From a bacterium (GTDB lineage: Bacteria; Cyanobacteriota; Vampirovibrionia; Gastranaerophilales; Gastranaerophilaceae), in assembly GCA_017542305.1 (NCBI GenBank), contig JAFXXK010000011.1, positions 1-64,000 of the forward strand: a stretch of DNA of 64,000 bases, in the 5' to 3' direction. The notes under the pieces were generated by a model. It made no database searches. It had not been told where the DNA came from and was given only the letters and a program-made list of their open reading frames with translations. A program made the position numbers and the translations under genes. Below are positions 1-64,000 of this stretch, piece after piece. Position 1 is the stretch's first letter. Every line of letters begins with the position of its first letter.

Positions 1-162
1 AATTTCTGCAAGTTCGGGATTAAATTTTGAATTGCTTTCAATTTGTTTATACATAAATTCATTTCTCAACTGTTCGCTAAAACTTTCGCTTGCGGGTCGG
101 TTTAAAGTTTCCTCGTCAGGAAATATTATTTCTCTTGTTTCGTTGGTGTCAAAATTTGGCAT
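1..162 (-). CDS. Hypothetical protein, N-terminal fragment cut by the window edge
   Basis: An open frame of 54 codons runs from an ATG at 162 to the left edge without a stop. The protein begins MPNFDTNETREIIFPDEE and is acidic and polar, with no membrane segment or motif that I recognise. A good Shine-Dalgarno (AGGAG) lies about eight bases before the ATG on the minus strand, which supports the start. The 5' leader holds a small hairpin (198-206 with 211-219, one mismatch). The function is unknown because most of the gene lies outside the window. Confidence 0.6.
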   Translation of the reverse strand, partial: MPNFDTNETREIIFPDEETLNRPASESFSEQLRNEFMYKQIESNSKFNPELAEI

Positions 163-463
163 AGTTTTTCTCCTGTTTTTATAAGTACACAAAGGATACT
201 AAGGCTATACAGCCATAGTATGTCTATAAATTTTAAAGAAAAGGAATATTTGAAAAATTCCTGTAAATAAAAAGCTTTTGTATTTATATTTTTATTATTT
301 ACTTTGTTTCTACATTTGTAAACCCTAAAACACAGGGTTCTTAGCAAATAATAACACTAAGATTTGTTAAGACAAGCTAAACCAAATGCTATATAAGCAT
401 TTTAGACAAATAAGCCCGATAGAATTTTTATCGGACTTATTTATTAATATGCAGTTAAAAAGT
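163..463. other. Intergenic region without a convincing gene
   Basis: This 300-base AT-rich gap carries the leader of the left-edge gene (hairpin 198-219), a short inverted repeat (321-326 with 334-339) and the terminator of the HIT gene at 408-442. Short open frames exist on both strands, but none has a ribosome binding site or a protein-like composition. I see no tRNA or other RNA gene here. Confidence 0.5.
408..442 (-). terminator. Hairpin terminator after the HIT gene
   Basis: Arms 408-420 and 430-442 pair over 13 positions with one mismatch around a nine-base loop. It lies 21 bases beyond the stop of the HIT gene on the minus strand, and a T-rich end follows. Confidence 0.6.
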
Positions 464-775
464 TTATTTCCCCAGAACGTGGATATGCAGGTGAAAAACT
501 TCCTGACCTGCTTCTTTACCCGTGTTTATCTGGGTACGATAAGATTTGAGTCCGATTTTTTTCGTAACTTCCTTTACCCCCATCATTAAATCACCAAGAA
601 GCTCTTTGTCATCGAGTTCGTTCAGAGATGCAACATGAAGTTTTGGAACTACCAGCAAATGAATTGGTGCTTTCGGGTTAATATCTTTGAATACAACCAA
701 TTTATCGGTTTCATATACAAACTCGGTGTTAAATTCGCCGTTCGCTATTTTACAAAAAATACAATCTTCTGCCAT
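464..775 (-). CDS. HIT family (histidine triad) nucleotide-binding protein
   Basis: A 103-residue protein beginning MAEDCIFCKIANGEF and ending HLHIHVLGK. The histidine triad H95-x-H97-x-H99 near the C-terminus and the N-terminal CxxC are typical of bacterial HinT-like purine nucleoside phosphoramidases, and the length fits. A longer in-frame start at 832 would overlap yajQ. The ATG at 775 is preferred because AAGGAAAA sits seven bases upstream and the HinT-type N-terminus starts there. It follows yajQ after a ten-base gap, so the two are probably cotranscribed. The natural substrate cannot be told from sequence. Confidence 0.92.
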   Translation of the reverse strand: MAEDCIFCKIANGEFNTEFVYETDKLVVFKDINPKAPIHLLVVPKLHVASLNELDDKELLGDLMMGVKEVTKKIGLKSYRTQINTGKEAGQEVFHLHIHVLGK

Positions 776-785
776 AATATTTTCC

Positions 786-1286
786 TTATCTGTAATTTGT
801 AAACTGCAGCGGATAATCATATTTATCTTCATTACCGCGAAGCATTCTGATTACCTCCTGCAAGTTGTCTTTGTCTTTTCCGGAAACTCTGATTTGATCA
901 CCCTGAATTGATGCCTGAACCTTGATTTTGGAATCTTTAATATCTGCAACAATTTTTTTTGCCAATTCCTGAGTCAGACCTTTTTTCAGGTTATATACAC
1001 GACGAACTCTGCCGCCTAATGCATTTTCTATCGGCTGAGGGTCAAGTATTCTTATATTTAAGTTTCTTTTTACCAATTTTGACTGCAAAATATCGTAGAT
1101 ATTCTTTAATTTCATCTCATCACTTGTTGTAATAGTTATAGCTTTATCTGCTTCAAGTTCAATTTCGGAATTAGAATCCTTTAAATCAAAACGTGAAGAA
1201 ACATCTCTCTTTACCTGATCGACCGCATTAACCAATTCCTGTTTATCAAATTCCGATACAACATCAAAACTGCAATCCTTTGCCAT
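786..1286 (-). CDS. yajQ: YajQ family nucleotide-binding protein
   Basis: The 166-residue product matches the YajQ/UPF0234 family over its whole length: N-terminus MAKDCSFDVVSEFDKQE, central DPQPIENALGGRVRRV, and C-terminus RGNEDKYDYPLQFTNYR. The family has two ferredoxin-like folds, and some members bind cyclic di-GMP. Whether this one does is not shown by the sequence. A strong Shine-Dalgarno (AGGAGGG) precedes the ATG. It is the first gene of a two-gene unit with the HIT protein, and the terminator of the gene upstream lies inside its leader region. Confidence 0.93.
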   Translation of the reverse strand: MAKDCSFDVVSEFDKQELVNAVDQVKRDVSSRFDLKDSNSEIELEADKAITITTSDEMKLKNIYDILQSKLVKRNLNIRILDPQPIENALGGRVRRVYNLKKGLTQELAKKIVADIKDSKIKVQASIQGDQIRVSGKDKDNLQEVIRMLRGNEDKYDYPLQFTNYR

Positions 1287-1308
1287 AATAAGCCCTCCTA
1301 AAAAAATT

Positions 1309-1335
1309 TAGCATAACATCTATGATGTTATGCTA
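1309..1335 (-). terminator. Intrinsic terminator between the 106-residue gene and yajQ
   Basis: A perfect 11-bp inverted repeat (1309-1319 with 1325-1335) with a five-base loop is followed on the minus strand by a run of T. It lies 30 bases after the stop at 1366 and directly before the yajQ ribosome binding site, so yajQ should have its own promoter or depend on read-through. Confidence 0.8.
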
Positions 1336-1365
1336 ACACAATTATTTTAAATTTGAAATAGATTT

Positions 1366-1686
1366 TTACGGCTTACCTTTAAAAACTTTACCGATTGATT
1401 TGAACAATTTATGGAATTTAGTTCCGGCAACACAGGCTGCAATGAATCCGCCTACACCTAAACCTATATTTTTAAGACCTATCCAGTTACTGAATCTGCT
1501 GCGTCTTGCACTGCCGTAGACATCATAAGAAAGTGAAGGTGCCATTGAAACACCCCCAAGCAGATTGGTATGCATATAAGGGTTAAAACCTCCACCCATT
1601 CCCATACCCATTTGGGAACCCAATACGTTTGAAGGTCCTATCAAATCTCTGTTCATTAGTGGTGTCAAAAATGATTCATCTGCCAT
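1366..1686 (-). CDS. Small Gly/Met-rich protein with one hydrophobic segment
   Basis: A 106-residue protein that I do not recognise. The N-terminal half is polar and glycine/methionine-rich (GSQMGMGMGGGFNPYM). One hydrophobic segment (about residues 73-90, IGLGVGGFIAACVAGTKF) could span a membrane, and the C-terminus is basic (HKLFKSIGKVFKGKP). There is no signal-peptide cleavage site. TTAGGT lies nine bases before the ATG, and a TATATAA box lies further upstream. It is a single gene between its own terminator and a structured RNA candidate on the other strand. The basic tail after the hydrophobic segment suggests a small inner-membrane protein, but this is inference. Confidence 0.65.
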   Translation of the reverse strand: MADESFLTPLMNRDLIGPSNVLGSQMGMGMGGGFNPYMHTNLLGGVSMAPSLSYDVYGSARRSRFSNWIGLKNIGLGVGGFIAACVAGTKFHKLFKSIGKVFKGKP

Positions 1687-1826
1687 AATAATTACCTAAC
1701 CATTAAAATTTACCTACCTGTTTATATAAAGTATTTTTTTTACGGTAAATTGACTGACATGTTTAATTTGTTACGATTTATTAACATTTGGCAATTTATT
1801 GCCATGACATTTTTTTATATAGATGT

Positions 1827-1941
1827 AAGGGATTACACACTAAATAACAAAGAACGAAGGGGCAAAATTTTTCACGAGGATGTGAAAAAGGTTTGTTCGG
1901 GAAAAATCCCGTTCAAAGATCTCCTTTCTCTTTAATCCCTT
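1827..1941 (+). ncRNA. Structured RNA candidate upstream of dapF
   Basis: A perfect 9-bp closing stem pairs 1827-1835 with 1933-1941. Inside it are an 8-bp hairpin (1868-1875 with 1882-1889, six-base loop) and a hairpin made of 1898-1902 with 1907-1911 (AAAA loop), extended by 1892-1895 with 1914-1917. Thirteen bases downstream comes a strong terminator, so a transcript of about 160 nt would be a self-contained structured RNA. A possible promoter is TTGACT at 1750 with TACGAT at 1772. A 6S-like regulatory RNA or a dapF leader are both possible; I could not match it to a named family. It does not show the conserved lysine-riboswitch core. Confidence 0.5.
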
Positions 1942-1954
1942 GAAAAATATAGGG

Positions 1955-1986
1955 CCCTCAATGAGATATATACATTGAGGGTTTTT
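1955..1986 (+). terminator. Strong intrinsic terminator between the RNA candidate and dapF
   Basis: CCCTCAATG (1955-1963) pairs perfectly with CATTGAGGG (1973-1981) and is followed by TTTTTCTTTTT. It lies about 55 bases before the dapF start, so dapF expression needs a promoter after it or read-through. Confidence 0.85.
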
Positions 1987-2038
1987 CTTTTTGCAGCGGA
2001 ATATTTGTGTTAATATACCCTCAAAAGGAATAAAAAAT

Positions 2039-2872
2039 ATGAATAAAATAAAAATAACCAAAATGCAGGGTTGCGGCAATGATTTTGTGATAATTGATTA
2101 TCCGGAATATGAAAAAACGGGAATGACAATGTCTGATTTAGCAAAAAAGGTTTGCGACAGACATTTCGGAGTCGGGGCTGACGGGATGTTTATCCCCAAA
2201 CCTGATACCGAAAATGCAGATATAAGCTGGTATTTTTACAATAACGACGGTACAACCGCTCAGATGTGCGGCAACGGCATAAGATGTTTTGCAAAATATG
2301 CATTTGATAACAAACTTGTGAACAAAAAGAAGTTTTCTGTTGAAACTTTAGCCGGAATAATTTCTCCGGAATTACTTGATGACGGCAATGTAAGGGTTGA
2401 TATGGGTATTCCGATTTTGGAAGATGAAAAAATTCCTTTCAAAGGAGAAAGAAAAATCAACGTTTTGGATAAAGAATTTGATATTACACCCGTATCAATG
2501 GGAAATCCGCATTGCGTAATTTTTGTTGACGGAAATACTATGGATTATGCCCTGAAATACGGTCCTATTACGGAAAAACATCCTTATTTTCCCGAAAAAA
2601 CCAATACGGAATTTGTGCGGATAATTTCAAAAAATGAAGTAGAAATGAGTGTATATGAGCGCGGCTGCGGAATTACTCTTGCTTGCGGAACGGGAGCCTG
2701 TGCAACATTAGTTGCATGTATTTTAAATAACTTAACAGAAAGTAAAATTAAAGTTAACTTGCCGGGTGGTGCTGTAAGTATTGAATGGCAAGGGAATAAG
2801 ACTAATTTAGACTCACATATTTTTATGACAGGTCCTGCAAATTACAGTTTTGTTGCAGAATACATCTTGTAA
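2039..2872 (+). CDS. dapF: Diaminopimelate epimerase
   Basis: DapF interconverts LL- and meso-diaminopimelate in the lysine and peptidoglycan pathway. The 277-residue product starts MNKIKITKMQGCGNDF and carries both catalytic cysteines in their usual contexts: C77 in MCGNGIRC and C216 in LACGTGAC. The frame opens at 1991, but the ATG at 2039 gives the family's N-terminus and has AAAGGAA upstream, so I use it. It stands downstream of a structured RNA and terminator and upstream of the ribosomal rpsF operon, with a 57-base gap. A meso-diaminopimelate cell wall is implied. Confidence 0.95.
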   Translation: MNKIKITKMQGCGNDFVIIDYPEYEKTGMTMSDLAKKVCDRHFGVGADGMFIPKPDTENADISWYFYNNDGTTAQMCGNGIRCFAKYAFDNKLVNKKKFSVETLAGIISPELLDDGNVRVDMGIPILEDEKIPFKGERKINVLDKEFDITPVSMGNPHCVIFVDGNTMDYALKYGPITEKHPYFPEKTNTEFVRIISKNEVEMSVYERGCGITLACGTGACATLVACILNNLTESKIKVNLPGGAVSIEWQGNKTNLDSHIFMTGPANYSFVAEYIL

Positions 2873-2929
2873 TTTACAGTGTCTTCATGGTATTATTGAT
2901 GTACGAAATATAAAGGAGACATTTTAATT

Positions 2930-3229
2930 ATGAAAACTTATGAATTATTAACTATCTTCAAACCGAATTTAGATTCTGATGATGTAGATAAACTTATAGC
3001 AAAAATAGATTCTATCATCGTTGATTTCGGTGGTAAAGTAGAATCTTCCGACAAAATCGGCAGAAAAAAATTAGCTTATGATATTCAAAACTTCAGAGAC
3101 GGCTTCTTCTATACAGCAGTTTTAAGCTTACCGGCTGACAAAGTCGCTGAATTCAGAAGACAATTAAGATTGAATGATTCTATCTTAAGAACAATGTTTA
3201 TGGAAGTTTCTGAAAAAGTTTCAGCATAG
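2930..3229 (+). CDS. rpsF: 30S ribosomal protein S6
   Basis: A 99-residue S6 protein beginning MKTYELLTIFKPNLDSDDV, with the typical IGRKKLAYDI and FRRQLRLNDSILR segments. It binds 16S rRNA in the platform of the small subunit together with S18. It has AAAGGAG before the ATG and a TGGTATTAT extended -10 box near 2888-2896. It is the first gene of the conserved rpsF-ssb-rpsR operon, which here has short gaps (31 and 40 bases) and its own terminator after rpsR. Confidence 0.96.
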   Translation: MKTYELLTIFKPNLDSDDVDKLIAKIDSIIVDFGGKVESSDKIGRKKLAYDIQNFRDGFFYTAVLSLPADKVAEFRRQLRLNDSILRTMFMEVSEKVSA

Positions 3230-3260
3230 TACGGAAACACTATAGAGAAAGGTTATAAAA

Positions 3261-3668
3261 ATGTCATTAGCTAAAGCAGTAGTAACAGGAACATTATACA
3301 GAGCACCCGAAAAAAGATTTACACAGAACAATATCGCTGTTTCATCTTTCGTACTTAATATTGGCGAAAGAGAAGAAATGCTTATCAGAGTTATTTCAAG
3401 AAGAACAGCATTGGATGAAATCGTTTCGGGTTTAAGCAAAGGTGATAAAGTTCTTGTTGAAGGCAGACTTCAGACAAATGCTGTAAAGATGGATGACGGT
3501 TCCGAAAAAAGAATTTTTGAAATTGATGCGGCAACAATTGAACCGTTTAATGGCGGCGGAGTTTCTGCAGCTTCAAGTAATTCAGATTTCGGTACGGAAG
3601 AAGTGGTAAAAATCGAATCCGATGATTACTCAAAAGAATTAATCGGAGAAGAAGAAATACCGTTTTAA
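3261..3668 (+). CDS. ssb: Single-stranded DNA-binding protein
   Basis: A 135-residue SSB with one OB fold over about residues 1-100 (MSLAKAVVTGTLYRAPEKRF) and an acidic tail ending EEEIPF. That terminal peptide is the docking site for SSB partners such as PriA and RecQ family proteins. It is short for an SSB because the linker is short. Its place between rpsF and rpsR is the conserved bacterial arrangement. AGAAAGG precedes the ATG. Confidence 0.95.
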   Translation: MSLAKAVVTGTLYRAPEKRFTQNNIAVSSFVLNIGEREEMLIRVISRRTALDEIVSGLSKGDKVLVEGRLQTNAVKMDDGSEKRIFEIDAATIEPFNGGGVSAASSNSDFGTEEVVKIESDDYSKELIGEEEIPF

Positions 3669-3708
3669 AAGTGTAAAATAAAAAAGGCTAGAAAGGCAAA
3701 TTAAAACA

Positions 3709-3942
3709 ATGGCAAGACAAACTGAAACAGATAAGAAAAAACGTAAAAACTGCAGTCTTTGTGCTGATAAGGTTGAATCTATCGATTACAAAGATGCAGC
3801 TAAGCTGAAAAGATATCTGACAGAAGCAGGAAAGATTATTCCCCGCAGAATTACAGGTAACTGTGCAGCTCACCAACGTATGATTGCAAAAGCAATTAAA
3901 CGTGCTAGAGAAGCTTCAATCATCAGCTACGTTTTTGATTAA
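3709..3942 (+). CDS. rpsR: 30S ribosomal protein S18
   Basis: A 77-residue S18 protein with the typical core [21 protein letters not shown] and [19 protein letters not shown]. It carries the N-terminal RKNCSLC pair of cysteines seen in zinc-type (C+) S18 paralogs; with C49 this could be part of a metal site. It closes the rpsF-ssb-rpsR operon, and a hairpin terminator follows at 3966. AGAAAGG lies upstream of the ATG. Confidence 0.96.
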
Positions 3943-3965
3943 TCTTTGCATTAATTAAAATTTAT

Positions 3966-3995
3966 AAACAGCCTCAAAATATTTTGGGGCTGTTT
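3966..3995 (+). terminator. Terminator of the rpsF-ssb-rpsR operon
   Basis: AAACAGCC (3966-3973) pairs with GGCTGTTT (3988-3995), and the stem extends inward through A/T pairs. It lies 23 bases after the rpsR stop, and a T-rich stretch follows. Confidence 0.75.
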
Positions 3996-4049
3996 GTGTT
4001 ATTTATGATATTATAATTTTGTACGAGGGTTTAAATAAGGAGAAAAATT

Positions 4050-4280
4050 ATGGCAGATGCAAAAATTTTAGCTACAATTGAGAGAAGCGAAACAGAACAA
4101 TTACAAATCTCTTTAAGCGAATACAAAGGTACAAGCTACCTTAATATGAGAATATTTTTTACAAACGATGGCGGTGCAACATGGATTCCGACTAAGAAAG
4201 GTGTAACTTTCACCGCTGACCAGCTTGATACTCTGACAGAAGCTATCGAACAGGCAAAACAGGAATTTATGGCAGTATAA
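4050..4280 (+). CDS. PC4-like single-stranded DNA-binding protein
   Basis: A 76-residue protein that matches the PC4/YdbC fold of small ssDNA-binding coactivator-like proteins: ISLSEYKGTSYLNMRIFF, then GATWIPTKKGVTFTADQLDTL, then a C-terminal helix. Bacterial members are dimeric ssDNA or RNA binders, some linked to transcription or nucleoid functions. TAAGGAG precedes the ATG. It sits 23 bases before priA, so the two could share a transcript. Its precise role is unknown. Confidence 0.85.
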   Translation: MADAKILATIERSETEQLQISLSEYKGTSYLNMRIFFTNDGGATWIPTKKGVTFTADQLDTLTEAIEQAKQEFMAV

Positions 4281-4303
4281 AAGGTAATAAGACCTTTAAA
4301 TTT

Positions 4304-6598
4304 ATGCAAACCAACCAACTTTTTGATACGAATGAATACAAAACAGACAATTCACCAAAGTACGCACTATGTTTGGTGAATATTACGGGATTGGGCGTAA
4401 AAACATTCAGTTATTTAATCCCTGATGAGATGAAAGATAAAATCCAAATAGGACAAGCTCTATTGGTACCTTTCGGACGTCAGGGATTGATTAATGCTTT
4501 TTGTGTCGGATTTTCGGATTATTTGCCGGAAGAAATTAAAGCCAAAAAGATTAATAAGATACTTGAAGAAAAACCTCTTTTTTCAATAGAGTATCTGCAA
4601 TTGCTGGAATGGGTTGCAAACTATTACTGCTGCGATTTGGTTACGGTTTTGAATGCAGCTATCCCGATGAAACTCATTGAAAAAAATTCCAAAACAGAAC
4701 AGTTGATAGAGTTTGTTTCTTATGACGGAGCTACCAAACGTCAGAAAGAAGTTTTGGAAAAACTTGAAAAAATGGGGAAACCACCGCTTATAACTTTTGA
4801 AAAACTTGCAAAAACTACGAGAGCAACCGTTAAAAAGCTTGAAACTCTCGGCTGCGTAAAGCTTTCGGAAGAAGAAATTTACAGAAACCCACTTGATATT
4901 TTACAAATAGAAGATACTGAACCGTTATGCGAGCTGGAAGGAGAACAGAAAACCGCCTATGACGGGATAAAAAAAGCAATAAAAAATTACAATGAGAGAA
5001 AAGTAAATTTAAAAGAAGATGAAGTTATCCCGCCTTTATCGATACTTTTGCACGGAGTTACGGCTTCAGGCAAAACGGAAGTTTATTTTAAACTTATTAA
5101 CGACTGTATAAAATCAGGCAAAAATGTTTTGTTTTTGGCTCCTGAAATTGCACTTGCTTCTCAGCTTACAAAACGTTTGGCAAAAAAATTCGGAACACAT
5201 GATGTCGCAATTTGGCACAGCAGTATTTCGGAAGGCGAAAGATACGATGTATGGCAGCGTCTTTATAATAACGACATAAAAATACTTGCGGGCGCAAGGT
5301 CGGCAGTTTTTGCACCGCTGAAAAATATCGGGTTAATTATTATTGATGAAGAACACGAAAGTGCATACAAACAAACTAATCCTGCTCCGAGATATGACGC
5401 AAGAATTGTTGCACAAAAATTATCGGAATTTCACAATTGTCCGCTAATTTCAGGTTCTGCGACACCGGATATTTCAATGTATTACAAAGCTTTAAATGCG
5501 GGCAGTTTGTTTGAGATGAAACACCGCTACCGTAACGCACCTATTGCCCCTGTTACGGTAATAAATATGCAGGAATACGGCAAGGCTGCATACAAGAGTA
5601 TCATCTCTAAGCCTTTGCAGACGGCTATACAAGAAACTTTGGACAACAAACAACAGGTAATCTTACTTATTAACCGCAGAGGGTTTTCGACTTTTACCCA
5701 ATGTCAGGCGTGCGGACATGTTATTGAGTGCCCGAATTGCGCTATTCCTATGATTTGGCATTCAAAAGACCAGCATTTAAAATGCCATTACTGTAATCAT
5801 ATAGAATATTTCCCTGATTTTTGTCCTGAATGCGGCTCGGATGCACTCAAAAACAGCGGAACAGGTACTCAAAAAATCGAACAGTACGTTCAGGAACTCT
5901 TCCCCGAACATAAAGTTGAAAGAATTGACAGCGACATATTGGTCAGAAAAGGGGAACACATCCGACTTTTGGAAAGATTTCAAAAGGGGGATATTGATAT
6001 ATTAGTCGGAACTCAAATGATAGCAAAAGGGCTGGATAACCCAAATGTAACACTCGTCGGTGTAATTTCTGCCGATGCAAGTTTTAATCTGCCTGATTTT
6101 CGCTCATCGGAAAGGGGTTTTCAGCTTCTCACACAAGTTGCCGGAAGAGCCGGCAGAGGTGAATTTACGGGACGGGTATTTTTCCAGACATATAATCCTG
6201 AATTTTATGCTTTGGAAAGTGCTAAATCACAGAACTACAGAGAATTTTATGACAAAGAAATAATTTCAAGAGAAGAGTTTGATTACCCTCCATACAGTAA
6301 GATAGTCCGCCTGATTATCAGTTCACAAAATAATTTTAGGGCGGAAAAGGCTGCTGCCGAAATTGCACTGAATTTGTGTACGGTTATTGAGAAATACGGA
6401 ATTTCGGAAAGGCTTGAAGTTCTCGGCCCGAGCCCTTGTGTTATAGAAAGAATTAACAGCTATTACCGTTTTCAAATAATTATAAAAAATAAACTTGATA
6501 ATAAGGGTCATCGGTTTATTGCAAGCTACTTAAGCAAAATAACTATGCCAAAAGATGTCAAACTTGCCGTAGATGTTGATCCGCTGGATATATTATAG
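4304..6598 (+). CDS. priA: Primosomal protein N' (replication restart helicase)
   Basis: A 764-residue PriA, which recognises stalled forks and reloads the replicative helicase. Seen in order: the N-terminal DNA-binding region, Walker A GVTASGKT (residues 251-258), the DEEH box in IIIDEEHESAYK, the zinc-binding insertion with paired cysteines (CQACG, CPNC, CHYC, CPECGS), and the motif V/VI segments GTQMIAKGLDNPNV and QVAGRAGRG. The start has no clear Shine-Dalgarno. A small hairpin (4280-4285 with 4292-4297) covers the region just before the ATG. An internal start is possible, but the upstream residues are few. Confidence 0.95.
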   Translation: MQTNQLFDTNEYKTDNSPKYALCLVNITGLGVKTFSYLIPDEMKDKIQIGQALLVPFGRQGLINAFCVGFSDYLPEEIKAKKINKILEEKPLFSIEYLQLLEWVANYYCCDLVTVLNAAIPMKLIEKNSKTEQLIEFVSYDGATKRQKEVLEKLEKMGKPPLITFEKLAKTTRATVKKLETLGCVKLSEEEIYRNPLDILQIEDTEPLCELEGEQKTAYDGIKKAIKNYNERKVNLKEDEVIPPLSILLHGVTASGKTEVYFKLINDCIKSGKNVLFLAPEIALASQLTKRLAKKFGTHDVAIWHSSISEGERYDVWQRLYNNDIKILAGARSAVFAPLKNIGLIIIDEEHESAYKQTNPAPRYDARIVAQKLSEFHNCPLISGSATPDISMYYKALNAGSLFEMKHRYRNAPIAPVTVINMQEYGKAAYKSIISKPLQTAIQETLDNKQQVILLINRRGFSTFTQCQACGHVIECPNCAIPMIWHSKDQHLKCHYCNHIEYFPDFCPECGSDALKNSGTGTQKIEQYVQELFPEHKVERIDSDILVRKGEHIRLLERFQKGDIDILVGTQMIAKGLDNPNVTLVGVISADASFNLPDFRSSERGFQLLTQVAGRAGRGEFTGRVFFQTYNPEFYALESAKSQNYREFYDKEIISREEFDYPPYSKIVRLIISSQNNFRAEKAAAEIALNLCTVIEKYGISERLEVLGPSPCVIERINSYYRFQIIIKNKLDNKGHRFIASYLSKITMPKDVKLAVDVDPLDIL

Positions 6599-6622
6599 AA
6601 ATAACTATTTTCCCGTATTTTA

Positions 6623-6631
6623 TGATATAAT
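6623..6631 (+). promoter_or_regulatory. Extended -10 promoter of engB, probably leaderless
   Basis: TGATATAAT (TGn-TATAAT, hexamer 6626-6631) ends seven bases before the engB ATG at 6638. The usual start distance would place the first transcribed base on or next to the start codon. No Shine-Dalgarno lies between them. Confidence 0.65.
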
Positions 6632-6637
6632 CTGGTT

Positions 6638-7228
6638 ATGGGTAGCAAATTTTTAACCGGGAAATTTATTATAAGCGCAGAAAAATTGAGTCAGTGTCCG
6701 ACTTTCGGTTTGCCTGAATTTCCGCTGCTCGGACGTTCAAATGTCGGCAAATCCTCTTTTATAAACGGATTGGCAAATCATAAGAAATTGGCAAAAACTT
6801 CCAATACTCCCGGAAAAACAAGACTAATCAATTTTTTCGATTTTTCAGGCAAATTTATGATAGCAGATTTACCGGGATACGGCTATGCAAAAGTTTCCCG
6901 TGAAGCACAAAACAGATGGCAGAAATATCTGGAAGAATATCTTTTAAAAAGGACTGAAATCCGTTCTTTGATACAGCTTATTGACGGCAGACACGACATA
7001 CAGAAGAATGACTACCAGATGAGAGAATGGGTTAAAGCGTATAATTTGCCGATTATTACCGTTATTACCAAAATGGATTACGTTCCGAAAAATAAAATTC
7101 AAAACGTCATAAACAAAGTTGAGAAAGAATTTGGCGGTATTGTTTTACCGTTCAGCGCAACAGATAACAGATACAATGAAAAAGTACTGGATTATCTTAT
7201 TGAATTAAGTTCAAAAACCGAAGTTTAA
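6638..7228 (+). CDS. engB: Ribosome biogenesis GTPase YihA/YsxC
   Basis: A 196-residue GTPase of the EngB family, needed for assembly of the large ribosomal subunit. Visible motifs are G1 GRSNVGKSS, the G2 threonine in SNTPGKTRLINFF, G3 DLPGYGYAKV, G4 TKMD and a G5-like FSATD. The length is typical. The ATG at 6638 has no Shine-Dalgarno but has an extended -10 box seven bases upstream, so the message may be leaderless. It ends one base from the convergent kinase gene. Confidence 0.95.
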   Translation: MGSKFLTGKFIISAEKLSQCPTFGLPEFPLLGRSNVGKSSFINGLANHKKLAKTSNTPGKTRLINFFDFSGKFMIADLPGYGYAKVSREAQNRWQKYLEEYLLKRTEIRSLIQLIDGRHDIQKNDYQMREWVKAYNLPIITVITKMDYVPKNKIQNVINKVEKEFGGIVLPFSATDNRYNEKVLDYLIELSSKTEV

Positions 7229-7229
7229 A

Positions 7230-8093
7230 TTATGCAATGCCGTTTACTTCGCAAATTAATGAAATCAGGTTATTGATGAAACGTTTATAGTTATCTCTTT
7301 TAGCTTCACCTGACAAAATTATATCGGCTTTGCTCATTGTAGGATGAACGTATATCTGAGCTTTTCTTGATGCGTTCATATAAACTTCTTCGGTAGAATC
7401 TCCCAAATCACGTTCAGCAGCTCTTATGTAAAATCTTTCTTTCTGAACATGAGCGGATACATCAACATAAATCTTGAAATCAAACGCATCAACAATTTTT
7501 TCGGTTAATGCAAACAATCCTTCAGAAATGATTATTCTTGACGGTTTTACGAGAGTAAAGTTATCATAACGTTTTGCAGTTCCTGACATATCGTATTTTG
7601 GTAAATAAACATCTTCACCCTTCATCAATCTGGACATGTGTTCTTTCATCAACTCAAGTTCAAGGGCTTCCGGAATATCCAAATCATAATGTTTAGCGAA
7701 TTCAGCAAAACTTCCGGCTTTCTTTACCATATCGGAACGGTCATAATAATAATCGTCTATATTAATTCTTGTTATTATATTCGATAAATTTTTCGATTCG
7801 GCAAAGTCCTGAATTTTTCCGATAACATCAAAAGCCACTGTTGATTTACCGCTTGCGGTTTCGCCTGCGATACCAACAGAACATGACCTTTTAATATCAC
7901 CTGAAATAAATGCGGCTATTCTGCCGATAACATCGTCGTTCACCTTAATAAATATGGAATCGGGAGAACTAATCTCATCTTTGAAAAGTTTATGTAATTT
8001 ATCTTTTATAAGTATTAATTTCTGCTCTGCATTAAACTTTTCAGTATTTTTTCTTGTTGATATTTTTGCATCACTAACTGTAATTCCCGCCAT
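7230..8093 (-). CDS. Uridine kinase-like P-loop kinase
   Basis: A 287-residue protein with Walker A GETASGKST near residue 97, followed by RINIDDYYYDRSDM, which fits the uridine kinase/phosphoribulokinase family, and IIISEGLFAL at the next strand. About 80 N-terminal residues come before the kinase core, and these are not part of the classical Udk. The likely role is phosphorylation of a nucleoside or related small molecule in the cytoplasm; the substrate is not certain. AAGGCGGAA precedes the ATG. It is convergent with engB, and its promoter region is shared with the divergent coiled-coil gene. Confidence 0.8.
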   Translation of the reverse strand: MAGITVSDAKISTRKNTEKFNAEQKLILIKDKLHKLFKDEISSPDSIFIKVNDDVIGRIAAFISGDIKRSCSVGIAGETASGKSTVAFDVIGKIQDFAESKNLSNIITRINIDDYYYDRSDMVKKAGSFAEFAKHYDLDIPEALELELMKEHMSRLMKGEDVYLPKYDMSGTAKRYDNFTLVKPSRIIISEGLFALTEKIVDAFDFKIYVDVSAHVQKERFYIRAAERDLGDSTEEVYMNASRKAQIYVHPTMSKADIILSGEAKRDNYKRFINNLISLICEVNGIA

Positions 8094-8336
8094 ATTTCCG
8101 CCTTTTTATTTTGGAGTATGTAAAACCTTTTTGATATCTTCCTTCTACTGTTTGTTAATATAAAAACATGACATAAAAAAAATTGCCAGCAAATATAAAA
8201 AAAGTTTACAAATTTTTATAAGAGATATTTTACATAATTGGCGAAGTGGTTAAAATTGCTTAACATATTGCTATTTTCGGTATTATTCTGCTAAAATATT
8301 AAGTGGGAAAGTGTATATTTTTTAAGGAAAAGATAA

Positions 8337-11300
8337 ATGGCAGAAACTATAGAAGAAATTGCGTCACTATTACAAAGTATAAAGATGGATAATGAGCTTA
8401 GCAATGAAGATTTCAGTAAACTTTTAAACGAAATAAAAAACCGGGTAACTGAGTTACATGATTATAATGAAGCAGCTGCGGTTGCTGCAGCTATTCAGCA
8501 GACTATCGATTCAAAATCTCTTGTTGATAATGAAAAAATGAGAGAACTTGATGAAACACTCAGACAATTAAGAATAAAAGTTGATTCTGCTCAGGATATC
8601 TCGGAACTCACCGAGCAGGTTCATACACTTGCCGAAAATTTCAGATCCGGGTTTGAATCTGTAGTAAGTTTTGCAAATAAAGACGCTGATGCCAAAAATC
8701 TTTTGCTTGATCGTATGGGAGACCTGGAACAAGCCGTTAAAAACGGTGCTATGATTGAAACACTCCGCCAGAGAACCGATGATCTTGTCAAAGGGTATGA
8801 AAACTTTATATCCGATTCAAACCTGAGACACGGAAATATGGTTTCTGCTCTGGTTGATTTGAAAAATAAAATTGATGATTATTCTTCAAAAAACAATTAT
8901 GTTTTTGGGTCAATCAGCCATACAATAGAAGATGCCAGCAATAAACTGACAAGCCTTGAATCTACAGTTTCCTCAAATTTGGGAAATGTAAATTCAAAGT
9001 TATATTCAATGGGCGATGATATCAAAAAAATTCTGAATGACGGATTTGATCACCTAAAATACCTGAGCAGTAATATGTCCGAAGCGATGAACAGTAACTC
9101 GCTTGATATGAAAACTACTCTGGAGGTTTTAAAAGCAAACATTTCGGATTTTACCGAACATCTGAAAGATGAATTCGGAGCAATAAATCGGGATTTATCG
9201 GATAAAATTTCAAACGGTAACGATGCCGTACTGACGGTTAATAATGATATAATCAATAACGTAAAAGAAGTAGGAAATATTATTTCCTCAAAAGCTAACG
9301 ATTATGAAACAATCTTAAATGAAAAATCCTCAAATATCATTGAATTTGTAAATGCCTTACAGGAAGCAATTTCTGTATTTAAAAATGAAAATAATACTCT
9401 TCTTAATGATAAACTTTCCGAACTCGGATCGAAACTGAATGAAATAACCGAAAGTTACGAAAAAATGCTGATACATACTTCCGAAGAAATAAGAAATGTA
9501 TCTGATGCAGTTGTAAAAACTTCGGATGACATAGTAACACGTCTTAAAAATACGGATATAGAAGAAGTTTATAATGTTAAACAGGCTCTTTTGGAATCTT
9601 CATCAAATAATCTGAACACCATACTTGAAAGAATTCAGGGGGTAACCGATTCCGTTGACGGATTTAAGGCAAGCACCGCAGACAATTTGACAACATACTT
9701 AAATGTTATTAAGGAATTGTTTACAGACTTTTCTTCGAAGGTTGAAACAACCCAAAATAATACCGAAGTGCTTGAAAAACTTTCAAACCTTGAAATTTTG
9801 ATGAGCAGATTCGACATTGAGAAAAATGAAAACTTTGCACAGCTTCAATTGTTGATAAAAGAAAATGCCGAAGCCATCAAAGCTTTGCGTGGTATTGAGG
9901 ACGTTATAAATCAACACAGTAATTCAAAAGATGAAAAACTCGCCAACATTGAAAATCTTATTAATAAATTTGATAACGAAAAAAATGAAAATTTCAGCAA
10001 GTTAATGGCATTTATCGGCGAAAACAGTAATTCTAAAGAAGAAAAACTTGCACATATCGAAAATCTTATCAATAAATTTGATAACGAGAAAAATGAAAAT
10101 TTCTCAAAACTAATGGCAGCTTTCAGCGAAAACTCAGAAGCTGTACGAAGCCTGAACGGCATTACTGATATTATTAACGAACAAAACAGCACTAATGATA
10201 TAAAACTCGCAAATATCGAAAATCTTATCAATAAATTTGACAGAGAAAAGAATGACAATTTTGCGAAATTAATGGAAATTCTTCAGCACAATTCCGAAGC
10301 TATAGAAGCACTAAATATACGAACAGGTTCTTCTCTGGGACTTGAAAAAATCGAGAACCTTATCAGAGAAAACAGCAGTGCAAAAGACGAAAAACTTTCA
10401 AATCTTGAAGTTTTGATGAGCAGATTTGATTTTGAAAAAAATGAAAATTTTGAACATCTTCAGGCATTACTGAATAAAAATGCAGAAGCAATAAATTCTT
10501 TGAAAAACCAAAACACAACACAAGAATTTGATAATCTGAGAAACCTAATCAATGAACAAAATTACTACAAAGATGAAAAACTTGAAAATTTAAAAAATAT
10601 TGTAAGCGAATATAAAGATATTATCGGAAAATTAGGGGAAGACATTCATAGTCAATCCGAAAGAAATTATAACGAACTTAATGAACTTAAAATAATTGCA
10701 AATGACATGCTGCCCCAAAAATCTTCAATAGAACAGTTATCCGATCTTATCAATAACAAAGCATTTGATTGCAAGGACAGTATACTCGGTGAAATAAATT
10801 CCGTTAAAGACTCCATAAATTCAATTACCGAAAAGATTTCATCAGCAACAGATGCGGATGATAATTCTGCCGTAACATTGAAATTAACCGAACTGAACAA
10901 CAGACTGACCGAATCTTCGGATAATTATGAACATGCGCTTTCATTACTCAGCACTCGTTTAGAAGAATATATTGAAGCTGCGGAAGGAATTTCAGCAACA
11001 ACCAACACTAAGCTTGATATTACAGCAAAAGAATTTTCGAACATTCAGGACAGATTCAATGCTTTGTCAGAACAGCTTAACAATTTAATAGGAGAATCGG
11101 GTCTGATAGAAATTCTTGCTAATATCAGACAACAATTCAGTGTCGTTAAAGACCAGCTGAAAGACGAAACAACAGGAATTGTTTCGGGTATTGAAACATC
11201 AATAACCGATAACATTATAAAGCTTAATACCTCTTTAATTCAGCTTCGTGAAAATGTAGAAGAAATTCATGATAAACAGCTTGAAAACTTTGGCGGACTT

Positions 11301-14279
11301 ATTTTCAATATTGAAGGTGTTCGTACGGATGTAAATTCGGCACTTGCCACAATCGAAAAAATAATAGCAGAAAAAATTTCCGCATACGCAACAGACTTTA
11401 AACCTGTGGAAGATGCCATAAAAGAATTTACCGAAGTGAAATATGCACAAACATTAAATGATGTAAAAGAACAATTAGAATTATCCTATGTAAATCTTAC
11501 TAATGAAGTAAAAGATTTAATAAATAATAACGGTGCATCAAACGAAATAAATGAAGCATTTAAAACTTCCGTACAAAAATTAGACCTGCTTGAAAGTATG
11601 GTGAGAGATTCCGTCAGCGATAATATAGAAGCTATAAAGAATACTCTGTTTAACGTTTGCAACATGGTTCAGAGCAATGTTTCCGGACTTGAAGAAATTC
11701 AGACAATGTTTAATGAGAATTTAATCACTCTCGGCAACAAAATTAACGAAAGCCAAAATGAAATTACATCTTCAATTATACAGGAATTGCAGACGATTAA
11801 AGCTGCCATAGATGAACATAAAGACATAAATGCCGACGATTTAAAAGATGTAATATTACCTCTGATAAACAATAACGAATTAATTGATGTTGTCAGAAGC
11901 CTGAATAAAAATCTGGCTGATAAAATTACGGATTTCAAACAGGATAACGACCTTGCTAATCAGGATATCATTAATATAATCAATTCCGTAAATGATACCG
12001 TAGAATACATTTTGGAAACCGTCAACTCAAAATTTGAACACGCAAATGATAACGCATCTGACATAATTAAAAATATTGAAACATTGAATGCAAAACTTGA
12101 TGTTATAGTTATGGCACTTGATGATACGGAACTTCTTGAGTCAATTGAAGATATCAATGAACAAATTCAGACAATTAAAGATGAAATAGCAGCTTCTGCC
12201 CAAACAAAAAATAACATTAATTCTCAGGAAATTATTGAAAGAATTAATACATTAACTGCTAATTCAAACAGTAATTTTGCAGCTGAATTTGAAGAAATAA
12301 AATCTAATCTGAATGATTTGACAAGCCAAACTCAGACAATCTTAAAATACGAGGCTCTAATCGAAACTCTTAACAGCAAATTAGATATCATTGCAATGAA
12401 TGATATGTCAGAAACTATTGATGACAATTTTGACGAGTTACATGATGCAATCGGCAAACTATCCGAAGAATTTAAGGCTATCAACAATCCTACGGATATT
12501 TTGAATACTATTAATAATAAAATCGATATTCTGGCACAATCCGAAAATAATGATGTATTAGAAAATATTACGGATTTGCGTGATGAAATATTAATTCTCA
12601 AAAAAGATTTAACTTCTACGGAAACAAATCTTGAGAATTATTTAAGAGCAATGGACAGCACTCTTGATGTCCTGACGACTTCTCATGAAACAAACCTCAA
12701 GCTTACAAAAAATGTCGAAGAAGTAAAAGGCAGCATAAGTAATCTTGAAAATAATATTCAGTCACTTGACGGAAAAATTGATATCCTTGCCCAAATGGAT
12801 AATGAAGAAGTATTGGCAGAAATTGAAGATATTAAATCTGCATTGGACAGTTCTGCTTCAAGATTGAAGAAATTTGCCGATGATACTGACGGAAATATTA
12901 ATGAATTAAAAGAACAAATTTCAAATACGGAATCGGCTATAGAAGATTATTCAAGGACTTTGGATTGCAAATTAGATGAAATTTCTCAGTTTACATCTGT
13001 TAATGAAAAACTCGAAAATATTAAATCCGATGTAAAAGAAAGCCTGAAGCTGGAAGATTTAATCAATAAACTGAACAGTAAAGTTGATATTCTTGCTATG
13101 TCCGATGACAGTGATGTTATTGATGAAATATACAGCATAAAAACTCTTGTCGAAGAACAGATGGAAACTTTACAATCCTCTGTTGAAGATACTACTCAGG
13201 TTCAGAAATTGATGGATGCTTTGAATAAAATTGATAAAAGCATAGTTGAACTTGATTTTTCAAAGCAGGCAAAAGAAATCAGAGAATCAGTTATTTCTGC
13301 GGTCGTGTCCGTAACAAACGAAATTTCATTTGTTGAAGAAGCTGATGAAATCAAAGATTACGTCGGCGAAAAGACTAACGAACTTCACAGATTATTGATG
13401 GATGTAAAACATCAGCTATATACAATTACCAATACTGCCGATGATATGGATATGTATTCATATACATTGCAGGATGTAGAATCTGATCTTGCCAAATTAA
13501 GACTTGTAATTAACGACTTTGCGGATAAAAAATCCGAAAATGAACTAGTCGTAATTTCTGCAAACCTTAACAAAATGGCAAGAGCAATGGATGATTTAAG
13601 AACAGCTGTTGTTGATACGGAAATCAAACGTGCCGCAAGAAATGATATTGGTAACGTAAATGACGAATTACTCAGCATCAGTTCCAGACTCAACAAATAT
13701 ATATTATCAAGACGTGAATCGGACAGCAAAATTTCCGATAAATTGGATGCCATCGCAGAACTGAGTTCTTCAAATGTTGTTAATAAAATCGAGCAGGCAT
13801 TGATTGAAACCGACAAAAAACTTGAATACACAACCAATATTATAACTGTATTGAAAAATGTTATGATGTATCTCGGAGAATGGATGGACGGTACAACCGA
13901 AACTCTTACTTCAATTTACGACAGAACCGCAGGTTATTCCGAAAGTCTGGAACTAATCCCGCCTAAAAAAGAATTGTACGAACATATAAATGAGAAATTT
14001 AATCAATTGGAAGCAGATATGGAAAATCTCCAAAACGTAGCAGATAATACTATATCTCATAATGAATTAAAAGCGGAAGAACTTCAGGCTGTTCTTGAAA
14101 GCAGAATTGCAAAACAGGAAACACGACTTGACAGAATAGAAAAAGCTATTGACAGAATTGCAACTATTATGGAAGCTTCCGGCAGCAATTATGATACAAT
14201 GGACAGAATTGATAAGCTTGAAGAAAAAATCGCAAAATTAAATAAAAATATAGAAAAACTAACAGCGTATGTTGAATAG
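8337..14279 (+). CDS. Giant repetitive coiled-coil protein (1980 residues)
   Basis: This protein is almost wholly heptad-like helix, rich in N, E, K, D, S, I and L, with no signal peptide, membrane segment, cysteine pattern or enzymatic motif. Two repeat families are visible. Residues about 483-721 repeat a unit around ENLINKFDNEKNENFSKLM. Residues about 1249-1597 carry five copies of a unit resembling LNSKVDILAM followed by an acidic stretch. It ends in a clean coiled coil (LEEKIAKLNKNIEKLTAYVE). AAGGAAAAG lies before the ATG. Its stop codon overlaps the start of the FAD oxidase gene by 11 bases, so translation may be coupled. It could be a cytoskeletal filament or scaffold; this is inference from composition. 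Confidence 0.85.
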   Translation: MAETIEEIASLLQSIKMDNELSNEDFSKLLNEIKNRVTELHDYNEAAAVAAAIQQTIDSKSLVDNEKMRELDETLRQLRIKVDSAQDISELTEQVHTLAENFRSGFESVVSFANKDADAKNLLLDRMGDLEQAVKNGAMIETLRQRTDDLVKGYENFISDSNLRHGNMVSALVDLKNKIDDYSSKNNYVFGSISHTIEDASNKLTSLESTVSSNLGNVNSKLYSMGDDIKKILNDGFDHLKYLSSNMSEAMNSNSLDMKTTLEVLKANISDFTEHLKDEFGAINRDLSDKISNGNDAVLTVNNDIINNVKEVGNIISSKANDYETILNEKSSNIIEFVNALQEAISVFKNENNTLLNDKLSELGSKLNEITESYEKMLIHTSEEIRNVSDAVVKTSDDIVTRLKNTDIEEVYNVKQALLESSSNNLNTILERIQGVTDSVDGFKASTADNLTTYLNVIKELFTDFSSKVETTQNNTEVLEKLSNLEILMSRFDIEKNENFAQLQLLIKENAEAIKALRGIEDVINQHSNSKDEKLANIENLINKFDNEKNENFSKLMAFIGENSNSKEEKLAHIENLINKFDNEKNENFSKLMAAFSENSEAVRSLNGITDIINEQNSTNDIKLANIENLINKFDREKNDNFAKLMEILQHNSEAIEALNIRTGSSLGLEKIENLIRENSSAKDEKLSNLEVLMSRFDFEKNENFEHLQALLNKNAEAINSLKNQNTTQEFDNLRNLINEQNYYKDEKLENLKNIVSEYKDIIGKLGEDIHSQSERNYNELNELKIIANDMLPQKSSIEQLSDLINNKAFDCKDSILGEINSVKDSINSITEKISSATDADDNSAVTLKLTELNNRLTESSDNYEHALSLLSTRLEEYIEAAEGISATTNTKLDITAKEFSNIQDRFNALSEQLNNLIGESGLIEILANIRQQFSVVKDQLKDETTGIVSGIETSITDNIIKLNTSLIQLRENVEEIHDKQLENFGGLIFNIEGVRTDVNSALATIEKIIAEKISAYATDFKPVEDAIKEFTEVKYAQTLNDVKEQLELSYVNLTNEVKDLINNNGASNEINEAFKTSVQKLDLLESMVRDSVSDNIEAIKNTLFNVCNMVQSNVSGLEEIQTMFNENLITLGNKINESQNEITSSIIQELQTIKAAIDEHKDINADDLKDVILPLINNNELIDVVRSLNKNLADKITDFKQDNDLANQDIINIINSVNDTVEYILETVNSKFEHANDNASDIIKNIETLNAKLDVIVMALDDTELLESIEDINEQIQTIKDEIAASAQTKNNINSQEIIERINTLTANSNSNFAAEFEEIKSNLNDLTSQTQTILKYEALIETLNSKLDIIAMNDMSETIDDNFDELHDAIGKLSEEFKAINNPTDILNTINNKIDILAQSENNDVLENITDLRDEILILKKDLTSTETNLENYLRAMDSTLDVLTTSHETNLKLTKNVEEVKGSISNLENNIQSLDGKIDILAQMDNEEVLAEIEDIKSALDSSASRLKKFADDTDGNINELKEQISNTESAIEDYSRTLDCKLDEISQFTSVNEKLENIKSDVKESLKLEDLINKLNSKVDILAMSDDSDVIDEIYSIKTLVEEQMETLQSSVEDTTQVQKLMDALNKIDKSIVELDFSKQAKEIRESVISAVVSVTNEISFVEEADEIKDYVGEKTNELHRLLMDVKHQLYTITNTADDMDMYSYTLQDVESDLAKLRLVINDFADKKSENELVVISANLNKMARAMDDLRTAVVDTEIKRAARNDIGNVNDELLSISSRLNKYILSRRESDSKISDKLDAIAELSSSNVVNKIEQALIETDKKLEYTTNIITVLKNVMMYLGEWMDGTTETLTSIYDRTAGYSESLELIPPKKELYEHINEKFNQLEADMENLQNVADNTISHNELKAEELQAVLESRIAKQETRLDRIEKAIDRIATIMEASGSNYDTMDRIDKLEEKIAKLNKNIEKLTAYVE
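9787..10440 (+). repeat. Degenerate tandem repeat within the coiled-coil gene, family 1
   Basis: Units start at about 9787, 9950, 10058, 10217 and 10402. The units at 9950 and 10058 are nearly identical over about 60 bases and encode IENLINKFDNEKNENFSKLM. The uneven spacing (108-185 bases) points to successive partial duplications. Confidence 0.75.
12082..13130 (+). repeat. Dispersed protein repeat within the coiled-coil gene, family 2
   Basis: Five copies of a motif like L-N-x-K-hydrophobic-D-I-hydrophobic-A-M/Q followed by D/N/E residues occur near 12085, 12368, 12508, 12768 and 13072. They are conserved as protein rather than as DNA, and are 47-101 residues apart. Confidence 0.65.
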
Positions 14280-15657
14280 CACAAACAGATTTATAAAGGA
14301 ACTCAGAAAGGAACTTACCTCAGAAAACGTATTATCGGAACTTGAGGAACGCTATGCCTATGCTCAGGATGCGTCTAACTCAATAAACATCGCAGGAATA
14401 CCTGATGCCGTAGTGTTTGTCAGAAATACTGAAGATGTAATAAGCGTTGTAAAAAAGGCAAAGAAATATAAAATCCCTATAATTTGCAGGGGTGCAGGTA
14501 CAAATACGGTTGGCGCATGCAGAGTTGAACATGGCGGAATAATTCTCAATTTTTCCAAGATGAATAAAATTCTGGAAATTAATAAAGAAAATATGACAGC
14601 AAAAGTTCAGCCGGGTGTCATTCTCGGGCAATTTCAGGATGAAGTCGAAAAGTTGGGTTTATTCTATCCTCCTGATCCATCAAATTTAAGAGTATCAACT
14701 ATCGGCGGAAGCATCGCTCAATCGTCCGCCGGCGCAAAAACTTTTAAGTATGGTTCTACAAAAAATTATATTCTTGATTTGGAGATTGTAACGGCAAACG
14801 GAGAAATCTTGCACACCGGTTCGGATACCGTAAAAAATGCTACGGGATACAATTTAACGAGCTTATTTGTCGGTTCTGAAGGAACACTCGGGATAATAAC
14901 GGAGGCTACTGTTAAACTTATTGTAAAACCCGAAAGCTCTAAAGTCATAATGGCGTATTTTGATACGGTAGATGATGCGGTTAATACCGTAAATATGATA
15001 ATTGAACAGCGTATTACCCCTGCAACTATTGATTTTATGGATTTCAATGCCATTAATACCGTTGAACAATTTTATCCTACAGGACTTTTATGTGACAAAG
15101 AAGCCGCATTGATAATAGAAATTGACGGGTTTAAAAATACAATTGATTTTCAGGAAAAGATTATAAACGATATTTTACTAAGGTGTAAAGCTTCTGCCAT
15201 ACAGATTTCTCATAACGAAGAAGAATACAACAAAATCTGGATGGCACGCCGTTCTTCAATGGGGGCTTGCGCAAAAATCAAACCCAACGTGACAACCGAT
15301 GATGTTATTGTTCCGAGAAATAATCTGGCAAAACTCGTAAAAGGTATTCAAAACATTTGCGAGAAATATAATCTGACAACTTGTCTTGTCGGACATGTCG
15401 GAGATGGAAGTGTTCATCCGCAAATCCCGATAGACTATAACGATGCTGATGAATATTCCAGATTTAAACTTGCAAAATCTGAAATATATGATTTAACTAT
15501 AAGCTTAAACGGTACAATATCAGGAGAACACGGCATTGGTGCAGATAAACGTGAAGCAATTTCAAAAGTCGTAAATACATCTGCCCTGAATTATATGAGA
15601 GAAATTAAAAAAGTATTTGACCCCGAAAATATCCTGAATCCGTACAAAATTTTCTAA
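14269..15657 (+). CDS. glcD: FAD-linked oxidase, GlcD/D-lactate dehydrogenase type
   Basis: A 462-residue flavoprotein of the GlcD family, which oxidises glycolate, D-lactate or related 2-hydroxy acids. The FAD-binding PCMH domain is in the N-terminal half: ICRGAGTNTVGACRVEHGGI, the DPSNLRVSTIGGSIAQSSAG loop and VGSEGTLGIITEA. The C-terminal cap ends with the family signature GTISGEHGIGADKR and FDPENILNPYK. Its ATG lies inside the last codons of the coiled-coil gene (11-base overlap) with no separate Shine-Dalgarno, so translational coupling is likely. No GlcE or GlcF partner is adjacent. Confidence 0.9.
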   Translation: MLNSTNRFIKELRKELTSENVLSELEERYAYAQDASNSINIAGIPDAVVFVRNTEDVISVVKKAKKYKIPIICRGAGTNTVGACRVEHGGIILNFSKMNKILEINKENMTAKVQPGVILGQFQDEVEKLGLFYPPDPSNLRVSTIGGSIAQSSAGAKTFKYGSTKNYILDLEIVTANGEILHTGSDTVKNATGYNLTSLFVGSEGTLGIITEATVKLIVKPESSKVIMAYFDTVDDAVNTVNMIIEQRITPATIDFMDFNAINTVEQFYPTGLLCDKEAALIIEIDGFKNTIDFQEKIINDILLRCKASAIQISHNEEEYNKIWMARRSSMGACAKIKPNVTTDDVIVPRNNLAKLVKGIQNICEKYNLTTCLVGHVGDGSVHPQIPIDYNDADEYSRFKLAKSEIYDLTISLNGTISGEHGIGADKREAISKVVNTSALNYMREIKKVFDPENILNPYKIF

Positions 15658-15674
15658 GAGATTCCATATAAACA

Positions 15675-15875
15675 TTATCTTGAAATTTTTACCAAATCCT
15701 CAATATTGCAGTCTAAAAAAAGACAAATTCTTTCAATAGTATCTAATGTTATATTAGTACGCTTGCCTCGAATAATTTCCGATATTTTGGATTGGCTTAT
15801 ACCTGTAGCCTTATGCAAATCTACACCGCTAACGTTATGCTCCCAAAGGAGTTCTCTTAGTCTTATTGTTATCAT
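15675..15875 (-). CDS. Small XRE family transcriptional regulator
   Basis: The 66-residue protein is a bare helix-turn-helix domain: TGISQSKISEIIRGKRTNIT is the HTH core, followed by LDTIERICLFLDCNIEDLVK. It is divergent from the prepilin gene at 15992. The shared 116-base region holds a perfect palindrome inside the prepilin promoter, which is the natural candidate for its binding site. The ATG at 15875 lacks a clear Shine-Dalgarno; TATAAT lies only eight bases upstream on the minus strand. It ends 17 bases from the convergent glcD stop. Confidence 0.88.
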   Translation of the reverse strand: MITIRLRELLWEHNVSGVDLHKATGISQSKISEIIRGKRTNITLDTIERICLFLDCNIEDLVKISR

Positions 15876-15904
15876 TATTTCATTATAATAACATTTTCCT
15901 TATA

Positions 15905-15933
15905 TTGACATTTATTACCTTATAAGGTATAAT
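15905..15933 (+). promoter_or_regulatory. Consensus promoter of the prepilin gene with a palindromic operator
   Basis: TTGACA (15905-15910) and TATAAT (15928-15933) are exact consensus hexamers with a 17-base spacer. TACCTTATAAGGTA (15916-15929) is a perfect 14-bp palindrome covering the spacer and the edge of the -10 box. A half-site-like repeat TATAAGGGTA follows downstream near 15940-15950. A repressor bound here would block polymerase. The divergent XRE protein is the obvious candidate. Confidence 0.8.
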
Positions 15934-15991
15934 TATATCTATAAGGGTAAGATATTTTTATATAACTTTACTTTTGGAGGAACGAGTTTAT

Positions 15992-16747
15992 ATGATAAGC
16001 ATATTTGGTAATCTGCACAAAAGTAAACCCAGTCTAAATCACCCCAAATTTGCATTTACTCTTGCAGAGGTACTAATAACATTAGGCATAATCGGAGTCG
16101 TCGCTGCATTAACGCTGCCGACTGTCATTCAAAATTATCAAAAGAATATGACTCTTACTAGGTTAAAAAAATTATATTCCGTAGTATATAATGCTATGGA
16201 AAGAGCAAAATCCGATTATGGAACAGATGTCAATTTATGGGATATTCCAAATTCAACAGATGCAGTTATGAAATCTGATTATTTTGCCGAAAAATATATA
16301 CTACCTTATTTGCAAGATTTTAAGGATTGTAGTAAGACTCCTAAGCGTAATTGTAGTATTTCATATAAAACAGGAAGTAATAGCAGCTTAAATACTGTAA
16401 AAAATGAAAATAGAACAATTATATTGAAAGGTGGAGAAATTATATCTATATATGCAGGTAAAGGTAATAAAAATGAGGCAGAAGACCATACTCGTGTACA
16501 GATTTACCTTTTTCCCAACGGATACAGGGAAAATATGATTCTTGGTAAAGATGTTTTTCTGGTAGAACTTGGGGGAGGACAGGGTGAAAGTGGACTTGAT
16601 AGAAACCGAATTATGCCGTATGGTTGGAGTATAAGCGCCTCATCATGCAATTCTTATACCACAAGATGTAAGGATTCAGACAGAGCAACATGCCTAGCCC
16701 TCATTATGTGTGAAGGTTGGAAAATCCCGGATTACTATCCGTGGTAA
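15992..16747 (+). CDS. Prepilin/pseudopilin with type III (prepilin peptidase) signal
   Basis: A 251-residue protein with a 25-residue basic leader and then FTLAEVLITLGIIGVVAALT, the N-methylated pilin helix with the conserved glutamate at position 5. Residue -1 is alanine, not the usual glycine. The rest is a soluble domain with paired cysteines and the segment MILGKDVFLVEL, seen in type II/IV pseudopilins. The frame opens earlier at 15974, but that codon lies in the Shine-Dalgarno itself (GGAGG at 15976-15980), so the ATG at 15992 is used. It is driven by a consensus promoter and divergent from a XRE regulator. No pilus assembly genes are near. Confidence 0.88.
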   Translation: MISIFGNLHKSKPSLNHPKFAFTLAEVLITLGIIGVVAALTLPTVIQNYQKNMTLTRLKKLYSVVYNAMERAKSDYGTDVNLWDIPNSTDAVMKSDYFAEKYILPYLQDFKDCSKTPKRNCSISYKTGSNSSLNTVKNENRTIILKGGEIISIYAGKGNKNEAEDHTRVQIYLFPNGYRENMILGKDVFLVELGGGQGESGLDRNRIMPYGWSISASSCNSYTTRCKDSDRATCLALIMCEGWKIPDYYPW

Positions 16748-16760
16748 CATATAATCAGAT

Positions 16761-17243
16761 TTATATAATATATTTCTGCAGTATTAATTTCTTTAGCGCT
16801 TTTGCCCAAATTGCATCGGGTTCTATCTGGAGCAGCCTTTCAATATAAACTAATGCCGAATGATAATCTCCGAGCTTCTTTTTAGCTGCAGCCATTGCAT
16901 AAAGTGCATCTACAAATTTCTCATCAAGCTCTAACGCTTTTTCCAAATCTTTAACAGCATTTTCTATCTTCGGATTATCCAAATCTTTTCTTGAAAGTAT
17001 AATTCTTGCACGATTATAATATGCATCAGTCATTTTCTCATCAAGCTGAATTGCTTTTGTGTAATCAAGCATAGCCTCATCATATTCTTCCAACGCATCA
17101 TAGGCTACAGCCCTGTAAAAATAGGGGATTGCCCAGTCTTTTTTCAGCTCAAGCGATTTGTTAATATGATCTATTCCGGTATTGAAATTTCCGGTCTGAA
17201 TAGCATAAATGCCTTCATCAAGATAGTATTTATAATCCGTCAT
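16761..17243 (-). CDS. Tetratricopeptide repeat protein
   Basis: The 160-residue protein is made of about four TPR units, for example WAIPYFYRAVAYDALEEYDE and MTDAYYNRARIILSRKDLDN. There is no signal peptide or membrane segment, so it is probably a cytoplasmic adaptor. The partner is unknown. It is convergent with the upstream prepilin gene (13-base gap) and has AAAAAGGG before the ATG. It could serve the prepilin system, but adjacency alone does not show it. Confidence 0.85.
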   Translation of the reverse strand: MTDYKYYLDEGIYAIQTGNFNTGIDHINKSLELKKDWAIPYFYRAVAYDALEEYDEAMLDYTKAIQLDEKMTDAYYNRARIILSRKDLDNPKIENAVKDLEKALELDEKFVDALYAMAAAKKKLGDYHSALVYIERLLQIEPDAIWAKALKKLILQKYII

Positions 17244-17418
17244 AAATAACCCTTTTTTAGTATTATATTATAAATAACACCGAATTTCCATAATATTTGC
17301 GTGTTTAGGACAGTTTATTAATTTTTGTAAATAAATAGTATATATTTTGTCAATATCCGAAATGAGAAATTTTTATTATAAGAGAGAGGAAGTATTATAA
17401 AACAGAAAGGATATGATG

Positions 17419-17958
17419 ATGAGTTTTAAAGTTGACGGCAATAATCCCGTAAACGGTCCGAAAAGTACTTCGACAACAAGTACAACAGGAAGAACTGACA
17501 GTACTTCTCAGAATATACAAAAAGGATTACAACAAAAAGTAAATCAGTATTCTGATATTCCAGATACCGAATTGGGTATTATAAAAGAAATTGTTGAAGA
17601 TAAAATAGCCGAATTAAATGCTAAAATGCAGGTGGCAAATCAAAACGGAGAAGTAACCCAAGCTAAAGCATTTGAGACAGAAATCAAAAAAATGCAGGAA
17701 GAATTAGCCAAAATTGACGGCGAAATCGGTTTTCGTAAGTACAAAGATACACCCGATCCTGAAATTACAATAATAAAAGATGTCTATGAAGAACAGCTTG
17801 CCGAATTAAAAGTAAAACTTCAAATTGCCAAAAAGAATAAAAATGCAGCAGAAGAAGCAACTCTTAAAACAAAAATCAACGACTTGGAAGCAGAAATTTC
17901 ATATGTTGACAGAGCAATTGAGTATCAAAAACGACCGAAATTGAATACAAAAGGATAA
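17419..17958 (+). CDS. Unknown protein with an internal duplication, coiled-coil type
   Basis: The frame begins with three ATGs in a row (17413, 17416, 17419). The third has the best spacing from GAAAGGAT, giving a 179-residue protein. After a Ser/Thr-rich N-terminal 35 residues come two copies of a unit of about 63 residues. The first starts YSDIPDTELGIIKEIVEDKI and the second YKDTPDPEITIIKDVYEEQL, each followed by an A/E/K-rich helical pair. No known domain is evident. A perfect terminator follows at 17987. It is a single-gene unit. Confidence 0.75.
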   Translation: MSFKVDGNNPVNGPKSTSTTSTTGRTDSTSQNIQKGLQQKVNQYSDIPDTELGIIKEIVEDKIAELNAKMQVANQNGEVTQAKAFETEIKKMQEELAKIDGEIGFRKYKDTPDPEITIIKDVYEEQLAELKVKLQIAKKNKNAAEEATLKTKINDLEAEISYVDRAIEYQKRPKLNTKG

Positions 17959-17986
17959 AGGTTTTATAACAGTCAGAACTACATAG

Positions 17987-18021
17987 CCGACGGATTAGAA
18001 TTATTTTGTCTAATCCGTCGG
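17987..18021 (+). terminator. Intrinsic terminator after the duplicated-unit protein
   Basis: A perfect 13-bp inverted repeat (17987-17999 with 18009-18021) with a nine-base loop, followed by TTTGTGTT. It lies 29 bases after the stop at 17958 and 36 bases before the dehydrogenase start. Confidence 0.85.
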
Positions 18022-18056
18022 TTTGTGTTAGAATTTACTCAGGAGAAATTTCCGAA

Positions 18057-19040
18057 ATGAAAATAGCTGTTATTGAAAAAGAAAAAGTTGTTTTAAAAGA
18101 TGCTGCAGACATAACTTTGAATGGCAGAAAAGGTGCTGTTGTAAAAGTTCTCGGCTGCGGTTTATGCGGTTCGGATATTGTAAAACTCAGAGAACATATT
18201 TCAAAAGACGGTACCGTATTGGGACATGAAATCGTTGCACAAATTATTGAAATCGATTCCGAAACAGATTTTAAAGTCGGCGACAGAATAATTACATCCC
18301 ACCATATTCCCTGCGGGAAATGTAACTACTGTAAAAACGGCAACGTTTCTATGTGCGAACATTTCAAAAGTACGAATATCAGACCGGGAGGTTTTAGTGA
18401 ATTAGTTTATGTATCGGAAGAACATTTACAAAATGTAGCTCACCTGATACCGGAAAATCTTACAGAAATTGAGGCTTCTTTTTATGAACCTTTAGGGTGC
18501 TGCGTTCGAGCAGTAAAAAGAGGAAATCTTAAAAAAGGCGCAACGGTTCTTGTTGTCGGGTTAGGTTCAATAGGTATTCTGATGTCGCAGGCATTAAAAG
18601 CATTTGGTGCAGATGTTATAGGATGTGACTTGATTGATGACAGAGTCGAAATGTTAAAATCTTTCGGAGTTAACGCAATAAATGTAAAAAATTTATCGGA
18701 AGATTTTGAATTTGATGCGGTATATATGACATCTGGTGCTGACAAAGCTCTTGATACGGCATTAAAATATGTCCGTAACGGCGGAACAATTTTGGTATTT
18801 TCAAGTACCCCCCTAAATTCGGGATACCCTAATAATGAGATTTATTACAGAGAACTGACTGTTTTAGGCAGTTATTCTCCGTCACCTGTTGATTTGAGCG
18901 ATTCTTTGGAATTATTGCGTACCGGTCAGGTAAAAGTAAAAAATCTTTCTACCGTATATCAGCAAAAAGATGTTCAACAAGCTATTGAAGATACTGTTTC
19001 CAATAAGATAATGAAAGCATATATTGAAATCAGTAAATAA
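18057..19040 (+). CDS. Zinc-dependent medium-chain dehydrogenase (first of tandem pair)
   Basis: A 327-residue MDR alcohol dehydrogenase-type enzyme. It has the catalytic zinc cysteine in GCGLCGSD, the GHE box, the structural zinc lobe CGKCNYCKNGNVSMC, the EPLGCC segment and the Rossmann motif VVGLGSIG. The frame can be extended to a TTG at 18006, but that lies in the terminator of the previous gene. The ATG at 18057 has CAGGAG upstream and gives the family N-terminus. It is 12 bases before a paralogous dehydrogenase. The substrate (polyol or sugar alcohol) is not identifiable by eye. Confidence 0.88.
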   Translation: MKIAVIEKEKVVLKDAADITLNGRKGAVVKVLGCGLCGSDIVKLREHISKDGTVLGHEIVAQIIEIDSETDFKVGDRIITSHHIPCGKCNYCKNGNVSMCEHFKSTNIRPGGFSELVYVSEEHLQNVAHLIPENLTEIEASFYEPLGCCVRAVKRGNLKKGATVLVVGLGSIGILMSQALKAFGADVIGCDLIDDRVEMLKSFGVNAINVKNLSEDFEFDAVYMTSGADKALDTALKYVRNGGTILVFSSTPLNSGYPNNEIYYRELTVLGSYSPSPVDLSDSLELLRTGQVKVKNLSTVYQQKDVQQAIEDTVSNKIMKAYIEISK

Positions 19041-19052
19041 GAAGGGAAAATA

Positions 19053-20102
19053 ATGCGAGCAATTCAATATTACGGACCTAAAGATATAAAATTAGAAAAT
19101 GTGATGGTAAAACCTCCCGAAGAAGGCGAAGTTGTTGTAAAAGTTATGTCAGCACTTACTTGCGGTACTGATGTAAAAACTTTTCGCAGAGGACATCCGG
19201 TATTGATTAAGAATATTCCCTCAGGCTTCGGACACGAATTTGCGGGAATTGTTGACAGAGTCGGCAAAAATGTCACTAACGTAAAAATCGGGGACCGAGT
19301 TGTTGCAGCTAATTCTGCTCCCTGCGGGAAATGCTTTTTCTGCAAAAGAGAAGAATATAATTTGTGCGAAAATCTTGATTTGCTTAACGGGGCTTATGCG
19401 GAATACATAACCGTTCCTGCAAGAATTGTTGAAAAGAATATGCTCATTTTGCCAAATTCATTGAGTTTTGATAAGGCTGCATTTTGTGAACCGCTTGCGA
19501 ATGTCGTTCACGGGGTTGAACGTACGGGCATAAAAGAGGGAGATACTGTCGGAATAATAGGTATAGGTCCGATAGGTCTGATGTTTGCACGACTTGCAAA
19601 ACTAAAAGGCGCAAAAGTCATTGCGGCAGGCAGAAATCCTCTGAAATTAAAAATGGCGGAAGAATTTGCTCACGCTGATGAAATTGTTGACTTAATCAAA
19701 TATCCAAACCCTGAAAAAATATTTAAAAGCTTTACGGAAGAAAACAGAGGACTCGATGTTGCAGTTGAATGTGTAGGATTACCTGAAATATGGGAAAGAA
19801 TATTTTCCTGCGTCCGCCCGGGCGGTACAGTTCACTTTTTCGGCGGCTGTAAATCGGGTTCAACCGTAACTTTTGATACTACAAAAATGCACTATGGAGA
19901 TATAAAATTGATGAGTGTGTTCCACCATACACCAAAATATTTCCGTATGGCATTGGACTATATTGCATCAGGGCAGGTTGAAGTTGAAAAACTTATCACA
20001 GATACGATAGGCTTGGATAAAATTGAGTGGGCTATGCAGCAGCATATTGACGGAAAGGCTATCAAATTCCTCGTTAAACCCTGGCAAAACATTTCCGAAT
20101 AA
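19053..20102 (+). CDS. Zinc-dependent medium-chain dehydrogenase (second of tandem pair)
   Basis: A 349-residue MDR enzyme with the ALTCGTDVKTF zinc site, GFGHEFAG, the structural zinc lobe CGKCFFCKREEYNLC, EPLANVVHG and the Rossmann motif GIIGIGPIG. It is distantly related to the gene just upstream and shares its operon (12-base gap, AAGGG before the ATG). Tandem MDR genes usually act on related polyols or on successive steps. Threonine or sorbitol dehydrogenase-like activity are the nearest guesses; the sequence does not decide. Confidence 0.88.
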   Translation: MRAIQYYGPKDIKLENVMVKPPEEGEVVVKVMSALTCGTDVKTFRRGHPVLIKNIPSGFGHEFAGIVDRVGKNVTNVKIGDRVVAANSAPCGKCFFCKREEYNLCENLDLLNGAYAEYITVPARIVEKNMLILPNSLSFDKAAFCEPLANVVHGVERTGIKEGDTVGIIGIGPIGLMFARLAKLKGAKVIAAGRNPLKLKMAEEFAHADEIVDLIKYPNPEKIFKSFTEENRGLDVAVECVGLPEIWERIFSCVRPGGTVHFFGGCKSGSTVTFDTTKMHYGDIKLMSVFHHTPKYFRMALDYIASGQVEVEKLITDTIGLDKIEWAMQQHIDGKAIKFLVKPWQNISE

Positions 20103-20118
20103 ATTTTCCAAAAGAAAA

Positions 20119-20137
20119 ACCGCTTTTGATAAGCGGT
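20119..20137 (-). terminator. Terminator of the MSASQ-protein gene
   Basis: ACCGCTT (20119-20125) pairs with AAGCGGT (20131-20137). On the minus strand the hairpin is followed by TTTTTCTTTT, so it best serves the gene ending at 20208. It may also stop transcripts of the convergent dehydrogenases. Confidence 0.7.
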
Positions 20138-20207
20138 ATAGGGGAAAAGTTACGAAATTTTGTTTTAATAAGGAAATTAAATGATAAGGAATCATGAGAA
20201 ATTTTGT

Positions 20208-21350
20208 TTATGCATTAAATGTCTTAAACGAATTATCAATATTCTTTTTGATTAAATCTGACATAACCTGATATTCGATTTGTAATGCATTATGTTCTGT
20301 ATCAAGTTTCTTGAGTTCAAGGTCATATTTATTATCTTTTGCCTCAAGTTTTGATAACTTAATTTTGTATTCTTGCTCAACAAGTGCAATTTTTCTTTCA
20401 TCAACTACTTCTTCAATACACTGATCTGAATCGATTGAAGTTGTTACAAAACCTCTTTCAACAGCCGAGAAGTATTCGAGTTGTAATTCGCCGGATCTTA
20501 ATTGTTCCTCGAACCAAGCATTGTCTTTAATAGTTTTTGCTTCATCGCTCTTAGTATAGTATCCGCAAGAAGCCATCTTATCAAAGATATTTTTCAAGTA
20601 ATTTACATAACCGATATTATCCGGTACTGAAGTATCTTTTAATATTCCGTGTGAATTTGATGTACCGTAATAAGCTTCGGTTAAAGCTGTAGCGTAGTCA
20701 TAAAACTCTCTCTGCTCTTTGGTAGTGCCTTCATAATTCAATGCTTTTGTAGTTTGAACCCCTGTATTCAAATCAGTAAGAGTATAAGTAGGATAACCGT
20801 CATAAGGTGATGTACTGAATGAAGTATAACCGAAATCCAAGCCGTGTTCTTCATCTTCGCCGATATGGAGTCCTACTGATGTTAAATACTGGTCCCAAGC
20901 TTCATGTATTTCCTGATAAGCTATGGCTTTATCTTCCTCACTTGCATTATTACTCATATTTTTAATAGCAATGTGCGACTGAGAATAACCTAATTTAGAT
21001 AAAAATATGTTGAAATCACCGTTACCTGCTTCAAATGCTGCAGCTTGTCTTTGAGTGACAAGAATTTGACCTTTTTTATCAGTTATAACATACTGCGCAC
21101 CGTTAGCAACGGTATTATATCCTGTCATAAGTCCGTATGAAATATCTGTATAAATTTCATCGGAACCGACAAAACCGGTAAGAACAGTTAACTTAGTTGC
21201 CTTTAAAGCCTCAAGATATTCTTTATTGGCTTCTTCTGTTTGATCAGCAAGACGGATTTTAGAATAAGATATCGCCTGCCCTGAATGTTCGTTGTCACTC
21301 ATTCTGGCAGTGATACTAAGTAATCTTGCTTGTGATGCAGACATACCCAT
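20208..21350 (-). CDS. Lineage-type unknown protein with MSASQARLLS start
   Basis: A 380-residue protein that begins MGMSASQARLLSITARMSDN and ends in a long helical stretch (about residues 315-370, with LEAKDNKYDLELKKLDTEHN). There is no signal peptide, membrane segment or catalytic motif. I remember similar N-termini in hypothetical proteins of gut Melainabacteria. The helical N- and C-terminal ends flanking a mixed middle domain resemble the layout of flagellar or secretion-system axial proteins, but no homology is shown. It is a single gene with its own terminator. The promoter region is shared with deoB, and AGGACGGGAT lies before the ATG. Confidence 0.75.
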   Translation of the reverse strand: MGMSASQARLLSITARMSDNEHSGQAISYSKIRLADQTEEANKEYLEALKATKLTVLTGFVGSDEIYTDISYGLMTGYNTVANGAQYVITDKKGQILVTQRQAAAFEAGNGDFNIFLSKLGYSQSHIAIKNMSNNASEEDKAIAYQEIHEAWDQYLTSVGLHIGEDEEHGLDFGYTSFSTSPYDGYPTYTLTDLNTGVQTTKALNYEGTTKEQREFYDYATALTEAYYGTSNSHGILKDTSVPDNIGYVNYLKNIFDKMASCGYYTKSDEAKTIKDNAWFEEQLRSGELQLEYFSAVERGFVTTSIDSDQCIEEVVDERKIALVEQEYKIKLSKLEAKDNKYDLELKKLDTEHNALQIEYQVMSDLIKKNIDNSFKTFNA

Positions 21351-21585
21351 AAGTTTATATCCCGTCCTTTCAATTGTCGTAACTTGTATTTGTAATTACG
21401 AACTTTTTATTCTAAAACTTTAATTTTTAGAATTGTCATGTTAAGATTTTGTAACAATTAAATGTTTAATATATATAAACAGGATATCTTCATTAGACTC
21501 AGAAATTAATACTTAACAGATATTACGTTTTAATGTATAATATCTTTGACTGAATAAAGTTTAATACCACAGACAGGAGTTTTAT

Positions 21586-22761
21586 ATGAAAAGAGCAATA
21601 GTAGTTGTAATTGATTCAATGGGCATCGGGGCAATGGAGGACTGCAGGGATTTCAACGATGTTCCCGAATGTAATACCCTGAAGCATGTTTGCGAATTTA
21701 ACGGCGGATTAAACGTACCAAACCTGTCAAAAATGGGGTTAGGCAATATTCAGGATTTTAAGGGCATAGCAAAAACGAACACCCCAACTGCAAGATACGG
21801 GACAATGATTGAAAAATCAAAGGGCAAAGATACTACTACAGGTCATTGGGAATTTATGGGACTTATCAATGAAAAGCCTTTTGCAACTTATCCTGAGGGT
21901 TTTCCGGATGAATTAATAGAAAAATTTATAAAAGAAACAGGCTGCGGCGGGGTATTGGCAAACATTCCGGCAAGCGGTACCGCTATAATAGAAAAGCTGA
22001 ACAATGAGCATCACGCAACAAAATTCCCTATAGTTTATACAAGTGCGGACAGCGTATTTCAGATTGCACTTGATACGGATATGATACCTCTGCAAACCTT
22101 GTATAAATGGTGTGAAATTGCAAGGAAACTGCTTGATGAAGGGGATTATAACGTATCAAGAGTAATTGCACGACCATACAAAATCATTGACGGCAAACCG
22201 ACAAGAATTTCTAAGGACAGACGGGATTATTCTATGGTGCCAAAACACACCTTACTCAACGATATAAAAGACAGCGGGGCAAAAGTTATCGGTATCGGTA
22301 AAATTGAAGATATATTTTCAAAAGCCGGCATAACCCATGCCGTTCATACGGGTTCAAACAAAGAGGGATTGGAGCTTACGCTGAAAGCCGTCAGAAACGA
22401 ACTTGATTTGGACAGTATTGCATACCCCGATTATGTAAAAAAAGACATGCCTTATGAAATGATATTTACGAATCTTGTAGATACAGATATGTTATACGGT
22501 CACAGAAACGATGCCGCAGGGTACGGCAGAGCAATAGAAGAAATAGATACCTATCTTCCTGCAATAACAGGCTCAATGACAGAAGATGATTTGTTGATAA
22601 TAACCGCAGACCATGGCTGCGATCCTTGTGTCGAGGGTACGGATCATACGAGGGAAAAAGTACCGGTACTTGTTTACGATAAAAAGGAACAGGGCAGAGA
22701 TTTAGGAACACTAATCGGCTTTGACAATGTCGCAAACTTCGTAAAAGAATGGCTGTTTTAA
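21586..22761 (+). CDS. deoB: Phosphopentomutase
   Basis: DeoB interconverts ribose or deoxyribose 1- and 5-phosphates in nucleoside salvage. The 391-residue protein shows the alkaline-phosphatase-superfamily metal sites DSMGIGA at the N-terminus and ITADHGCDP near the C-terminus, with the catalytic threonine segment GKDTTTGHWEFMG. The length is typical. GACAGGAG precedes the ATG, and TATAAT lies near 21538. Its last four bases overlap the end of the convergent small gene at 22758. Confidence 0.96.
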   Translation: MKRAIVVVIDSMGIGAMEDCRDFNDVPECNTLKHVCEFNGGLNVPNLSKMGLGNIQDFKGIAKTNTPTARYGTMIEKSKGKDTTTGHWEFMGLINEKPFATYPEGFPDELIEKFIKETGCGGVLANIPASGTAIIEKLNNEHHATKFPIVYTSADSVFQIALDTDMIPLQTLYKWCEIARKLLDEGDYNVSRVIARPYKIIDGKPTRISKDRRDYSMVPKHTLLNDIKDSGAKVIGIGKIEDIFSKAGITHAVHTGSNKEGLELTLKAVRNELDLDSIAYPDYVKKDMPYEMIFTNLVDTDMLYGHRNDAAGYGRAIEEIDTYLPAITGSMTEDDLLIITADHGCDPCVEGTDHTREKVPVLVYDKKEQGRDLGTLIGFDNVANFVKEWLF

Positions 22762-22958
22762 AAAACAGACATAGAATTGTCATCATCTAAAATATAATCC
22801 AACAAATCAAATTGACGCTGATAAGCATAATGTAGTATTGTAGCTTCTTCATGCCTGTCATCATTTAGGCATGCTTTCTCTACAACTCCAATTATACTTG
22901 CTATTAAAAAACCGAGTTCATACATTTTATCTGTTTTATTTTTTTGTTTGTTATTCAT
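22758..22958 (-). CDS. Small unknown protein paired with a XRE regulator
   Basis: A 66-residue protein beginning MNNKQKNKTDKMYELGFLIA. It has a helical, mildly hydrophobic middle and an acidic C-terminus (LLDYILDDDNSMSVF), and I do not recognise it. It is divergent from a XRE regulator, and operator-like repeats lie between them. No Shine-Dalgarno is visible. TATAAT (minus strand, 22972-22967) is nine bases upstream of the ATG. The arrangement resembles small regulator/effector pairs, but nothing in the protein itself marks a toxin. Confidence 0.6.
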   Translation of the reverse strand: MNNKQKNKTDKMYELGFLIASIIGVVEKACLNDDRHEEATILHYAYQRQFDLLDYILDDDNSMSVF

Positions 22959-22971
22959 GTTTTATTATTAT

Positions 22972-23003
22972 ATTAAGTATACTTAATTATAAATTAAGTA
23001 TAC
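22972..23003. promoter_or_regulatory. Operator-like palindrome and direct repeat between divergent genes
   Basis: ATTAAGTATACTTAAT (22972-22987) is a perfect 16-bp palindrome. Its left 11 bases, ATTAAGTATAC, recur at 22993-23003, exactly 21 bases downstream, which is two helical turns. The palindrome abuts the TATAAT of the minus-strand gene, and a minus-strand TTGACA lies at 23026-23021. A XRE dimer could bind both sites on one face of the DNA. Confidence 0.7.
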
Positions 23004-23043
23004 ACTATTGAAAATTAATTTGTCAATAACTAAAATTAATAGT

Positions 23044-23283
23044 ATGGCAAATGAACCTGATAAAATAAACAATAAAATTTGTTTAAAAATAAAAATGGAA
23101 AGAATAAAAAGAGGTTGGTCTCAAGAGCAGCTGGGAGAATATTCTGATATTAGTAAAACTTCAATAGGAGCTATTGAGAGAGGACAGAGTACTCCTTCAA
23201 CTTTGACTTTGGCAAAAATTGCGACGGCTTTTAATATGACGGTGTCAGAACTCACCGATATTTCTAAAGTTGATTTATCATAA
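23044..23283 (+). CDS. XRE family transcriptional regulator
   Basis: An HTH_3 domain protein: LKIKMERIKRGWSQEQLGEY, then SDISKTSIGAIERGQSTPST, then LTLAKIATAFNMTVSELTDI, the classical Cro/C1-type fold. The frame extends back to a TTG at 23008, but that lies beside the operator repeats. The ATG at 23044 gives a 79-residue protein. Neither start has a strong Shine-Dalgarno. It probably regulates itself and the divergent 66-residue gene through the repeats at 22972-23003. Confidence 0.85.
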   Translation: MANEPDKINNKICLKIKMERIKRGWSQEQLGEYSDISKTSIGAIERGQSTPSTLTLAKIATAFNMTVSELTDISKVDLS

Positions 23284-23365
23284 TTGCGTTTTTATAATTT
23301 CTATTGTATAATTTCTTTGTGAAGAAATTCACAGTGTATTGTAATATTATAAAAGGAGAAATCAA

Positions 23366-23542
23366 ATGAACGTATCTATTTCTGATGATTGCATTGCATG
23401 CGGCGCTTGCGAATCTATTTGCGGCGATGTATTTTCTATCGAAGATAAAGCTGTTGTTGACGCTTCTGCTGTTGCGAATAACGAAGACAGCGTTAAAGAA
23501 GCTGCAGACGCTTGCCCGGTTGGAGCAATCACTGTTGAATAA
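23366..23542 (+). CDS. Small [4Fe-4S] ferredoxin
   Basis: A 58-residue protein with C9-x2-C12-x2-C15 and a distal C50-P, the ligand set of a single [4Fe-4S] cluster. C19 is an extra cysteine at the usual fourth position of the first motif. The sequence MNVSISDDCIACGACESICG resembles the monocluster ferredoxins of anaerobes, which carry electrons in the cytoplasm. AAAAGGAG lies before the ATG. A strong terminator follows, so it is monocistronic. Confidence 0.93.
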   Translation: MNVSISDDCIACGACESICGDVFSIEDKAVVDASAVANNEDSVKEAADACPVGAITVE

Positions 23543-23562
23543 TTAAGTTTCAATATATTTTT

Positions 23563-23590
23563 AAACCACCTGTTTTCACAGGTGGTTTTT
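23563..23590 (+). terminator. Intrinsic terminator of the ferredoxin gene
   Basis: AAACCACCTGT (23563-23573) pairs perfectly with ACAGGTGGTTT (23578-23588) around a four-base loop, and T residues follow. This is a textbook hairpin 20 bases after the stop. Confidence 0.9.
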
Positions 23591-23607
23591 TAATACAATT
23601 TTGCAAT

Positions 23608-23636
23608 AAAAAACCGACATTAAATGCCGGTTTTTT
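23608..23636 (-). terminator. Terminator of ahcY
   Basis: AAACCG (23611-23616) pairs with CGGTTT (23628-23633); A and T runs on the two sides make it bidirectional. It lies 23 bases beyond the ahcY stop on the minus strand. Confidence 0.75.
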
Positions 23637-23658
23637 AGTTTTATACAGTTTTGATTTA

Positions 23659-24969
<1,311 letters not shown>

Positions 24970-25127
24970 TTACAATAATTATTATAGAATTAAAATAATA
25001 AATAGCAATGTTTTGTAATATTTATGTAAACAGAAATATATTTATGTAAAAATTTGTTAATATAAGTATTTGTTTTGGCAAAAATTTACCTTGAGCAGCT
25101 TTATAAATTCAGAAATAAGGAGTTATC

Positions 25128-28100
25128 GTGAAAGTAAATTTCAATAATAATTTGCATTTATCCACCCAACCTGCATTTAAAGGCTTTGAAGTTGCAAAAG
25201 ACGAATATGGCGAAAAATATTATGAATGGAGTTTTCCGTTTGATAAAAACAGATATGATTGCTATTTGGATGTATATCCCGTAACTCCTGATCATAACGG
25301 AAATTATGATAACAATAAATTTGATTCTCCTTATACCCACATTATCAACGGAACAAGTACAATAAAATTGGAAGCAGACAGGAAAAATAAAGTATATTTG
25401 GACTACATATACGGAAGACCTGAAAATGCACCTTTTGCGTATCACTACAGAATAGTACCAAAAGGAAGACCCAATGCAGTTCCGATAATTCAGTTTGATG
25501 CGGGTGATTTAATTGATAAACGTGATTTTAAAGAAGACTGGGCTAATGTATATAATATTGTAATCCCCGGAAGCATGAATTCAGGCAAAGCAGGGGCAGC
25601 AATACTTATTGGCGCTGATAACTACGATGTTCGTTATATTTATGACAAAAAAGGAAATATTATCGAAAATCCGAATGCCGAAAAAGGATTAAATATAAGC
25701 AAAAATTTTGCAAACCATGTCGGCGGTTCACTTGCCGGTGTTCATAAAGCATTGCAGGAAGGAAGACTTGATTTATTCTCAAAAGTATTCCTTCTTCCGC
25801 ATACCTCAGGTGACAGAACAAGTGCCGCAGGATATTGGCTTGAAAGCGGTTTTCAGTTTTCTTCGGCAGTAGATACTCCGGATACGTTTACAAAATTCCA
25901 AAATGAATTGTTTGCAAAAGGGAAAAACCTCGTTGCAGACTCCGCATTAACAAGTGAAGGCATGAGCGGTATTCATATTCAAAGTATCTTACAACACGGC
26001 GAAGATGACGTGTTCTTTGATTGGTTCAAATGCGGCTCTTTAAGAAACATGACTGCTAAAATCGGGGCTTTCGGTGTAAAAACAGAAACCATACGTCATA
26101 AATTAATTAATCCTCCGGAAATTGCCGAACAGGATACAAACGGACAAATAAGATTTATACCTAACAAAAAATACAAAAAAGATGAACCGACTTATATTCA
26201 GGTATACAGTGCAGACGCAGCAACCCCTGAACAAATCGCAAACTCTTCGGTAAAAATTGAAAGATACGGTAATCCGAATGGTTCTCATCCTCTAAAATAC
26301 GGTACTCATAATGATATCAGCATTGCATATAATTATCCTATTAACTTCCAAACGTACAAGGATGATGCCGATAAATTAAACGAACTGAACGCAATCAGAC
26401 GCAGAGAAGGCAAACCGTTTATTTCAAAAGATTCATACATGGGTACAAGATTATTAACCAAGTTTGAAAAATTTGAATTTGAAAACAAAATTGACGGCGG
26501 CTTCTATACATGGGATGCAAATGTTGATATTGCAAAATTTAACTATGCAGACTCTAACGAAGATATTGAAGAAGCAATGAATCTTCCGATTAGTGAAAGA
26601 GCTGCTTTCTTCGAAAAGAAAGAACAAAAAAGAAACGAAGTTCTTGATTATGCAGTATCATCATTAAAATATTGGACAAGAAAAACTAATCAGTCTTTAA
26701 ATTTATATGTTGCACAAAATCTGAAGAAATTAAATCCTGATAATGCAGATTATGCATATAAGAAAATGAATGAATTAATTGATGACGGCATATTACCGAA
26801 GAAAATAAACGACACTATAGACAAAGCTGTTGTAACAAATGTTATGACAGATGACTATTTATTACACGGTATGGATTCCGTAGAAAATTATCATAATATG
26901 ATTCTTGACGGATTAATGAATTATCCTCTTGAAGCAACCGAAGCCGGTAAAGATATTCTGGCATTGTTCTCTACTCCGTACATCACAAATCGTGCAACAA
27001 AACCTGAATACGTCGGCAAATCAAGACTTGAATTATTAAAACAACGTAATCCGCATTTAACTCCTCAATATGAAAAAGTTTATAATTTAACGACAAATAT
27101 GTATACAGGAGCAATGTATGATTTTGCTAATGAAGTTTTAGAAGAAGTTAATAAAAAACTCCCGAGAGATTCAAAATTAAACAGAGGTGCTGACACCTCC
27201 GATTACGGTAAATATGTATTACCTATTATCACTCAGGAAATCGCAAAATTTGCAGTTGTAAGAGCATTATTCCCTGACGTAAAATATGAAGTTAATTCTG
27301 AAAAAGGCGGGATTTCTTATGACTATGAAGCATTGAGAAATAAATCCTTAAAGAGTTTGGGTATTTACAATACTTCTCAGAAAAATGAAGCAGAAGAATT
27401 AATACTCAATTTACGTTCCGGTATCAGAAATATTTCCGACGACGATAAGAAAAAATTAGTAAAAGCCGTATATAAAATGATTGAGGATACAAACCTCAAG
27501 AGTTTCCAAATGGCTGAAATGATTGTTGACAGAACAAAATCCGGTATTGATTGGAGAATTGATGCGTTAAAAGACTTCTCTAATATGGATGGATTAAGAA
27601 ATAATGCAGATACATTTGAATCAAATTGGCAGCAGGTTACAAATATTTCAAAAGCATTGGTTGACGGCATTAAGAGCGAAAACCGCAACGCTTATGTTGT
27701 AGCAGAAGTTACCGATGAAGTCGATTTATATAAAATGGGCGACGGTGCTAATTCAGAACGATACACATGGCATAAAAAACCTTATAAAGTCGGCGAATAT
27801 ATAGACCATAACGGCGAAAAACAACCTATTTATAATTATGACTATAAAAACGATATTATAAAGAAATTACTCAGAGAATCAGGTATCGATGCAGTTGCAA
27901 ACTATGCCTTTTACTTCTCCGATATATCAGCAATCTTCGGTAAAAAAGGAGATGACGGTCTTGACTATGGCGAAAATCAGGATTACAGAATTCATAACGT
28001 ATTTTCTAAAGATAAATCAAATGAATATGCTCAGGAATTTTTATACTCAGGACCTTATGATTCAATAATTAAATCATATACCTTTGTTGATAATCACGAT

Positions 28101-29426
28101 AAACCAAGAATCAATCACGTTCTTTCTCTTGATATGGGTCTGTTTATGTCAAACCTGAACGATGATACCTTATCTAATGTTAACGAATACAGAAGACGTG
28201 CATTCAGAGTATTAAAACCCGACAGTCCAGAAGGCGAATATACAAACTATGATTACTCTTATGTCAGCTCAATGGCTGTAGCAAGAGGCGAAGCATTAAA
28301 TAAAGCTTTTGAACGCACATTGGAAAAACTCTCCAAAAAACAGGATAAACACGGTAACTACATTGTTACTTCCGGTGAAAAAGATGAGATGCTGCAGGAA
28401 TTTAAACGTGTTGTTGCAGAATTTGCTTCCGGTAAATATAAAAGAATAAATTATGAAGCGAATAATTTCGGGGTAGAAGAAGTTTATACTGTTCTCAAAC
28501 TTGTCATGGACGAATTTGCAGCAAAAACAAAAATAAGTCAAAACTTAAAAGAAACTCTGTTTAATACCGCATTTGAAGAATCTTTGGACAGAGCTATGGC
28601 TAACTCTTTAGGTATGGATAAATTCCTTATCAACGCCCCGGGTATTCCGACCATTTATGCAGGTGACGATTTAGGTACAACAGGATGGGAAAGAAAAACC
28701 AAAAACGAAACACAGAAAAATCGTCCGCCCGTTCATCATGATTGGGTTGACAAATTCCCGTTTATTAAAACACGCAAAGCTCAGAAAGATGATATTTATC
28801 TGTTCCGCTCAAGACCTGCATTACACGCATTGAATGACGGTGCTCCATTCTTACTTAAGAAACAAAAAATCAAAGAAAATAATGACAGATACCTTACAGG
28901 AGTATTAAGATACGCAAATGACGGAAATACTGTTATTTCATTATTTAATACTTCAGGTACAGCAAGAGATTACAATAATTACACTGACCCTATGGGACAC
29001 AGTGTCACAGTTCAGGGTAACAAAATCGATTTAAGTTATGAAGGTAACGAACATTATGTCGGACTTCATGCCGGTTTGACCGAAGGCATGAAATTTGTCA
29101 ACGCATATAATCCTGACGATATTTATGAAGTATTCAAAGGCGACGGAGATGAATATTATCTTGCTAAAGACAGATATTGCAAAGAAGAAATCAAATTAAC
29201 GGATAATACTCTGACTTTATACCATGCCGATGATGCTCTGATGAATAAAGAAAAAGCCTTTATGGAGCAGGTAGCAAAAGCAAGAAAGAGTGCTGAAAAA
29301 GGACATCCTATTTCATTCTGCGGCAGCAAGACATTTGTAAATCAAATTTATAATGTTGCACCTGCAAACTACAAAAAATCCGAAACAAAGACAACAGGCT
29401 CTAAACTTCAGCTCATAAGCAAATAA
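25128..29426 (+). CDS. GH13 (alpha-amylase superfamily)-like protein with PAFKG N-terminus
   Basis: A 1432-residue protein with a GTG start and AAGGAG upstream. After a short N-terminus containing QPAFKGF, a motif I associate with gut Melainabacteria, the GH13 signatures appear in order: a region I-like LVADSALTSEG (D271), region II GIDWRIDALKDF (nucleophile candidate D812), region III YVVAEVTD (acid/base candidate E860), region IV FVDNHDKPR (H990-D991), then PGIPTIYAGDDLG. The catalytic triad is present, but the region I histidine is missing. About 540 residues separate regions I and II, far more than usual. No classical signal peptide is seen. It is probably an alpha-glucan-active enzyme; the substrate is unknown. 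Confidence 0.8.
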   Translation: MKVNFNNNLHLSTQPAFKGFEVAKDEYGEKYYEWSFPFDKNRYDCYLDVYPVTPDHNGNYDNNKFDSPYTHIINGTSTIKLEADRKNKVYLDYIYGRPENAPFAYHYRIVPKGRPNAVPIIQFDAGDLIDKRDFKEDWANVYNIVIPGSMNSGKAGAAILIGADNYDVRYIYDKKGNIIENPNAEKGLNISKNFANHVGGSLAGVHKALQEGRLDLFSKVFLLPHTSGDRTSAAGYWLESGFQFSSAVDTPDTFTKFQNELFAKGKNLVADSALTSEGMSGIHIQSILQHGEDDVFFDWFKCGSLRNMTAKIGAFGVKTETIRHKLINPPEIAEQDTNGQIRFIPNKKYKKDEPTYIQVYSADAATPEQIANSSVKIERYGNPNGSHPLKYGTHNDISIAYNYPINFQTYKDDADKLNELNAIRRREGKPFISKDSYMGTRLLTKFEKFEFENKIDGGFYTWDANVDIAKFNYADSNEDIEEAMNLPISERAAFFEKKEQKRNEVLDYAVSSLKYWTRKTNQSLNLYVAQNLKKLNPDNADYAYKKMNELIDDGILPKKINDTIDKAVVTNVMTDDYLLHGMDSVENYHNMILDGLMNYPLEATEAGKDILALFSTPYITNRATKPEYVGKSRLELLKQRNPHLTPQYEKVYNLTTNMYTGAMYDFANEVLEEVNKKLPRDSKLNRGADTSDYGKYVLPIITQEIAKFAVVRALFPDVKYEVNSEKGGISYDYEALRNKSLKSLGIYNTSQKNEAEELILNLRSGIRNISDDDKKKLVKAVYKMIEDTNLKSFQMAEMIVDRTKSGIDWRIDALKDFSNMDGLRNNADTFESNWQQVTNISKALVDGIKSENRNAYVVAEVTDEVDLYKMGDGANSERYTWHKKPYKVGEYIDHNGEKQPIYNYDYKNDIIKKLLRESGIDAVANYAFYFSDISAIFGKKGDDGLDYGENQDYRIHNVFSKDKSNEYAQEFLYSGPYDSIIKSYTFVDNHDKPRINHVLSLDMGLFMSNLNDDTLSNVNEYRRRAFRVLKPDSPEGEYTNYDYSYVSSMAVARGEALNKAFERTLEKLSKKQDKHGNYIVTSGEKDEMLQEFKRVVAEFASGKYKRINYEANNFGVEEVYTVLKLVMDEFAAKTKISQNLKETLFNTAFEESLDRAMANSLGMDKFLINAPGIPTIYAGDDLGTTGWERKTKNETQKNRPPVHHDWVDKFPFIKTRKAQKDDIYLFRSRPALHALNDGAPFLLKKQKIKENNDRYLTGVLRYANDGNTVISLFNTSGTARDYNNYTDPMGHSVTVQGNKIDLSYEGNEHYVGLHAGLTEGMKFVNAYNPDDIYEVFKGDGDEYYLAKDRYCKEEIKLTDNTLTLYHADDALMNKEKAFMEQVAKARKSAEKGHPISFCGSKTFVNQIYNVAPANYKKSETKTTGSKLQLISK

Positions 29427-29429
29427 AAT

Positions 29430-29780
29430 TTATTTTACAATTTTATTATTGTCATCAACTATTACTACAGTCGGGGTATGTTTATCAATTTCATTTTCGT
29501 TAAGGTAAGCATATGATATTATTATAACTTTATCGCCGGGTTGAACTTTTCTTGCTGCTGCACCGTTCAGACATATACAGCCCGAGTTTGGTTCACCTTT
29601 TATAACGTAGGTCTGAAATCTTTCACCGTTGTTAATATCCAAAATATCAACTTTCTGCCATTCTCTTATTTTTGCAGCCTTCATTAATGATTCATCAATC
29701 GTAATTGAACCTACATAATTGAGATTTGCATCAGTAACGGTTGCTCTGTGTATTTTTGAATATAAAAATTCTTGAATCAT
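29430..29780 (-). CDS. panD: Aspartate 1-decarboxylase
   Basis: PanD makes beta-alanine for pantothenate and coenzyme A. The 116-residue proenzyme has the self-cleavage site G24-S25 in YVGSITID, where the serine becomes the pyruvoyl group, and the conserved [21 protein letters not shown] moderate purine-rich stretch (CCGAGG) precedes the ATG, and a TATAAT lies at 29810-29805 on the minus strand. Upstream lies one copy of a 27-bp direct repeat that is also found at the end of the response regulator gene. It is convergent with the GH13-like gene, with a three-base gap. Confidence 0.95.
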
Positions 29781-29812
29781 CTTATTTATACCTCGGTTAA
29801 TTTTATTATAGC

Positions 29813-29839
29813 ACAGACAAAATTTTAGACTTCAAATTT
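29813..29839. repeat. 27-bp direct repeat, left copy
   Basis: Identical over 27 bases to 31811-31837. It starts ACAGACAAAATTTTAGACTT and ends CAAATTT. This copy is in the panD upstream region, and the flanking bases differ from those of the other copy. Together the copies bracket the radical SAM gene. Confidence 0.9.
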
Positions 29840-29991
29840 CATATTTTAAATTTATGAATATTTTGCATATTATGACATTATTTTGTTAATAATTTGCAAA
29901 TACAAGCATCTTAATATAAAATATGACAATATATAGGAGTATATAAACACCATACAAATAGGAAAAATCAGAAATAAAGACGGTAGTTGAT

Positions 29992-31776
29992 ATGGAAAAT
30001 AAAAAGACACCAATTATATATTACGGAATAAAACCTTATATGGAAAAAAATTTAGAGGAATTTATTTCACGTACCGGAGAACCATCAGCTTTTGCAGTAC
30101 ATAATGACAGCATACGGAATTTTCATGCAAAAACATATCTTAATAAATATAATGTTTTAACTTCCGATGAGGCAATTGAGAAATATCCTGATGCTATTTT
30201 TTGGATAACATATGACAATAAAGTTGACGCATTAAATGCTGCTAATATACTATTAAAGAAAATATCACCTAATAAAATTAAGTTTATTCATTTTAATTTT
30301 GAATATCGTAAAGGTTGTTTTTTCTTAGGACATTTTCTTGATTATCGACTGAATGCAATTTCCCCTTGTTGTGTTGTAAGTAATACGTCTGTTGCAGTAA
30401 AGGGTTCAATCCCTGAGCAAATAAATCAATGGCAAAAGCATGTTACACAGCTTATAGATGATATAAAGAATGAAAGACCCAATATTTGCTCAAAATGTAA
30501 ACATCTTAAATACGGTTTTTATAACAATGATGTTAAATTAGATAACTTATGTTTCGGTTCAAATCATCCGGGAGATACGTGTAATTTAAAATGTGTTTAT
30601 TGCTTCGCAGAAGAAAGTTTTAAAACTTTGAAAAATACGAAACAAACAAACCTTAGCACTTATGAAATTTTACGTCAACTTTCTGAAATGCCTGAGTACA
30701 ATAACTCAAATTTCCAAGTAGATATTTCAAATGGTGAATTTTGTGTAAATAAAGATTTTGATAAAATATTTGATATACTGCTGAAAACTAAATGGAAGGT
30801 TAAATTTGTAAGCAATTTAACTGTATATAGAGAAAAATTCGCACAGTTTTTAAAAACAGGAAGAACCGTATATGTTTTATCCTCTTTGGACTGTGGAACA
30901 AGGGAAACCTTTTTGAAAATAAAACGGGCAGATTTGTTTGATAAAGTTGTTGAAAATCTTAAAAAATATCCATTTGAAAACGTTGATTTGCAACTAAAAT
31001 ATATTTTCCTTGAAGGATTAAATGATAATATTACAGATATTGATGGATTTTATAATATTGTAAAAGATGTAGGTTGTAAAAAAATTGTTTTATCAAGCAA
31101 CTTAAGTAAACCGTTTACAGAAAATATGAGAAATTTGGCAAGCAGACTTATTCAAAAAGCAAAAGCTGATGGAATTAAAGTTCTAAAAAGCAGTTATCTT
31201 GCACCTGCAGATGAAAAGTTTATAGATGAATGCATAAATCTATCCAATATATCTTTTAGCAACCAAACTCAATATTCAGCTACTATAGTTGAAGACGGGA
31301 AAAGTATTATCTCAAATCCTTCAAATACAGGTCAAATAGATGGAGCAGGCACATTATATTTAAACGCAAATTTAGCCCATGGCTCCAATGCTGAATGTAT
31401 AATTAAACTTGGAAAAAATTCTTCTATAATTGTAAATGGAAATGTACAGATTGAACCAAATACAATCATTGAGTTAAAAGATAATTCTATATTGACAATA
31501 GAATCAGGAATTATTGAAACAGGAACTATACTAAAGTGTAAGCATAATATACAAATGGGCAATAATGTTAAAATATCTCCAAATTGTTATATAACGGATT
31601 GTGATGAAGATGATAATGAAAAGACAACTAAATCTGTAAAATCCAAGCCATTAACTATTGCCGACAATGTAAAAATCGGTTATGGCACAGTCATCACAAA
31701 AGGAGTAAACATCAGTAAAAATATTGTTGTTAAACCATATTCGGTAGTTACAAAAAATATTTCAACAAAGAAATAA
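29992..31776 (+). CDS. Radical SAM protein fused to a left-handed beta-helix domain
   Basis: A 594-residue protein with three parts. Residues 1 to about 110 are Rossmann-like (IIYYGIKPYMEKNL), reminiscent of the N-terminal domain of NeuD/PglD-type proteins. Residues about 160-430 are a radical SAM core with C197-x3-C201-x2-C204 in CNLKCVYC, an upstream CSKCKH pair, and extra cysteines. Residues about 440-594 are a hexapeptide-repeat beta-helix ending ADNVKIGYGTVITKGV, as in acyltransferases. The place where such enzymes usually have the catalytic histidine reads ITDCDEDD (C537-D540), so transferase activity is doubtful. The segment is flanked by 27-bp direct repeats. The function is unknown; modification of a surface sugar or peptide is a guess. 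Confidence 0.8.
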   Translation: MENKKTPIIYYGIKPYMEKNLEEFISRTGEPSAFAVHNDSIRNFHAKTYLNKYNVLTSDEAIEKYPDAIFWITYDNKVDALNAANILLKKISPNKIKFIHFNFEYRKGCFFLGHFLDYRLNAISPCCVVSNTSVAVKGSIPEQINQWQKHVTQLIDDIKNERPNICSKCKHLKYGFYNNDVKLDNLCFGSNHPGDTCNLKCVYCFAEESFKTLKNTKQTNLSTYEILRQLSEMPEYNNSNFQVDISNGEFCVNKDFDKIFDILLKTKWKVKFVSNLTVYREKFAQFLKTGRTVYVLSSLDCGTRETFLKIKRADLFDKVVENLKKYPFENVDLQLKYIFLEGLNDNITDIDGFYNIVKDVGCKKIVLSSNLSKPFTENMRNLASRLIQKAKADGIKVLKSSYLAPADEKFIDECINLSNISFSNQTQYSATIVEDGKSIISNPSNTGQIDGAGTLYLNANLAHGSNAECIIKLGKNSSIIVNGNVQIEPNTIIELKDNSILTIESGIIETGTILKCKHNIQMGNNVKISPNCYITDCDEDDNEKTTKSVKSKPLTIADNVKIGYGTVITKGVNISKNIVVKPYSVVTKNISTKK

Positions 31777-31782
31777 CTACCA

Positions 31783-31824
31783 AAAATTTTGTCTTATATT
31801 CTATCATATTACAGACAAAATTTT
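31783..31824. terminator. Bidirectional terminator between the radical SAM and response regulator genes
   Basis: AAAATTTTGTCT (31783-31794) pairs with AGACAAAATTTT (31813-31824) over 12 bp with an 18-base loop. The right arm lies in the right copy of the 27-bp repeat and overlaps the last two bases of the response regulator stop codon. The left copy of the repeat lacks the partner arm. Confidence 0.65.
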
Positions 31825-31837
31825 AGACTTCAAATTT
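31811..31837. repeat. 27-bp direct repeat, right copy
   Basis: Second copy of the 29813-29839 repeat. It covers the last five codons, including the stop, of the response regulator gene (read on the minus strand) and the bases just beyond. The distance from copy to copy is 1998 bases. Confidence 0.9.
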
Positions 31838-32518
31838 ATATCCGCCACCGTAAATCGTTGATATATACTTTTTCCCGTCGGAAATTTTATCCAGCTTTGA
31901 GCGTAAATGCCTTATATGAACCCTTATTGTTTCAATATCATCATCCGGAGCATATCCCCAGATATCTTTCAACAATTGCGCAGAGGATACCATATTACCG
32001 TGATTTTGAAACAGCAGATTCAATATATCAAACTCTATCGGGGTAAGTTTTGCCGTCTTATCGTTAATTTTTACACTATAAGTTTCAGGTAAAAGAGTAA
32101 CTTCTCCGAGTGTAAGAATTTCTCTTGTTGATGCCGATTGGGGGATTTGGTTTGTACGTTTCAATAATGCCCGTACCCTGACTTTCAGTTCGTCCATTTC
32201 AAACGGTTTTACAAGATAATCATCCACTCCGATATTAAATCCGGTTACTTTGTCATTTATTTGAGATAAAGCCGTAAGCATAAGAATAGGAATATTTTTT
32301 GTTTCCTCATTTTTTCTTATTCGCTGAGCAACCGTAAAGCCATCTACTTCCGGCATCATAACATCCAGTACAACAAGTGACGGAAGCTCCTGTTTGCATA
32401 ATGCAAACCCTTTTATCCCGTCATAAGCCTGTACTACATCGTATCCGTCCAGTTCAAGGTTTACTTTTATTAACTCATTTATGGCATTATCGTCATCTAT
32501 AACCAAAATTTTACTCAT
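31823..32518 (-). CDS. OmpR/PhoB-type response regulator
   Basis: A 231-residue two-domain regulator. The receiver domain has the acidic pocket ILVIDDD, the phospho-acceptor D52 in VVLDVMMPEVDG, and the KPF switch lysine. The winged-helix DNA-binding domain ends IETIRVHIRHLRSKLDKI and YGGGYKFEV. No histidine kinase gene is adjacent, so it is an orphan here. Cyanobacterial relatives of this type include RpaB, but I cannot assign that name. The last codons are duplicated 2 kb away beside panD (27-bp repeat). Confidence 0.93.
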   Translation of the reverse strand: MSKILVIDDDNAINELIKVNLELDGYDVVQAYDGIKGFALCKQELPSLVVLDVMMPEVDGFTVAQRIRKNEETKNIPILMLTALSQINDKVTGFNIGVDDYLVKPFEMDELKVRVRALLKRTNQIPQSASTREILTLGEVTLLPETYSVKINDKTAKLTPIEFDILNLLFQNHGNMVSSAQLLKDIWGYAPDDDIETIRVHIRHLRSKLDKISDGKKYISTIYGGGYKFEV

Positions 32519-32769
32519 AGTAACTATATTGTATTAATAAAATAAAATTTTTAAAAGCAGAAACAGTACAAAGTATTAATAATTCTTAATAAAAATAGTA
32601 CGAGCGAATGATGTATACTGCTTGAATTTCAGACATATTATATATAAAATTATCGTAAAAAATAAATTTTTGGGTGTAAAATTTACAAAAAATTTGTTTT
32701 TTATAGTAATATGTATAGCGTAGTGAATTTGTAGGTAAATATACATTAGTATAAAAGGAGGCACATGAA

Positions 32770-33222
32770 TTGGCAATAACTTCACCTTTTACAGCTTTTG
32801 CGAACGGCAGAAAAGAAATCCATTTAGGACAGCACGTTTTAGCAGAATTTTTTGATTGCGACCCCAACACTTTGAACAGTTTAGACAAAGTAGAAAAATA
32901 TATGGTAGATGCAGCTCTTGAATGCGGAGCAACAATAGTTCAAAAGTGTTTTCATATGTTTAACCCCTACGGTGTATCAGGTGTAGTTATTATATCGGAA
33001 AGCCATTTAGCCATTCATACATGGCCTGAATTGGGTTATGCGGCTGTAGATTTGTTTACTTGCGGAGAAAAATGTGACCCGAAAATTTCTTACGAATTTC
33101 TTAAAAGAAAATTCAACTCTAAGAAAGCTACTTTTACAGAGCTTAAGAGAGGTATTATTGACGAAGCTACCATGAAGGTTATGGAAAAACCTTTTGAAAT
33201 TATGCAGCAGTCAATTGATTAA
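32770..33222 (+). CDS. speD: S-adenosylmethionine decarboxylase proenzyme
   Basis: SpeD makes the aminopropyl donor for spermidine synthesis. The 150-residue prokaryotic-type proenzyme self-cleaves between E77 and S78 in [13 protein letters not shown]; the serine becomes the pyruvoyl cofactor. The start is TTG at 32770, placed nine bases after AGGAGG. An ATG at 32765 in another frame is too close to the Shine-Dalgarno and encodes only MNWQ before a stop that overlaps the speD start region. No spermidine synthase gene is in the window. Confidence 0.94.
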
Positions 33223-33245
33223 TAAAAGTATAATCAATATATAAA

Positions 33246-33279
33246 AAAGGTGTTATGAGAATATTTTCATAACACCTTT
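33246..33279. terminator. Bidirectional terminator between speD and rpsA
   Basis: A perfect 13-bp stem (33246-33258 with 33267-33279) and an eight-base loop, with A-rich and T-rich flanks. It lies 24 bases after the speD stop and 21 bases beyond the rpsA stop. Confidence 0.9.
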
Positions 33280-33299
33280 TCTTATTTGTTTGAATTTAC

Positions 33300-34376
33300 T
33301 TATTCAGCATCTTTATTGATATCTTTAACGCTCAATGCGATTCTGTGTTCTTGAGGAGTGAATTTCTTTATAAGAACTTCAATGCTGTCGCCAACTTTGT
33401 ATTCGTTGAACGGATTAACATTTTCGTCACTCATTTCAGAAACAGGCAATAATGCTTCGACTCCCGGGAAGATGTTAATGAAAGCACCAAAACCTGTTAC
33501 TTTATTAACTGTACCTGTGATAACCTGACCTTCTTCAAATTGACCTTCAATTTGCTGCCAAGGATCTTCGCCCATTCTCTTTAATGAAAGTGAAATTCTC
33601 TTTAATTCGGAATCAATCTTGATGATTTTAACTTCAACAGTTTCACCCAAAGAAATAACATCTGACGGATGTTTAATTCTCTGCCAAGAAATTTCAGAAA
33701 TAGGAAGTAAACCGTCGATACCGTTAATGTCGATGAATGCACCGAAATCAGCTATTCTTACAACTTCACCTTTTACAACCATATCTTCTTCAAGAGTTGA
33801 AAGAATATTATCAACAACCTGATCTCTCTGTTCAGCTACAGCTAATCTCTGAGAAAGGATTAATTTGTTTTTCTTAGGATCAGCTTCAAGAACTTTAACT
33901 TCAATCTTAGTATCGATTAAACCGTCGAACGGCTGACCTGTTCTTAATTGGCTTGAAGGAATGAAACCTTTCAAATCAGCAACGTCAACCAAAACGCCGC
34001 CTTTAACGATTTGAACAACTTTAGCCAAAATAGTATCACCCTGAACTTTAGCATCATTCAACTGAGCCCATGCCTGAGCAAATGCTAATCTCTTTAATGA
34101 AAGAAGCATGCCTTTTTCATCGTTTTCTTCTTTTAATACATAAAATTCTCTTTCTTCACCTACTTCAAGAGCAGTTTCACCTTCCAATGAAGATAATTCA
34201 TTGTTCGGCAAGAAAGCTTCTGTTTTAGCACCGCGAACGCTTACAAGGTAACCGTCGCTGTCTTTTTTCATAATCGTACCTTCTACGATATCTGCAACTG
34301 AGTATGATTTTGAAAATGATTCTTCCAATAATTTTTCAAATTCATCTAAGTTTGTTTTTTCTAATGTTGCTGTCAT
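33300..34376 (-). CDS. rpsA: 30S ribosomal protein S1
   Basis: A 358-residue S1 with four S1 RNA-binding domains. Clear units are IVEGTIMKKDSDGYLVSVRG, DTILAKVVQIVKGGVLVDVA, VVKGEVVRIADFGAFIDING and VITGTVNKVTGFGAFINIFP. The length matches the short S1 forms of cyanobacteria and Firmicutes-type bacteria rather than the six-domain enterobacterial protein. AAAGGAG precedes the ATG. It follows ispH by 18 bases on the same strand and probably shares its transcript. Confidence 0.94.
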   Translation of the reverse strand: MTATLEKTNLDEFEKLLEESFSKSYSVADIVEGTIMKKDSDGYLVSVRGAKTEAFLPNNELSSLEGETALEVGEEREFYVLKEENDEKGMLLSLKRLAFAQAWAQLNDAKVQGDTILAKVVQIVKGGVLVDVADLKGFIPSSQLRTGQPFDGLIDTKIEVKVLEADPKKNKLILSQRLAVAEQRDQVVDNILSTLEEDMVVKGEVVRIADFGAFIDINGIDGLLPISEISWQRIKHPSDVISLGETVEVKIIKIDSELKRISLSLKRMGEDPWQQIEGQFEEGQVITGTVNKVTGFGAFINIFPGVEALLPVSEMSDENVNPFNEYKVGDSIEVLIKKFTPQEHRIALSVKDINKDAE

Positions 34377-34394
34377 TTTTATTTTTCTCCTTTT

Positions 34395-35294
34395 CTATAT
34401 GTTATTTATTTTTTCTACAACTTTTTCAATTACGTTCTGCGGAGTTGAAGCTCCTGCAGTAATTGATATTTTATTCGAATTTTCTATAATCTCTTTATAA
34501 TTCTCAATTTCGCTGTCATTTTCTATATGAATAGTATTGGTAATGTTTTTGAGAATTTCTGCCAAATGTGTTGTATTTGCACTCTTTTTTGAACCTACAA
34601 CCACCATCAAATCACTTTCTTTAGCTAATTCTTTAGCTTCAGACTGCCTCATAGCCGTACTCTGACAAATTGTATTTGCGATATGGAGTTCTTTTGAAAT
34701 CGAAGTCAGATACTCAACAATGGGATTCAAAGTTCTAAGCATTTGTGTTGTCTGAACAACAACCCCAACTTTTTTATGAGATTTTATTTCTTTTTCGTAT
34801 TGTTTTAACTGTTCAACCGAGCTTGCAATAACAACATTCTCACTCCAGAGTTTAGCATTGGCATTTATCCCTATTACCTCAGGGTGTTCCGCTTTACCGA
34901 CAATAACAAGAAAATATCCGTCTTTTGCTAACTCTACGGCTTTTTGCTGAACTTTTTTAACGTCGGGACAAGTCAAATCAACAAGTTCAAATCCCGCATT
35001 TTTAATTTTTTCTATAATATCGGGACTTTCACCATGACTTCTGACAACGCAAATTCCGTCACCTGTTTCGGGAATTTCATTAATCGTTTTTATGCCCAAA
35101 GCCTCTAATTCATTAATCACATCAGTATTATGAATAAGCTCACCAAGTACGAAAACATTTTTATCAGGGTTTTCGGCTTTTAACTTTTTTGCAGTTTCAA
35201 CGGCTCTTTTTACTCCGTAACAAAAACCTGCAAACTTTGCTAATTTTATATCTTTCGGCAATTTAAAATTGTCTTCTTTCTTTTGGACTCGCAA
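34395..35294 (-). CDS. ispH: 4-hydroxy-3-methylbut-2-enyl diphosphate reductase
   Basis: IspH (LytB), the last step of the MEP isoprenoid pathway, is a [4Fe-4S] enzyme. The protein shows the three cluster cysteines in AGFCYGVKRAV, LVDLTCPDVKKVQ and ANTICQSTAMRQ, plus VVVGSKKSANTTHLAEI. The start is uncertain. The frame has no ATG before the conserved region. A TTG at 35294 gives 299 residues and a second TTG lies 11 codons later; neither has a good Shine-Dalgarno. It is followed by rpsA, an arrangement known from other bacteria. Confidence 0.92.
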   Translation of the reverse strand: MRVQKKEDNFKLPKDIKLAKFAGFCYGVKRAVETAKKLKAENPDKNVFVLGELIHNTDVINELEALGIKTINEIPETGDGICVVRSHGESPDIIEKIKNAGFELVDLTCPDVKKVQQKAVELAKDGYFLVIVGKAEHPEVIGINANAKLWSENVVIASSVEQLKQYEKEIKSHKKVGVVVQTTQMLRTLNPIVEYLTSISKELHIANTICQSTAMRQSEAKELAKESDLMVVVGSKKSANTTHLAEILKNITNTIHIENDSEIENYKEIIENSNKISITAGASTPQNVIEKVVEKINNI

Positions 35295-35342
35295 ATAAAT
35301 TTGCTGTATTTATATTCAAACATAAAAACATTTTAAAAGCAA

Positions 35343-35376
35343 ATAAAGACCGAATTTTATAAAATTCGGTCTTTAT
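35343..35376 (-). terminator. Terminator of metG
   Basis: A perfect 34-bp palindrome centred between 35359 and 35360, containing AAAGACCGAATTTT and its complement. It lies 23 bases after the metG stop on the minus strand and is flanked by A/T runs, so it can act both ways. Confidence 0.85.
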
Positions 35377-35398
35377 CTTCATTATCACTAAAAATATA

Positions 35399-36985
35399 TT
35401 ATTTCTTTGCGCTTTTATCTGCAAGTTCGCTATCAACACGCAAAAATACAGGTTTAATATCTTCTTTTGAAATCAGTTTACCTGCTTTAATTTCATCCGT
35501 TGTAATATCGTCCAGCTTCTTGGTAATATCATAAGAAAGCTGTTTTGCCATTTCACGGGCAATATTCGGACAATACGGATAGATAAGCGAAGAAATTATG
35601 CACATAACCTCCAGAACCGTCGTCAGAACCTGACCGCATTCCGTCATTTTTTCTTCTTTAGCCAATGTCCACGGAGCGTTATCCGTAACGTATTTATTTG
35701 CTGCATCAACTATTGAGATAATTTCCTGCGCTGCTTCAGCTATTTCAAAATGGTTGAAGTGATTTTCAACAACTTTTATTTTGCCGAAACTTTCTTTTAT
35801 CAAACTTAAAGAACCTGCAACTTTTTCCGGATTTTTAGTTACGAAAAATTCATCTTTAACTTCACCGTCAAAGTATTTTACAAGCATTGACAAAGTTCTG
35901 TTCAACAGGTTGCCCATTGAATTTGCAAGATGGGCATTAACTTTTTCTTTAAAGTCATCATCCGAATAATTTCCGTCACGTCCGCAGGGTGCTGAAGTTG
36001 CCATATAATATCTGAACGCATCAGGATATTCAAGTTCAAAGTTTTCAAGAACTGATGTCGGCGAAACAACATTACCCAATGATTTTGACATCTTTGTTTC
36101 ATCAATAGTAATCCAGCCGTGAGCAAAAATATGTTTTGGCAGCGGCAAATCCAATGCCATCAATATTCCTATCCAATAGATACTGTGGAATTTCAAAATA
36201 TCTTTACCGATAACATGTGCATCAGCCGGCCATAAATTTTTGAACTGTTCGGACGAACCGTCAGGATCGTATCCGATAGCCGTAATATAATTTGACAGAG
36301 CATCTATCCAAACATAAATTGACTGGTTAGGATCATCAAGAATATCAATACCCCAGCCTACATTTTCTTTTGAACGGGATACCGAGATGTCCTGAATATC
36401 TTCAAGCTGATTTATAACTTCATTTGCTCTGAAACTTGGAACAATAAAGTCGGGATTATCTTTTATATGTTTGATAATCGCATCTTTATATGCCGAAAGT
36501 TTAAAGAAATAGTTTTCTTCTCTGACTATATCAGGTTTCTTTTGGTGATCGGGACAAAGTCCGTCCTCAGTTAAATCTTTCGGATTTAAGAAACATTCAC
36601 AACCTGAACAGTACCAGCCTTCGTATTCGTGCTTGTATATTGCACCTTTATCTTTCAATTTTTGGAAAATCTTCTGAACGATTTTTTCATGGTCTTCGTC
36701 CGTAGTTCTGATAAATCTGTTATAATTTATATCCAAGGCTTTCCAAGCATCTTTGAATTTTTGTGCATTTTCATCACAAAGTTCTTTTGGGGTAATCCCC
36801 TTAGAAGCTGCGGTTTTTTGGATTTTTATACCGTGTTCGTCCGTTCCTGTCAGGAAAAACATATTATCGGTACGTTGAGAATAGTGTCTTGCTATAATAT
36901 CAGTCAAAATCTTTTCATAAGCGTGTCCGATATGCGGGGCACCGTTTACATAATCTATAGCCGTAGTTATATAATATTTGTCCAT
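35399..36985 (-). CDS. metG: Methionyl-tRNA synthetase
   Basis: A 528-residue class I synthetase. Seen: YVNGAPHIGHAYEKI (HIGH box), the zinc-binding insertion with CSGCECF and CPDH, the KMSKS loop in ETKMSKSLGN and the anticodon-binding helical domain. It ends without the C-terminal EMAP-like dimerisation domain that many MetRS have. The frame continues upstream to 37024, but the ATG at 36985 follows GAGGAAAAG at the right distance and gives the canonical MDKYYITTAIDYVN start. Confidence 0.95.
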   Translation of the reverse strand: MDKYYITTAIDYVNGAPHIGHAYEKILTDIIARHYSQRTDNMFFLTGTDEHGIKIQKTAASKGITPKELCDENAQKFKDAWKALDINYNRFIRTTDEDHEKIVQKIFQKLKDKGAIYKHEYEGWYCSGCECFLNPKDLTEDGLCPDHQKKPDIVREENYFFKLSAYKDAIIKHIKDNPDFIVPSFRANEVINQLEDIQDISVSRSKENVGWGIDILDDPNQSIYVWIDALSNYITAIGYDPDGSSEQFKNLWPADAHVIGKDILKFHSIYWIGILMALDLPLPKHIFAHGWITIDETKMSKSLGNVVSPTSVLENFELEYPDAFRYYMATSAPCGRDGNYSDDDFKEKVNAHLANSMGNLLNRTLSMLVKYFDGEVKDEFFVTKNPEKVAGSLSLIKESFGKIKVVENHFNHFEIAEAAQEIISIVDAANKYVTDNAPWTLAKEEKMTECGQVLTTVLEVMCIISSLIYPYCPNIAREMAKQLSYDITKKLDDITTDEIKAGKLISKEDIKPVFLRVDSELADKSAKK

Positions 36986-37056
36986 AATCTCTTTTCCTCT
37001 TATACTATAGTTCAAGTTTAACACAAATATATTTGTTTTTAATAACAGATAAAAGA

Positions 37057-38280
37057 TTATTTTAAAATATTTGCCCAGTCTTTTGAAAGTTTATTTAAAA
37101 TTTGTTTTGTTTCACCCTTATTTAACAGGATATTCTGTACGGCAGAGTTAATTAAATTATTCACATCTTTCTGATTTCTTGAAGATTTCAGAACAGGTTC
37201 AACTTTGTTTAACTGTTTTGCGCTGATTACACGAGCTTTTGCCATTAAATCTTTGGCAGAATATTTTGTATAAAATTCATTGTTTAATGTATCTTTATTT
37301 ACTGCAATAACGTTTGTAAGCTTCGCCAATTCAAGCTGATTTTTGTCATTTGTAAGAAACAGTGCAAATTTTATAGCCTCATCTTTGTTTTTTGCACGTT
37401 CGGGAACAACAAAATTCATCAGAGAAAAATCATTCTGTCCGAGTTCTCCGACAATTTGCGGTGCAACATCGGTATGAGAATATGTTGACGGAGCATTTTC
37501 TTTAATCATATTCAGGAAGTTTGCCCCTGCCTGAAAAAGCACAATATTTTCCGACATATATTTTTCTAATGCTTCACGATGTGTTTGTGTTATAGATTCT
37601 TTAGGAATAAGGTTTTTAGCATAAAGAGTTTTAAACATATCAAACACATAAACTGATTTTTCGCTGTTCACACCCTCGGGGGAATTTACCCCATACTTAT
37701 TCAAAATCTTGAGCATAGTATCGTTTTCGGTAATATTCGGAAGAAAAACATACGCTCTCGTTTTAGTTTTTATGGTCGGAGCAGCCTCTGCTATTTCTTC
37801 ATAAGTTTTTGGAATCTTTACTCCTGCTTTATCTATCAAATCTTTGTTGTAAATTGTGACGGCACTTGTCGCATACCACGGAAGTGAATATAACTTCCCG
37901 TTGTATTTCAGAGAATTGATTATTGCCTGATTATACTGTTCTGCATTTTCTTCAGGAATTTCATACAGCGCGCCTTTTTGTGCCAGTGTTGCTGAAAAAT
38001 CAGGATTAAGATTAATCAAATCCGGCGGATTATCACTCAAAACAGATGCAAGAGTTCTCTTTTCACCCTCCGAAAACGGAACATCTATCCATTTGATTTT
38101 GATGTTTGGATTTTCTTTTTCAAAGTCTGAGATTACCCCGTTCATATAGTCGGAAAAATCACTCATCTGGAGTGTCCAGAAAACAACTTCATTACTGTCT
38201 TTCACAGCAAAATTTTTAAGTACAAAAACACCGCATACGGTAAGAATTATTAACCCTAAAATAACAACAAATTTTTTCAT
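37057..38280 (-). CDS. Extracellular solute-binding protein (family 1), ABC transporter
   Basis: A 407-residue protein with an N-terminal signal or anchor (MKKFVVILGLIILTVCGVFV). It has the family 1 sugar-binding pattern: NPNIKIKWIDVPFSEGEKR, the DPDLINLNP-like DNPPDLINLNPDF, LYSLPWYATSAVTIYNKDL and KTYEEIAEAA. The cysteine in ILTVCG could be a lipobox-like residue, though the usual LxxC context is imperfect. It would capture a sugar or oligosaccharide outside the inner membrane. No permease or ATPase gene is adjacent, so it is an orphan in this window. Confidence 0.88.
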   Translation of the reverse strand: MKKFVVILGLIILTVCGVFVLKNFAVKDSNEVVFWTLQMSDFSDYMNGVISDFEKENPNIKIKWIDVPFSEGEKRTLASVLSDNPPDLINLNPDFSATLAQKGALYEIPEENAEQYNQAIINSLKYNGKLYSLPWYATSAVTIYNKDLIDKAGVKIPKTYEEIAEAAPTIKTKTRAYVFLPNITENDTMLKILNKYGVNSPEGVNSEKSVYVFDMFKTLYAKNLIPKESITQTHREALEKYMSENIVLFQAGANFLNMIKENAPSTYSHTDVAPQIVGELGQNDFSLMNFVVPERAKNKDEAIKFALFLTNDKNQLELAKLTNVIAVNKDTLNNEFYTKYSAKDLMAKARVISAKQLNKVEPVLKSSRNQKDVNNLINSAVQNILLNKGETKQILNKLSKDWANILK

Positions 38281-38580
38281 AGGTTTATTTTAGCATAAAA
38301 ACTAAATCTTATTAATTTAGGATATATGCTAACCTTTAATCAGGTAGAGTGGAGCTTGCTCCGGCAATAATAATGGTAGGCTAAAGTCCTGCAAAACTAC
38401 ACATCCTACAGAGCTTTTTAAACATAAAAAACAATCCGACGGTCAGGACATCTTGGAGGATTGAAATAATTAGTATGACTATGACTATATTATTTCCCCG
38501 ACCTGTCGGATTGCCTTTAGGCAATTGTTTGTTTCTTTACTTACCTCACCCAGGGGGAGGGTATATAGAAATGTTTTACA
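38281..38580. other. Non-coding, structured intergenic region
   Basis: No convincing gene. It holds a GGAGC-TT-GCTCC hairpin near 38352, an inverted repeat CAATCCGAC (38432-38440) with GTCGGATTG (38505-38513) that would close a 64-base loop, a small palindrome TTGCCTTTAGGCAA near 38511, and a C-rich hairpin CCTCACCC/GGGAGGG near 38544-38562 that resembles the first arm of the 149-bp repeat that follows. It looks like accumulated repeat elements or their remnants. Confidence 0.5.
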
Positions 38581-38729
38581 GTCCCCTCCCTTGGGGGAGG
38601 GTGGCACGAAGTGCCGGGAGAGGGTTATCTTTGCGGAAATTCCTGTAGTTTACCCTCTCTTAGAATTTTTAATGCTCAACTTCGTTTCGCACAAAATTCT
38701 ATTCTCCCCGAGGGGAGAAGACTATATTA
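38581..38729 (+). repeat. 149-bp structured repeat, copy A
   Basis: It starts GTCCCCTCCC and ends near GACTATATTA. It has nested inverted repeats: a C-rich/G-rich stem, GGCACGAAGTGCC, CCCTCTC segments, an AATTTT-type stem and TCTCCCCGAGGGGAGA. It matches copy B (39439-39587) in order, length and orientation, with scattered differences. It ends three bases before the stop codon of the prepilin gene. No transposase is present, so it is of the MITE or REP type. Confidence 0.8.
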
Positions 38730-38731
38730 TC

Positions 38732-39568
38732 CTAGTAGTTCATTGCGTCTTCTTCAAGTACTCTGCCTGCACAACCCCAGCCCCTACTAGTGCCATCCAT
38801 TTCACATTTATCCGTACTACTTGTTGCAGTTCGCCAATTTTGAGTTACATTATAACTGCCCGTTATAACTCCATTATTATTTACATCCAAATAAAAAATA
38901 TCTCTGCCCACAGTATTTGGGTTTTTAGCTCCGTTAATATCAACAAATATACCTATATTATTACCTGCTTTTTTAGCTGAGAGATGAATAATTTCAGAGC
39001 CATCAGGGAACTGTATACATGTATAGGTTGATTTCCTTCCGAGCCCACCACCAGTACCACCAATATATGTACCGTTCAACTCTTTTGCCGCTTTACCGTT
39101 ACACGGAACAAACTGAATACCTGAAAACACACTCTCTAATCCCTCTTTTATACTACGGCATTCATCGGTAAGTAAATTATTAGTACCACCACCTCCATTA
39201 GTGCATTTATCTGCTAACATACCGCTAAATGCATACGTATCCTTTAATTCTGTTACACCGTCATGACCCATCATAAGTTTAAATCCGTTAGACATTACCG
39301 CATATGATTTTTTAAGCTGAGTTACATAAACTTTCTTTTGATAGTTAGAAATCAGTGTAGGCAATGTCAGCGCTGCAACAACACCGATAATACCTAAGGT
39401 AATCAGTACTTCGGCAAGCGTAAATGCCGCTTTCCTAAGTCCCCTCTCCTTGGAGAGGGTGGCACGTAGTGGCGGGAGAGGGTTGTTCTCTTGCGTAATA
39501 CCTTTCTGTTCACCCTCTCTCAAATTTGTAAGCTCATTGCATTCGCTAACAAATTTTTCTCTCTCCAT
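38732..39568 (-). CDS. Prepilin/pseudopilin whose start lies behind a poly-G frameshift
   Basis: From the ATG at 39568 the protein has 278 residues: a 48-residue polar leader encoded by a repeat element (NNPLPPLRATLSKERGLRKA), then FTLAEVLITLGIIGVVAALT with glutamate 5 and alanine at -1. A soluble domain follows, including GRDIFYLDVNNNG and paired cysteines, as in type II/IV pseudopilins. This ATG has no Shine-Dalgarno. A strong one precedes an ATG at 39689 in another frame, and the two frames would join if the ten-G tract at 39661-39652 lost one G or gained two. The gene is therefore read as phase-variable and OFF as assembled. Confidence 0.82.
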   Translation of the reverse strand: MEREKFVSECNELTNLREGEQKGITQENNPLPPLRATLSKERGLRKAAFTLAEVLITLGIIGVVAALTLPTLISNYQKKVYVTQLKKSYAVMSNGFKLMMGHDGVTELKDTYAFSGMLADKCTNGGGGTNNLLTDECRSIKEGLESVFSGIQFVPCNGKAAKELNGTYIGGTGGGLGRKSTYTCIQFPDGSEIIHLSAKKAGNNIGIFVDINGAKNPNTVGRDIFYLDVNNNGVITGSYNVTQNWRTATSSTDKCEMDGTSRGWGCAGRVLEEDAMNY

Positions 39569-39587
39569 GGGAGAGAGGACTGTATTA
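39439..39587 (+). repeat. 149-bp structured repeat, copy B, inside the prepilin leader
   Basis: Same order of elements as copy A: GTCCCCTCTCC start, GGCACGTAGTGGC, GGGAGAGGG, CACCCTCTCT, an AAATTTGT stem with AACAAATTT, then CTCTCCATGGGAGAG and GACTGTATTA. Read on the minus strand it encodes the prepilin leader from about NTVLSPMEREK to KERGL. A mobile repeat has thus become coding sequence. Confidence 0.8.
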
Positions 39588-39638
39588 TTGTTTAAACTTT
39601 CTATATGCTCTGAACCGCCAAAACTCTCAAAACACTTA

Positions 39639-39689
39639 CTATGAGAGGCTACCCCCCCCCCTATTGCTCTTAAATGCAGACATAATCAT
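39639..39689 (-). other. Shine-Dalgarno-driven start frame of the prepilin, stopped after the G tract
   Basis: The ATG at 39689 follows AGGAGGGTGA (39704-39695) by a good spacing. It reads MIMSAFKSNRGGGSLS and then a TAG at 39641-39639. With nine G instead of ten the frame would continue through VASHSKCFESFGGSEHIESL into the leader and prepilin with no stop. I checked every codon between 39661 and 39566 for this. It is the most likely true translation start of the prepilin gene. Confidence 0.75.
39652..39661 (-). repeat. Homopolymeric tract of ten G (minus strand)
   Basis: Ten C on the plus strand, the longest such run noticed in this AT-rich window. It lies 28 bases inside the frame that starts at 39689. 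Tracts of this kind mutate by slipped-strand mispairing and are classic on/off switches of surface genes. A homopolymer sequencing error is the alternative. Confidence 0.9.
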
Positions 39690-39723
39690 AGTTTTCACCC
39701 TCCTAAATAATATTTACATTATC

Positions 39724-39751
39724 ATTATGTCATATTTTTTCAGTTTGTCAA
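39724..39751 (-). promoter_or_regulatory. Promoter of the phase-variable prepilin gene
   Basis: On the minus strand TTGACA (39751-39746) and CATAAT (39729-39724) are spaced by 16 bases. The expected start near 39717 leaves a short leader before AGGAGG at 39704. It supports 39689 as the real start codon. Confidence 0.75.
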
Positions 39752-39858
39752 GTGGGCAGACGAAGTCCGCTTCTACAAATGCTTCGCTCGTTATATGCCA
39801 CGACTATCGCAATTATTCAGTATGGAGTCCCCTGCTTCTGCTTATTCCTCTGTTTCCA

Positions 39859-39867
39859 TGTTATAAT
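39859..39867 (+). promoter_or_regulatory. Extended -10 promoter of rarA, probably leaderless
   Basis: TGTTATAAT, with the hexamer at 39862-39867, ends seven bases before the rarA ATG at 39874. No Shine-Dalgarno lies between. Confidence 0.65.
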
Positions 39868-39873
39868 ACAGTC

Positions 39874-41106
39874 ATGGCAGACTTGTTTACGGAGTTGGAA
39901 AATCAGAATAAACAAATTCCATTGGCGGAAGCTATCCGCCCAAAGACATTGGAAGAGTTTTTGGGGCAGAGTAATGTTATTGCGCCAAACAGTCCGTTGC
40001 TTAATCTTTTACAGACAAACAGGCTTTTTTCAATGATTTTTTGGGGTACTCCGGGTTGCGGCAAAACTACTCTCGCTCGCCTTATTGCAACAAAAACTAA
40101 TGCAAATTTTATAGAGATTTCCGCTGTAACTTCAGGCGTAAAAGATATAAAAGAAGCCGTTGAAAATGCAAAAATGGCACTTAGAAACGGCACGAAAACA
40201 ATTCTTTTTATAGACGAAATTCACCGTTATTCAAAGACTCAGCAGGATGCCCTGTTACCGCATCTCGAAAACGGAACTTTATTCTTAATAGGCTCAACCA
40301 CCGAAAACCCGTCGTTTCAGGTCGTGCCTGCACTTTTATCAAGAGCACAGGTTATCAGGTTAAATCCGATTGATGATGAGAGTATGTTCAAGATTATCAA
40401 ACGAGGTTTGGCGTATCTTGTTCAGCAATACGTTCCTATGGACTGCGAAAAAGGCGTGTTTGATTTTATTATAAACCTTGCAAGAGGTGATGCCCGTTCG
40501 GCTCTGAATATTACGGAAAATGCGTATTTTGCGTCGGATTTGGTTGACGGCAGAAGAAATTTAACCGTAAAAATCATAGAAGAAATTTGCCAGAAACGTA
40601 ATACAATGTATTCGCAACAGGAGCATTACGACTGCGCTTCAGCTTTTCAAAAAAGCCTTAGAGGAAGCGACCCCGATGCTGCAATATACTATCTTGCAAA
40701 AATGATAGCAGCAGGCGAAGACCCGAGATTTATTGCACGCAGGCTGATAACATGTGCCGCAGAAGATGTCGGGAATGCTGACCCTATGGCATTTAATCTT
40801 GCGGTTAATGCCTATAAAGCAGTTGAACTTTTGGGGCTACCAGAGGGCAGAATCCCGCTTGCACAAGCCGTAATATATGTTGCAAGGGCAAAAAAATCCA
40901 ATGAAACAATTTGTGCAATTGATGCGGCTTTATCGGATATAGCACACGGAAAAGACTATCCGCCGCCGATGCACCTGAGAGATGCGCACTACAAAGATGC
41001 TGCAAAATACGGATTTGGCGAGGGGTATGTGTACTCCCATTCAAATCCCGATTATGAGCAGCAATTTTTACCCGATGAACTTGTCGGGAAAAAATATACA
41101 AGATAG
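39874..41106 (+). CDS. rarA: Replication-associated recombination protein RarA (MgsA/WRIP1)
   Basis: A 410-residue AAA+ ATPase acting at stalled forks. Seen: RPKTLEEFLGQ at the N-terminus, Walker A FWGTPGCGKTTLA, Walker B ILFIDEIHR, sensor 1 LIGSTTENPSF, the arginine-finger segment ALLSRAQV, and the C-terminal RarA domain (GEDPRFIARRLITCAAEDVG, PPPMHLRDAHYK). The frame is open far upstream to 39664, but those residues are not RarA-like. The ATG at 39874 gives the family start. It ends one base from the convergent thrC. Confidence 0.95.
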   Translation: MADLFTELENQNKQIPLAEAIRPKTLEEFLGQSNVIAPNSPLLNLLQTNRLFSMIFWGTPGCGKTTLARLIATKTNANFIEISAVTSGVKDIKEAVENAKMALRNGTKTILFIDEIHRYSKTQQDALLPHLENGTLFLIGSTTENPSFQVVPALLSRAQVIRLNPIDDESMFKIIKRGLAYLVQQYVPMDCEKGVFDFIINLARGDARSALNITENAYFASDLVDGRRNLTVKIIEEICQKRNTMYSQQEHYDCASAFQKSLRGSDPDAAIYYLAKMIAAGEDPRFIARRLITCAAEDVGNADPMAFNLAVNAYKAVELLGLPEGRIPLAQAVIYVARAKKSNETICAIDAALSDIAHGKDYPPPMHLRDAHYKDAAKYGFGEGYVYSHSNPDYEQQFLPDELVGKKYTR

Positions 41107-41107
41107 C

Positions 41108-42160
41108 TTATACATTCATTGCTCTTAGAATTGCATCCATATCAGCCGGAGTCTTTTTGACGTCGCAGTTTGAATATTTGATAGCGTTATCGGGGTCTTT
41201 AAGTCCGTTACCCGTTAAGATACAAACTATCTTAGAACCCTCTTTAACCTGATCTTTAACCTTTATAAGTCCTGCAACAGATGCGGCACTTGCCGGTTCT
41301 GCAAGGACACCCTCAGATGAAGCCAGTAATCTGTATGCTTTTACGATTTCTTCATCAGTTACGAAATTAATCATACCGTTACTTTCGTCACGAGCGGCTT
41401 CTGCTTTTTCCCAGCTTGCAGGGTTACCGATTCTTATAGCGGTTGCCAAAGTTTCAGGGTGTAAAATCCTTTCACCCTTAACGATAGCCGCAGCACCCTC
41501 AGCCTCAAATCCCATCATCTTTGGAGTTGCAGGAATTTTACCGAGTTTATGCCATTCGGTATAACCTTTCCAGTATGCCGTAATGTTTCCGGCATTACCT
41601 ACTGGGATAAAATGATAATCGGGAGCCTGTCCTAAAGCTTCACAAATTTCAAAAGCACCTGTTTTCTGCCCTTCAATTCTGTACGGGTTAACGGAATTAA
41701 CAAGAGTTATCGGATATTTTTCGGAAATTTTTCTTACAAAATCCAAAGCCTCATCAAAATTACCCTGAATAGCAATGATTTCAGCACCGTACATCATAGC
41801 CTGAGAAAGTTTACCCAATGCAATATATCCGTCAGGAATAAGTACAAAAGTTTTCAGTCCCGCTCTTGCACCATAAGCCGCCGCAGAAGCTGACGTATTA
41901 CCAGTTGATGCACAAATAATAGCACCCGAGCCTGATTCTTTTGCTTTTGATACCGCCATTGTCATACCGCGGTCTTTGAAACTTCCTGTCGGGTTGCAGC
42001 CCTCAAATTTCAAATAAATTTCCGCATCAAGTCCGATTTTTTTAGCTAAATTATCTGCCTTAATAAGCGGGGTATTTCCTTCGTTTAATGTTACAACCGG
42101 AGTGTTTTCGCTGACCGGTAAAAATTCTCTGTACTTGTTTATTAATCCGTTATAATACAT
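41108..42160 (-). CDS. thrC: Threonine synthase
   Basis: ThrC converts O-phosphohomoserine to threonine with pyridoxal phosphate. The 350-residue protein has the cofactor lysine K62 in TGSFKDRGM, the phosphate loop [14 protein letters not shown] and the [19 protein letters not shown] segment typical of the short, plant/archaeal-like class. CAGGAG lies before the ATG. It lies on the same strand as rpsT but is separated from it by a terminator, and is convergent with rarA. Confidence 0.95.
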
Positions 42161-42220
42161 TCTCTTTTCTCCTGATTCATACTTTGATTATATTTTATCA
42201 CAAACATAATCCAAACAATA

Positions 42221-42251
42221 AAAAGACCGTCCTGCAACAGAACGGTCTTTT
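42221..42251 (-). terminator. Terminator of rpsT
   Basis: AAAAGACCGT (42221-42230) pairs with ACGGTCTTTT (42242-42251), 21 bases after the rpsT stop on the minus strand. An A/T-rich run follows. Confidence 0.85.
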
Positions 42252-42271
42252 AATCTTTGGCATAACCAAGA

Positions 42272-42544
42272 CTACTTAGCTTCCTGTAATCTCTTGATAG
42301 CTAAAACTAATCTTGATTTTTTTCTTGCTGCGGTATTTTTGTGTAAAATACCTTTGCTTACAGCTTTGTCGCATAACTGGTATGCTTTTGAAATAGCAGT
42401 ATCTAAAGCATCTTTGTCACCGGCAGTAGCCAATTCCAAAGCTTTTTTCAACGCAGTTTTAATAGATGTTTTGAATGCTACGTTTTTAATTCTGTTTCTT
42501 TCAGCTGTGAGTACTCTTTTTTTAGCAGATTTAATATTTGCCAT
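42272..42544 (-). CDS. rpsT: 30S ribosomal protein S20
   Basis: A 90-residue basic helical protein beginning MANIKSAKKRVLTAERNRIK and containing GILHKNTAARKKSRL, diagnostic of S20. It binds 16S rRNA early in assembly. CGAAAGG lies before the ATG. It is a monocistronic gene closed by the terminator at 42221-42251. Confidence 0.96.
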   Translation of the reverse strand: MANIKSAKKRVLTAERNRIKNVAFKTSIKTALKKALELATAGDKDALDTAISKAYQLCDKAVSKGILHKNTAARKKSRLVLAIKRLQEAK

Positions 42545-42692
42545 TTTTCTTTACCTTTCGAATTACTTGGGCGTTTAATGACGACGCCGTTACTCGAGGA
42601 TGTGAGTAACTATATTGTATATGGTAAATTTTATAATGCAAGTAAATTACCCGTAAATGTTATTAAATTTATATAAAGGCACTGTTGACCTG

Positions 42693-42701
42693 TGCTATAC
42701 T
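42693..42701 (+). promoter_or_regulatory. Extended -10 promoter of the DegT aminotransferase gene
   Basis: TGCTATACT (hexamer 42696-42701) lies 36 bases before the ATG, with a normal leader that includes AAAAGGAG. No good -35 hexamer is seen, which fits an extended -10 promoter. Confidence 0.55.
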
Positions 42702-42737
42702 AGAAACAGAGGGACAGTTTAAGAAAAGGAGAATTAT

Positions 42738-43862
42738 ATGATACCTATTATTGATTCAAAACGTCAGTACGCAACAATCGGTACGGAAGTTGAAAAAGCA
42801 GTATGCGAAGTACTTCGTTCCGGTTCTTATATTTTAGGACCTAATACAAAAGCATTTGAACAGGAAATGGCTGAATTTTTCGGCTGCAACTACACAGTAG
42901 GTCTTAACTCAGGTACAGATGCTCTGCATTTGGCTTTAAGAGCATTGGATATCGGAGCAGGCGACGAAGTTATAACAGTTGCATTCACATTCGTTGCTAC
43001 AACCGAAGCTATCGGCATTGTAGGTGCAAAACCTGTATTTGTTGATATTGATGAAAATACATTCAATATGGATGCTTCAAAACTTGAAGCTGCAATTACC
43101 CCGAGAACGAAAGCAATTATTCCGGTTCACCTTTACGGTCAGCCTTGCGATATGGATGCAATTATGGCAGTTGCTAAAAAACATAATTTACACGTTATCG
43201 AAGATTGCTGCCAGGCTGTTGGCGCTTTATACAAAGGCAAAATGGTCGGTACTTTCGGCGATTTCGGTTGTTTGAGCTTCTACCCGACTAAGAACTTAGG
43301 CGGTATGGGTGACGGCGGCTTAATCATGACAAATGATGAAAAACTTCGCGACAGAGTTGTTGCTCTCCGTAACCACGGCGGTGCTGTTCGTTATCACCAC
43401 GATGAAATCGGTGTTAACAGCCGTCTTGACGAAATTCAGTCAGCAATTTTGAGAGTAAAATTACCTCACGTTAAAGACTGGAATGAAATGAGAAGAAAAC
43501 ACGCATACTACTATAACGAATTGTTCAAAGATTGCGCAGATATTAAAACTCCGATTGAATTGGATAATACATACTGTGTATACCACCAATACACAGTCAA
43601 AGTTCCTAACCGTGATGAAGTTCATAAAATGCTTCAGGAACGCGGTATAGGTGCAATGCTTTATTATCCGATTCCGCTACATCTACAAAAAGTTCACGAA
43701 TACCTCGGAGTTGGTAAAGGTTCACTCCCTGTTTCAGAAAAGAATACCGAATTGGTAATTTCTTTACCGATGTTCCCTGAATTAACCGAAGAAGAACAAA
43801 GAACAGTTGCAAGCACTTTGATTGACTGTATTGAAAAATCAAAAGCTTTGGCAAGTGTTTAA
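42738..43862 (+). CDS. DegT/DnrJ/EryC1/StrS family sugar aminotransferase
   Basis: A 374-residue PLP enzyme of the nucleotide-sugar aminotransferase family. Motifs are VGLNSGTDALHLALRAL, HLYGQPCDMD, the aspartate in VIEDCCQAVGA, the cofactor lysine K185 in FYPTKNLGGMGDGG, and GVNSRLDEIQSAIL. Such enzymes install amino groups on sugars for surface polysaccharides. No other sugar-pathway genes are adjacent, so the product sugar is unknown. AAAAGGAG lies before the ATG. The leader has an extended -10 promoter, and a terminator follows. Confidence 0.92.
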   Translation: MIPIIDSKRQYATIGTEVEKAVCEVLRSGSYILGPNTKAFEQEMAEFFGCNYTVGLNSGTDALHLALRALDIGAGDEVITVAFTFVATTEAIGIVGAKPVFVDIDENTFNMDASKLEAAITPRTKAIIPVHLYGQPCDMDAIMAVAKKHNLHVIEDCCQAVGALYKGKMVGTFGDFGCLSFYPTKNLGGMGDGGLIMTNDEKLRDRVVALRNHGGAVRYHHDEIGVNSRLDEIQSAILRVKLPHVKDWNEMRRKHAYYYNELFKDCADIKTPIELDNTYCVYHQYTVKVPNRDEVHKMLQERGIGAMLYYPIPLHLQKVHEYLGVGKGSLPVSEKNTELVISLPMFPELTEEEQRTVASTLIDCIEKSKALASV

Positions 43863-43886
43863 TTAACGGATATTAAAATACACAAA

Positions 43887-43921
43887 AAACGGTGATTTTC
43901 ATTTATTTGAGAACACCGTTT
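43887..43921 (+). terminator. Terminator after the DegT aminotransferase gene
   Basis: AAACGGTG (43887-43894) pairs with CACCGTTT (43914-43921) around a 19-base loop, followed by a short T run. It lies 25 bases after the stop. Confidence 0.6.
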
Positions 43922-43974
43922 TCTTATGGTCAATGTAAACTATTGTAACAAACATGTTATAACTCTGAATTTCA

Positions 43975-44005
43975 TGCACATATATATCTTTAGTATATAT
44001 GTGCA
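43975..44005 (+). promoter_or_regulatory. Leader hairpin before the small protein at 44032
   Basis: TGCACATATATA (43975-43986) pairs perfectly with TATATATGTGCA (43994-44005) around a seven-base loop. It ends about ten bases before the Shine-Dalgarno of the next gene and has no T run. It may therefore be a 5' stabilising structure or an operator rather than a terminator. Confidence 0.55.
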
Positions 44006-44031
44006 AATTACAGACTAAGGAGTATAACATT

Positions 44032-44313
44032 ATGGATAAAGAAAAGCTGAATATAGGTAACGTAAACTTTGATAAAGACAGCGTTTTATGCTCTAAACAG
44101 GTATATGAAAAAGGTCAAAAACTAAATTATGTATTCCTTGTCGGCGGCACAAAAATTATGTTCCCCGATCAGGACGGGAAAAAATCGGCTGTATCTTTGG
44201 CTATGAATTACAACAGCGATGTAGCGGAAATATGTGCATGGTTTAACAATATCAGAGGGCTGATTATAGAGGAATCCCCACAAAAAGGTAATTATTATGT
44301 AAGAGAAACATAG
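44032..44313 (+). CDS. Small unknown protein, single-domain
   Basis: A 93-residue protein (MDKEKLNIGNVNFDKDSVLC start) that I do not recognise. It looks like a compact alpha/beta domain, with KLNYVFLVGGTKIMFPDQDG and VAEICAWFNNIRGLIIEE. There is no signal or membrane segment. The frame opens at 43999 inside the leader hairpin, but the ATG at 44032 has AAGGAG at a good distance. It is closed by a strong bidirectional terminator. Confidence 0.75.
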   Translation: MDKEKLNIGNVNFDKDSVLCSKQVYEKGQKLNYVFLVGGTKIMFPDQDGKKSAVSLAMNYNSDVAEICAWFNNIRGLIIEESPQKGNYYVRET

Positions 44314-44332
44314 ACTGATATATCAAATATAA

Positions 44333-44366
44333 AAAAAGTTCTTTACAACAATGTAAAGAACTTTTT
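44333..44366. terminator. Bidirectional terminator between two convergent small genes
   Basis: A perfect 15-bp stem (44333-44347 with 44352-44366) with an ACAA loop and flanking A and T runs. It serves both the gene ending at 44313 and the zinc-ribbon gene ending at 44386. Confidence 0.92.
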
Positions 44367-44385
44367 CTTATTATTTAATTGTTTT

Positions 44386-44664
44386 TTATTGTTCTTCCTG
44401 CTTAGCAGCAAAACATTCTTTACAGAAAACTTCTTTGCCCGGAATAGGTTTGAACGGAACTTGAGTTTGAGCGCCGCACTTTGAGCAAACGGTATCATAC
44501 ATTCTGCGGGATCTTCTGTGTTCTTGTCTGCGTTTTTTTCTGCAATCAGGGCATCTTTTCGGTTTGTTTACAAGCCCTTTTTCAGCGTAAAATTCTTGTT
44601 CGCCCACAGTAAATACAAATTCTGCGCCGCAATCCTCACACACGAGTTTTTCATCTTCGTACAT
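44386..44664 (-). CDS. Small double zinc-ribbon protein
   Basis: A 92-residue protein with four CxxC pairs: LVCEDCGAEF, RCPDCRKKRR, TVCSKCGAQT and VFCKECFAA. They form two zinc ribbons of the kind annotated as zinc-ribbon/CxxC-CxxC proteins (probable zf-trcl family), joined by a very basic stretch (KKRRQEHRRSRRMYD) that suggests nucleic-acid binding. The frame runs back to 44766, but the ATG at 44664 has AGGAGA upstream and starts MYEDEKLVCEDCG. The function is unknown. Confidence 0.88.
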   Translation of the reverse strand: MYEDEKLVCEDCGAEFVFTVGEQEFYAEKGLVNKPKRCPDCRKKRRQEHRRSRRMYDTVCSKCGAQTQVPFKPIPGKEVFCKECFAAKQEEQ

Positions 44665-44845
44665 TTTTGTGTCTCCTAATTTTAATTTGGTTAATTGCCT
44701 AAAGTAAATAATATTCTTACCTACTCCATACTGGCTAATTATACAGTATATTTCAATTTTGTGCAAGCATTGATTACTAAAACTTCATATTTATAGATGA
44801 TTTAATGACTTTTAAAAATTGAGATAATGGCTCAAGGAGGCTAAT

Positions 44846-45817
44846 ATGTCAAACGAAGATATACAGGAATTCAGAAGAAATTTTACAGAAATATACAAAA
44901 ATAAAATCTGTCCCGGACTTGATCAACTTGAACAATACAGACTGAAAGAATATGACAAATTGAAAAGTACCATTACCAAAATACTTGCTGTCACAATAAG
45001 CATTACCATTCTTTTTTCTGTGATATTTTTAGTTTGCAATCCCATATATTTTATTTTTCATTTCCTAACAATTGTCCCAATTATAATTATAGTGATAATT
45101 ATTATTCCTTTAGCATATAGGTACAATCAGAAAAAAATATTTGAAAAAAAGATAAAAGCCAGAATTATGCCTATACTTATGCCTGCTTTTGGAGATTTAC
45201 AATGGGTAAATTCTGAGGTTATATCAATACAGGAAATACGCAATAATAAATTAATCTATATGCCAACATTAGAAAATATCGAAAAAAAAGATGACGATTG
45301 TTTTATCGGCTCTTATAAGGATACGTTGTTTAAAATATCCGAAACCACTTTATGCTATAGAGATAGTAAAAAGAAGGGTGGCTCATTCTACGGATTATTT
45401 ATATTAATTAATTTGCCTAAAGAGTTCAATGGACATACTTTAATTCTGGATAAAATGCTTAGCATGATAACTACAACTCCGGCTCAATACCCGGAAGTAA
45501 AACTGGAAGATACTGAGTTTATGAAAAAGTATGATGTTATATCGACAAATCAAATTGAAGCTCGCTATATATTAACTCCCGCATTTATAGAAAAATTTAA
45601 AAACATAAAAAAAATATATAGGGGCATGACAATTTCGGGAAGTTTTCTTAATAACAAATTACTTCTTGCAATAGGAAATCAACATGATGCATACACTATC
45701 GGGAGTATAGATAAACCATTTACCGATACTAAACAATTTGAAATTATGCTGGATGAAATCTGCACCATCTATGAGTTAATTGAAGAACTTAAGCTGTATG
45801 ATAATACGGGGTTTTAG
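44846..45817 (+). CDS. DUF3137 family membrane protein
   Basis: A 323-residue protein with two adjacent hydrophobic segments (about residues 48-66 and 75-93), followed by a large soluble domain. That domain matches the DUF3137 pattern: GLFILINLPKEFNGHTLIL, KLEDTEFMKKYDVIS, QIEARYILTPAFIEK and LLLAIGNQHD. The family is described as unknown-function and membrane-linked. AAGGAGG lies before the ATG. Its stop is one base before prmC, so the two are very likely cotranscribed. Confidence 0.85.
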   Translation: MSNEDIQEFRRNFTEIYKNKICPGLDQLEQYRLKEYDKLKSTITKILAVTISITILFSVIFLVCNPIYFIFHFLTIVPIIIIVIIIIPLAYRYNQKKIFEKKIKARIMPILMPAFGDLQWVNSEVISIQEIRNNKLIYMPTLENIEKKDDDCFIGSYKDTLFKISETTLCYRDSKKKGGSFYGLFILINLPKEFNGHTLILDKMLSMITTTPAQYPEVKLEDTEFMKKYDVISTNQIEARYILTPAFIEKFKNIKKIYRGMTISGSFLNNKLLLAIGNQHDAYTIGSIDKPFTDTKQFEIMLDEICTIYELIEELKLYDNTGF

Positions 45818-45818
45818 G

Positions 45819-46658
45819 ATGACAACAATTCAGGAAATAGTAAAAATATTAATTGATGCGGGAATTGAACCGAATGAGGCAAATATTGAAGTAAAAATGC
45901 TTATTGAACATTTCTGCAACTATTCGGCAAAAGATATCATTTTAGGCAAAAAATTAGACAGTGAAAAACTTGAAATTGTAAGAGAAAAAGCACTTCAAAG
46001 AGCAAAAACAAGAGAACCGATACAGTATATAATAGGTTTCGCCGATTTTATGGGCGAAAAGTTTATTGTAAATCCGTCTGTTCTTATCCCGAGAGATGAA
46101 ACAGAAATTCTTGTCAGAAAATCAACAGAAATAATTAATCAAAATAACCTTAAAATGGCAATGGATGTGGGAACAGGCAGCGGATGTATAGCATGTATGG
46201 TTGCAAAATACACAGATTGTCAGATTATTGGGGTTGATATTTCGACAGATGCACTCAATACCGCATTAGACAACGCATCCCGACTTAATCTTTTCAACAA
46301 GGCAATCTTCAGAAAATCGGATATATTTTCAAACGTTAAACCATCAGAAAAATTTGATATAATTATATCAAATCCACCTTATATTCCAATTTCAGAAAAA
46401 GAAACGATTCAAAAGGAAGTGACTTTTGAACCGGAGCTGGCGCTTTATTCGGAGGGAAATGGGGTTAACTACTACTCGCGAATTTCCTCCGAAGCGCCAT
46501 CCGTATTGAATAAACACGGATATTTAATTTTTGAAATCGGAGTGGATCAATCCGATATTGTATCAAGTTTTATGAAAAATTCAGGTTTCGGAAATATTGA
46601 AATTATCAGGGATTTAGCCGGTATTGAACGTGTTATTTGCGGTCAACTGCAAAACTAA
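45819..46658 (+). CDS. prmC: Peptide chain release factor N5-glutamine methyltransferase
   Basis: PrmC methylates the GGQ glutamine of release factors. The 279-residue protein has the N-terminal helical domain with PIQYIIGFADFMGEKF and LIPRDETEILV, the SAM motif MDVGTGSGCIA, the acidic GVDIS and the catalytic IISNPPYIP. The ATG at 45819 follows the DUF3137 stop by one base. The frame opens earlier at 45780 inside the upstream gene, but only the later start gives the family N-terminus. Confidence 0.95.
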   Translation: MTTIQEIVKILIDAGIEPNEANIEVKMLIEHFCNYSAKDIILGKKLDSEKLEIVREKALQRAKTREPIQYIIGFADFMGEKFIVNPSVLIPRDETEILVRKSTEIINQNNLKMAMDVGTGSGCIACMVAKYTDCQIIGVDISTDALNTALDNASRLNLFNKAIFRKSDIFSNVKPSEKFDIIISNPPYIPISEKETIQKEVTFEPELALYSEGNGVNYYSRISSEAPSVLNKHGYLIFEIGVDQSDIVSSFMKNSGFGNIEIIRDLAGIERVICGQLQN

Positions 46659-46751
46659 ATATAAAAAAATTAACTTTATTTCCAAAAATATTATAAACCA
46701 TAATATTTTATTTGTCTACAATATTGGAATTAAAGTTAATATTTTTTAATA

Positions 46752-46991
46752 TTAAATACCATGATATAATCTGTTAAGGTTAGCCTGAGAATTTGAATAT
46801 TTTGAGTAATCTTCAGCTATCTTATCGGGGTTTGCGGTCTGATTAATACGAACCTGACTTGTATAATTTTGTGCAGTCGGACTTGCTGCTTGCTGCATAG
46901 TATTTTCAGCATTTACGGAGTTTCCCTCACCGTACTGTGTGTGGAAATCTGATCCTATTTTTGGTTGTATGTTAATTCCGTTTAACTGCAT
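46752..46991 (-). CDS. Small unknown protein rich in N, Q and S
   Basis: A 79-residue polar protein (MQLNGINIQPKIGSDFHTQY start), rich in Asn, Gln, Ser and Ala, with a tyrosine-rich C-terminus. No domain, signal or membrane segment is recognised. The Shine-Dalgarno is weak (AGAAAG). It follows the gene at 47012 by 20 bases, so the two may form a unit. It may be a small secreted or structural protein of this lineage; this is a guess. Confidence 0.55.
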   Translation of the reverse strand: MQLNGINIQPKIGSDFHTQYGEGNSVNAENTMQQAASPTAQNYTSQVRINQTANPDKIAEDYSKYSNSQANLNRLYHGI

Positions 46992-47011
46992 CTTATACTT
47001 TCTTTCTTTTA

Positions 47012-47296
47012 TTATCCAAACAATTCTATCGTTGACCCGTTTTCACCCCGACTGTTATATCCGTAACACCCTAAGAAGGGGTTTGACATAAAGTCGGTAT
47101 CGGGGGGCGTTATTCCGTTCAACCCCGTTACATTCGTTGGCAAGGTCTTACAGTTTACCAACGTCGCCACATTAAACGTGGCTCGGGTGGCATCATCCTC
47201 AATTTCCGGATAGGGCTCCGAATATGCCCTGACGACCGTGTCCGGAAAGACCATCTTTATACTCGATATTCCTGATACAGAACCATTATCCATCAT
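47012..47296 (-). CDS. Small unknown protein of unusual base composition
   Basis: A 94-residue protein (MMDNGSVSGISSIKMVFPDT start) containing LNGITPPDTDFMSNPFLG. It is not recognised. The coding sequence is clearly richer in G+C than its neighbours and uses codons that are rare here (CCC, GGG, ACC). GAGAGGAC precedes the ATG. The composition suggests recent acquisition or strong structural constraint. It is upstream of the 79-residue gene on the same strand. Confidence 0.55.
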   Translation of the reverse strand: MMDNGSVSGISSIKMVFPDTVVRAYSEPYPEIEDDATRATFNVATLVNCKTLPTNVTGLNGITPPDTDFMSNPFLGCYGYNSRGENGSTIELFG

Positions 47297-47417
47297 AGGT
47301 TAAGCGTCCTCTCTTTATATAACTTATATACATAAAGTATGCAATAGCCAAAAAATTGCTTTTTTTAAAATCTTTTTGTTAACAAATGTTTACAATTCTA
47401 AAACATCAAAATACAGA

Positions 47418-48182
47418 CTATTTTATATTAAAAACTTTTTTCGCATTTTCGGTTGTTGCGGCAGCGACTTCGTCAAACGAAATACCACGAAGTTTTGCTA
47501 TTTCTTCGGCTACATATTTGACGTAAGCGGGCTGATTTTCTTTACCTCTGAACGGAACAGGGGTTAAATAAGGGGCATCTGTTTCCAGCAGAAGCCTGTC
47601 TAACGGAACGGATTTTGCAACCTCCTGCATTTTATATGCACTCTTAAATGTCACGACTCCGCCTATTGCGATATACCAGCCCTCTTTCAGACATTCTCTT
47701 GCAAATTCAACGCTGCCCGAAAAACAATGCATAACAACTTTCGAGGTTTTATTATATTCTTTTAAAATATCAAAAGTATCTTTATGCGCATCTCTGTCGT
47801 GAACTGATATAGGAAGATTTAATTCGTTAGCTAATTTAACCTGCTTTATAAAAATATCTTTCTGAATATCTTTATGCTCTTTATCCCAATAATAATCGAG
47901 TCCGATTTCACCTATTGCAACAATTTTTTCGGATTTTGAATATTCTCTGATTTTATCCAAAATATCATCCGACCATTTTTCGGCATCCTCTGGGTGAACA
48001 CCAAGCATACCGTAAACATTGTCAAACTTTTTTACCAACTCCGGAACATTATCAACATCCTCCGGTGAAGCCGCAGGAACAAGAATAATTTCAACACCGT
48101 TTTCTTTGGCATTCTTCACACTTTCTTCAGGTGTAATTTTTTCCAGATAATTTATATGCGTATGTGTGTCTGCTAAACTCAT
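47418..48182 (-). CDS. tatD: TatD family metal-dependent hydrolase (DNase)
   Basis: A 254-residue TIM-barrel hydrolase with the metal ligands ADTHTHINYL, GEIGLDYYW, ISVHDRDAH, VMHCFSGS and LLLETDAPYLTPVPFRGKEN, all in the family's order. TatD proteins act as 3'-5' exonucleases and in DNA repair or quality control. TATAAT and GGGAG lie in the leader. It is divergent from gatD, with only 59 bases between the start codons. Confidence 0.94.
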   Translation of the reverse strand: MSLADTHTHINYLEKITPEESVKNAKENGVEIILVPAASPEDVDNVPELVKKFDNVYGMLGVHPEDAEKWSDDILDKIREYSKSEKIVAIGEIGLDYYWDKEHKDIQKDIFIKQVKLANELNLPISVHDRDAHKDTFDILKEYNKTSKVVMHCFSGSVEFARECLKEGWYIAIGGVVTFKSAYKMQEVAKSVPLDRLLLETDAPYLTPVPFRGKENQPAYVKYVAEEIAKLRGISFDEVAAATTENAKKVFNIK

Positions 48183-48225
48183 AATTATTAATCTCCCGAA
48201 ACAATTATAACATAGACTGAATTTG

Positions 48226-48234
48226 TGGTATAAT
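48226..48234 (+). promoter_or_regulatory. Extended -10 promoter of gatD, probably leaderless
   Basis: TGGTATAAT (hexamer 48229-48234) ends eight bases before the ATG at 48242, with no Shine-Dalgarno between them. Confidence 0.65.
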
Positions 48235-48241
48235 TCAGTTT

Positions 48242-48976
48242 ATGGGAGAGAAAAATTTAAAAATTTCAATTGCGCATTTGTACCCTAAATTGCTTAATTT
48301 GTACGGCGATATAGGAAACATTATTACATTAAAAAAACGTTGTGAATGGCGTTATATTGAAGTTGAATTTGAAAATATAAATATCGGGGACTCAATAAAG
48401 GAGCATGATATTTATTTTGTCGGAGGCGGACAGGATAAGCAGCAGGAAGAAGTTGCAGATGAACTTTACCGTCAGAAAGATTTTTTAACGGAAGAACGTG
48501 ACAGAAATGCGGTATTTTTAGGGATTTGCGGAGGCTATCAGCTTTTCGGTCATTACTACCAGCCGCACAATAAAGACAGATTAAACGGTATAAGCCTGAT
48601 GGATGCCTATACGGTTGCAGGAAACACAAGATTTATCGGAAACGTTACTGCCCGTACGGATTTTTTAGAACCGCAAACACTCGTAGGTTTTGAAAATCAC
48701 AGCGGACTGACATTTTTGCAGGGTGAAACAAAACCGCTTGCAACGGTTGAAGTCGGAAACGGAAACAACGGTAAAGATAAAACCGAAGGCGGAAGATATA
48801 AAAACGTATTCGGCACATATCTGCACGGGTCATTTTTGCCCAAAAATCCTCATTTTGCGGATTATATGATTGAATTGGCATTGGAAAAAAGATACGGTGA
48901 AAAAATAACATTAACACCGCTTGATGATAAATTAGAACTCGATACCCACAAGGCATTAATTCATAAAGCATACTAA
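48242..48976 (+). CDS. gatD: GatD-like glutamine amidotransferase (lipid II isoglutaminyl synthase subunit)
   Basis: A 244-residue class I amidotransferase of the CobB/GatD type: LYGDIGNIITLKKRCEWR, VGGGQDKQQEEVADEL, nucleophile C96 in FLGICGGYQLFG, and H195 in GTYLHGSFLPKNPHFAD. GatD supplies ammonia to MurT, which amidates the second-position D-glutamate of lipid II. In most genomes murT is adjacent; no MurT is present in this window. The gene is divergent from tatD, apparently leaderless, and closed by a strong terminator. Confidence 0.87.
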   Translation: MGEKNLKISIAHLYPKLLNLYGDIGNIITLKKRCEWRYIEVEFENINIGDSIKEHDIYFVGGGQDKQQEEVADELYRQKDFLTEERDRNAVFLGICGGYQLFGHYYQPHNKDRLNGISLMDAYTVAGNTRFIGNVTARTDFLEPQTLVGFENHSGLTFLQGETKPLATVEVGNGNNGKDKTEGGRYKNVFGTYLHGSFLPKNPHFADYMIELALEKRYGEKITLTPLDDKLELDTHKALIHKAY

Positions 48977-48980
48977 TAAA

Positions 48981-49010
48981 AAAAGTTCCGAAAATAATTT
49001 CGGAACTTTT
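48981..49010. terminator. Bidirectional terminator between gatD and gltX
   Basis: A perfect 13-bp stem (48981-48993 with 48998-49010) around a four-base loop, with A and T flanks. It lies just after the gatD stop and 21 bases beyond the gltX stop on the other strand. Confidence 0.92.
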
Positions 49011-49031
49011 TTGTATCTTTATCAAATCAAA

Positions 49032-50507
49032 CTAGGCTTTAACAGATTTAATACATTTATTAACTCTGCGAAGTGAGCGTTCTTTGCCTAATATAGCCAA
49101 AATTGCAGCCATATCCGCACCGCAGGTTCTGCCTGTTACCGCAGCCCTGATTGCCCACATTGTAACTTTTGGTTTGATTCCTTTTTCTTTATATTGTCCT
49201 CTAAATATTTCCAGCTTGTGGTGTAATTCTTCTTCCGTAAATTCCCACTCTTGAGCTTGTCGTGCAAACTCTTCCAAAACATCCTGTGCTACCTCCGTAT
49301 CCAATATCTCCTCTTGTGCTTTCGGCTCAATCTCAACATCTTCTCCGAAGAAGTACGGAACAGCATCAGTTATATCAGATAACAGGGTAAGGGGTTCACG
49401 TGTAACTTCGACCATTCTTGTATATTGAGCATCTGTCATTTCGCTTAAATCATATTTTGTCAAATACGGTTTAAGTCTTTCTTTCAAGTCTTCTATATCC
49501 AACATTTTAATATAATGACTATTCATCCAGTTTAATTTATCGTATTCAAAAATAGAATTTGAAGATGAAATTTCATTGATTCTGAAATCTTTTGCAATTT
49601 CATCAACAGTCTTAATTTCAACTCCGTCAGACGGCGACCAGCCTAACAAAGCAACAAAGTTAATCAGGGCATCAGTTAAATAACCCTTTTCAACAAATTC
49701 TGAAACTGCTGTTGCGCCGTGACGTTTAGATAATTTACTTCTGTCAGGTGCAAGAATCATACCTAAGTGTCCGAATTGAGGAACTTCTGCGCCTAACGCT
49801 TCATAAATTAAAATTTGTTTATAAGTATTGGAAATATGGTCTTCACCTCTGATGATGTGTGAAATCTTCATCAGCATATCATCAATTACAACAGCAAAGT
49901 TGTATGTCGGTGCGCCGTTTGATTTCATAATAACGAAATCGCCCAACAAATCAGTATCAACATGCAATTCACCTTTTACCATATCGTTGAATGATAAAAT
50001 TGAGCTGTCATGGAACGCTCTTTGAGCCTTTGCAATATTAAATCTTATAGCAGGTTTTCTGCCTTCTGCTCTCAATTGAGCTTTTTGTTCTTCCGTTAAA
50101 TTTTCACATTTTTTTGTATATACATACGGTTTTTTATTATCGTGAGCTTCCTGTTTTTCTGCTTCAAGTTCTTCCGGGGTACAGAAACATTCATAAGCAA
50201 AACCGCTATCCAAAAGCTGTTGAACGTATTTTGGGTATATATCAAATCTTTCGGACTGAGTATATGGACCGTAATCTCCGCCAACATCAGGACCTTCATC
50301 CCAATTTAAACCTAATGCTTTTAAACTGTCAAAAATATTATCAATATATTCCTGACTTGTTCTTTCGGCATCGGTATCTTCAATTCTTAAAACGAATTTA
50401 CCGTTATTTTTCTTTGCAAATAAATAGTTGAATAAAGCTGTTCTTGCAGTTCCTACATGCAAATTCCCGCTTGGGGACGGAGCTATTCTGACTCTTACTT
50501 CTGACAT
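49032..50507 (-). CDS. gltX: Glutamyl-tRNA synthetase
   Basis: A 491-residue class I synthetase. It has the HIGH-type box in APSPSGNLHVGTARTALFN, FVLRIEDTDAERT, PTYNFAVVIDDMLMKISHII, the KMSKS-type loop KLSKRHGAT, and a C-terminal anticodon-binding helical domain. Only one GluRS gene is in the window, so whether it is discriminating cannot be judged. AGAAGGAAAT lies before the ATG. Confidence 0.96.
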   Translation of the reverse strand: MSEVRVRIAPSPSGNLHVGTARTALFNYLFAKKNNGKFVLRIEDTDAERTSQEYIDNIFDSLKALGLNWDEGPDVGGDYGPYTQSERFDIYPKYVQQLLDSGFAYECFCTPEELEAEKQEAHDNKKPYVYTKKCENLTEEQKAQLRAEGRKPAIRFNIAKAQRAFHDSSILSFNDMVKGELHVDTDLLGDFVIMKSNGAPTYNFAVVIDDMLMKISHIIRGEDHISNTYKQILIYEALGAEVPQFGHLGMILAPDRSKLSKRHGATAVSEFVEKGYLTDALINFVALLGWSPSDGVEIKTVDEIAKDFRINEISSSNSIFEYDKLNWMNSHYIKMLDIEDLKERLKPYLTKYDLSEMTDAQYTRMVEVTREPLTLLSDITDAVPYFFGEDVEIEPKAQEEILDTEVAQDVLEEFARQAQEWEFTEEELHHKLEIFRGQYKEKGIKPKVTMWAIRAAVTGRTCGADMAAILAILGKERSLRRVNKCIKSVKA

Positions 50508-50706
50508 ATTTCCTTCTTTCTTTTTTTATTAAATTTAATAAATCAGGTGTTTAAGGGTACATGCAACTCACCTGCATTATCTACACTAACACGAGCATAG
50601 TTTGAATTCAAGTGTAAAAATTTATTAAAACCGGAAATTTTCTCAGGCAATAAAACCGCACCAAAATACTTTATATAATTGTAATAATGAAAGGTTAGTT
50701 TTTTAA

Positions 50707-52290
50707 ATGGCATTTGAAAATTTTTCCAGCGTCAACAATTTTGATGTAAAACCCGTACAGCAATTAAAGAGTACTCAACAGCCCAACCAACAGGAAGAAG
50801 CAGTCAATCCCGAACCTGATAAGCAGGATCATAAAAAATTATATGCAGCCTTGGGCGCACTTGCAGTTATCGGAACAACTTGTGCCATAATTTATAAATT
50901 TAAAAAAGGACAGGGCATAAAACCGCAAACAGGAGGAGGGAAACCTCCGGTAACTCACGATACGCCGCCGGTAAGACTTAATGGCAGCAATACGGAACAG
51001 ATACGTCATATCCTTCCGAAAAAATTCACAAACGAGGCAGTTGAAAGAGCTATCGGAGCAAAGAAATTTTATTCCCTTAAAGCTGGTGAAATCCCGCAGG
51101 GATATAAAACTAAAACCGAAATCGGTGACAAGATGGTCTATGATTACGGTAACAGAGTAACTATAGAGGCTTCAAAAAATGCTGACGGTGTGAGAGAACT
51201 TGTACTGAAACACAGTGAGACAAATATCGGTAAAATAAGTTTTGACAGCGCAACAGGTAATATCCGCAAAAGCACATTCAAAGAGGTTGGCGGTTCCGAT
51301 ATTGAAATTTGTTATAATTATGACAAAAATAATAAATATCTGAGTTATCAGGAAATCAAAGACAACGCAGGCAGAGTCAGAACAACAACCATACTTGCAG
51401 ACGGCTCAAAATCCGTCATTGAAAAAGATAAAAATACATTAGAAACTACTCTTGAAGAATACTACGATAAAGACGGTCATATTCTTTCCTGCAAAATGGA
51501 CGGGGAAGACGTTGTTATCGGTGATGATATACCGCTAAGTAGTTCCGACTATGCATTTAACATAGAAAAACCCAACAATACGGGAGTAACATTCCGCAGA
51601 GGTATTGCAATAGGTAAAGACGGCAAAATTTACACAGGAGTACTTGAAAAAACTAACAAAAACGGTGATAAATTAGTTACAAAATATGACAGCGGACGAG
51701 TTACCGAAAGAATTTACTATCCTGCAAAAGGTTATATAAAAGAAATTCGTACCCAATATAATAATGACGAAAAATTTATTCATGTAAGAAGTTATATTAC
51801 AAATAAAGACGGTTCAGTATCAAATAAATATTATGCAAAAATTATCGAAAAACCTGTTCACGATTTGAAAGGTCTGTTCTGTATGTCTGAATTTAATAGC
51901 CTGACTTTTGATAAAATACTCGGACATCCGAGCAATATTGTAGAAAAAAACGGAAAGAAAATTGTATATTATCCGAATGACATCAATATAGTATATGAAA
52001 CAAGTTCAAACGGCAGTAAACAAAGAATTACGCTGAGAAGACATAAGACAGAACTCCGCAAACTGACTTTTTATAATAACGGAGTAAAAGATATATGGCT
52101 GGATAACCATACAAGTATCGGAATTAAAAACGGAGAATTTTACCACTATAAAAAAATAACAAATACTGAAAACGGCGGTTATATTTCCGAACGCACATTT
52201 GCAGATGCAACCTCCGAAAAAACCGTAAAGGATTCCAATAATACAACAATATCAAGCGTTCGGTATGATGCCTACGGTCAAACCATATAA
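50707..52290 (+). CDS. Membrane-anchored protein with beta-rich repeat domain
   Basis: A 527-residue protein that I do not recognise as a family. Residues 1-45 are polar and Gln-rich, and residues about 46-64 form one membrane segment (LYAALGALAVIGTTCAIIYK). A Pro/Gly linker follows (GGGKPPVTHDTPPV), then a long beta-rich region with YD/MORN-like repeats such as LEEYYDKDGHILSCKMDGED and KDGSVSNKYYAKI. The topology suggests a short cytoplasmic N-terminus and an exported repeat domain, but this is not certain. GAAAGG lies 13 bases before the ATG. It abuts the convergent dehydrogenase gene. Confidence 0.8.
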   Translation: MAFENFSSVNNFDVKPVQQLKSTQQPNQQEEAVNPEPDKQDHKKLYAALGALAVIGTTCAIIYKFKKGQGIKPQTGGGKPPVTHDTPPVRLNGSNTEQIRHILPKKFTNEAVERAIGAKKFYSLKAGEIPQGYKTKTEIGDKMVYDYGNRVTIEASKNADGVRELVLKHSETNIGKISFDSATGNIRKSTFKEVGGSDIEICYNYDKNNKYLSYQEIKDNAGRVRTTTILADGSKSVIEKDKNTLETTLEEYYDKDGHILSCKMDGEDVVIGDDIPLSSSDYAFNIEKPNNTGVTFRRGIAIGKDGKIYTGVLEKTNKNGDKLVTKYDSGRVTERIYYPAKGYIKEIRTQYNNDEKFIHVRSYITNKDGSVSNKYYAKIIEKPVHDLKGLFCMSEFNSLTFDKILGHPSNIVEKNGKKIVYYPNDINIVYETSSNGSKQRITLRRHKTELRKLTFYNNGVKDIWLDNHTSIGIKNGEFYHYKKITNTENGGYISERTFADATSEKTVKDSNNTTISSVRYDAYGQTI

Positions 52291-53319
52291 CTATACAATT
52301 CTACAAGCTTTATCCCCATATAGCGCTTTTTTAATATTAATCATAGTCTGTTTTATGTTATTATCAATTGCATCTTCTGTCGCATAAGCTATGCAGGGTG
52401 TAATAATTACATTGTCGTACGCTTTAAATTTATCAGTAAATTCTGCCTGTGATAAGCAATCCAGATGCGACGGAGTCAGCTTTTGGGACAGATTTATGCA
52501 ATTATAACAAATACTGTTGCAGGGAGATGTATCTAATGCAGCACCGCGGATTTTCCCGTTGTCAATATGTTTTTGCAGCGCTTCAATATCAGCGATTTCG
52601 CTTTTTGAAGTATTTATAAAATACATTCCGTCTTTGCACTTTGAAAAAATCTCATCATTAAAAAGATGATAATTTTCAGGAGCATATTCAAGATGAACCG
52701 AGATAATATCAGCCACAGATATAAATTCATCAAACGGCAGATATTTAACATTATACTTTTCAATAAGCTCTTGTTTTTTCACCTTATCGTAAGCTGCAAT
52801 TTTCATTCCGAAAGCACTTGCTATTTTACAAACCGTCGCACCAGTTAAATCAGTTCCGGCAACCCCCAAAGTCAAATTATTCAAATCACGTCCCAAAAAT
52901 CCACCGCAATATTTGTTATTTGATTTTACAAAATTATTGGCAGGAATTATATGCCTTACAAGATTTATAATTAACCCTATTGTATATTCTGCAATTGCCT
53001 GCGCACCAAAATCCGGAATATTGACTACAGCAATATTTCTATCCTCACAACTTGTCAGGCATATATTGTCTAATTGCGCCGCTCTGACGGATATCACCCG
53101 CAAATTTTTAAAACAACACAAAACCTCATTGGTTATTGATGAGTTATCAAAAATACTTATCGCATTTGCGTTTTCCAAAATTTCCTGCGGAATGGTTTTT
53201 ATAAATTCATCGTCAAGACACTCCTCATAAAAAGTTATATTAAAATCTTCAAAACGATTATCTTCAAAGTATTTACGCTCTGCACTTTTCATCTCAAACA
53301 TAATCAAATTTACTGCCAT
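52291..53319 (-). CDS. D-2-hydroxyacid dehydrogenase family protein, probably inactive
   Basis: A 342-residue protein with the layout of D-lactate/2-hydroxyacid dehydrogenases: GAQAIAEYTIGLIINLVRHI, then the Rossmann site and a substrate-domain closure. The key residues have changed. The nucleotide loop reads GVAGTDLTG (residues 152-160), with Asp in place of the second glycine. The catalytic Arg site reads NTSKSE (K239), the Glu site DTSPCNS, and the His site ITPCIAYATEDA (C309). The C-terminal half is unusually rich in cysteine (C267, C271, C274, C288, C309, C339). It may be a pseudoenzyme or bind another ligand. Confidence 0.82.
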   Translation of the reverse strand: MAVNLIMFEMKSAERKYFEDNRFEDFNITFYEECLDDEFIKTIPQEILENANAISIFDNSSITNEVLCCFKNLRVISVRAAQLDNICLTSCEDRNIAVVNIPDFGAQAIAEYTIGLIINLVRHIIPANNFVKSNNKYCGGFLGRDLNNLTLGVAGTDLTGATVCKIASAFGMKIAAYDKVKKQELIEKYNVKYLPFDEFISVADIISVHLEYAPENYHLFNDEIFSKCKDGMYFINTSKSEIADIEALQKHIDNGKIRGAALDTSPCNSICYNCINLSQKLTPSHLDCLSQAEFTDKFKAYDNVIITPCIAYATEDAIDNNIKQTMINIKKALYGDKACRIV

Positions 53320-53487
53320 ATATCACTCCATTTGATTGTTATTTTTACGGAAATATATATTATTAATTATGCTTAATGCGAAAAAATCTATTCTCTGACT
53401 CGATTATTTATTCAATTAGTACAAATAAAATATAAAAAATGTAACATTTTCCACTTTTTAGGGGAAAAAAAATTTTTGTTTGTATTT

Positions 53488-53493
53488 TAAAAT
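53488..53493 (+). promoter_or_regulatory. Possible leaderless promoter of the gene at 53500
   Basis: TAAAAT at 53488-53493 ends seven bases before the ATG at 53500, and no Shine-Dalgarno is present. It is weaker than the engB, rarA and gatD cases because it lacks the TGn extension. Confidence 0.45.
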
Positions 53494-53499
53494 GAATGT

Positions 53500-54168
53500 A
53501 TGAACGACAGCGGAGAAAAGAAGAATATATTTTCAACAATGAAAGGCTCTGAGAACAATTGGTATCTGACGCCTCAGCAGTCTATTGCCATTTCTAACCT
53601 TGCGACTCCGCCAAGAAGACTCAACGATTTGGATTCCAATATTTTAGAAGAAAAAGCCTATGAAAATATTGAGGATACTTCCCTAAAACTTGAATATCGT
53701 ATTGAAGATAAAGAAAAAGCCATTCAGGATTTGAATACCAAAATACAAGCTGCCGATACCGTCGGAAATCAGCAGGAATTATTCAGCCTCAGAATAAAAA
53801 AACAACGTCTTGAACAGGAGTTGAGAGAATTATATAAAGAATATTCCTCAACAGACCTGCCGTCTAAAATTTCAAGCGGTATTAACGGTGCGGTGACAGG
53901 GGTAAGACAAAGAAAAATGCCCGTAATCAATGCTATAAAAAGATTTATAAAAAGATATATTCTTGCAAAAGTTTCAAGACGTTTCAAATCTCTTGTTGCT
54001 TTGGGTGACTCTTTGGAAACTCTGGAAAATATCAATAAAAATGTTGATGAATTATTAAAGATGAAAACCCCGTACGGTGAAACAGCCCAGAATTATCAGA
54101 AGCTGACAGATTACTTATACAAAGCGCATAAAATCCGTTCTCAGATTAACAAATCGGTTAAAAAATAA
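53500..54168 (+). CDS. Unknown coiled-coil protein
   Basis: A 222-residue protein that I do not recognise. Residues about 55-120 form a charged coiled coil (EYRIEDKEKAIQDLNTKIQA and KKQRLEQELRELYKEY). A Gly/Ser break (KISSGINGAVTGVRQRKMP) is followed by a basic amphipathic stretch (INAIKRFIKRYILAKVSRRF) that could bind membrane or nucleic acid, and then a helical end. There is no signal peptide. It starts without a Shine-Dalgarno but with TAAAAT nearby. It is convergent with the cupin gene. Confidence 0.75.
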   Translation: MNDSGEKKNIFSTMKGSENNWYLTPQQSIAISNLATPPRRLNDLDSNILEEKAYENIEDTSLKLEYRIEDKEKAIQDLNTKIQAADTVGNQQELFSLRIKKQRLEQELRELYKEYSSTDLPSKISSGINGAVTGVRQRKMPVINAIKRFIKRYILAKVSRRFKSLVALGDSLETLENINKNVDELLKMKTPYGETAQNYQKLTDYLYKAHKIRSQINKSVKK

Positions 54169-54210
54169 ATTGGCTTAATTCTATACAAAAAACACCTGAT
54201 ACCACTGATT

Positions 54211-54579
54211 TTATATTTTCGTCACTCTGCCGTAAATATCCTCGTAACGGATAATATCATCTTCGGACAGTAAATCGCCCTGCTGGATTTCTATTATTTC
54301 CAAATCGGTTTGGTAAGGGTTCTGTACGGAATGAACGGCTTTTACGGGAATATCAATGCTTTGTCCTGCATTTAGTATAAAATCTTGTTTTTTCAGAGTA
54401 ACTTTTGCTGTTCCTTTTATGACAAACCAATGCTCGCTTCTGTGATTATGGGACTGAACAGACAATTTTCCGTCAGGATTTACATGGATAATCTTTGACA
54501 AATATCCGTCGCCGTCTGCAATATTTATAAAATATCCCCACGGTCTGACTACCTTTTCACAACTGTCCTGAATACTCAT
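54211..54579 (-). CDS. Cupin protein, mannose-6-phosphate isomerase type II-like
   Basis: A 122-residue single cupin. The order RPWGYFINIADGDGYLSKII, then QSHNHRSEHWFVIKGTAKVT with metal-binding histidines and glutamate, then QSIDIPVKAVHSVQNP, matches the C-terminal isomerase domain of bifunctional ManC proteins. Here it stands alone. It would interconvert fructose 6-phosphate and mannose 6-phosphate, feeding GDP-mannose for polysaccharide. AGGAG lies before the ATG. No guanylyltransferase gene is in the window. Confidence 0.87.
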   Translation of the reverse strand: MSIQDSCEKVVRPWGYFINIADGDGYLSKIIHVNPDGKLSVQSHNHRSEHWFVIKGTAKVTLKKQDFILNAGQSIDIPVKAVHSVQNPYQTDLEIIEIQQGDLLSEDDIIRYEDIYGRVTKI

Positions 54580-54669
54580 TTCATACTCCTCTTTTCCCTT
54601 TAAAAATTATAAAACATATAACGATTTTTGTAAACTTTTCTTGAAATTTTACCGCTGATACTGATTTAA

Positions 54670-54678
54670 TGTTATTAT
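54670..54678 (+). promoter_or_regulatory. Extended -10 promoter of the lytic transglycosylase gene, probably leaderless
   Basis: TGTTATTAT (hexamer 54673-54678) ends seven bases before the ATG at 54685. No Shine-Dalgarno is seen. Confidence 0.55.
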
Positions 54679-54684
54679 TATATT

Positions 54685-56661
54685 ATGAACAGCTGGAAAA
54701 AACGTTTATATATAGCAGGGATAGGTTTTGTTATTCTCGGATTAGGTACCTGGGCAGGACTGAATATGTATCAGCCTCCTCAAAAGTCTGAAGAAATATA
54801 CAGAGAAGCATTAAATGCTTATAAGTCTGAAGATTACTCCAACTCTTATACAACTTTCTCTAAAATCGTTTTTTCATCAAATTTAAAACCACTTGCGATA
54901 TACAGACAGGGAATTGATGCGGACAAACTTGATGATATTCCTGCAGCAATAAAACAGTATAAGCTGTTTCTTTTAATATATCCGAAACATACTCTGACAG
55001 ACAGAGTACGTTATAACCTTGCTGTCGATTTAATGAAAACAAATCCTGAAGAAGCTAAAAAAGTTTTTGAAACAATTATAAGCAAAAATCCTAATTCAGA
55101 TTATGCAATAGCTTCGGAATATTATTCGGGATTAATCGATTTAAAAATGTATGAAAAAGAAAAGATTTTCCCGCTGTCAGCCAAAAACGATATTCAAAAC
55201 CACTTCAGACACTATCTGAAAAAAGCACCGTCAGGCAGACTTGCCCTGAAAGTTGCAAAAGACTGGGAAGGTATGGATGTCGAAATATTAAAAGATGATT
55301 ATCTTTTAATGGCAAAATCATATTACCTTTTTAAAGATTATAAAAAAGCGGCAGAACTCTGCAAAAAATCCGAATTAAAAAACTCATGGGCTTTGGATGT
55401 TAAAAATTCCGCAGCCTTAGGAGATAACGGCAGAGCAAAATATCTGACTGAATGGGGGCTGAACGGAAACGTCGATTACGTTGAACTTGAAGATGTAAAA
55501 GAAGCCATTGATACATATATGTCTATGGTTCCGTCAAAATATCAGGCTGCAAATCATCTGATGGATATTGCAAAAGGCAAAGGCAAAGACTATATAATGA
55601 ACATTAAATGTACTTATAGTCCAAGTAATGTTAAAACCGAATGTTTTAAAAATTTATATCTTTGGTTCCCTAAAAGCGAATATGTTGATAAAGCTCAGGC
55701 ACAGATATTTATATCATTAGTCAACGCAAATGATATTCACAATGCTCAGAAAATCGGCAGCGACTTTCTGAATAAGTACAAAAACACTTCCGACTACGCA
55801 CCTATGGTAATGTATTATATGGGAGTTGTCAACGAAAGTGTTCGTTCTTACAGAGAATATATAAGTTATTACAGAAGCGTTATGGATAAATATCCTGATA
55901 ATTACTATGCATACAGAGCATTTTTAAGACTTAAACACAGCCGCTCCCCGATTATTGCAAGTTATATCAAAGAAAAACCCATAGAGTTTCCTTATGAAAG
56001 AGCTCATAAATTTTTGGATAAACTTATAGAGCTGCAGGATTTTGAAATTCTTGACGAATATACGACTTATGATGAATTTTTAAAAAGCTGGGCTGCATAC
56101 AAAAAAGGTGAAATCAGTCAGGGTATGCTTATCGCCAGAAACGCAATGGATAAACTGAAGGAGAAACCGGACAAAAACGACATGCGCTGGCGCCTTGTAT
56201 ATCCGATATATTATTACGACAAAATTACTGAAGCATCTCGCAAAGCCGGCACTAATGCTCCTTTGATGCTTGCTCTGACAAGAGAAGAAAGCTACTTTAA
56301 TCCGCAGGCAATAAGTATTGCCGGCGCCAGAGGACTTATGCAATTAATGCCTGCAACCGCACAATCAATAGCTTCACAAAAAGGTGTAGGCGGTTATGAT
56401 TTATATAACCCGCAACAAAATATTTTATTAGGCAACTATTATTATGCAAGCGTAAGAGCACAGCTGAACGGACTTGATGTTTCTGCAATCGCCGCATATA
56501 ACGGAGGTACCGGGGCGGTTAAAACCTGGAAATCTACAATTAATTATCACGACACGGATTCCTTTATCGAACAAATTCCATATCCCGAAACAAAAACTTA
56601 TGTAAAAAAAGTTTTGCGCTCTTATTGGAATTATGTAAGAATTTATGACGGCAACGGTTAA
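54685..56661 (+). CDS. Slt-type lytic transglycosylase with TPR-like helical domain
   Basis: A 658-residue exported enzyme. Residues about 8-27 are a signal anchor (YIAGIGFVILGLGTWAGLNM). A long superhelical TPR-like region follows, and the SLT catalytic domain is at the C-terminus. The catalytic glutamate is E535 in ALTREESYFNP, followed by GARGLMQLMPATAQ, YNPQQNILLGNYYY and IAAYNGGTGAV. It cleaves peptidoglycan glycan strands with formation of anhydro-muramic ends, for turnover or insertion of cell-envelope machines. The start has no Shine-Dalgarno but an extended -10 box is close by. Confidence 0.94.
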   Translation: MNSWKKRLYIAGIGFVILGLGTWAGLNMYQPPQKSEEIYREALNAYKSEDYSNSYTTFSKIVFSSNLKPLAIYRQGIDADKLDDIPAAIKQYKLFLLIYPKHTLTDRVRYNLAVDLMKTNPEEAKKVFETIISKNPNSDYAIASEYYSGLIDLKMYEKEKIFPLSAKNDIQNHFRHYLKKAPSGRLALKVAKDWEGMDVEILKDDYLLMAKSYYLFKDYKKAAELCKKSELKNSWALDVKNSAALGDNGRAKYLTEWGLNGNVDYVELEDVKEAIDTYMSMVPSKYQAANHLMDIAKGKGKDYIMNIKCTYSPSNVKTECFKNLYLWFPKSEYVDKAQAQIFISLVNANDIHNAQKIGSDFLNKYKNTSDYAPMVMYYMGVVNESVRSYREYISYYRSVMDKYPDNYYAYRAFLRLKHSRSPIIASYIKEKPIEFPYERAHKFLDKLIELQDFEILDEYTTYDEFLKSWAAYKKGEISQGMLIARNAMDKLKEKPDKNDMRWRLVYPIYYYDKITEASRKAGTNAPLMLALTREESYFNPQAISIAGARGLMQLMPATAQSIASQKGVGGYDLYNPQQNILLGNYYYASVRAQLNGLDVSAIAAYNGGTGAVKTWKSTINYHDTDSFIEQIPYPETKTYVKKVLRSYWNYVRIYDGNG

Positions 56662-56795
56662 TTATTAAATATTTGTTACAATAATTTTCATAAAATCACC
56701 TAAAAAGTCGATTTAAAATTTTAAAAAAAGTATTATCCTAATAATGTAAAAAATAAAAAGGATTTATAAGGTAATATATTTAAAGAGGTTTTCTA

Positions 56796-57026
56796 GTGAA
56801 ACGAAAATTAATTGAACAAATAGCAAAGAAGCAGGTTCAGCTTGATAAACTTGCAGGACACGTTGATAAAAGTTATATTTGCTCCCAACTGTATAATAAA
56901 GTCGTTATTGAAAAGGCTATCCTAAAAAAACAACTTGATGACTTGAGTAAAAATAAATTGGCGGAAAAAGTTGTAAAACTCTTCCCGCACAAAAAAACAC
57001 TTATTTGCGACTATTTTGCCGAATAG
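56796..57026 (+). CDS. Small helical unknown protein
   Basis: A 76-residue, Lys-rich, mostly helical protein (KRKLIEQIAKKQVQLDKLAG after the start) with a GTG start codon and AAAGAGG at good spacing. There is no membrane segment or known domain. Two cysteines (YICSQL and LICDYF) are present. It is convergent with the gene at 57033, with a six-base gap. The function is unknown. Confidence 0.65.
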   Translation: MKRKLIEQIAKKQVQLDKLAGHVDKSYICSQLYNKVVIEKAILKKQLDDLSKNKLAEKVVKLFPHKKTLICDYFAE

Positions 57027-57032
57027 ATCAGC

Positions 57033-57392
57033 TTATTCTTCTTCGGTATTGATTTTATCAACAACCATTTTTGCCATTTCTTTGGCAATAATTCTCTGAG
57101 TAGCTTCAGGACAATTTTGAAGCATGTTCATAGCCGTTCTTACCGTTGAATCGATATCATACCAACGACCTTTTCTGTTATCATCCAAACCTGAACCTAC
57201 TGCATTGATAATATCTTCAACAGCTTCAAACTGTTCGTCTTCAATGTTGTGTTCAATAATGATTTTGATTAAATTTAGAGCAACTTTAATCTGTGTTTCG
57301 TCATCGCTATGTTCCAAAGTTGAAATTGCCTGAGATAATACAGGATCTTTGTCATACCAGCGTCTGTGTTGATTTGTGTACTGTTCTTTCAT
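57033..57392 (-). CDS. Unknown protein built of two RWYD repeats
   Basis: A 119-residue helical protein with a clear internal duplication. The first unit begins HRRWYDKDPVLSQAISTLEH and the second KGRWYDIDSTVRTAMNMLQN; each is followed by an amphipathic helix ending in KIIIEHN or KMVVDKI. The pattern resembles short HEAT-like helical hairpins. No enzymatic motif is seen. TAAGGAGAA lies before the ATG. It lies 22 bases after the end of fixX on the same strand and may share its transcript. Confidence 0.75.
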   Translation of the reverse strand: MKEQYTNQHRRWYDKDPVLSQAISTLEHSDDETQIKVALNLIKIIIEHNIEDEQFEAVEDIINAVGSGLDDNRKGRWYDIDSTVRTAMNMLQNCPEATQRIIAKEMAKMVVDKINTEEE

Positions 57393-57414
57393 AATCTTAT
57401 TCTCCTTATATTTC

Positions 57415-57708
57415 CTAACCTCTTTTAAACATTACTCCTTTTGTACCTTTAGGATATTCCCATTCCAACGACTGTTTTTCACATATAATTCTGCAAGCTC
57501 CGCATTCAAGACAGTTTTCATATTTTACGAGCAGCCTTTGTTCATCCTCTAACCACTCATACACTCCTGCGGGACACGCATTAACACAAGGACGTTTTGT
57601 ACAGGTACGGCAATCCTCCTGACAAGGCTTTAGATGAGATTCCTTATCCGGTGTATATTTCAATGTAGATAAATTTTTGTCTAAATTCATTTTATCAATA
57701 TACTCCAT
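57415..57708 (-). CDS. fixX: Ferredoxin-like protein FixX
   Basis: A 97-residue ferredoxin with a CRTCTKRPCVNACPAGVYEW segment and a second motif CLECGACRIIC. It is the usual small partner of FixC-type electron transfer flavoprotein:quinone oxidoreductases. It overlaps the end of fixC by 22 bases in another frame, so translation is probably coupled. It carries electrons between FixC and an acceptor at the membrane. Confidence 0.9.
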   Translation of the reverse strand: MEYIDKMNLDKNLSTLKYTPDKESHLKPCQEDCRTCTKRPCVNACPAGVYEWLEDEQRLLVKYENCLECGACRIICEKQSLEWEYPKGTKGVMFKRG

Positions 57709-58994
57709 ACTAACTTAAATACTGCCCATGCATCGGATAACAATCCGCAAAACCCTCGTTCTTTTATAAATCCGAAAATAAATTTCCTGTATAATTGGCG
57801 TTTTGGCACTCCGTTTACCGATGTGAACATTTCAAAAAACGCATTGATTTTTTTGAAATATACATCCATAAAAACTTCTTTTTTGTCATGCATAACATCC
57901 ATCAGGTTTCTGTAGGTATGCAAATCTTTTATAACAAAAGTTCCCTCTAATTTTTCCTGATAACGGGACAACGAATTTTCGCTGAAATCTTCTTTATTCA
58001 ACGCAACAACAGCGGTTTCGCCGGCAATCTTTCCGCTCACCATTGCAAGGTTTGTACCCTCCCAATGCATATTATTGACAAGCATAGCAGCATCACCGGT
58101 AACCATAACCCCTGCACCAGATAAAGTCGGCATCTTTTTGTATCCGCCTTCGGGAATTAAGTGCGCGGAATATTCTATGACTTCTCCGTCCTTAATGAGC
58201 GGAGCAATTGTCGGATGTTGTTTAATTTTTTCCAAAAGCTCATACGGTTTAAGCCCCGTCCCGTCAAGCTCATCAAGAGTAATTCCCAAGCCGATGCTTA
58301 CGCTGTCTTTATTTGTATAAATAAATCCTAAACCCAATTTACCGAGCATAGAACCGCCGAAAAGTTCATAAATACACCCTTCATCATCATTAATTAAAAA
58401 TCTGTCATTGATTTTTTGCTTGTCTAATTTTATTACTTCTTTAACAGAAACTGCAACATCCTTCGGCTTAATATCCTCTCTTAAACCTATTTGTTTTGCC
58501 AACAGAGAATTTACACCGTCTGCAAGTATTACGATATTTGCATAATAATCTTCAAGCTCGGTTTTTACCCCTATGACTTTCTCATTTTCAACAATTAATT
58601 CTCTTACAACGGTTTCTTCGACAAGGATAACACCCTCTTTTTTAGCTTCTTCCGCCATCCATCTGTCAAATTTACCGCGCATAACAGTATAACTGACCGG
58701 TGTTTCGTGGGATTTTCTGTATGAAATTACTGTACTGTCATCCTCTCCGAGTATAGTAAATTTATGCTCAATATTTTTTCTCTCTAAAGGGGCTGAAGTT
58801 TCAAAATCCGGAAAAATCTCCTTGACAGATTCCGTATAAACAGCTCCGCCAAAAACATTCTTGCTGCCGGCAAAAGTTCCTCTTTCAATAACTATAGCCT
58901 CAAATCCCGCACGAGCAACCGTAATCGCTGCAGCAATACCCGCAGGTCCTGCCCCGACAATTATGACATCAGTTTTGTTTTCCCTCTTGCTCAT
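57687..58994 (-). CDS. fixC: FixC-type electron transfer flavoprotein:quinone oxidoreductase
   Basis: A 435-residue FAD protein: GXGXXG site VIIVGAGPAGIAAAITVARA, then GGAVYTESVKEIFPDFE, and the FAD phosphate segment MVTGDAAMLVNNMHWEGTN, as in FixC/ETF-QO. The membrane-facing C-terminus is hydrophobic (AVFKLVWSILIK). The frame could start at a TTG four codons earlier, but the ATG at 58994 has AAGGAG upstream. FixA and FixB, which normally donate electrons, are not in the window. Confidence 0.93.
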   Translation of the reverse strand: MSKRENKTDVIIVGAGPAGIAAAITVARAGFEAIVIERGTFAGSKNVFGGAVYTESVKEIFPDFETSAPLERKNIEHKFTILGEDDSTVISYRKSHETPVSYTVMRGKFDRWMAEEAKKEGVILVEETVVRELIVENEKVIGVKTELEDYYANIVILADGVNSLLAKQIGLREDIKPKDVAVSVKEVIKLDKQKINDRFLINDDEGCIYELFGGSMLGKLGLGFIYTNKDSVSIGLGITLDELDGTGLKPYELLEKIKQHPTIAPLIKDGEVIEYSAHLIPEGGYKKMPTLSGAGVMVTGDAAMLVNNMHWEGTNLAMVSGKIAGETAVVALNKEDFSENSLSRYQEKLEGTFVIKDLHTYRNLMDVMHDKKEVFMDVYFKKINAFFEMFTSVNGVPKRQLYRKFIFGFIKERGFCGLLSDAWAVFKLVWSILIK

Positions 58995-59048
58995 AAACTC
59001 CTTCAATATACTGTAGCCCTTATATTATACTATATTTTTTGTTCATTG

Positions 59049-59054
59049 TAAAAT
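59049..59054 (+). promoter_or_regulatory. Possible leaderless promoter of rsmD
   Basis: TAAAAT at 59049-59054 ends eight bases before the ATG at 59062, and no Shine-Dalgarno is present. It is a weaker case than engB, rarA and gatD. Confidence 0.45.
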
Positions 59055-59061
59055 AGTTAAT

Positions 59062-59616
59062 ATGAATATTACGGCAGGCAAATTTAAAGGACAAAAAATC
59101 ACCGCACCCGATGAAAAAATCACCCGCCCGACTTTATCTAAAGTCAGGATGAGCGTATTTAACACTTTGCAGGCAATAACAGATTTTGACGGAAAAAGTT
59201 TTCTTGATATGTACGCAGGCTCGGGAATCATGGCTCTTGAAGCGGTATCACGGGGATTTGCTTCAGCCGTTGCAATAGAAAAACACCCGAAAGTCGCTGC
59301 CGTTATAAAAAATAATTATAAAAAATATTGTGATTGTGATTTGAAATTATTAATGGGGGACAGCCTGAAAATTACCCAAAAATTCAAAGAAAAATTTGAC
59401 GTTATATATATTGATCCGCCTTATTTTTCAGGAATTTACGAACAGTCTCTGGAAGCGGTAAAAAATATCGCAAACGGTATAATTATCCTTGAACATGTTA
59501 CGGATGTGGAGTTTGGCAGTTATGAAATTATTAAACAAAAAAAATACGGAGATAAAATAATTACTTTTTTAAAAATAAAAGATAATACGGAGAATATATG
59601 TTTGACAGAAAATTAA
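59062..59616 (+). CDS. rsmD: 16S rRNA (guanine-N2)-methyltransferase RsmD
   Basis: A 184-residue RsmD, which methylates G966 of 16S rRNA. Motifs are MNITAGKFKGQKITAP, RPTLSKVRMSVFNTL, SAM motif FLDMYAGSGIMALEAVSRG and catalytic VIYIDPPYFSG. It is divergent from fixC with 67 bases between. The next gene, pncC, overlaps its last 19 bases. Confidence 0.95.
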   Translation: MNITAGKFKGQKITAPDEKITRPTLSKVRMSVFNTLQAITDFDGKSFLDMYAGSGIMALEAVSRGFASAVAIEKHPKVAAVIKNNYKKYCDCDLKLLMGDSLKITQKFKEKFDVIYIDPPYFSGIYEQSLEAVKNIANGIIILEHVTDVEFGSYEIIKQKKYGDKIITFLKIKDNTENICLTEN

Positions 59617-60080
59617 AAAAACTTGCGAAATACCTTATTGAAAACAATTTAACTGTATCTACTGCCGAATCCTGCACAGGCGGACTGTTGAGTTCAAGAC
59701 TTACCGACGTATCGGGCAGCTCGGATTTTGTGAAACTGAATTTTGTTACCTATGCAAATTTTGCCAAAGAAAGTATTTTGGATGTAGATAAAAAAATACT
59801 TGAAAAATTCGGTGCGGTAAGTGAAGAATGTGCATATAATATGGCAGCAGGACTTCACAAAAAAACAAACTGTGATATGGCTATATGCACAACCGGAATA
59901 GCCGGTCCGACAGGCGGGACAAAAGAAAAACCTGTAGGACTTGCATATATTTCCGTATACTTTAAAGAAAATATTTTAGTCAGAAAAGTTCAGTTTCCGT
60001 CATTTATTCCGAGGAAACTTATGAAATTTTTATTCACTCAAAAAGCTATTTCATTTGCGTGCAAAATTATTGAATTATAG
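59598..60080 (+). CDS. pncC: CinA-type nicotinamide-nucleotide amidohydrolase
   Basis: A 160-residue stand-alone CinA C-terminal domain: TVSTAESCTGGLLSSRLTDV, SSDFVKLNFVTYANFAKE, GAVSEECAYNMA and CTTGIAGPTGGTKEKPVGL. It deamidates nicotinamide mononucleotide for NAD salvage. The N-terminal molybdopterin-like domain of full CinA is absent. It overlaps rsmD by 19 bases, with GGAG near its ATG, and its 3' end overlaps the convergent gene at 60067 by 14 bases. Confidence 0.92.
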   Translation: MFDRKLKKLAKYLIENNLTVSTAESCTGGLLSSRLTDVSGSSDFVKLNFVTYANFAKESILDVDKKILEKFGAVSEECAYNMAAGLHKKTNCDMAICTTGIAGPTGGTKEKPVGLAYISVYFKENILVRKVQFPSFIPRKLMKFLFTQKAISFACKIIEL

Positions 60081-60978
60081 CTTTAGCAAGAAGTCTTGGC
60101 TGTTTATGTATTAATTGTTCTGCAAAAAGCTGAGCATCGATTTGAGTAATTACGACTGCCAAAAAGTCGTTCGGCAATTGTTTGAGCATTTTAATTTTTT
60201 CATCTTCATCAACTACAGACATAGCCTTAACAACATCGGGCTGGAATTTGTAAGTCTGAATCATATTGGTATAAGCATGAGCATCAAAATTCTGGTATAA
60301 CTCAGGTCTTGAATTTGCAATCCCGAGTGTAACCTGTTGTTTTGCAACAGGCTGTAACGAACGAACAGCATCGGTAAATTGCATATTATTTAATCCGCCG
60401 ATTTTTTCCATAAGTTCTTTTGAACCCATTTCTTCACAATCTTCGCCGCTTACGGCTTCATACATTTGAGCGAGGTATTCTCGAGGTATAAGAGCTAAAT
60501 TATTCATAATCTGATATTTATCTACATCAGGATTTTCCAAAAATTTATCTAACTGTTCTTCCGGAAGATATCTCATAATTTCTTCATCGGAAAACATTTG
60601 AAATACGACTTTTACAAGCTGTTCAGGCGGCAGTTCTTCCATCATGCTCATCAGCTTGTTCATATCAAAAAATCTTAAACCTTCAGTCAGATCTTCATCT
60701 TCTAACAAAGGTAATAAATCTCTCAATTCATCAGGACTCATTTCTCTTAAAAATGAGAGTTTATTTTCAGGGTCTGCAAGCTGGAATATTTTAACCAGCA
60801 TTCTCGGGGTAGTAAACAATTCACGGGCAAACGAAACCGCAGCCTGATTACCTTCTTCAGCCTCTTTTTCAACAATTTCTTCGAGACTTTTGTTGGCATA
60901 ACATTCTTTCATCTTTGCTTCGGTTATATTTAACCGACGCATTATCAGCGTTAGGTCTGTATCGATTACTATGCTCAT
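60067..60978 (-). CDS. Unknown helical-repeat protein, MgtE-N/FliG-like in character
   Basis: A 303-residue acidic protein made of short helical hairpins of the type found in MgtE N-domains and FliG: LREMSPDELRDLLPLLEDED, MMEELPPEQLVKVVFQMFSD and KMLKQLPNDFLAVVITQIDA. There is no membrane segment and no catalytic motif. The frame opens at 60996, but the ATG at 60978 has AAGAGGT in front. The resemblance is by composition and repeat pattern only. It may be a scaffold that binds a partner. Confidence 0.75.
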   Translation of the reverse strand: MSIVIDTDLTLIMRRLNITEAKMKECYANKSLEEIVEKEAEEGNQAAVSFARELFTTPRMLVKIFQLADPENKLSFLREMSPDELRDLLPLLEDEDLTEGLRFFDMNKLMSMMEELPPEQLVKVVFQMFSDEEIMRYLPEEQLDKFLENPDVDKYQIMNNLALIPREYLAQMYEAVSGEDCEEMGSKELMEKIGGLNNMQFTDAVRSLQPVAKQQVTLGIANSRPELYQNFDAHAYTNMIQTYKFQPDVVKAMSVVDEDEKIKMLKQLPNDFLAVVITQIDAQLFAEQLIHKQPRLLAKAIIQ

Positions 60979-61143
60979 GAATATACCTCTTGTCATGTAT
61001 TACGGCTATAGTAATAAAAAAGTTTAGGAATTTGACATATTTTTTTTAATAATTCGTAATAATTAAATAAGTTACATCAATTATATGACAAGCATTTGGC
61101 AGAAATGTGGTAGAATTGGGAAAATAGCAGAAATGAGGGCATT

Positions 61144-63867
61144 ATGGAATTAACCGAACATTTAAGATATATTATACATTCAGCAAAAACTATTGCTTAT
61201 GCAAGAGATTATCAGTATGTCGAACCCGAGCATATTATGCTTGCATTGTTTATGGATGAAAATGATTTACCCAAATTTTTGCTTGAAAAAATAGGGCTTA
61301 ATAATCCGAGATTAATCAGAGATTTCAATGACAGTATTCCGAGAAAAACAGGTATGTTTACCAGAGGACGTGATGTACCTCTTTCAAACAGCGCAATTAA
61401 AGTTATTGAAGATGCGGAAAAAGAAGGTTTGGCAAGAAAAGATGATATAATTGGTCTTGAATATGTATTGTTAGGACTGTTTAAATCAAACAACCGCATT
61501 ATGATAGATGTTTTCCGTGCATACAGTATAGGCATGGGAGATTTATACAAGAGAATGAATGAGGTTGTGGAAAAAATCGAACTCGTTGATATTGTTGACG
61601 GTCAGGCAGTAAAAAGAAATACCTCTTCAGCTGCCCAAAAAGAAGCTGATGAAGAAGATAAAAATGAGGAAAAAATTGTTGCGAGCCAATCTTCAAATAT
61701 TTGGGATCCCGAAATGGATACCCCGACAAAAAAGCCTGAGAAAAAATCCGCTTCCTCAAAAGAATCAAAAGAAACCGAATCTGCACTTGCAAAATATACA
61801 ACCGATTTAACAAAAACGGCAGCTTTAGAAAAACTGGATCCTGTTATCGGACGTGATGATGAAATCCGACGTGTTATTCAGATACTTAACCGCCGCTCCA
61901 AAAACAACCCTGTAGTAGTCGGCGAACCCGGTGTAGGTAAAACTGCCGTAATTGAAGGATTAGCACAAAGAATTTTGAGCGGAGAAGTTCCGGACAGCCT
62001 TAAAAATGATAAAATTCTTGCACTCGATTTGGGGGCATTACTTGCGGGGGCATCTTACAGAGGCGAATTTGAGGAGCGACTGAAAAAAGTACTCAAAGAA
62101 ATTGAAGATAAAACTGATGACTTAATGTTATTTATTGATGAAATACATACAATTATGGGTATGGGGGCATCAGAAGGCTCTGTCGATGCAGGAAACCTTT
62201 TAAAACCTATGTTATCAAGAGGCAGAATAAGAGTTATCGGAGCAACAACAATTGATGAATACAGGAAATATATTGAAAAAGATAAAGCTCTGGAAAGAAG
62301 ATTTCAGCCTGTTTATGTCGATGAACCGTCAATTGATATAGCAATAAGTATTTTGAGAGGATTAAAGAGTAACTATGAAGTTTTCCACGGCATAAAAATC
62401 CTTGATGAAGCCATCGTTCAGGCGGTAAAACTATCTCACAGATATATCTCAGAAAGATATTTACCCGATAAGGCTATCGACCTTATTGACGAAGCTGCCA
62501 GCTCATTAAGAATAAACATTGATACCATGCCGGAAGAAATTGATAACTGCACAAGAGAAAAATTGCAGCTTGAAATCGAAAGAAAATCTTTGAGCGAAGA
62601 AAATGCCAACGATTCAAAAATAGTAAAATTATCTAAAAAAATTGATAATCTTGAAGCAAAAATAGGCCAATTACGCTATCAGTGGGAACAGGAAAAGAAA
62701 CTGATTGATGCAACAACAAAAGTTAAACGTAACCTTGAAACACTCAATGTTCAAATTGAGCAGGCGAAGAAAAAAGGTGAATTAACCGAGGCATTGGAAA
62801 ATAAACTTAAAGAGCTTCAAAAAATGGAAGTAAAATTACAGAAACTTCAGTCTGATAAATCGAAAAGACATTTGTTGAAAGAATATCTTGACGGAGATGA
62901 TATTTCAAATATAGTTGCAAAATGGACAGGTATTCCGACAACAAGACTTGTAGAAAACGAGTCCGAAAAACTTATAAATATGGAAGAATATATGCATAAC
63001 CGATTAATCGGGCAGGATGAAGCAGTAAATAAACTTGCGAATGCAATAAGACTTTCCCGTTCAGGACTTCGTGACGGTAAACGACCGATAGGTTCGTTCC
63101 TATTCCTTGGACCTACAGGTGTCGGTAAAACCGAATTAGGTAAAACTCTTGCAGAATTTTTATTTAATGATGAAGATGCGCTTATTCGTATTGATATGAG
63201 TGAATTTATGGAAAAACAATCCGTATCAAGATTAACAGGTACTACTGCCGGTTATGTCGGATATGAAGAAGGCGGGCAATTAACCGAAGCGGTCAGGAGA
63301 AAACCTTATTCCGTTATTCTTTTTGACGAAATCGAAAAAGCACATTCGGATATTTTCAATATTATGCTCCAGATGTTTGATGACGGACGACTTTCTGACG
63401 GGCAGGGAAAACTCATTGATTTTAAAAATACAGTAATAATTATGACAAGTAACCTCGGCAGCGACATTCTATTGGATGAAAATCTTTCCGACCATAAGAA
63501 AAAAGAAAAAGTTGATAAATTATTAAAATCAACATTTAAACCTGAATTTATTAACAGAATTGATGAAATTATTACATTCTCTCCGCTTACTATAGAGAAT
63601 TTGTCAAAAATCGTTGAAATTCAGACAACTTCACTAAAGAAACGTGTAGAAGAACAGGGTATGGAATTAAAAATTACGGATAAAGCCAAAGATTTTCTTG
63701 CTCGGGAAGGATATGAACCTTTATACGGCGCAAGACCTCTGCGCAGAGTAATCAGAACATATATTGAAATTCCGTTATCCACAAAGATTCTGGCAAATGA
63801 ATTTAAACAAGGTGACACTATTGTTATTGACAGTTCCAATGAAAAATTGGTTTTCAACAAAGCATAA
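61144..63867 (+). CDS. clpB: ClpB-type disaggregase ATPase
   Basis: A 907-residue Hsp100 ATPase. It has a double Clp-N domain (residues about 1-150), then a Ser/Lys/Glu-rich linker of about 60 residues not usual in ClpB. The D1 ATPase has Walker A GEPGVGKT (260-267), followed by a long coiled M-domain ending near residue 580 ([12 protein letters not shown]). The D2 ATPase has Walker A GPTGVGKT (656-663) and [11 protein letters not shown]. The full-length M-domain and the absence of an IGF/LGF ClpP-binding loop after TSNLGSD favour ClpB over ClpC. It rescues aggregated proteins with DnaK. TGGTAGAAT lies upstream, with GAGGG before the ATG. Confidence 0.9.
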
Positions 63868-63870
63868 AAT

Positions 63871-64000
63871 CTACAGATAAAACCATAGTATAATTCGTGC
63901 ATATTTGGCAAACAATACCAAAAGATAACCGAAAACTATGTCATATAATATCTTTATACCGCTTTGTGCAGCTATCCATGTACCGATAAAATCCCAGCCG
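63871..64000 (-). CDS. Possible C-terminal fragment of a membrane-type protein at the right edge
   Basis: A minus-strand frame is open from the right edge to a TAG at 63873-63871, coding 42 residues that include IKILYDIVFGYLLVLFAKYA. It has a hydrophobic stretch of about 17 residues. The evidence is only openness and composition. On the plus strand a frame from an ATG at 63938 is also open to the edge, so the call is weak. Confidence 0.35.
   Translation of the reverse strand, partial: GWDFIGTWIAAQSGIKILYDIVFGYLLVLFAKYARIILWFYL

Follow-up and report, generated by a model that had tools for sequence, protein, structure and literature searches.

The window, i.e. the whole 64,000-nucleotide stretch of Gastranaerophilaceae DNA that was analysed, carries an uninterrupted open reading frame at 29992-31776 on the forward strand, with an ATG start and a product of 594 aa. 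Domains were assigned with Pfam, a family alignment and an AlphaFold2 model computed from 18 sequences of the family (all domain coordinates refer to the forward strand). The protein comprises a Rossmann-like N-terminal domain (residues 5-118, 30004-30345), an N-terminal twitch-like domain (residues 103-178, 30298-30525), a radical SAM core (residues 181-417, 30532-31242), a low-confidence linker (residues 418-446, 31243-31329, pLDDT <50) and a degenerate left-handed beta-helix (LbH) of the NeuO/WbbJ/MAT type (residues 447-594, 31330-31773). In the model, residues 8-98 form an alternating beta/alpha domain of high confidence (mean pLDDT about 90), and the radical SAM part is likewise confident; the beta-helix was predicted less confidently (55-75 for residues 447-588). 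The order Rossmann-like, radical SAM, beta-helix had been proposed in a first-pass annotation and was upheld by Pfam, AlphaFold2 and the family alignment, but that annotation had overlooked a fourth domain, the twitch-like one with its conserved cysteine set. Seventeen further family sequences were found, 16 of which span the Rossmann-twitch-radical SAM part, and so a chance reading is ruled out.

Here panD and a response-regulator gene are separated by a ~2.0-kb segment that holds this gene and no other. Of the ten further congener loci used for comparison, seven have an empty gap of ~50-65 bp at this place. Repeat comparison with the congeners placed a 40-nt direct repeat at the borders of the insert: the left copy lies at 29800-29839 and the right copy (90% identical, the last 27 nt perfect) at 31798-31837, where it overlaps the 3' end of the response-regulator gene. 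The repeat unit, which corresponds to the end of the intergenic stretch plus the final codons of the regulator gene, is single-copy in congeners, and the pair scored 28 against a maximum of 11 in shuffled controls. GC content was 28.6% in the insert gene versus 35.0% in the window, and third-position GC was 18% versus 26-32%. No recombinase was found within the insert, and no flanking direct repeats above shuffled controls were found at other family loci. Taken together, the direct repeat, the empty congener sites and the low GC content fit a recent gain of the window gene by transfer. The window also contains, at 25128-29426, a 1432-aa ORF with a GTG start and no Pfam match, in which stretches such as GIPTIYAGDDLG recall, by eye, GH13 glycoside hydrolases.

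The radical SAM assignment was confirmed by a Pfam match (Radical_SAM PF04055, residues 193-345, E 1.1e-12, 48.8 bits versus the curated cut-off of 29.5) and by the alignment of the SAM-cluster motif C197-x3-C201-x2-C204, which reads CNLKCVYC (residues 197-204, 30580-30603) as first annotated; both the motif and the score are those of the superfamily. Among NCBIfam models, those for MoaA, mycofactocin and the N-terminal twitch matched the core weakly. The fold neighbours of the core include the sugar-acting enzymes DesII and BlsE (Z 12-13) as well as peptide and other radical SAM enzymes, with SkfB and SuiB among the top ones; SkfB, DesII and BlsE span Z 12-14, and MoaA reaches 11.6.

Ahead of the core, C109, C126, C127, C166 and C169 make up, with the three CX3CX2C cysteines, a set of eight that is kept in every row of the family alignment spanning them. 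Twitch domains carry cysteines before and after a hairpin, a helix and then a CxxC, and bind one auxiliary cluster (PMC6231123). The same succession was found here in the sequence and in the predicted topology (C109, beta-hairpin, C126/C127, helix 140-159, C166-x2-C169), and residues 103-178 are accordingly described as an N-terminal twitch-like domain on the basis of cysteine spacing and the model. The label does not extend to membership of the NCBIfam N_Twi_rSAM family (NF033640), because the score was far under its cut-off (34.6 bits, or 35.5 in a second search, versus 170). The window protein resembles NF033640 proteins in its cysteine-bearing domain ahead of the core and in a weak profile match at residues 193-417, and differs from them by the added Rossmann-like domain and C-terminal helix. 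It shares the cysteine order of the BtrN/SkfB/MoaA twitch types (PMC6231123), whereas its twitch is N-terminal and it has no close sequence relationship to these enzymes or to DesII/BlsE. Shorter relatives of ~330 aa with a similar cysteine set were also observed: two genomes from this bacterial family each hold 12-13 places that match. Loci L034, L005 and L006 (genomes G029 and G023) belong to a large expansion of such N-terminal-twitch-like radical SAM genes, three of which stand in tandem at L034. First-look counts gave up to 55 candidates of this kind in genomes of genus g70.

At the C-terminus, hexapeptide repeats were detected by Pfam (33 bits for the isolated domain and 26 bits for the full protein, cut-off 27). 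The window helix matched NCBIfam models of maltose, galactoside and WcaF O-acetyltransferases weakly, with NeuD far lower in the list, and the helices of its relatives scored best with WbbJ (2.8e-25), followed by NeuO (1e-19) and NeuD (1.6e-17). For the helix of relative L052, the best solved relative was the polysialic acid O-acetyltransferase NeuO (1e-19). By profile and alignment, the window helix is thus of the NeuO/WbbJ/maltose-type O-acetyltransferase class: the acetyltransferase-type beta-helix of the first-pass annotation stood, and its NeuD/PglD subfamily did not.

The crystallised members of the LbH group have in common a catalytic His on a loop that protrudes, joined in the acetyl-CoA-using enzymes by a Trp that the neighbouring subunit contributes; in NeuO, His147 and Trp171 are named as crucial (PMC3046976). 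The intact helices of the relatives align over 156 residues with NeuO, within a group that also holds OatWY, WbbJ and the maltose/galactoside acetyltransferases, and the loop His, the Trp of VW(I/V)G and the GNPA end all correspond; the catalytic His precedes VWIG in a loop, as in NeuO/MAT/GAT. The helix here differs from those enzymes in being fused behind a radical SAM enzyme, and the window copy lacks the His, the Trp and GNPA. Its loop reads ITDCDEDD (residues 534-541, 31591-31614): in the alignment with relatives the His column holds Asp540, followed by a deletion of two loop residues. The conserved acetyl-CoA-site Trp (PMC3046976) is replaced by Lys561 (31672-31674, VWIG to VKIG), and the chain stops short of GNPA. 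The missing histidine noticed earlier was therefore real and was accompanied by further losses. With His, Trp and GNPA missing and the loop shortened, His-dependent acetyl transfer by the window helix is very unlikely, and the helix looks catalytically dead as judged from its residues.

One scan of ~85,000 species genomes yielded 15 loci of the radical SAM family, and a long relative was present in 17 of 383 genomes of the same bacterial family; no relative was found in viral contigs. The carriers are gut Gastranaerophilales or uncultured bacteria, with a single exception, a rumen Lachnospiraceae MAG contig that encodes a helix-less form. The three-part fusion first described was not uniform across the family, the helix being intact, His-less, reduced to a stub or absent depending on the row. 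An intact helix with His and Trp occurs in five rows (L041/P0002, L040, L043, L052 and L039). The His is lost from three helices, namely those of the window (Asp), L042 (Cys region) and L069 (Tyr), the last of which is encoded by a gene that is also broken into two frames. Four rows keep a conserved stub of the first helix rungs, and six have no helix. Four of these six have an extra N-terminal part of ~70 residues: this conserved, beta-rich domain (MAKIIKIEGNTVFIGTDDGKLLEV...) is found in L003, L044, L046 and L060, in the helix-less clade exclusively.

Because five relatives retain the catalytic His, its absence is a local loss and not a defining design. On the alignment, the loss of putative helix activity is local: some relatives in the same bacterial family keep both residues, and L042 and L069 lost the His separately. 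In a tree of the radical part, which is unrooted and in which the window branch is long, the window copy grouped with the stub and helix-less clades (support 99/99). Identities were 36-42% for the helix against 60-65% for the core, so the helix diverges faster, and the window helix is probably on its way to loss, as in the sister clades. The helix could instead have been repurposed, being retained in the window copy to hold a trimer together or to bind polymer, without catalysis. The frame is open through the helix, which retains about 45% identity to intact helices, and the stub clades retain conserved first rungs in four species; yet the faster divergence, the truncated C-terminal part with its low model confidence, and the sister clades that do without a helix make repurposing somewhat unlikely.

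The genomic surroundings of some relatives point towards surface polymers. A PGA_cap (CapA, PF09587) gene lies directly upstream in four helix-active loci of one genus, and in L039/L058, two records of the same assembly, so that the fusion rests on one genome, a CapA domain is joined in frame in front of the enzyme (993-aa chain, 31% identity to the neighbour-type domain). CapA proteins are thus gene neighbours or fused domains of helix-active relatives. Of 383 genomes, 6 carry both a capA relative and the radical enzyme, versus 0.6 expected (P 7e-6, kinship ignored), and four of the six are one linked lineage. No capA relative was found in the window genome as far as the assembled data go (78% complete), and no conserved operon was found across the family beyond capA in one genus. 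The neighbours of L051 are genes for a DegT aminotransferase, a UDP-sugar dehydrogenase, a glycosyltransferase and a Mur ligase; in L053 a GH88 gene starts 3 bp after the radical SAM gene, and L146 lies near GT9 and GT1 genes. No obvious glycan neighbours were seen for the window gene, L042, L044, L049 or L050. The Mur ligase of L051 (7273-9486) is a fusion with a D-Ala-D-Ala carboxypeptidase-like (S11) domain, and its gene lies 21 bp downstream of the radical SAM gene. Separately, capA-type genes with an ORF of 440-470 aa behind them (in one case a murF match) are scattered in the same bacterial family (L137-L145), in some genera in genomes without the radical SAM gene, and the capA cassette of L137 is preceded by a glucuronyl C5-epimerase-like gene.

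We hold it most likely, at about even confidence, that the enzyme performs radical chemistry on a sugar that belongs to a cell-surface polymer or to its nucleotide- or lipid-linked precursor. The surface polymer would probably be a glycan, with acetylation as a second activity that can be dispensed with. A peptide or amide polymer is the chief alternative, because the CapA family includes the peptide epimerase MslH (PMC9266682). The enzyme would then act with CapA, as an epimerase-like metallophosphatase, and with MurF-like ligases to modify a peptide of the capsule or one linked to the cell wall; the helix would acetylate that polymer. Such a role is suggested by the adjacency and fusion of CapA, by the local match of the CapA homologue to the lasso-peptide epimerase model MslH (6e-19), by the Mur ligase-S11 gene directly downstream of L051, by the pairing of CapA relatives elsewhere with MurF-like ligases, and by the high rank of SkfB and SuiB in the fold comparison. 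It is nevertheless unlikely, as the NeuO/WbbJ/MAT helix class acts on saccharides and L051 also lies among deoxyamino-sugar genes.

The outer parts of the protein had been taken at first for the two halves of one NeuD/PglD-type sialic-acid or bacillosamine acetyltransferase, interrupted by a radical SAM enzyme. Folded alone, the N-terminal domain gave a five-strand Rossmann-like domain (pLDDT 85) without a Gly-rich first loop, and its invariant residues in the family are the YG, the G-P of TGEP and the W-T of WVTY (W(V/I)TY across the family), which probably line a ligand pocket. Pfam (including PF17836) and NCBIfam returned no match to the first 120 residues, the PglD_N profile did not match the N-terminus, and a sequence search of solved structures with this domain found nothing relevant. 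Profile-profile comparison with 14 NeuD N-domains gave a probability of 11%, and the NeuD/PglD model TIGR03570 scored 19.3 bits versus a cut-off of 160.8. The PglD_N profile is no PglD hallmark, since it also matches FkbM-type methyltransferases (a name given by eye from sequence). In fold comparisons, Foldseek ranked VioB first, but at E 0.08 and TM 0.51; VIA-align ranked 2g6t, an uncharacterised Clostridium acetobutylicum protein, first (Z 10.5, rmsd 3.5, 96 residues), above a tied group of succinyl-CoA synthetase, WeeI (Z 7.8, 2.7 A, 85 residues), Rex and others. 2g6t may be linked to DUF1919. As an assignment for the N-terminal domain DUF1919 was rejected: the match lies within the first 134 residues, and the single DUF1919 protein compared starts without a Rossmann part.

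The structure comparison thus bore out the Rossmann-like fold but not the PglD specificity. The N-terminal domain is best described as a generic Rossmann/CoA-binding fold whose class fits the earlier idea, with nothing specifically PglD about it. NeuD, PglD and VioB sugar N-acetyltransferases likewise join a Rossmann-like domain and an LbH in one chain, but the N-terminal domain here is not recognisably akin to theirs by profile, the helix, with its loop-type His, belongs to another subfamily, and a radical SAM core stands in between. A split NeuD/PglD-type enzyme, to which the VioB and WeeI matches might point, is accordingly not supported and very improbable. Least credible of all is that the window helix still transfers acetyl groups through another residue such as Asp540, which is acidic and stands at the His position, since His, Trp and GNPA are all gone and the loop is shorter.

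The 594-aa protein is best explained as a member of an undescribed radical SAM family with an N-terminal twitch-like domain. In line with the first-pass annotation, no characterised enzyme with the order Rossmann, radical SAM, beta-helix was found in the sources searched, and no relevant open-access paper was found on radical SAM enzymes in connection with CapA, Mur ligases, an LbH fusion, Melainabacteria or polysaccharides. The architecture is uncharacterised and best filed as a variant of radical SAM enzymes.

If the substrate is a surface-polymer sugar, the [4Fe-4S] cluster of the CX3CX2C motif would cleave SAM and the resulting 5'-deoxyadenosyl radical would take a hydrogen from a substrate carbon, in an epimerisation, dehydrogenation or deoxygenation of the sugar. 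The twitch cluster (C109, C126 or C127, C166, C169) may accept an electron, as in BtrN, or position the substrate, as in MoaA, and the Rossmann-like domain may hold the substrate head group in the pocket lined by the YG/TGEP/WVTY motifs. In the relatives, the intact beta-helix presumably acts as a trimeric acetyl-CoA O-acetyltransferase on that product; both catalytic residues are gone from the window copy, whose helix could at most trimerise the enzyme or bind the polymer. We tentatively propose, at somewhat short of even confidence, a single-chain family in which a radical change of a surface-polymer sugar is followed by O-acetylation on a trimeric beta-helix, with CapA joined in some species, and from which the window copy sheds the second activity and keeps the radical one.

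Surface polymers are a poorly charted field of radical SAM enzymology. The presence of a radical enzyme and an O-acetyltransferase in one chain, once together with CapA, names reaction partners and brings the substrate within reach of a test. Within one bacterial family the helix occurs in graded states (active, His-less, stub, absent), a clean example of how half of a putative bifunctional enzyme may be lost.
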